16,918 nt of DNA. Origin: Terramyces sp. JEL0728 (lineage: Eukaryota > Chytridiomycota > Chytridiomycetes > Rhizophydiales > Terramycetaceae). The notes under the pieces are model-generated. The model was not told the DNA's origin. It saw only the letters and a list, made by a program, of their open reading frames with translations, and ran no database searches. A program made the position numbers and the translations under genes. The DNA is taken from NCBI GenBank assembly GCA_027603945.1, contig JADIIU010000197.1, forward strand, positions 1 to 16,918, given 5' to 3'. This document shows positions 1 to 16,918 of this stretch, piece after piece. Numbering within the stretch: the stretch's first letter is position 1; every line of letters begins with the position of its first letter.

Positions 1-904
1 ACGATAACAATAGTTTGGCGCCGACCATACTGTTACTAGGTTGTCATCGGGAAACATGAATTTGTAGCCCTCTTGGACTAGTTGATGCGCTCTTGCAATC
101 AAAGTTAGATTATTAACTTGGCAAAACTAGGTTAGACAGTATCTACTTCAAGTGTTACTTTGCGTCCAAACAGCCATCCGGCTCCTCTGGGACTTACTGC
201 CCAAGTGTCGATATCTTCTGGGTCAGACCACATTAAATCTCGATTAGTAATATAAATACCACAGAATGCTCCTTCATGCGGAATTTCCTGGCATCTTTGA
301 ATGGTTCGAATTTGGTCCAGCGTGCGGATATCTGGGGATAGTCCACCATGTACGCAAAGCACACGACCATCAACAATCTAATTTAACGAATATTTACAGC
401 TGCAAGAGTGATAAAGTCAAATACATTACAACATGCTTTCCATACATTCGCATTCCCATATTTAGTCTGGCATTCATCTTTAATTAATAGCAAAGTACCA
501 TAAAATCCATATATTTGTGTAATTTGTCTGCTCTCATGATTCCCTCTTAACAAAGTAAGCTTGTCCGGGTATCTGGCTTTGAGAGCAAGTAATAATGTAA
601 ATGTTTCCAAGCTGTAATATCCTCTGTCCACAAAATCACCCTTTCGTTAATTTCAAGTACCATGAATATGTAGGAGGTGTTTGGAATCTCTCCCCCCACT
701 CTAAATAACTCTAGCAAGTCATAAAATTGTCCGTGGATATCTCCGCAAATTGTAACAGGAGAACAGACTGGCTGAACGTTTGATTCTTCCACTAGCAGCT
801 CCTTCACCTGAGATTAACAAAACTAACCATCTCACACAGTTTCTTCATGGCTGTTTCCGGCAAGTACTGTCCCTTCTTTACTATCTCCAACCATTCATCC
901 GGTC
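1..904. repeat. Terminal inverted repeat, left arm (PP6 exons 2-8)
   Basis: Reverse complement of 16015-16918 with no indels: position x pairs with 16919-x. Bases 1-152 are identical. Mismatches I found up to base 807 are at 153, 255, 494, 503, 506, 509, 514, 524, 530, 533, 536, 645 and 712. Intron 2 (808-827) has two and exon 2 (828-904) about a dozen. Similarity ends upstream of exon 2: first introns and promoters are unrelated. The repeat therefore follows the coding region and not a mobile element. Confidence 0.95.
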
Positions 905-936
905 CTAGTATAAGAAATCCGCAAACCTGATCCCAT
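1..936 (-). CDS. Ser/Thr phosphatase PP6 catalytic subunit (copy L, 3' end cut by window edge)
   Basis: PPP6C/Sit4/Ppe1-type metallophosphatase of the PPP family, a cytosolic enzyme that normally works with SAPS-type regulatory subunits in cell-cycle and stress signalling. Removing seven small introns (905-926, 808-827, 641-660, 478-498, 378-397, 239-259, 127-146; 22, 20, 20, 21, 20, 21, 20 nt) gives 264 residues with GDIHG, GDFVDRG, GNHE, HGGLSPD and SAPNYCYR in order. The stretches [11 protein letters not shown] and [11 protein letters not shown] fit PP6 better than PP4 or PP2A. About 40 C-terminal residues lie beyond base 1. The ATG at 934-936 gives [12 protein letters not shown], with the first intron splitting the fourth codon after only 10 nt. 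An ATG at 1025 would read through that intron and is less likely. The gene diverges from PDCD2 over a 155-bp shared upstream region. A near-identical inverted copy ends the window. Confidence 0.93.
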
Positions 937-1053
937 TTCGAAATTGTAAAAGTTTTTCGGCTGAATGGGATAAATTTAGAATAGAAAGAAATGCAGAGCG
1001 AATGGTAATTCCGCTGCATTCGCATTGTATGCAGAGAATTAGGACAACCTACC

Positions 1054-1080
1054 TATAAATTTTTCTTTTTTTTTCAGATA
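1054..1080 (+). promoter_or_regulatory. TATA-like element and pyrimidine tract before PDCD2
   Basis: TATAAA at 1054-1059 is followed by a run of T with two C up to about 1074, ending about 18 bp before the ATG at 1092. A TATA box followed by a pyrimidine-rich strand is a common fungal core promoter arrangement. The run ends in CAG, so it could be misread as a 3' splice site, but introns here have no such tract. The function is inferred from position only. Confidence 0.35.
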
Positions 1081-1091
1081 CAGTGTTTGAA

Positions 1092-2231
1092 ATGTCAATT
1101 CAACTTGGATATGTTATACCAAAGGAAGACCAGATAGAATTACCCAAATTTTTTTGTAGTGCCAGTGATTTGCCAAACAAAATCGGAGGGCTACCTATAT
1201 GGCTGGACCCACGGAAACCGGCAGGAAATGTGCAATGTGGAAACTGCTCAAAGGAGATGCCGTTATTATTGCAGCTATATGCTCCACAGGACTCTCCGAC
1301 GAATGCATTCCATAGAGTTATCTATGTATTTTGCTGCAAGAGTGGTTCATGCGTTAAATCAAACAAAGGGATTGCTGCATTAAGATTGCAAATGGAAAGG
1401 GAGAATAAAGTTTACACTGAAGAAGGAGAATTGCAGGTTGATTTTCAATTAAATAATGGTGTGCTGGCCAATTCCAAAGGTTTTTATTGTTAACTCAGGA
1501 GTAAATTACTGTTATATCTGTGGGAAATCGGCACCTAGTAGATGTGGAAAATGCCATCTAAACAAATATTGTTCGAGAGAGCATCAGGAAATGGATTGGA
1601 AGCATGGCCATCACAAATTATTATGCGGAACTGGAAATGGACCACGAGACGAGATAAAGAAATGGCTATCAGCATTCAACTTTCCCGAATTAGAGCTGGA
1701 AGAAGAAGAAGAACCAGAAAAGAAATCGGAAGTAAACCCTGAAATGTTGGAAAAGTTGAATGTCAAAGAAGAAGGAGATACTTTGCTTGAAGACGAGGAT
1801 GAAACTGAGGCAGAAGTGGACAAGACCTTTTTAAAGTTTCAAAAGAGAATTTCTTTATCTCCTGAACAAGTACTTCGGTAACTTTTCATTAATCTAGATA
1901 TGCAAGAAAGCCAGAAGGTGCAGAACCACTATGGGCTTCAGATATCGGTCGAGATATGCAAATCCCCGATTGTCCAAAATGTGCCTCTCAAAGAACTTTT
2001 GAATTCCAACTTACACCCCAGCTATTGTCTCATCTAGAATTGAACAACAAAGACCCTAATAGTATTGATTGGGGTACAGTGCTAATTTATACTTGCAAAG
2101 CTGACTGCGATGCCGCTAACGGCGAATATGCTAACGAATATGCATTCATGCAAGAATTTGACACTGCTGGCTTGGGAGATAGTCACAGGAAGATTCTCGC
2201 TGAAAAAGAGCTGCAGGCAAAAGAAGATTAA
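1092..2231 (+). CDS. PDCD2/Tsr4-like MYND zinc-finger protein
   Basis: Homologue of human PDCD2 and yeast Tsr4, dedicated chaperones of ribosomal protein uS5 (Rps2) in 40S assembly. Two introns are removed: 1480-1498 (19 nt, the shortest here) and 1878-1897 (20 nt). The result is 366 residues, close to the usual size. The N-terminal part has the family pattern KIGGLPIWL, then LLQLYAP and HRVIYVFCC. A complete MYND zinc finger follows, with ligands C134, C137, C145, C148, C154, H158, H167 or H168 and C172. After an acidic linker (about 190-245) comes the PDCD2_C domain with FLKFQKRISLSPEQVLRY, MQIPDCPKC and SIDWGTVLIYTC. The start is the first ATG in frame. The gene ends 13 bp before the stop of the convergent HUT1 gene. 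A reader that ignores the introns would see three broken fragments. Confidence 0.95.
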
Positions 2232-2244
2232 TATAATATTGAAT

Positions 2245-3246
2245 CTATTGAGTTTTCTTTAGTTTCTTTTTGGCGTCGTCTTTAAAGACAGGATCTGCAT
2301 GGGTATTGACTTTGCCCATTGCTTCCCAAGCGATTGCCAAAAATACTAATCCAACAGCTCCCCATTGGCCTAATGAAAGTTTGTGGCCAAACCACATCAC
2401 AGACAAGATTATCGAAAACATTTTCCGGGTTACGGTTACAGTTACAAGTACCAATGAGCCAAAGTGTTCCAAGGTCATAAAGATGAAGCATTGTCCAACC
2501 GCACCGGCCAGTCCAAACAAGAAGATATCAAACACAATCTTTGGGTGTTCGGAACAGAAAGCTAGTGCATCTGATAGCTCTGTGGTGAATGGGTTGACCA
2601 ACAAGAATGCAGCCATCATCAAACTAGAAAAAATGTTCATGTACATCATCATTGAAGATCCGTTGACTTTGAACTTTTTGTATAGTTCATCCTGTGTAGA
2701 GTTGATTGCACCATCAAACATTAGATTAATCGTCAATAATAAAAGCCCAAACAACGACGAAGTGGTTTCCGCTTTGTTCTTTTTAGGATGCAGCAACATA
2801 AACGCCGATACACCGACTGTTATCATCAGTACAACAAAGTATTTCTTTAGGGGAAGTGTTTTTCGATACAAAAAGAAATTCATAATGACGACGGGCACTA
2901 ACTTGCATGATTTTCCAAGAATTAAAGTTGGGTAATCGATGTGTTTGAGTGAAGCATAGCCAAATGGAGACGCGAGGGAACTAAAAAGCGATAAACGGAA
3001 ATATTGGAAGAATAATGGTCTATCCAGCTTGTCCAGTTTGATATTCCTGACTTTGATCATAATATAAGCGATGGCTGAAGCTACTAGCGACTGGATAATA
3101 TTCAAAAATACGAAATATTTGAATTTTCGTCCATTGTACTCTGTTGTTGAAACTCGTTCCTGTGTTATTCCCCAAGTGAGAAAACAAGCGTAAATCCCGG
3201 CCACGCAAACGACTAGTAATTGATAACTTTTCAGCTGGAATCCCAT
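2245..3246 (-). CDS. HUT1: HUT1/SLC35B1-family nucleotide(-sugar) transporter
   Basis: A 333-residue polytopic membrane protein with about ten hydrophobic segments, without introns. It matches the UDP-galactose transporter homologue HUT1/SLC35B1 of the drug/metabolite transporter superfamily: SLASPFGYASLKHIDYPT, LGKSCKLVPVV, DGAINSTQDELYKKF and the C-terminal segment with LVTVTVTRKMFSIILSV. The protein ends in KKTQ, a KKXX di-lysine ER retrieval signal, as expected for this ER-resident family. Yeast Hut1 was linked to UDP-galactose; the human relative has been described as an ER ATP/ADP exchanger, so the substrate here is open. The first ATG is at 3244-3246; an in-frame TTG three codons upstream is not needed. 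Confidence 0.95.
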   Translation of the reverse strand: MGFQLKSYQLLVVCVAGIYACFLTWGITQERVSTTEYNGRKFKYFVFLNIIQSLVASAIAYIMIKVRNIKLDKLDRPLFFQYFRLSLFSSLASPFGYASLKHIDYPTLILGKSCKLVPVVIMNFFLYRKTLPLKKYFVVLMITVGVSAFMLLHPKKNKAETTSSLFGLLLLTINLMFDGAINSTQDELYKKFKVNGSSMMMYMNIFSSLMMAAFLLVNPFTTELSDALAFCSEHPKIVFDIFLFGLAGAVGQCFIFMTLEHFGSLVLVTVTVTRKMFSIILSVMWFGHKLSLGQWGAVGLVFLAIAWEAMGKVNTHADPVFKDDAKKKLKKTQ

Positions 3247-3463
3247 ACAAGACAAAATTGCAAAGTTGACAATTTTGACTTGGGATCCTTTGATTGGCTG
3301 AAATTTTGCTCAATGAATGACATGAGTAGATCACGATTGATGCATCCCAATGTGCAGGCATGAGTATTTGAGCTGCTGTTGAGATATAAGTGATACGCAA
3401 GGCTCTGTTTATTTCATAATTAATCTGAAGGGTGTGATGATGATGGAATTGACCCACCTATCT

Positions 3464-3602
3464 TTAATTTCCCGAGACAAAAAGCGGTATAATTAACAAT
3501 GCTCCCAACAGCCCTATTCCGCAGGCACATTTGATGCTAATTGTATAAATTTGAATTTTCATCTGGCATTGATAAATTGACGCGTTCTACAAGTCCCGCC
3601 AT
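3464..3602 (-). CDS. Possible single-pass membrane microprotein
   Basis: Minus-strand ORF 3464-3562 starts with ATG and encodes 32 residues beginning MKIQIYTISIK, with a clear hydrophobic segment GIGLLGALLIIPLFV near the C-terminus. A 19-nt sequence just upstream (3563-3581, GTC...CAG) could be an intron in phase 0 that joins it to a seven-residue first exon, MAGLVER (3582-3602), giving 39 residues. The size fits local introns, but the donor is GTC, whereas all others here are GTA or GTT, and the branch site is poor. I do not recognise the protein. It could be chance. Confidence 0.2.
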
Positions 3603-3672
3603 TTATATTTTGTATGCAAAAGCATTGATCCAGCACTTTAAATACCGGCTAGAGTTTGGTTTATCCAATGGA

Positions 3673-3684
3673 TGTACATGTACA
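3673..3684. promoter_or_regulatory. Perfect 12-bp palindrome
   Basis: TGTACATGTACA is its own reverse complement, in the middle of the spacer between two divergent promoters. The symmetry would suit a dimeric DNA-binding protein, but only the symmetry is seen. Confidence 0.3.
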
Positions 3685-3977
3685 CGCTATGAATTAGTGT
3701 TATCTCGCCAAACAACGGATAATATTAAGGAATTCTACCTTAACCAAAATGTAAAGGTATCGTAAATCTGATCAATCCAGTGCCAAAAGGAAATTGAGGT
3801 AAATCAAAAAGTGGCATGGATATGGAGGCAATTCATTAAACTCCATTAGTTTCATCCGCTATTATCTGTGTCCTATTTTCAAGGTCGCTATTTACCCAGC
3901 AAGGAAGGTGCCGTTCAGCCACACACAGTAAAAACTTGAGGGAAAGAGTTGGAGATTTGAATTAATTTATTATACAA

Positions 3978-6900
3978 ATGAACACAGTCAATTTAAAGAT
4001 TGGAGATTACGTAGAAGCGCCCAGTTCGGAGGTACTGATTCGCTGACCTAGCAACCGATAGTATACAGAGGAAAGTTAAAATACCTTGGACCAGTCCACT
4101 TTTCAAGAGGGATATGGGCAGGTTAGTGCATTAATTGACTCCAGGGATTGATTTGATTGAGAAAGGAGTTGGGAAGAATAACGGCACTGTAAAGGGTGTG
4201 TACTACTTTAGCAGTCTGGAGAACAGCGGTAAATTACCAGTAATGTAGGGATATTTGTGCCAGTCGCTCGGGTGAAGCAACTTGAGGGCTCTCCAGAACA
4301 ATTCAAAAGAAATGCACGCCATCTATCAGAGAGTTTTATACCAACAGCGCCGTCTGACTCTGTAAAGCTACACCAAAGAGGTCTTTCGGTTGCTTCTCCC
4401 GTTCACACCAAGTACGGCAGAATAAGACGAAAATCAAGCGAAACCCTTTCTTCCAAATCCTCGTCACAAAAAGACTTTTATGAATCAAGGATACCAAAAA
4501 AGCTCGTGCACAAAAGGAATTCATCCCCTACTCCAAACAGGCTACTGCCTAGCAGAGTGCTTACTCCTGAAAGTATGTTCTCGTCAAATATAGATTGCGT
4601 TGCCAAGGAGGAAGCTACTTGCAATGTTGGTATGCCTGAAATCAAAACGAAAGCGCTGCCAAGTCCGACAATCTCATCGTTATCCCTGGAAATGCCAGTA
4701 CCCAAAAAATTGGTATTGCCGGACGCATTTACAAATCTAGAAACCGTTATACCCCGTAACAATACCACAAAGATGCTTTCTGTTTTCAACGATGTAAAGT
4801 CGGTGGAAACCAGAGAATTTCAGCATAAACTAGAACTTGCAAAGAAAGAGGTTGCTTCGCTAAAAGCTTTAAATGACGATTTAAAGTATGCCCAGAATAA
4901 TGAAATTTCGAAAATCAAGATGAACCATTCGTCCGAGATTATGATTTTTCAGCGTGAAATTCAAAACTTGCATACTACAATAGAAAGTCATGCTGCTACT
5001 GACCGCAATTACATCATGAAAGAAAAAGCGCTGTTGAAGCAAATCGAATCTCTAGAGCAGCTACATCAAAAAGACATTGAATCTCATGAAACAAGTTTAA
5101 CTCGGCTGAAGGAGACTTATCTGGGAGAGATTGGAGAATTCAAAAATAATTTTGAAAATCAAATGGCCAGGGATAAGACTAACTTTGGAGCTGAAAAGAA
5201 ACGGCTTGAAGAATCATGGGCCGAGATGGAAGAACACTACAGAAAAACGGTAATGTCCTTGACAGAGCAAATCGAACACGCTTCAACTACTATCAACAGC
5301 CAGAATTCGCAGTTGACTGATTACATTTTGGAGCACAACAAAGAATTAGAGCATTTCAAAGAATGCTTGAAAGAAAATAACACAGGATCCTTGGATCTAT
5401 CAAGAAACAGCTGTGTTTCATTCTTTGGTGAATTTATCACGGCAAACAACCACCAATTGGAACAGCTCGAGAAATTGATTTTTGAAAAAGAGCATTCACT
5501 CGAGTTGTTGTTAATCCAGCTGGATAGCCTTCAGGAGCAGATGCACTCTGCCGAACAGCTCAACCAAGACCTCAAGACAAGTCTAAAGAAATCCCAAGAT
5601 GCACAAAATCATGCGTATGAAGAACACGAAATTACGTCGATTCAAAACTCTGAGCTACAGCGCAACTTGAAAGAAAAAATCAATGAAGTAGATCATTTTG
5701 CCACCCGCTATGAATATCTAGAAAAAGAAAATGCCAACCTGATTTCAAATCTCAATAATATTTATCAAGAAAAAGAAAAGCAGATCCAAACCTTGGAAAG
5801 TATCATAGATGCAAAGCAACAGGAAGCAAATTCGTTATTGAACAAGCTGTCTGACGTTTCTCAAGATCTTGAAGTATCGCACAGCACAGTTGCACAACTC
5901 CGCCGGCAAATTCAAGAGTCGTTTGAAAAACAGGCTAAATTGTTTGAAGAGAATGAACAGATATCCACTACCAGCATCCAGCTACATGAACAAGCGGGTC
6001 AAAAAGATGTGTTGATCAAAGAATTATTAGATAAGCATTTGCAAGTATCCGACCTCCACTCTGTCGCCAAGTTAAATTTGGAAAATACATTGGCTGAATA
6101 TACAACTTTCCAATCAGATGTCTCGCTGCAATTGGAAAGGAAAGATAAAGAAAATACCGTTCTGGCTGACCAAATCTCAGAGCTGAATGATCAGTTGCAG
6201 AGACTGCAGCTGAGAGATTCTCACCACCAAAGAGAAATTCAAGAGTATCAGCAATGTCTTGATACTGCCAGCCACAACTTGGATTTGGCAAAGAAGGAAT
6301 GTACTCGTTTGAAAACTGCATTAAACGAAAAGGAATCCCATTTAATTAGGATTACTGGCGAACTGACTGTTTTGAACTCTGAAAAAGAATCTGTGTCTGT
6401 AAAAATACTAAAGTATGAAGATCAGATAAAGAAGATCCAGGAAGAACAATCAGTATCTCGCAAAAAGTTTGATAACATGAATAGCGCAAACTCTCAGCTG
6501 TCCAAAGCCAAAGAAGAGTTGGAAAGGACGCTGACGCAAAAGGATGCAATGATTACATCTCTCACCAGTGTATTGGAAGAAACAAACAACCAATTGTCTC
6601 TAATTAAAAAGACAAGAAGGCAATCTTTCCAACTGATGGAAGCTGAAAACCATGTCCTATCCGAAAAGATGGCAGTGTTGAAATCCGAGAATGAAGATTT
6701 GCTTCATCGATTGGACGAAGCCGTAGACGAAAAAGCAAACACTAGGTATGCACTTCAGAATGAACTTTTGAGTTGTCAGCACAAGCTGGAAAGTTCAGAG
6801 ACTGCTCGCCAAACACTCAGTGAGCAATTAGGATCCAGCTTGCAACAAATTGAAGCTTTAGAGCAAAGTAAAGGTTCTGAAATCAAGAGTAAGCAGCAAG

Positions 6901-8246
6901 AAATGGAATTGGTTACCGAAGAATTGGAAAAATACAAACAGAATACAAGCAAGATGGTAGAATCAATGAACGAATTAAAAATCCAACAAAAATTGCACAA
7001 AGATCAATCCAAAACTATTTCATCGCTCCAGGAAGATCTCATAATATACAAGAACGCATATGAAGGGCATTTGAATGAAAAAACCGCTTTAGAAGAAGAA
7101 TTGAAAAATCTTAAAATGGAAAAGAGCGATTTGACTGGAAAAATATCAGAATTGGAAGCAAAAATTACCATGTTTGATAACCCTGGAAACATTTCGCCTG
7201 GTGTCAACCGAAAACCACAAACTATAACTCCTCCTGCGTCTGAAATCGGAACATTTACAGTCAACTATGTCGACAAGAATTCAGTGCCTCCCCCATCAGA
7301 AATCAGCTCTTTTGCTGTCCATACAGTAGACAGAGCCCCTCCTCCATCCGAAATTAGCTCATATGCAGTTCATACCGTAGAAAAGCGAAATGCCACCTCT
7401 TTGTCGGAAGTAGGTTCTTCGCACGTTTCCAATGGCCTGCCTGTTCGAAGAGGGTGGGATATTCCACATAGCACTGATTCAAAATTACCCCCATTGGTAC
7501 TTTTCAGACAAGGATCGCTTGATGCGGCAGAATCTGATTTGGGGTCCTATGGATCTTGGTACTCTGAAGGGGATCCCAGATCTAATATTCTTAACGAAAT
7601 TGTAATGTCAGAAAGACAGTTTTTGAATGACTTGCAATTGCTGGTCTCTATATTTGTTATACCATCAAAGGATTATATCAGGCCAAAAGATCATCAATTA
7701 TTGTTTGGCAATGTCTATCCTGTCCGGTCCATGTCAGAAAAACTACTATCTCAAATGGAATATTCTCTCGCAAACACTGAAAATATTGGAAACGTTTTTG
7801 TAGAAAATGTAAGTAATTGCTAACCGTAGATCCCATTAATTGAAACTGCATTTTCATCATATTGCCAAAACTTTTCTTCTGCCCTGGATGTTGCCGAGTC
7901 GCTAACCTCATCGAACTCTTCAAAAATAGCAAATTTCATCAAGCAAAGCAACAAGAAACTGCATGGTAAAACCACATCATGGGACTTGAATAGTCTATTG
8001 ATCAAGCCAGTTCAAAGGATCCTCAAATATCCGCTCCTCTTAAAAAGGCTCCTCGAAGAAACTCAAGCATCTCATCCTGATTACAAAAATATCCAGAAAT
8101 CCCTCGCATTAATGGGCCAAGTCGCTGACTCTATCAACAAGGCGACAGATATCCAGCCCGAACTCAAAAATAGAGGTTCTTTTACGATAATGCGCAGCTT
8201 GGGAAGACAGTTTAAAAAGAACGGGAGAAGACCGTCGAATATCTAG
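3978..8246 (+). CDS. CAP-Gly / SxIP / coiled-coil / DH (Rho GEF) fusion protein
   Basis: Four introns (4032-4051, 4122-4144, 4229-4248, 7809-7829; 20, 23, 20, 21 nt) give 1394 residues. Residues 8-79 form a CAP-Gly domain with GIWAG (38-42) and GKNNG (51-55, matching the GKNDG groove that binds EEY/F tails of tubulin and EB proteins). A basic Ser/Pro-rich region follows with three [ST]xIP motifs: SFIP 98, SRIP 149 (next to KK) and TVIP 235. About 255-1045 is charged heptad coiled coil, as in CLIP-170. Residues 1064-1130 hold short SEISS-type repeats. A DH domain spans about 1182-1361, with ILNEIVMSERQFLNDL (CR1) and LLIKPVQRILKYPLLLKRLL (CR3). No PH domain follows, only a 33-residue basic tail. 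Inferred role: a microtubule plus-end protein that activates a Rho GTPase. The long exon is one uninterrupted frame from CAP-Gly to DH. Confidence 0.92.
7230..7430 (+). repeat. Degenerate SEISS repeats in the linker before the DH domain
   Basis: Residues about 1064-1130 of the fusion protein contain four units with cores SEIGTF, SEISSF, SEISSY and SEVGSS, spaced 19, 17 and 19 residues apart. The middle two share PPPSEISS and AVHTV. The section is rich in Ser and Pro and looks like a flexible, possibly phosphorylated hinge between coiled coil and DH. A binding partner is not evident. Confidence 0.7.
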
Positions 8247-8254
8247 AACCTCTT

Positions 8255-8260
8255 AATAAA
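8255..8260 (+). terminator. AATAAA poly(A) signal of the CAP-Gly/DH gene
   Basis: AATAAA lies 8 nt after the TAG at 8244-8246, inside the 47-bp gap to the convergent gene at 8294. The mRNA end must therefore fall very close to or inside the neighbour. Confidence 0.5.
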
Positions 8261-8293
8261 TTATTTTAATACAACAAAAATCTATTTAAAACA

Positions 8294-8982
8294 TCAGCCC
8301 GCTTTGGAAAGTTTGGTGAACGGTTTCTTGAGCAAAGTGAAAAAGTTTCTGAAGCCAGTATTTCTCTTTGGCAAATCCTTTGGAATCTTTTTCAGGTGCT
8401 CTTTCTGATCAATGGGCTTTGTCTCTCTGGTATCGATATATGTCACCAATCCTTCAGAAAATGAAACTCTTCGTTCGCGCTTGGGTATATTCTGCTTTCT
8501 ATCAACAACTGGTAAAGGCTCCACGGTATCTAAAGCTTCCTCCAACTCGTTAGTATTCAGCAATCCAGTAGATTTCGAAGATGGGGATAGTGAGGTTTCT
8601 TCAGACCATGCGGAATTTGCTAATTGGACCTATGTCAGACCTATTGTACTTGTATTCGTTTGTAGTGGGAGGAATGCCGCAGCATATTGTACATTCGTCT
8701 CTGCCTTTCTTTTTCAAACTCTTCTTCAACATCATTCATTGCTGGTCGGTTCTTGAGCAACTGCTGGATAATTACATCGTGCCCTAGCTTGTGGGTTTCG
8801 CTTTGTGAATCTGGGGTAGCGGTTGTGTAACTCACAGATTCATTTGATATGTGGACAGCGTCAATAGTTTCTTCTGACTTGCCATGGGGATCAATGTGGG
8901 GTTGCGTTGATAGTTCTTTCAGTGTTGGTTGCGACAGCGACCTTTCTCTCGATTGTTGTACTGGTATCGAAGAGACCAACAT
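8294..8982 (-). CDS. Unrecognised protein with RVSF (PP1-type) and SSIP motifs
   Basis: One 20-nt intron (8630-8649, with a CTGAC branch site) joins two frames of 111 and 111 residues into a 222-residue protein I cannot assign to a family. It is polar and probably disordered. Visible motifs: SSIP at residues 4-7 (an SxIP EB-binding pattern, with basic residues a few positions on); a charged helix around EEEFEKERQRRM; RVSF at 165-168 preceded by KRER, a textbook RVxF docking site for protein phosphatase 1; and a basic amphipathic end with FFTLLKKPFTKLSKA. It converges on the CAP-Gly/DH gene and diverges from the capping gene. Short motifs like these occur by chance, so role and partners are inference. 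The ATG at 8980-8982 is the first in frame. Confidence 0.75.
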
Positions 8983-9190
8983 TTGTAAAGTATGAATTTG
9001 TAATTTTTCTTGTTTTGAGTTGTATTGTTCTCATATCCACGACAATACCCCTCCAATAAACAACCATTCAAATTTCATAATGGTATCATCTGGTATCCGT
9101 AAGAATCATTATGGAAATGACGACCAAAATTATTTTATTTCAGGTGTCAAGTGATTTAGTGATTGAAACCCCCATTATTTTCATTCCTGA

Positions 9191-10011
9191 ATGTCAAATC
9201 TCAAAAGGACCAGGTTGGAGACAGTCCCAATACCGCCTTCAATGTTCAACTATAGGCCGGTTTCAGATATTACTTTGCAAGTGACAAGATTTCTATCGGA
9301 TTCCATCAAACGAGCACAGAATGAGATGGCGCAATTAAAGGAACAACAGCATATTAAATCATCACAGATCGAGGTGGAAGCTAAATTAGGACAGATATTC
9401 GAGAAGCGGAGTCAGATGCGATACTACTTGCCCATACGATCAGAAACTATCCTTGAACAATCCCATGATACATTCTTCAAATCTGATATGACAATGCAGC
9501 AGCATGCGCATTATAACCAGTTGCTAAATGCGCTAGTGCATAGCAACAATAAGGTGCGTTACAAACATACCAAAGAGTGCGACCAATTTGTAAACAGCCG
9601 GTATGGTAAAATACGACAAACTCTCGTCGAGGATAAATTGAAGGAGATTATCATCAAGACTAGGATCGCAGACCTGAACGTATTCATGCCATCTATGGAA
9701 TTTGATTATCGCATATCAGTTAACATTGAAAGTGTAATTAATATGGAACAGCAGTCAAAGGCATTCATGTCCAGATACAAGGATAGAATGTCCTACAGCC
9801 TGTACCCCTTCCAAATTGACTTGACCCAGGTGAAAAGTGTATAACTATGTTAATCTAGAATGACTCTACAACTCATGAACTGGAAATAGAATTTGATATT
9901 CAAGATTTTATAGAAGAGTTGGTTGGGCAGTCGGGGAGAGCGACAGAGTGCGTTGATGGTTTACTGAATAATGTTAGAATCCTGATTGGTAAATTCAAAC
10001 CCAAGAAATAA
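9191..10011 (+). CDS. mRNA-capping 5'-triphosphatase, Cet1/TTM type
   Basis: Removes the gamma-phosphate of nascent pre-mRNA in the first step of capping, in the nucleus. One 20-nt intron (9839-9858) is removed to give 266 residues. Family motifs of the tunnel-fold, metal-dependent enzymes are in order: IEVEAKLG (60-67, metal-binding Glu 61 and 63), DYRISVNIE (172-180), YKDRMSY (196-202), IDLTQV (209-214) and HELEIE (222-227, Glu 223, 225, 227). The intron falls between the last two motifs, so an unspliced mRNA would lose the last metal-binding strand. The protein is short for a fungal Cet1/Pct1 because the long N-terminal extension is nearly absent, leaving little more than the catalytic domain. 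Its stop is 6 bp from the stop of the convergent STRIP gene. Confidence 0.93.
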
Positions 10012-10019
10012 AGTTTATT
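10007..10019. terminator. Palindromic bidirectional poly(A) signal overlapping two stop codons
   Basis: AATAAAGTTTATT reads as AATAAA on both strands. The plus copy (10007-10012) contains the TAA stop of the capping gene (10009-10011). The minus copy (10014-10019) overlaps the TAA stop of the STRIP gene (10018-10020). Cleavage normally occurs downstream of AATAAA, so each transcript would end inside the opposite coding region. Confidence 0.65.
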
Positions 10020-12683
10020 ACAAATTGCCATCCGTCCAACCTTCTGTGAATTCGTCCGTTGAGATGCTACTTACTTCGTCCATCATTGATTCTTCTTCAA
10101 GTGTGATATCTTGTCCAATCCACTCATCATTGTTTACTGCAGATGCACTATTTTGAGATTGGTTAAAGTCAAACGGGATGGATTCAAACAATTGCCAGTT
10201 GGGGTCATCTTCAAACTCTTCCACTTGAACCGTTTTGTATACTTCAATATCCAACCTAATGTTAACAAATAGTACCATTCTTGGTAATTGTTTCTAAAAT
10301 TATCGTCCAGATCAGGCTGCTGCTTCTTGAAATCAAGGAGGTTCGCATGATTTGGATTCTTGGGATCAAATGTCTCTGAGAGGGACATGTTCAGGGCAAT
10401 GTCTAAACCGTCAGGCTCGTGATCATTCTTGGGTATATCAAGCCTGGGGTCTGTTAGCTGTTTGAGTCTGTCATTGAAGCTGGTAACTAAATCCCGTAAT
10501 TCTGAATCCTGTTTCTACGATTAGCAACAAGTACTATTGCTTCGTCAGCATCGGCCTCCATTTCACCAGACAAATACTCCTCTTTGAGCTTATGTGACAA
10601 GCGCTGGTATATAAGCGAAATGATGTGCATGTTATTCGTCCTCCACTTCTTTCCTAGCAGCGGCACCTGGCTTTTAAGCAGCTTTAGGACATACAACTCC
10701 AAATATGGATTGCTCACTTTAATCATTCGCTTTAATACTGCAGATGCTTTCCATTGTACCAAAGCCAATATTCTATGCATTTTGTTTTTGGTCAGTTTCT
10801 GTAAAACACAAAGTAGATTGATTGTGGTGTGGAAATTCCGTTCGCTTGCTTTAATTGGATCCTGGAGCTTCAAGGTTTCTGTGGAACCCCTGGCTTCATC
10901 TACAATACTTGCAGGTACTTGTTGCTTTCCGTGTGATTTACAAAATTCGAAAAACGACAAATCAGGGAGTAAAGGTCGATCTTTTAGCCATCCTGCCCCC
11001 ATTAGTGAATCAGAACCGCCTTCGCCATCATCGGGCACGCTCTTTTTTCGTCCAGCCTGGTTGCTTGCAAACCAAGAGCTGAGCATTTTCAGAATAAGGA
11101 TCGGGCCGTTATTGTCCACCAGTATTTGACAAATATTTTCGAATGCAAGAATGTGATATTTCTTTGCCGATTTTAGCAACATGATGAAAATGCTGGAGAT
11201 AACAAACGTTACAATTTCCTTGTGTCTGAAATTGTCAATCCTGTCCAATTCTATGATTTTTTCTTCAGAAGCGAGATGTGCCAGTCGGTCAACTGTACTT
11301 TGGTCTATTGGCGAGAAATCCAGCGTTGAGGCGACATTCAAATAAAACAGTAACCGGACGAGCATTGTAATATTTTGAGGCAGGTCTAGAAACAAGGATT
11401 CCTATTTTAGAGACTGATTACGTATAGATCTTTTGCCCTTGTCAGCCTTGGATATTTCCTTGGGTCAATTGGTGCTGTGTCGATTGGCACTTCTAGGGAA
11501 GAGTGGTATTGGTCCTTCATGCGTCTTTCTCGTGCTGTTTGAACCAGTCCAGGAGAAGTATACAGATATTTTTTGTGTAGTTCGACGCTTTCCTTGATAA
11601 ACGGAGGAACATCAGCATCTGTTTCCAAAATTGGGTGGATGACTACTCCATTTCTAGCTGCTTCAAACTGGGCTGAAATATTATTCTCCATAGCTGGCTC
11701 TGCAAGTTGATAGATATTGGCCAAGCTTTTCTGAAGAGCAATAGGCACGTTATCCAGCATCCCGGGCTGATAATTTGGTATATCTAACGCAGGGTCGGGA
11801 ATATAGTACGTAGGATATCGGTTTTCTAATATCAGATAGTGGTTGAAATAATCTTGTGGGGCTGCTTTGATAGGAAACTCTTTTCGAGGCAAGTTTTCAA
11901 CAGCCCAGGATTCATTCTTTTGTAGTTCCTGTTCCATAACATTACCGGTAATTACTTGGATCACCTTCCAAAGAACCAAAAGTAGCTTTTTAACCGGAAA
12001 CCTCTGACGATTCACTTCTGCTAATTTAACAAGTGTATGAAACAGGAATTTTGGGATATATGGGGATTCATTTGCTAGGTCAAGATATATTTACCAACTG
12101 CAACTACGAATTTCTGATCATCCTTGTTTGCCACGATCATCATATACATTAAGCTGAGATAAATAGTAGTTTCCAGTACGATCGCATCAATGATTACTTG
12201 GGTTTCCGGCGATATTTTTGGCTGTTGCTCCAGCAGTTCAAAATGGTGAACCATAATTTTAAGAGACTGTGATTAGTCAAAATCTACTTTGTAAGCATTA
12301 TGGAATGCATTCAACTTGAATAATTTGCGATTGTTTACAATAATAGCTCCCAGCTGATCCTTTTGAAATAGTCCTTGAGAGTAATGTAGTAGCTTGGATG
12401 CAGATATTATCCTGATTGATGATACACTGAGCGTCAAATTGGACACCAGTTCTTCCAGATTAACTGGACTAGCTTCGTACAATTCTTTTGCTTTCAGCAA
12501 CATTTGGAAATCATGATGGTTATAAAAATCACTGATATCCAGGTAATCATTTTCCTCTCTGTATACAAAATCCCATTGTCCATTCGGTAACTCTTCCTTT
12601 AGGCTTGAAGGATGTTTAAACCCTAAATTAGGGACCAATTTTGGCGGTGGTAGCAGTAATGGTTTAGATTGGGGAGTCTGCAT
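10018..12683 (-). CDS. STRIP/Far11 family subunit of the STRIPAK complex
   Basis: Homologue of human STRIP1/2 (FAM40) and yeast Far11, scaffold of STRIPAK, which joins PP2A to striatin and GCK-type kinases. Five introns (12267-12287, 12075-12094, 11402-11421, 10515-10534, 10256-10275; 21, 20, 20, 20, 20 nt) are removed to give 854 residues. The N-terminal N1221 region shows WDFVYREENDYLDISDFYNH and RFPVKKLLLVLWKV (human: FPMKKVLLLLWK). The C-terminal DUF3402 region shows ESLFLDLPQNITMLVRLL, NPYLELYVLKLLKSQV, LGKKWRTNNMHIISLIYQRL and NYQEWLDIEVY, the last matching human NYDLWLEREVF. The fourth intron is taken as 10515-10534 because it has a CTAAT branch site and restores ELRDLVTSFNDR. After the conserved end there is an acidic tail of about 65 residues ending EGWTDGNL. 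It starts 28 bp from the RidA stop. Confidence 0.93.
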
Positions 12684-12710
12684 TTCAAACTTGAAATATA
12701 ATGAAAATGA

Positions 12711-12716
12711 TTTATT
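12711..12716 (-). terminator. AATAAA overlapping the RidA stop codon
   Basis: The minus strand reads AAG AAA TAA ATC at the RidA end, so AATAAA includes the TAA stop (12712-12714). This is the same arrangement as at the capping, STRIP and first DUF4436 genes. Confidence 0.55.
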
Positions 12717-13119
12717 TCTTGGATGGAACTACAGCTACACATTCAATTTCTACTTGAACATCTCTTGGTAATCTGGCAACTTCAACGGCGGATCTAGCCG
12801 GTCTGGCATCTCCCATCATTTCAGCATAAGTTTCATTCATCTTTGCAAAGTCATTCATATCTTTCAAAAACACTGTGGTTTTAACAATATGTTGAAAGCC
12901 AGATCCGGAAGCTTCCAAAACCCCTTTTAAATTAAGTAAACTTTGTCTAGTTTGTTCTTTGATTCCTCCAGGAATTACCTCCATAGTTTCTGGGACGAAG
13001 GGAATTTGACCTGCGGTGTACACCATTCCGTTTGCTACGATTGCTTGCGAATAAGGTCCAATTGCTTTTGGCGCATTGGTCGTTGCAATGTGCTTTACCG
13101 TTGATAATCTGCGAATCAT
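12712..13119 (-). CDS. RidA/YjgF/UK114 family imine deaminase, possibly mitochondrial
   Basis: RidA proteins hydrolyse reactive 2-aminoacrylate and other imines released by PLP enzymes; in yeast the mitochondrial form is Mmf1. The ORF is intact, without introns, 135 residues, the usual trimer-forming size. It shows [38 protein letters not shown] and VEIECVAV; the Arg in the ARPARSAVE stretch is the conserved ligand-binding Arg. The N-terminus [14 protein letters not shown] is short, basic and hydroxylated, suggesting a mitochondrial presequence like that of Mmf1. An in-frame TTG at 13125 is not needed; the ATG at 13119 is used. Only 33 bp separate it from the DUF4436 stop upstream, so its promoter must lie in or next to that gene's end. 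Confidence 0.95.
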
Positions 13120-13148
13120 TTGCAAAGTTGGTCACGATCAAAAAGCAA

Positions 13149-13154
13149 TTTATT
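13149..13154 (-). terminator. AATAAA overlapping the first DUF4436 stop codon
   Basis: The minus strand reads GTT TAA TAA ATT; AATAAA shares two bases with the TAA stop at 13153-13155. Confidence 0.55.
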
Positions 13155-14210
13155 AAACCATTTCGGCTGGATTTTTTGGTTCCGCCTGTTCCTCTACAGG
13201 ATATCTAGGAGAGTCGGCAATAGTATCTGCTTCAAATGCTCCAGAAGTAAGCGGAGTAGTTTCTTTTTCGTTGATTGTTGTAACTGAGGAATAGGTGTTC
13301 AGTTTTGGTTCTTCCAGAGTTACTTTCTTTTCTGCCTTGTAAACAGTAAAGTAGTTGAGGAGTCCCATAGCTACAGAAGCTGTGACTAGGAGCATACATG
13401 GGAAGAAAGCAAGAATATCCGCGTTACAACCAACTGCTGGAGCACCAGGTTGAGCGTTACGGATATTTGGCAACGCGAATAGGATAGCACCGACAGCAGC
13501 AATAGTTGGCGGTTCAACTTTTCTGCCTCTGGTCCAGATGGAAAGAGTAACCAAGAAAGCAGCACCAGAAAGGACCCACATGATCAAATACAAAAAGATG
13601 CTGAACAAGATTGTGATTACGGTTCTCTTTAAAGTAATGGTAAAGAGCCTTTCATTTGGTGGACCATTGAATTGTCCATTGACTTGGTAAGATTCAATAT
13701 CGCTTCTCCACAAATCAATTTCACCAGAAAAATCATAACTGAATGGAATTGGCTGTTGGGAAGCGAAATCCTTGATCATGATCGAAACTTCAGTGTAATA
13801 TGAATCGAACGGATAAGCAACAGTGTCAGCCTGAGTTATTGGAATGGCACTAGTGACTTGCTGTAAAAAGTCCTTGGCATCCTATTATTATCTCGATATT
13901 ACCTTGTAATCTGTGGATTTTCCATTAATAACAATCGAGTAATTGACGGCTGCTTGAACAGAAGTAGCGAGCTAGGATTAGGGCTGATTACGTTCAATGT
14001 CAAAGTAGTAGGACTGAATGAAATGACTTGGTTGGTGACATTTACGCTGGAAGCAGCAGAATCCAATTCACCAATGCCTGCAGTTTGACGGTGGTTGAAG
14101 CTTTGATTGTTGATGACTGTGCATACAATGATCAGGGCCAAGTAAGTTACTACGCCGAATACGAATATCAATCGCTGTCTAATTCTTCTCCCAAATAGAA
14201 TGAAGGTCAT
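13153..14210 (-). CDS. DUF4436 membrane protein, paralogue A
   Basis: Two introns (13972-13991, 20 nt; 13882-13902, 21 nt), both phase 0, are removed to give 338 residues. Topology from hydrophobicity: one N-terminal membrane segment (residues about 14-33, ending IIVCTVI), an extracytosolic beta-rich domain of about 150 residues with several N-glycosylation sequons (for example NVT), then three membrane segments (FSIFLYLIMWVLSGAAFLV; PTIAAVGAILFALP; FFPCMLLVTASVAMGLLNYF) and a hydrophilic tail. RNAQPGAP followed by FF is the pattern I associate with DUF4436, a family without known function. The start at 14210 is chosen because it aligns with paralogue B; an in-frame upstream GTG is not used. 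It sits 204 bp downstream of paralogue B on the same strand. The tail is about 40 residues longer than in B. Confidence 0.88.
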
Positions 14211-14401
14211 CAAATTGTTGAAAAAAATCAGTGGCACCAATCAGGACAGTTCTCGACAGTAAATAATATTCAGGCTATATGGAGATTGAGTGTATCTATT
14301 TTGCAATTCGGGATATTGCGTGGATAATCGAGAATCGCTATTCTTGCTGACTGCCTCCAAACTTGCGGAATTACGAGTAATTCGGAAAAGCGATAACCAA
14401 A

Positions 14402-14407
14402 TTTATT
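14402..14407 (-). terminator. AATAAA after the second DUF4436 stop
   Basis: On the minus strand AATAAA begins 7 nt after the TGA at 14415-14417, within the 204-bp gap to paralogue A. Confidence 0.5.
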
Positions 14408-14414
14408 TCAATTT

Positions 14415-15361
14415 TCAAGCGCTTTGCTCGACAGATTTTCTTTTCTTCAATGAAGCATCTCTGTCCGATTGCAGGAGGGCAGTGTATGACTGTTTTGCTT
14501 TTTCAGCCTTGTAAACAACTAGATAGTTCATCAACCCCATAAACACAGATGCTGTGACCAACAGCATACATGGGAAAAACGCGACAATATCGGAATTGCA
14601 TCCAATTGGAGGAGCACCAGGTTGCGCATTACGGATAGCGGGTAACGCGAATAGGATAGCACCGACAGCAGCAATAGTTGGCGGTTCTACTTTTCTGCCT
14701 CTGGTCCAGATAGAAGATGTCACCATGAACGCAGCGCCAGATAGCACCCACATGATCAAATACAAGAATAAACTGAACAAGATTGTGATTGTAGTTCTTT
14801 TTAAAGATACGATGAATACCCTTTCATTTTCCACTTGAGTCTCTTGCGGTTCAATGTCGCTTCTCCACAAATCGATAGTGCCCAAGAAATCGTAAGTAAA
14901 TGGGATAGCCTGTTGGGTTTTAAAATCTTTGATCATAAAGGATACCAGAGTGCTGTACTTGTCAAATGGATAATTGACAGTACGGGCTTCAATCATAGGA
15001 ACTGTGCTATTGATTTGTTGCAAGTAGTCTTTTGCATCCTACTTGTCAATTCCACTTACTTTAAAATCCGTTGCTTTTCCATTTACAACTACGGTATAGT
15101 TGTTGGTAGATTTGACGCTGGTAACAACCTATAGTTACAAACAGTTACCACCAAATTCAAATTATTGGAATTGAAAGAAATGATTTGGTTGGTGACATTG
15201 ATGCTGTTGGAGTTTACTTCACCGACCCCAGATTGTTGACGGATGCTGAATGATTGATTATTGATCACAGTGCATACAATAATCAATGCGAAATAGACTA
15301 ATGTGCCCAACGCGAACAAAATCCTTTGGCTTACTCCTCTACCTGCAATTTTGAATGCCAT
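14415..15361 (-). CDS. DUF4436 membrane protein, paralogue B
   Basis: Two introns (15129-15148, 20 nt; 15039-15059, 21 nt), both phase 0, are removed to give 301 residues. The architecture equals paralogue A: N-terminal membrane segment with YFALIIVCTVINNQSF, extracytosolic domain with NVT sequons, then three membrane segments, RNAQPGAPPIG and FFPCMLLVTASVFMGL, and a short basic tail. Exon 2 is 69 nt in both paralogues, and both introns match in length and position though not in sequence, so the pair arose by tandem duplication after the introns existed. A 68-bp piece is almost identical between them (see findings). The function is unknown; a surface or secretory-membrane role is inferred from topology. 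The gene is divergent from PP6 copy R. Confidence 0.9.
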
Positions 15362-15563
15362 TCAAAAATAAAAAACCTGTTCTATCCAAATTGGAATATC
15401 AATAATTTCATGGTTCCCAATGGAAAAAGTCGTTTGCATAGTATGTTTATTAATTTCAATCTAAATACCCCCAAATGGCATTAAATAATGGATATTAGCC
15501 AGGTTGTTGAATCCACAGAATCTGGGGCTATGAAAATGTTTTGGATTGCGGTCTGTTAGAGAA

Positions 15564-15704
15564 ATGTTCAGTTATATATTACATACATCTATTGATGGAG
15601 ATCCAGGAGTAAAGCGATCTAAACGGTGTCAAGTTGATCCAGCGGCCAGTGCTGCTGCAGGTTCATATAGTGCAGCTCCAATTTGGTTCATTGTCCAGAA
15701 GTGA
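15564..15704 (+). CDS. Possible 46-residue small ORF
   Basis: ATG-started ORF beginning MFSYILHTSIDGDPGVKRSK, with an Ala/Ser-rich middle and ending IWFIVQK. Upstream reading closes at a TAG in another frame. No family is recognised. Length and composition are compatible with a microprotein, but an ORF of this size can be chance in a 623-bp spacer. Confidence 0.15.
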   Translation: MFSYILHTSIDGDPGVKRSKRCQVDPAASAAAGSYSAAPIWFIVQK

Positions 15705-15886
15705 GGTGTATAGATTTAGAATAGAGTGTCAGCGTAAATGTTTAGTATAAATTCCAATTCCTGACACATTGTCCTTACAATTTAGGTAGGTTCTAAGCTG
15801 CCTGAACAAGAAATGGCATCTTGGTCAAAAATATCGATTGGGCCATGCATTTCCACTCTGCCAATGTTGAATAGTCACCGCATCAA

Positions 15887-15916
15887 GCGACTATTGGCGA
15901 CTATTTGCGACAATGG
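15887..15916. repeat. Three tandem 10-bp units upstream of PP6 copy R
   Basis: GCGACTATTG, GCGACTATTT and GCGACAATGG follow each other directly, ending 68 bp before the ATG at 15985. AATAGTC at 15870-15876 is the inverse of GACTATT in the first unit, so a small hairpin is also possible. The period is close to one helical turn and the location suits a promoter; a regulatory role is inferred. Confidence 0.5.
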
Positions 15917-15984
15917 GCTTAATATGATTAGATGGTTCCTGTCGTGCCAAAGTTCAGAGTAAAATTTAGATTCTTTTTGGAAAA

Positions 15985-16918
15985 ATGGGTGGTAAGTTAA
16001 ATCTGAAAAACTAGGACCAGATGAATGGTTGGAGATAGTAAAGAAAGGACAATATTTACCAGAAGCCGATATCAAAAAACTGTGTGAGATGGTTAGTTTC
16101 GTTAATCCCAGGTGAAGGAGCTGCTAGTGGAAGAATCAAACGTTCAGCCAGTCTGTTCTCCTGTTACAATTTGCGGAGATATCCACGGACAATTTTATGA
16201 CTTGCTCGAGTTATTTAGAGTGGGGGGAGAGATTCCAAACACCTCCTACATATTCATGGTACTTGAAATTAACCAAAGGGTGATTTTGTGGACAGAGGAT
16301 ATTACAGCTTGGAAACATTTACATTATTACTTGCTCTCAAAGCCAGATACCCGGACAAGCTTACTTTGTTAAGAGGGAATCACGAAAGTAGACAGATTAC
16401 ACAAGTATACGGTTTCTATGGTACGTTGCTATTAATTAAAGATGAATGCCAGACTAAATATGGGAATGCGAATGTATGGAAAGCATGTTGTAATGTATTT
16501 GACTTTATCACTCTTGCAGCTGTAAATATTCGTTAAATTAGATTGTTGATGGTCGTGTGCTTTGCGTACATGGTGGACTATCCCCAGATATCCGCACGCT
16601 GGACCAAATTCGAACCATTCAAAGATGCCAGGAAATTCCGCATGAAGGAGCATTCTGTGGTATCTATATTACTAATCGAGATTTAATGTGGTCTGACCCA
16701 GAAGATATCGACACTTGGGCAGTAAGTCCCAGAGGAGCCGGATGGCTGTTTGGACGCAAAGTAACGCTTGAAGTAGATACTGTCTAACCTAGTTTTGCCA
16801 AGTTAATAATCTAACTTTGATTGCAAGAGCGCATCAACTAGTCCAAGAGGGCTACAAATTCATGTTTCCCGATGACAACCTAGTAACAGTATGGTCGGCG
16901 CCAAACTATTGTTATCGT
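15985..16918 (+). CDS. Ser/Thr phosphatase PP6 catalytic subunit (copy R, 3' end cut by window edge)
   Basis: Same enzyme as copy L. Seven introns (15992-16014, 16092-16111, 16259-16278, 16421-16441, 16522-16541, 16660-16680, 16773-16792; 23, 20, 20, 21, 20, 21, 20 nt) are removed to give 263 residues. Metal ligands of the PPP fold are all present: D51 and H53 (GDIHG), D79 (GDFVDRG), N111 (GNHE), H161 (HGG) and H235 (RAHQLV). Human PP6 has 305 residues, so about 40 are missing past the edge. The first coding exon is only 7 nt (ATG GGT G). The reading frame has no other ATG that keeps the conserved [15 protein letters not shown] stretch, which supports the tiny exon. Introns 4 and 6 are 21 nt in phase 1 and contain no in-frame stop. 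Against copy L the N-terminus differs (EADIKK versus ETAMKK) and one residue differs in exon 4 (Val for Ile). Confidence 0.94.
16015..16918. repeat. Terminal inverted repeat, right arm (PP6 exons 2-8)
   Basis: Mirror of 1-904 with position x pairing with 16919-x. The last 152 bp are identical to the left end. Most mismatches cluster in exon 2 and at 16383-16425. Confidence 0.95.

Follow-up and report, generated by a model that had tools for sequence, protein, structure and literature searches.

The window, that is, the whole stretch of DNA analyzed, is an entire 16,918-base contig of Terramyces sp. JEL0728 (Chytridiomycota; order Rhizophydiales, family Terramycetaceae), and the genome searched comprised 15.0 Mb in 231 contigs. 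On the forward (+) strand, to which all features described below belong, positions 3978-8246 hold five exons and four introns, and their spliced translation is a single protein of 1394 residues. Exon 1 (3978-4031) supplies the start codon and residues 1-18 and is followed by the 20-nt intron 1 (4032-4051; GT...CTGAC..TAG). Exon 2 (4052-4121; residues 19-42) carries the part of the CAP-Gly domain with GIWAG, and exon 3 (4145-4228; residues 42-70) carries the GKNNG motif; the splice model places intron 2 (23 nt, 4122-4144) and intron 3 (20 nt, 4229-4248) on either side of the latter. Exon 4 (4249-7808), 3560 nt long, encodes residues 70-1256 and thus runs from the end of the CAP-Gly domain through a linker and a coiled coil into the DH (RhoGEF) domain. 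The DH domain is interrupted by the 21-nt intron 4 (7809-7829), which has a multiple-of-three length and an in-frame stop; short introns of this kind were found in excess. Exon 5 (7830-8246) encodes residues 1257-1394 and the stop, comprising the remainder of the DH domain and a basic tail. With intron 1 excised exactly as given, the spliced protein is a letter-for-letter match to NCBI protein P0001 of Terramyces sp. JEL0728, an entry automatically labeled 'Rho guanine nucleotide exchange factor 38'. Besides CAP_GLY and RhoGEF, no further Pfam family was detected in the 1394 residues at E <= 0.01.

The CAP-Gly domain (Pfam PF01302; residues 21-78, positions 4058-4274), which is cut by introns 2 and 3, scored 61.4 bits against a cut-off of 26.5, far above chance, and covered positions 9-65 of the 65-position profile. 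The GKNDG-type motif of CAP-Gly domains is present as GKNNG. The nearest solved structures were those of the mouse RIKEN 1700024K14 protein, yeast Bik1, CLIP4, CAP350 and restin/CLIP-170, with dynactin also among the relatives. A Ser/Pro/basic linker at 4332-4754 contains three SxIP-like motifs, SFIP (98-101), SRIP (149-152) and TVIP (235-238), which are weak candidates for EB1 contacts and are kept in all three orthologues; residues 84-245 are basic overall (26 K/R versus 14 D/E). Shuffled versions of residues 84-245 contained 0.47 such motifs on average and at least three in 0.83% of cases, a post hoc figure in that the motif was picked after reading the sequence. A fourth SxIP-like motif, S[KR]LP, lies at residue 1147. 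For SxIP +TIPs, the rule quoted in PMC4834103 is [ST]x[IL]P preceded by a basic residue and free of acidic neighbors. Glu or Asp immediately precedes every one of the three linker motifs, and the fourth likewise has an acidic residue directly before it, so that all four violate this flanking rule and plus-end tracking via SxIP is weakened.

Residues 246-1045 contain no proline and 11 glycines. Periodicity and the lack of proline define a coiled coil at residues about 281-1010 (positions 4881-7070), which makes the core about 730 residues long, somewhat shorter than the roughly 800 residues of coiled coil first reported for this locus. In nine of ten 100-residue windows (starts 281 to 911), the 3.5-residue periodicity was matched by 0-4.4% of shuffles; the one exception, residues 631-730, was not above shuffles (27%). 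A linker at residues about 1063-1126 (positions 7227-7418) carries repeated (P)PPSEISSFAVHTVD units, which are kept in 3/3 orthologues.

The DH domain (Pfam PF00621; residues 1183-1359, positions 7587-8138, including intron 4) is complete, with 132.7 bits against a cut-off of 27.6, likewise far above chance, over profile positions 1-180 of 180. AlphaFold gave a confident DH fold (mean pLDDT 84; at least 90 at 152 of 222 residues), for which Foldseek ranked the P-Rex1-Rac1 and intersectin-Cdc42 structures at the top. Glu1186, Glu1191, Lys1315 and Asn1359, which we take to be exchange-site residues in CR1, CR3 and the last helix, are invariant in 10/10 aligned DH rows. A PH domain following the DH is typical of the Dbl family, albeit not universal. 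Here 35 residues remain C-terminal to the DH, and neither a PH nor a BAR domain was detected there by Pfam at E <= 0.01; given the missing BAR, the protein is not classed as DH-BAR. A DH without PH or BAR may be weakly active or require a partner. The basic C-terminal tail (residues 1363-1394, positions 8148-8243; 8 K/R, 2 D/E) is identical at 30 of its 32 residues across the three orthologues, and its part of the AlphaFold model was of low confidence (pLDDT < 50) and was left out of use.

RhoGEF matches were present at 16 loci of the genome. In a 44-row DH tree, built from these 16 loci together with 28 rows that 26 of the 101 DH-region hits supplied, the domain fell into a clade with animal DNMBP (Tuba) and fungal DH-BAR proteins (UFBoot 95); because the rows were picked from hits to this gene's own DH, other DH families are sparsely represented, and the affiliation of the domain with the Tuba/DNMBP type is to be read with that bias in mind. 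Inside the clade, the domain lay in a subgroup of fungal rows and three others (support 94), where its sister was a pair formed by a Coemansia row and one other row, with a support of only 71. Tuba is characterized in PMC5359428 as a GEF specific for Cdc42.

The same protein occurs in two Boothiomyces genomes at 73-75% identity to that of Terramyces. Both domains are present in P0003 of Boothiomyces macroporosus (1395 aa), and P0002 of Boothiomyces sp. JEL0866 (1375 aa) has the same layout. The CAP-Gly domain of P0002 scored 19.6 bits, below the 26.5 cut-off, because its annotated model is missing about 20 residues including GKNNG, a gap that looks like an error of the annotation. Between Terramyces and B. 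macroporosus, identity was lowest in the coil (66%), followed by the linker (76%) and the second linker (82%), and highest in the DH (90%), the tail (94%) and the CAP-Gly domain (96%); across the two genera the DH is 89-90% identical. Judged by identity, the constrained parts are both ends of the protein, and the strong conservation of CAP-Gly, DH and tail is what would be expected if both ends work. A protein search with the DH region returned 101 proteins, of which two (Terramyces and B. macroporosus) had both precomputed Pfam domains, plus P0002. The CAP-Gly region returned six proteins, three of them the orthologues and the other three without a RhoGEF domain. A profile search with the three orthologues returned 18 proteins: the orthologues themselves, 13 CAP-Gly proteins (10 named CLIP/restin) and two PLEKHG2-type RhoGEFs. 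Thus, no protein with CAP-Gly and DH was found outside the Terramycetaceae among the matches listed in these word-based searches, a provisional absence since a match had to have five-residue words in common with the query and be 0.55-1.75 times as long (one search covered the best 7,987 candidates), so that a distant or much longer relative might be missed. From these comparisons, the CAP-Gly/DH architecture is real and conserved in the three Terramycetaceae genomes reached.

These results agree with most of what the preliminary description had read from the window itself. It had placed a CAP-Gly domain with GIWAG and GKNNG at the N-terminus and a complete DH at the C-terminus of one protein, joined by an uninterrupted 3560-nt exon reaching from the end of the CAP-Gly into the DH, and all of this is borne out by the scores above the Pfam cut-offs, by exon 4 and by the two Boothiomyces orthologues. 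It had also proposed structure prediction for the DH, which gave the expected fold, and a search for co-occurrence of the two domains, which were found together only within the Terramycetaceae among the matches listed. Of its interpretation, the part that stands is one protein with both modules and conserved exchange-site residues; the idea of a GEF that is itself a plus-end tracker was overstated.

The C-terminus of alpha-tubulin (locus C91) reads EEEEAEEY, and an EEY/F ligand for the CAP-Gly domain is therefore available in Terramyces. EB1 (C73), in a reading by eye that presumes a 20-nt intron, ends in TEEGFEAPDLETEL (...LETEL), apparently without EEY/F; without splicing, the frame stops earlier. 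The apparent lack of an EEY/F tail on EB1 removes one of the usual routes by which CAP-Gly proteins reach plus ends. The EEY-tailed alpha-tubulin, this EB1 terminus and the SxIP-like motifs with their acidic neighbors together make microtubule binding by the CAP-Gly/DH protein likely and plus-end tracking less so. Six further loci in the genome have CAP-Gly matches, including C7 and C37, which encode CLIP-like CAP-Gly/coiled-coil proteins, and loci resembling dynactin p150 (C166), TBCB (C43) and TBCE (C5), all named by reading the sequence. The presence of two other CLIP-like genes and a dynactin-like gene is a further reason not to equate the plus-end tracker with the GEF; the long frames of C7 and C37 contain no DH.

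Among the open-access titles and abstract openings listed, none describes CAP-Gly and DH in one protein, in keeping with the preliminary description, which knew of no such architecture, and no genome paper on Terramyces or Boothiomyces was among the papers listed. We judge the combination of CAP-Gly with a PH-less Tuba-type DH to be new within Dbl-family RhoGEFs. ARHGEF38 is a DH-BAR protein. The protein resembles Tuba, DNMBP and ARHGEF38 (the DH-BAR GEFs) in that its DH falls in the same clade and its NCBI name refers to GEF 38, but it has no BAR or SH3 domain and has gained a CAP-Gly domain and a coiled coil. Like CLIP-170, Bik1 and Tip1, it has a Bik1/CLIP-type CAP-Gly domain at the N-terminus and a long coiled coil behind it; unlike them, it has one CAP-Gly and ends in the DH and tail, and Pfam detected no C-terminal zinc knuckle of the CLIP-170 type. 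GEF-H1 has a PH domain and is not known to carry a CAP-Gly. Like the protein proposed here, GEF-H1 is a Rho GEF regulated by microtubules, according to titles cited in PMC9969133. The same source describes a complex of CLIP-170, IQGAP1 and active Rac1/Cdc42, similar to our proposal in that a CAP-Gly protein is tied to Rac1/Cdc42, but made of separate proteins and with IQGAP1 binding the activated GTPases (PMC9969133).

Plus-end tracking by a GEF has a precedent in Drosophila RhoGEF2, which depends on EB1 and an SxIP motif for it and whose microtubule-dependent inhibition is relieved by phosphorylation near that motif; as we propose here, one protein combines plus-end or microtubule association with Rho GTPase activation (PMC9473612). 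RhoGEF2 differs in using SxIP and in carrying PDZ, RGS and PH domains, and CAP-Gly is unmentioned in the accessible text (PMC9473612), whereas the Terramyces protein has a CAP-Gly and lacks a PH. TRIO is also named as an SxIP +TIP (PMC4834103). With RhoGEF2 and TRIO as precedents, the initial assertion that known systems keep the two jobs in separate proteins was too strong.

The best explanation of the locus, to which we assign a probability of roughly 0.6, is a microtubule-associated Dbl-family GEF whose attachment places or restrains it and so sets where Rho-family activity appears. The N-terminal CAP-Gly would attach to microtubules by recognizing the EEY end of alpha-tubulin, and the long coiled coil would serve as dimer and spacer. 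The C-terminal Tuba-type DH, with its predicted fold and conserved residues, would act as the exchange factor of a Rho-family GTPase, for which Cdc42 is the likeliest candidate. Growing or releasing microtubules would then determine the site of activity, with cleavage-plane patterning or polarity of the sporangium as a possible use. From the sequence, a microtubule-regulated mechanism is likely, and the protein is probably a real microtubule-regulated GEF. In the chytrid Spizellomyces, cleavage is patterned by microtubules, which are not essential, and driven by actomyosin, according to PMC11974727, a text in which no word begins with Rho. By analogy with that cleavage, a microtubule-linked GEF in chytrids is plausible. 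More specifically, though we consider this unlikely, the Terramycetaceae may have fused a CAP-Gly coil of the CLIP/Bik1 type with a DH of the Tuba type, so that a covalent microtubule-to-Cdc42/Rho link replaced multi-protein coupling (CLIP-170-IQGAP or EB1-GEF) and was used for microtubule patterning of actomyosin cleavage in the sporangium or for rhizoid polarity.

Several other readings were weighed against the microtubule-associated GEF. That the splice model fuses two adjacent genes, or that the contig is chimeric, might be suspected from a window that is one whole short contig and a gene model with four tiny introns drawn from the DNA sequence. This is extremely improbable: a single exon covers residues 70-1256, from the last part of the CAP-Gly into the DH, and the same protein stands on longer contigs (47,365 and 262,275 nt) in the two Boothiomyces genomes, so that we rejected a mis-joining of neighboring genes. 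A degenerate DH that binds GTPases as a scaffold, without nucleotide exchange, would fit the lack of PH and BAR after the domain, but is improbable in view of the invariant exchange-site residues and the 89-90% identity of the DH between genera.

The remaining two readings concern what the attachment does and where. A microtubule-bound GEF might be inactive, with release through depolymerization or phosphorylation of the Ser-rich linker turning Rho signaling on; GEF-H1 is microtubule-sequestered in this way and activated upon release. The basic character of linker 84-245 and its 76% identity to B. macroporosus are consistent with such a switch, and RhoGEF2 sets a precedent in being freed from microtubule-dependent inhibition (PMC9473612). 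The sign of regulation is not readable from sequence, however, and we regard this switch as possible rather than probable. Because RhoGEF2 is inhibited by its microtubule association, delivery of active signaling and sequestration with release are both options, and the earlier suggestion that microtubule ends place Rho activity survives as one of the two. Sequestration and delivery have opposite signs and share the same microtubule-GEF link. Alternatively, the CAP-Gly might hold the GEF on centriolar microtubules of the centrosome or basal body instead of on growing ends and so link the centrosome to membrane furrows or cilium formation. The CAP-Gly of CAP350 (centrosome-associated protein 350) is among the closest solved relatives (2coz, E 3e-10), and the EB1 terminus is in line with this placement; Bik1 and CLIP4 scored slightly better, however, and we recognized no centrosomal motif in the sequence. 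Even though in one chytrid the centrosomes remain tethered at the front of furrow initials (PMC11974727), we consider a centrosomal GEF rather unlikely.

How microtubules instruct the actin cortex is a long-standing question that has mostly been studied in multi-protein systems. If the microtubule-associated GEF is correct, a natural chain with microtubule binder and GEF in one would be a compact test case in a chytrid, and loss of microtubule-patterned cleavage upon removal of one module would be the readout. Chytrids are fungi with centrioles and a foam-like cellularization, and their cell biology gains a named candidate.

A second CAP-Gly/DH copy was not found in the Terramyces genome, where only the 3978-8246 locus of 16 matches matched at both ends. 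The RhoGEF next to the CLIP-like gene at C37 was considered as a second fusion or parent and rejected: the two have separate open frames, and the RhoGEF lies upstream of the CAP-Gly, a layout different from that of the 3978-8246 gene. The CAP-Gly locus C25 has an EF-hand match below the cut-off. The best genome match beyond the 3978-8246 locus was C52, a distinct Tuba-like DH that is followed by a BAR match below the cut-off; this locus looks like an ordinary Tuba-type gene.

All four introns of the gene encoding the CAP-Gly/DH protein (window 4032-4051, 4122-4144, 4229-4248 and 7809-7829) are about 20 nt long. When a strict donor/branch/acceptor pattern was applied to 176 kb of the Terramyces sp. 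JEL0728 assembly, 13 sites of 18-23 nt were found versus 0.4 in randomised sequence, a count in which a duplicated region may be included twice. Sites longer than these did not clearly outnumber their randomised counterparts (3 versus 1.0 at 30-32 nt). The EB1 gene and several RhoGEF genes of this assembly likewise suggest introns of about 20 nt. Judged from these sequence patterns, such introns appear to be common in Terramyces sp. JEL0728. A survey of 644 fungal genomes contains the statement that a mean intron of 63 bp is relatively short (PMC8476143).

The linker preceding the DH domain contains repeated (P)PPSEISSFAVHTVD units (window 7227-7418), which were kept in all three genomes with the CAP-Gly/DH protein. 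The sole EB1 match in the Terramyces assembly (L026, contig C73:12108-12239, minus strand) appears to end in ...LETEL, without the EEY/F tail that is a CAP-Gly ligand; the EEY tail is retained in alpha-tubulin (L027).

Elsewhere in this genome, one minus-strand frame (L021, C25:131547-132149) carries an EF-hand-like region preceding a CAP-Gly domain. The EF-hand match was under its cut-off, and the frame is a putative further unusual CAP-Gly combination. It adjoins an elongation factor 1-alpha-like frame. On contig C37 (105.5-112.5 kb, L017), a RhoGEF gene is followed immediately, in the same orientation, by a CLIP-like gene for a CAP-Gly/coiled-coil protein; a fusion was considered and rejected, as these are adjoining genes. 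Two further RhoGEF loci, L018 and L035, lie 46 kb apart on contig C26 (74.7 kb and 121.0 kb). The tree distance between their DH sequences was practically zero, and the pair is a recent duplication or an assembly duplicate.

Within the window, minus-strand frames at 10490-12090 matched DUF3402 and N1221; this combination is typical for STRIP/Far11 proteins, which belong to the STRIPAK complex. Two adjoining, similar membrane-protein frames with DUF4436 matches (13156-15038, minus strand) form a tandem duplication.
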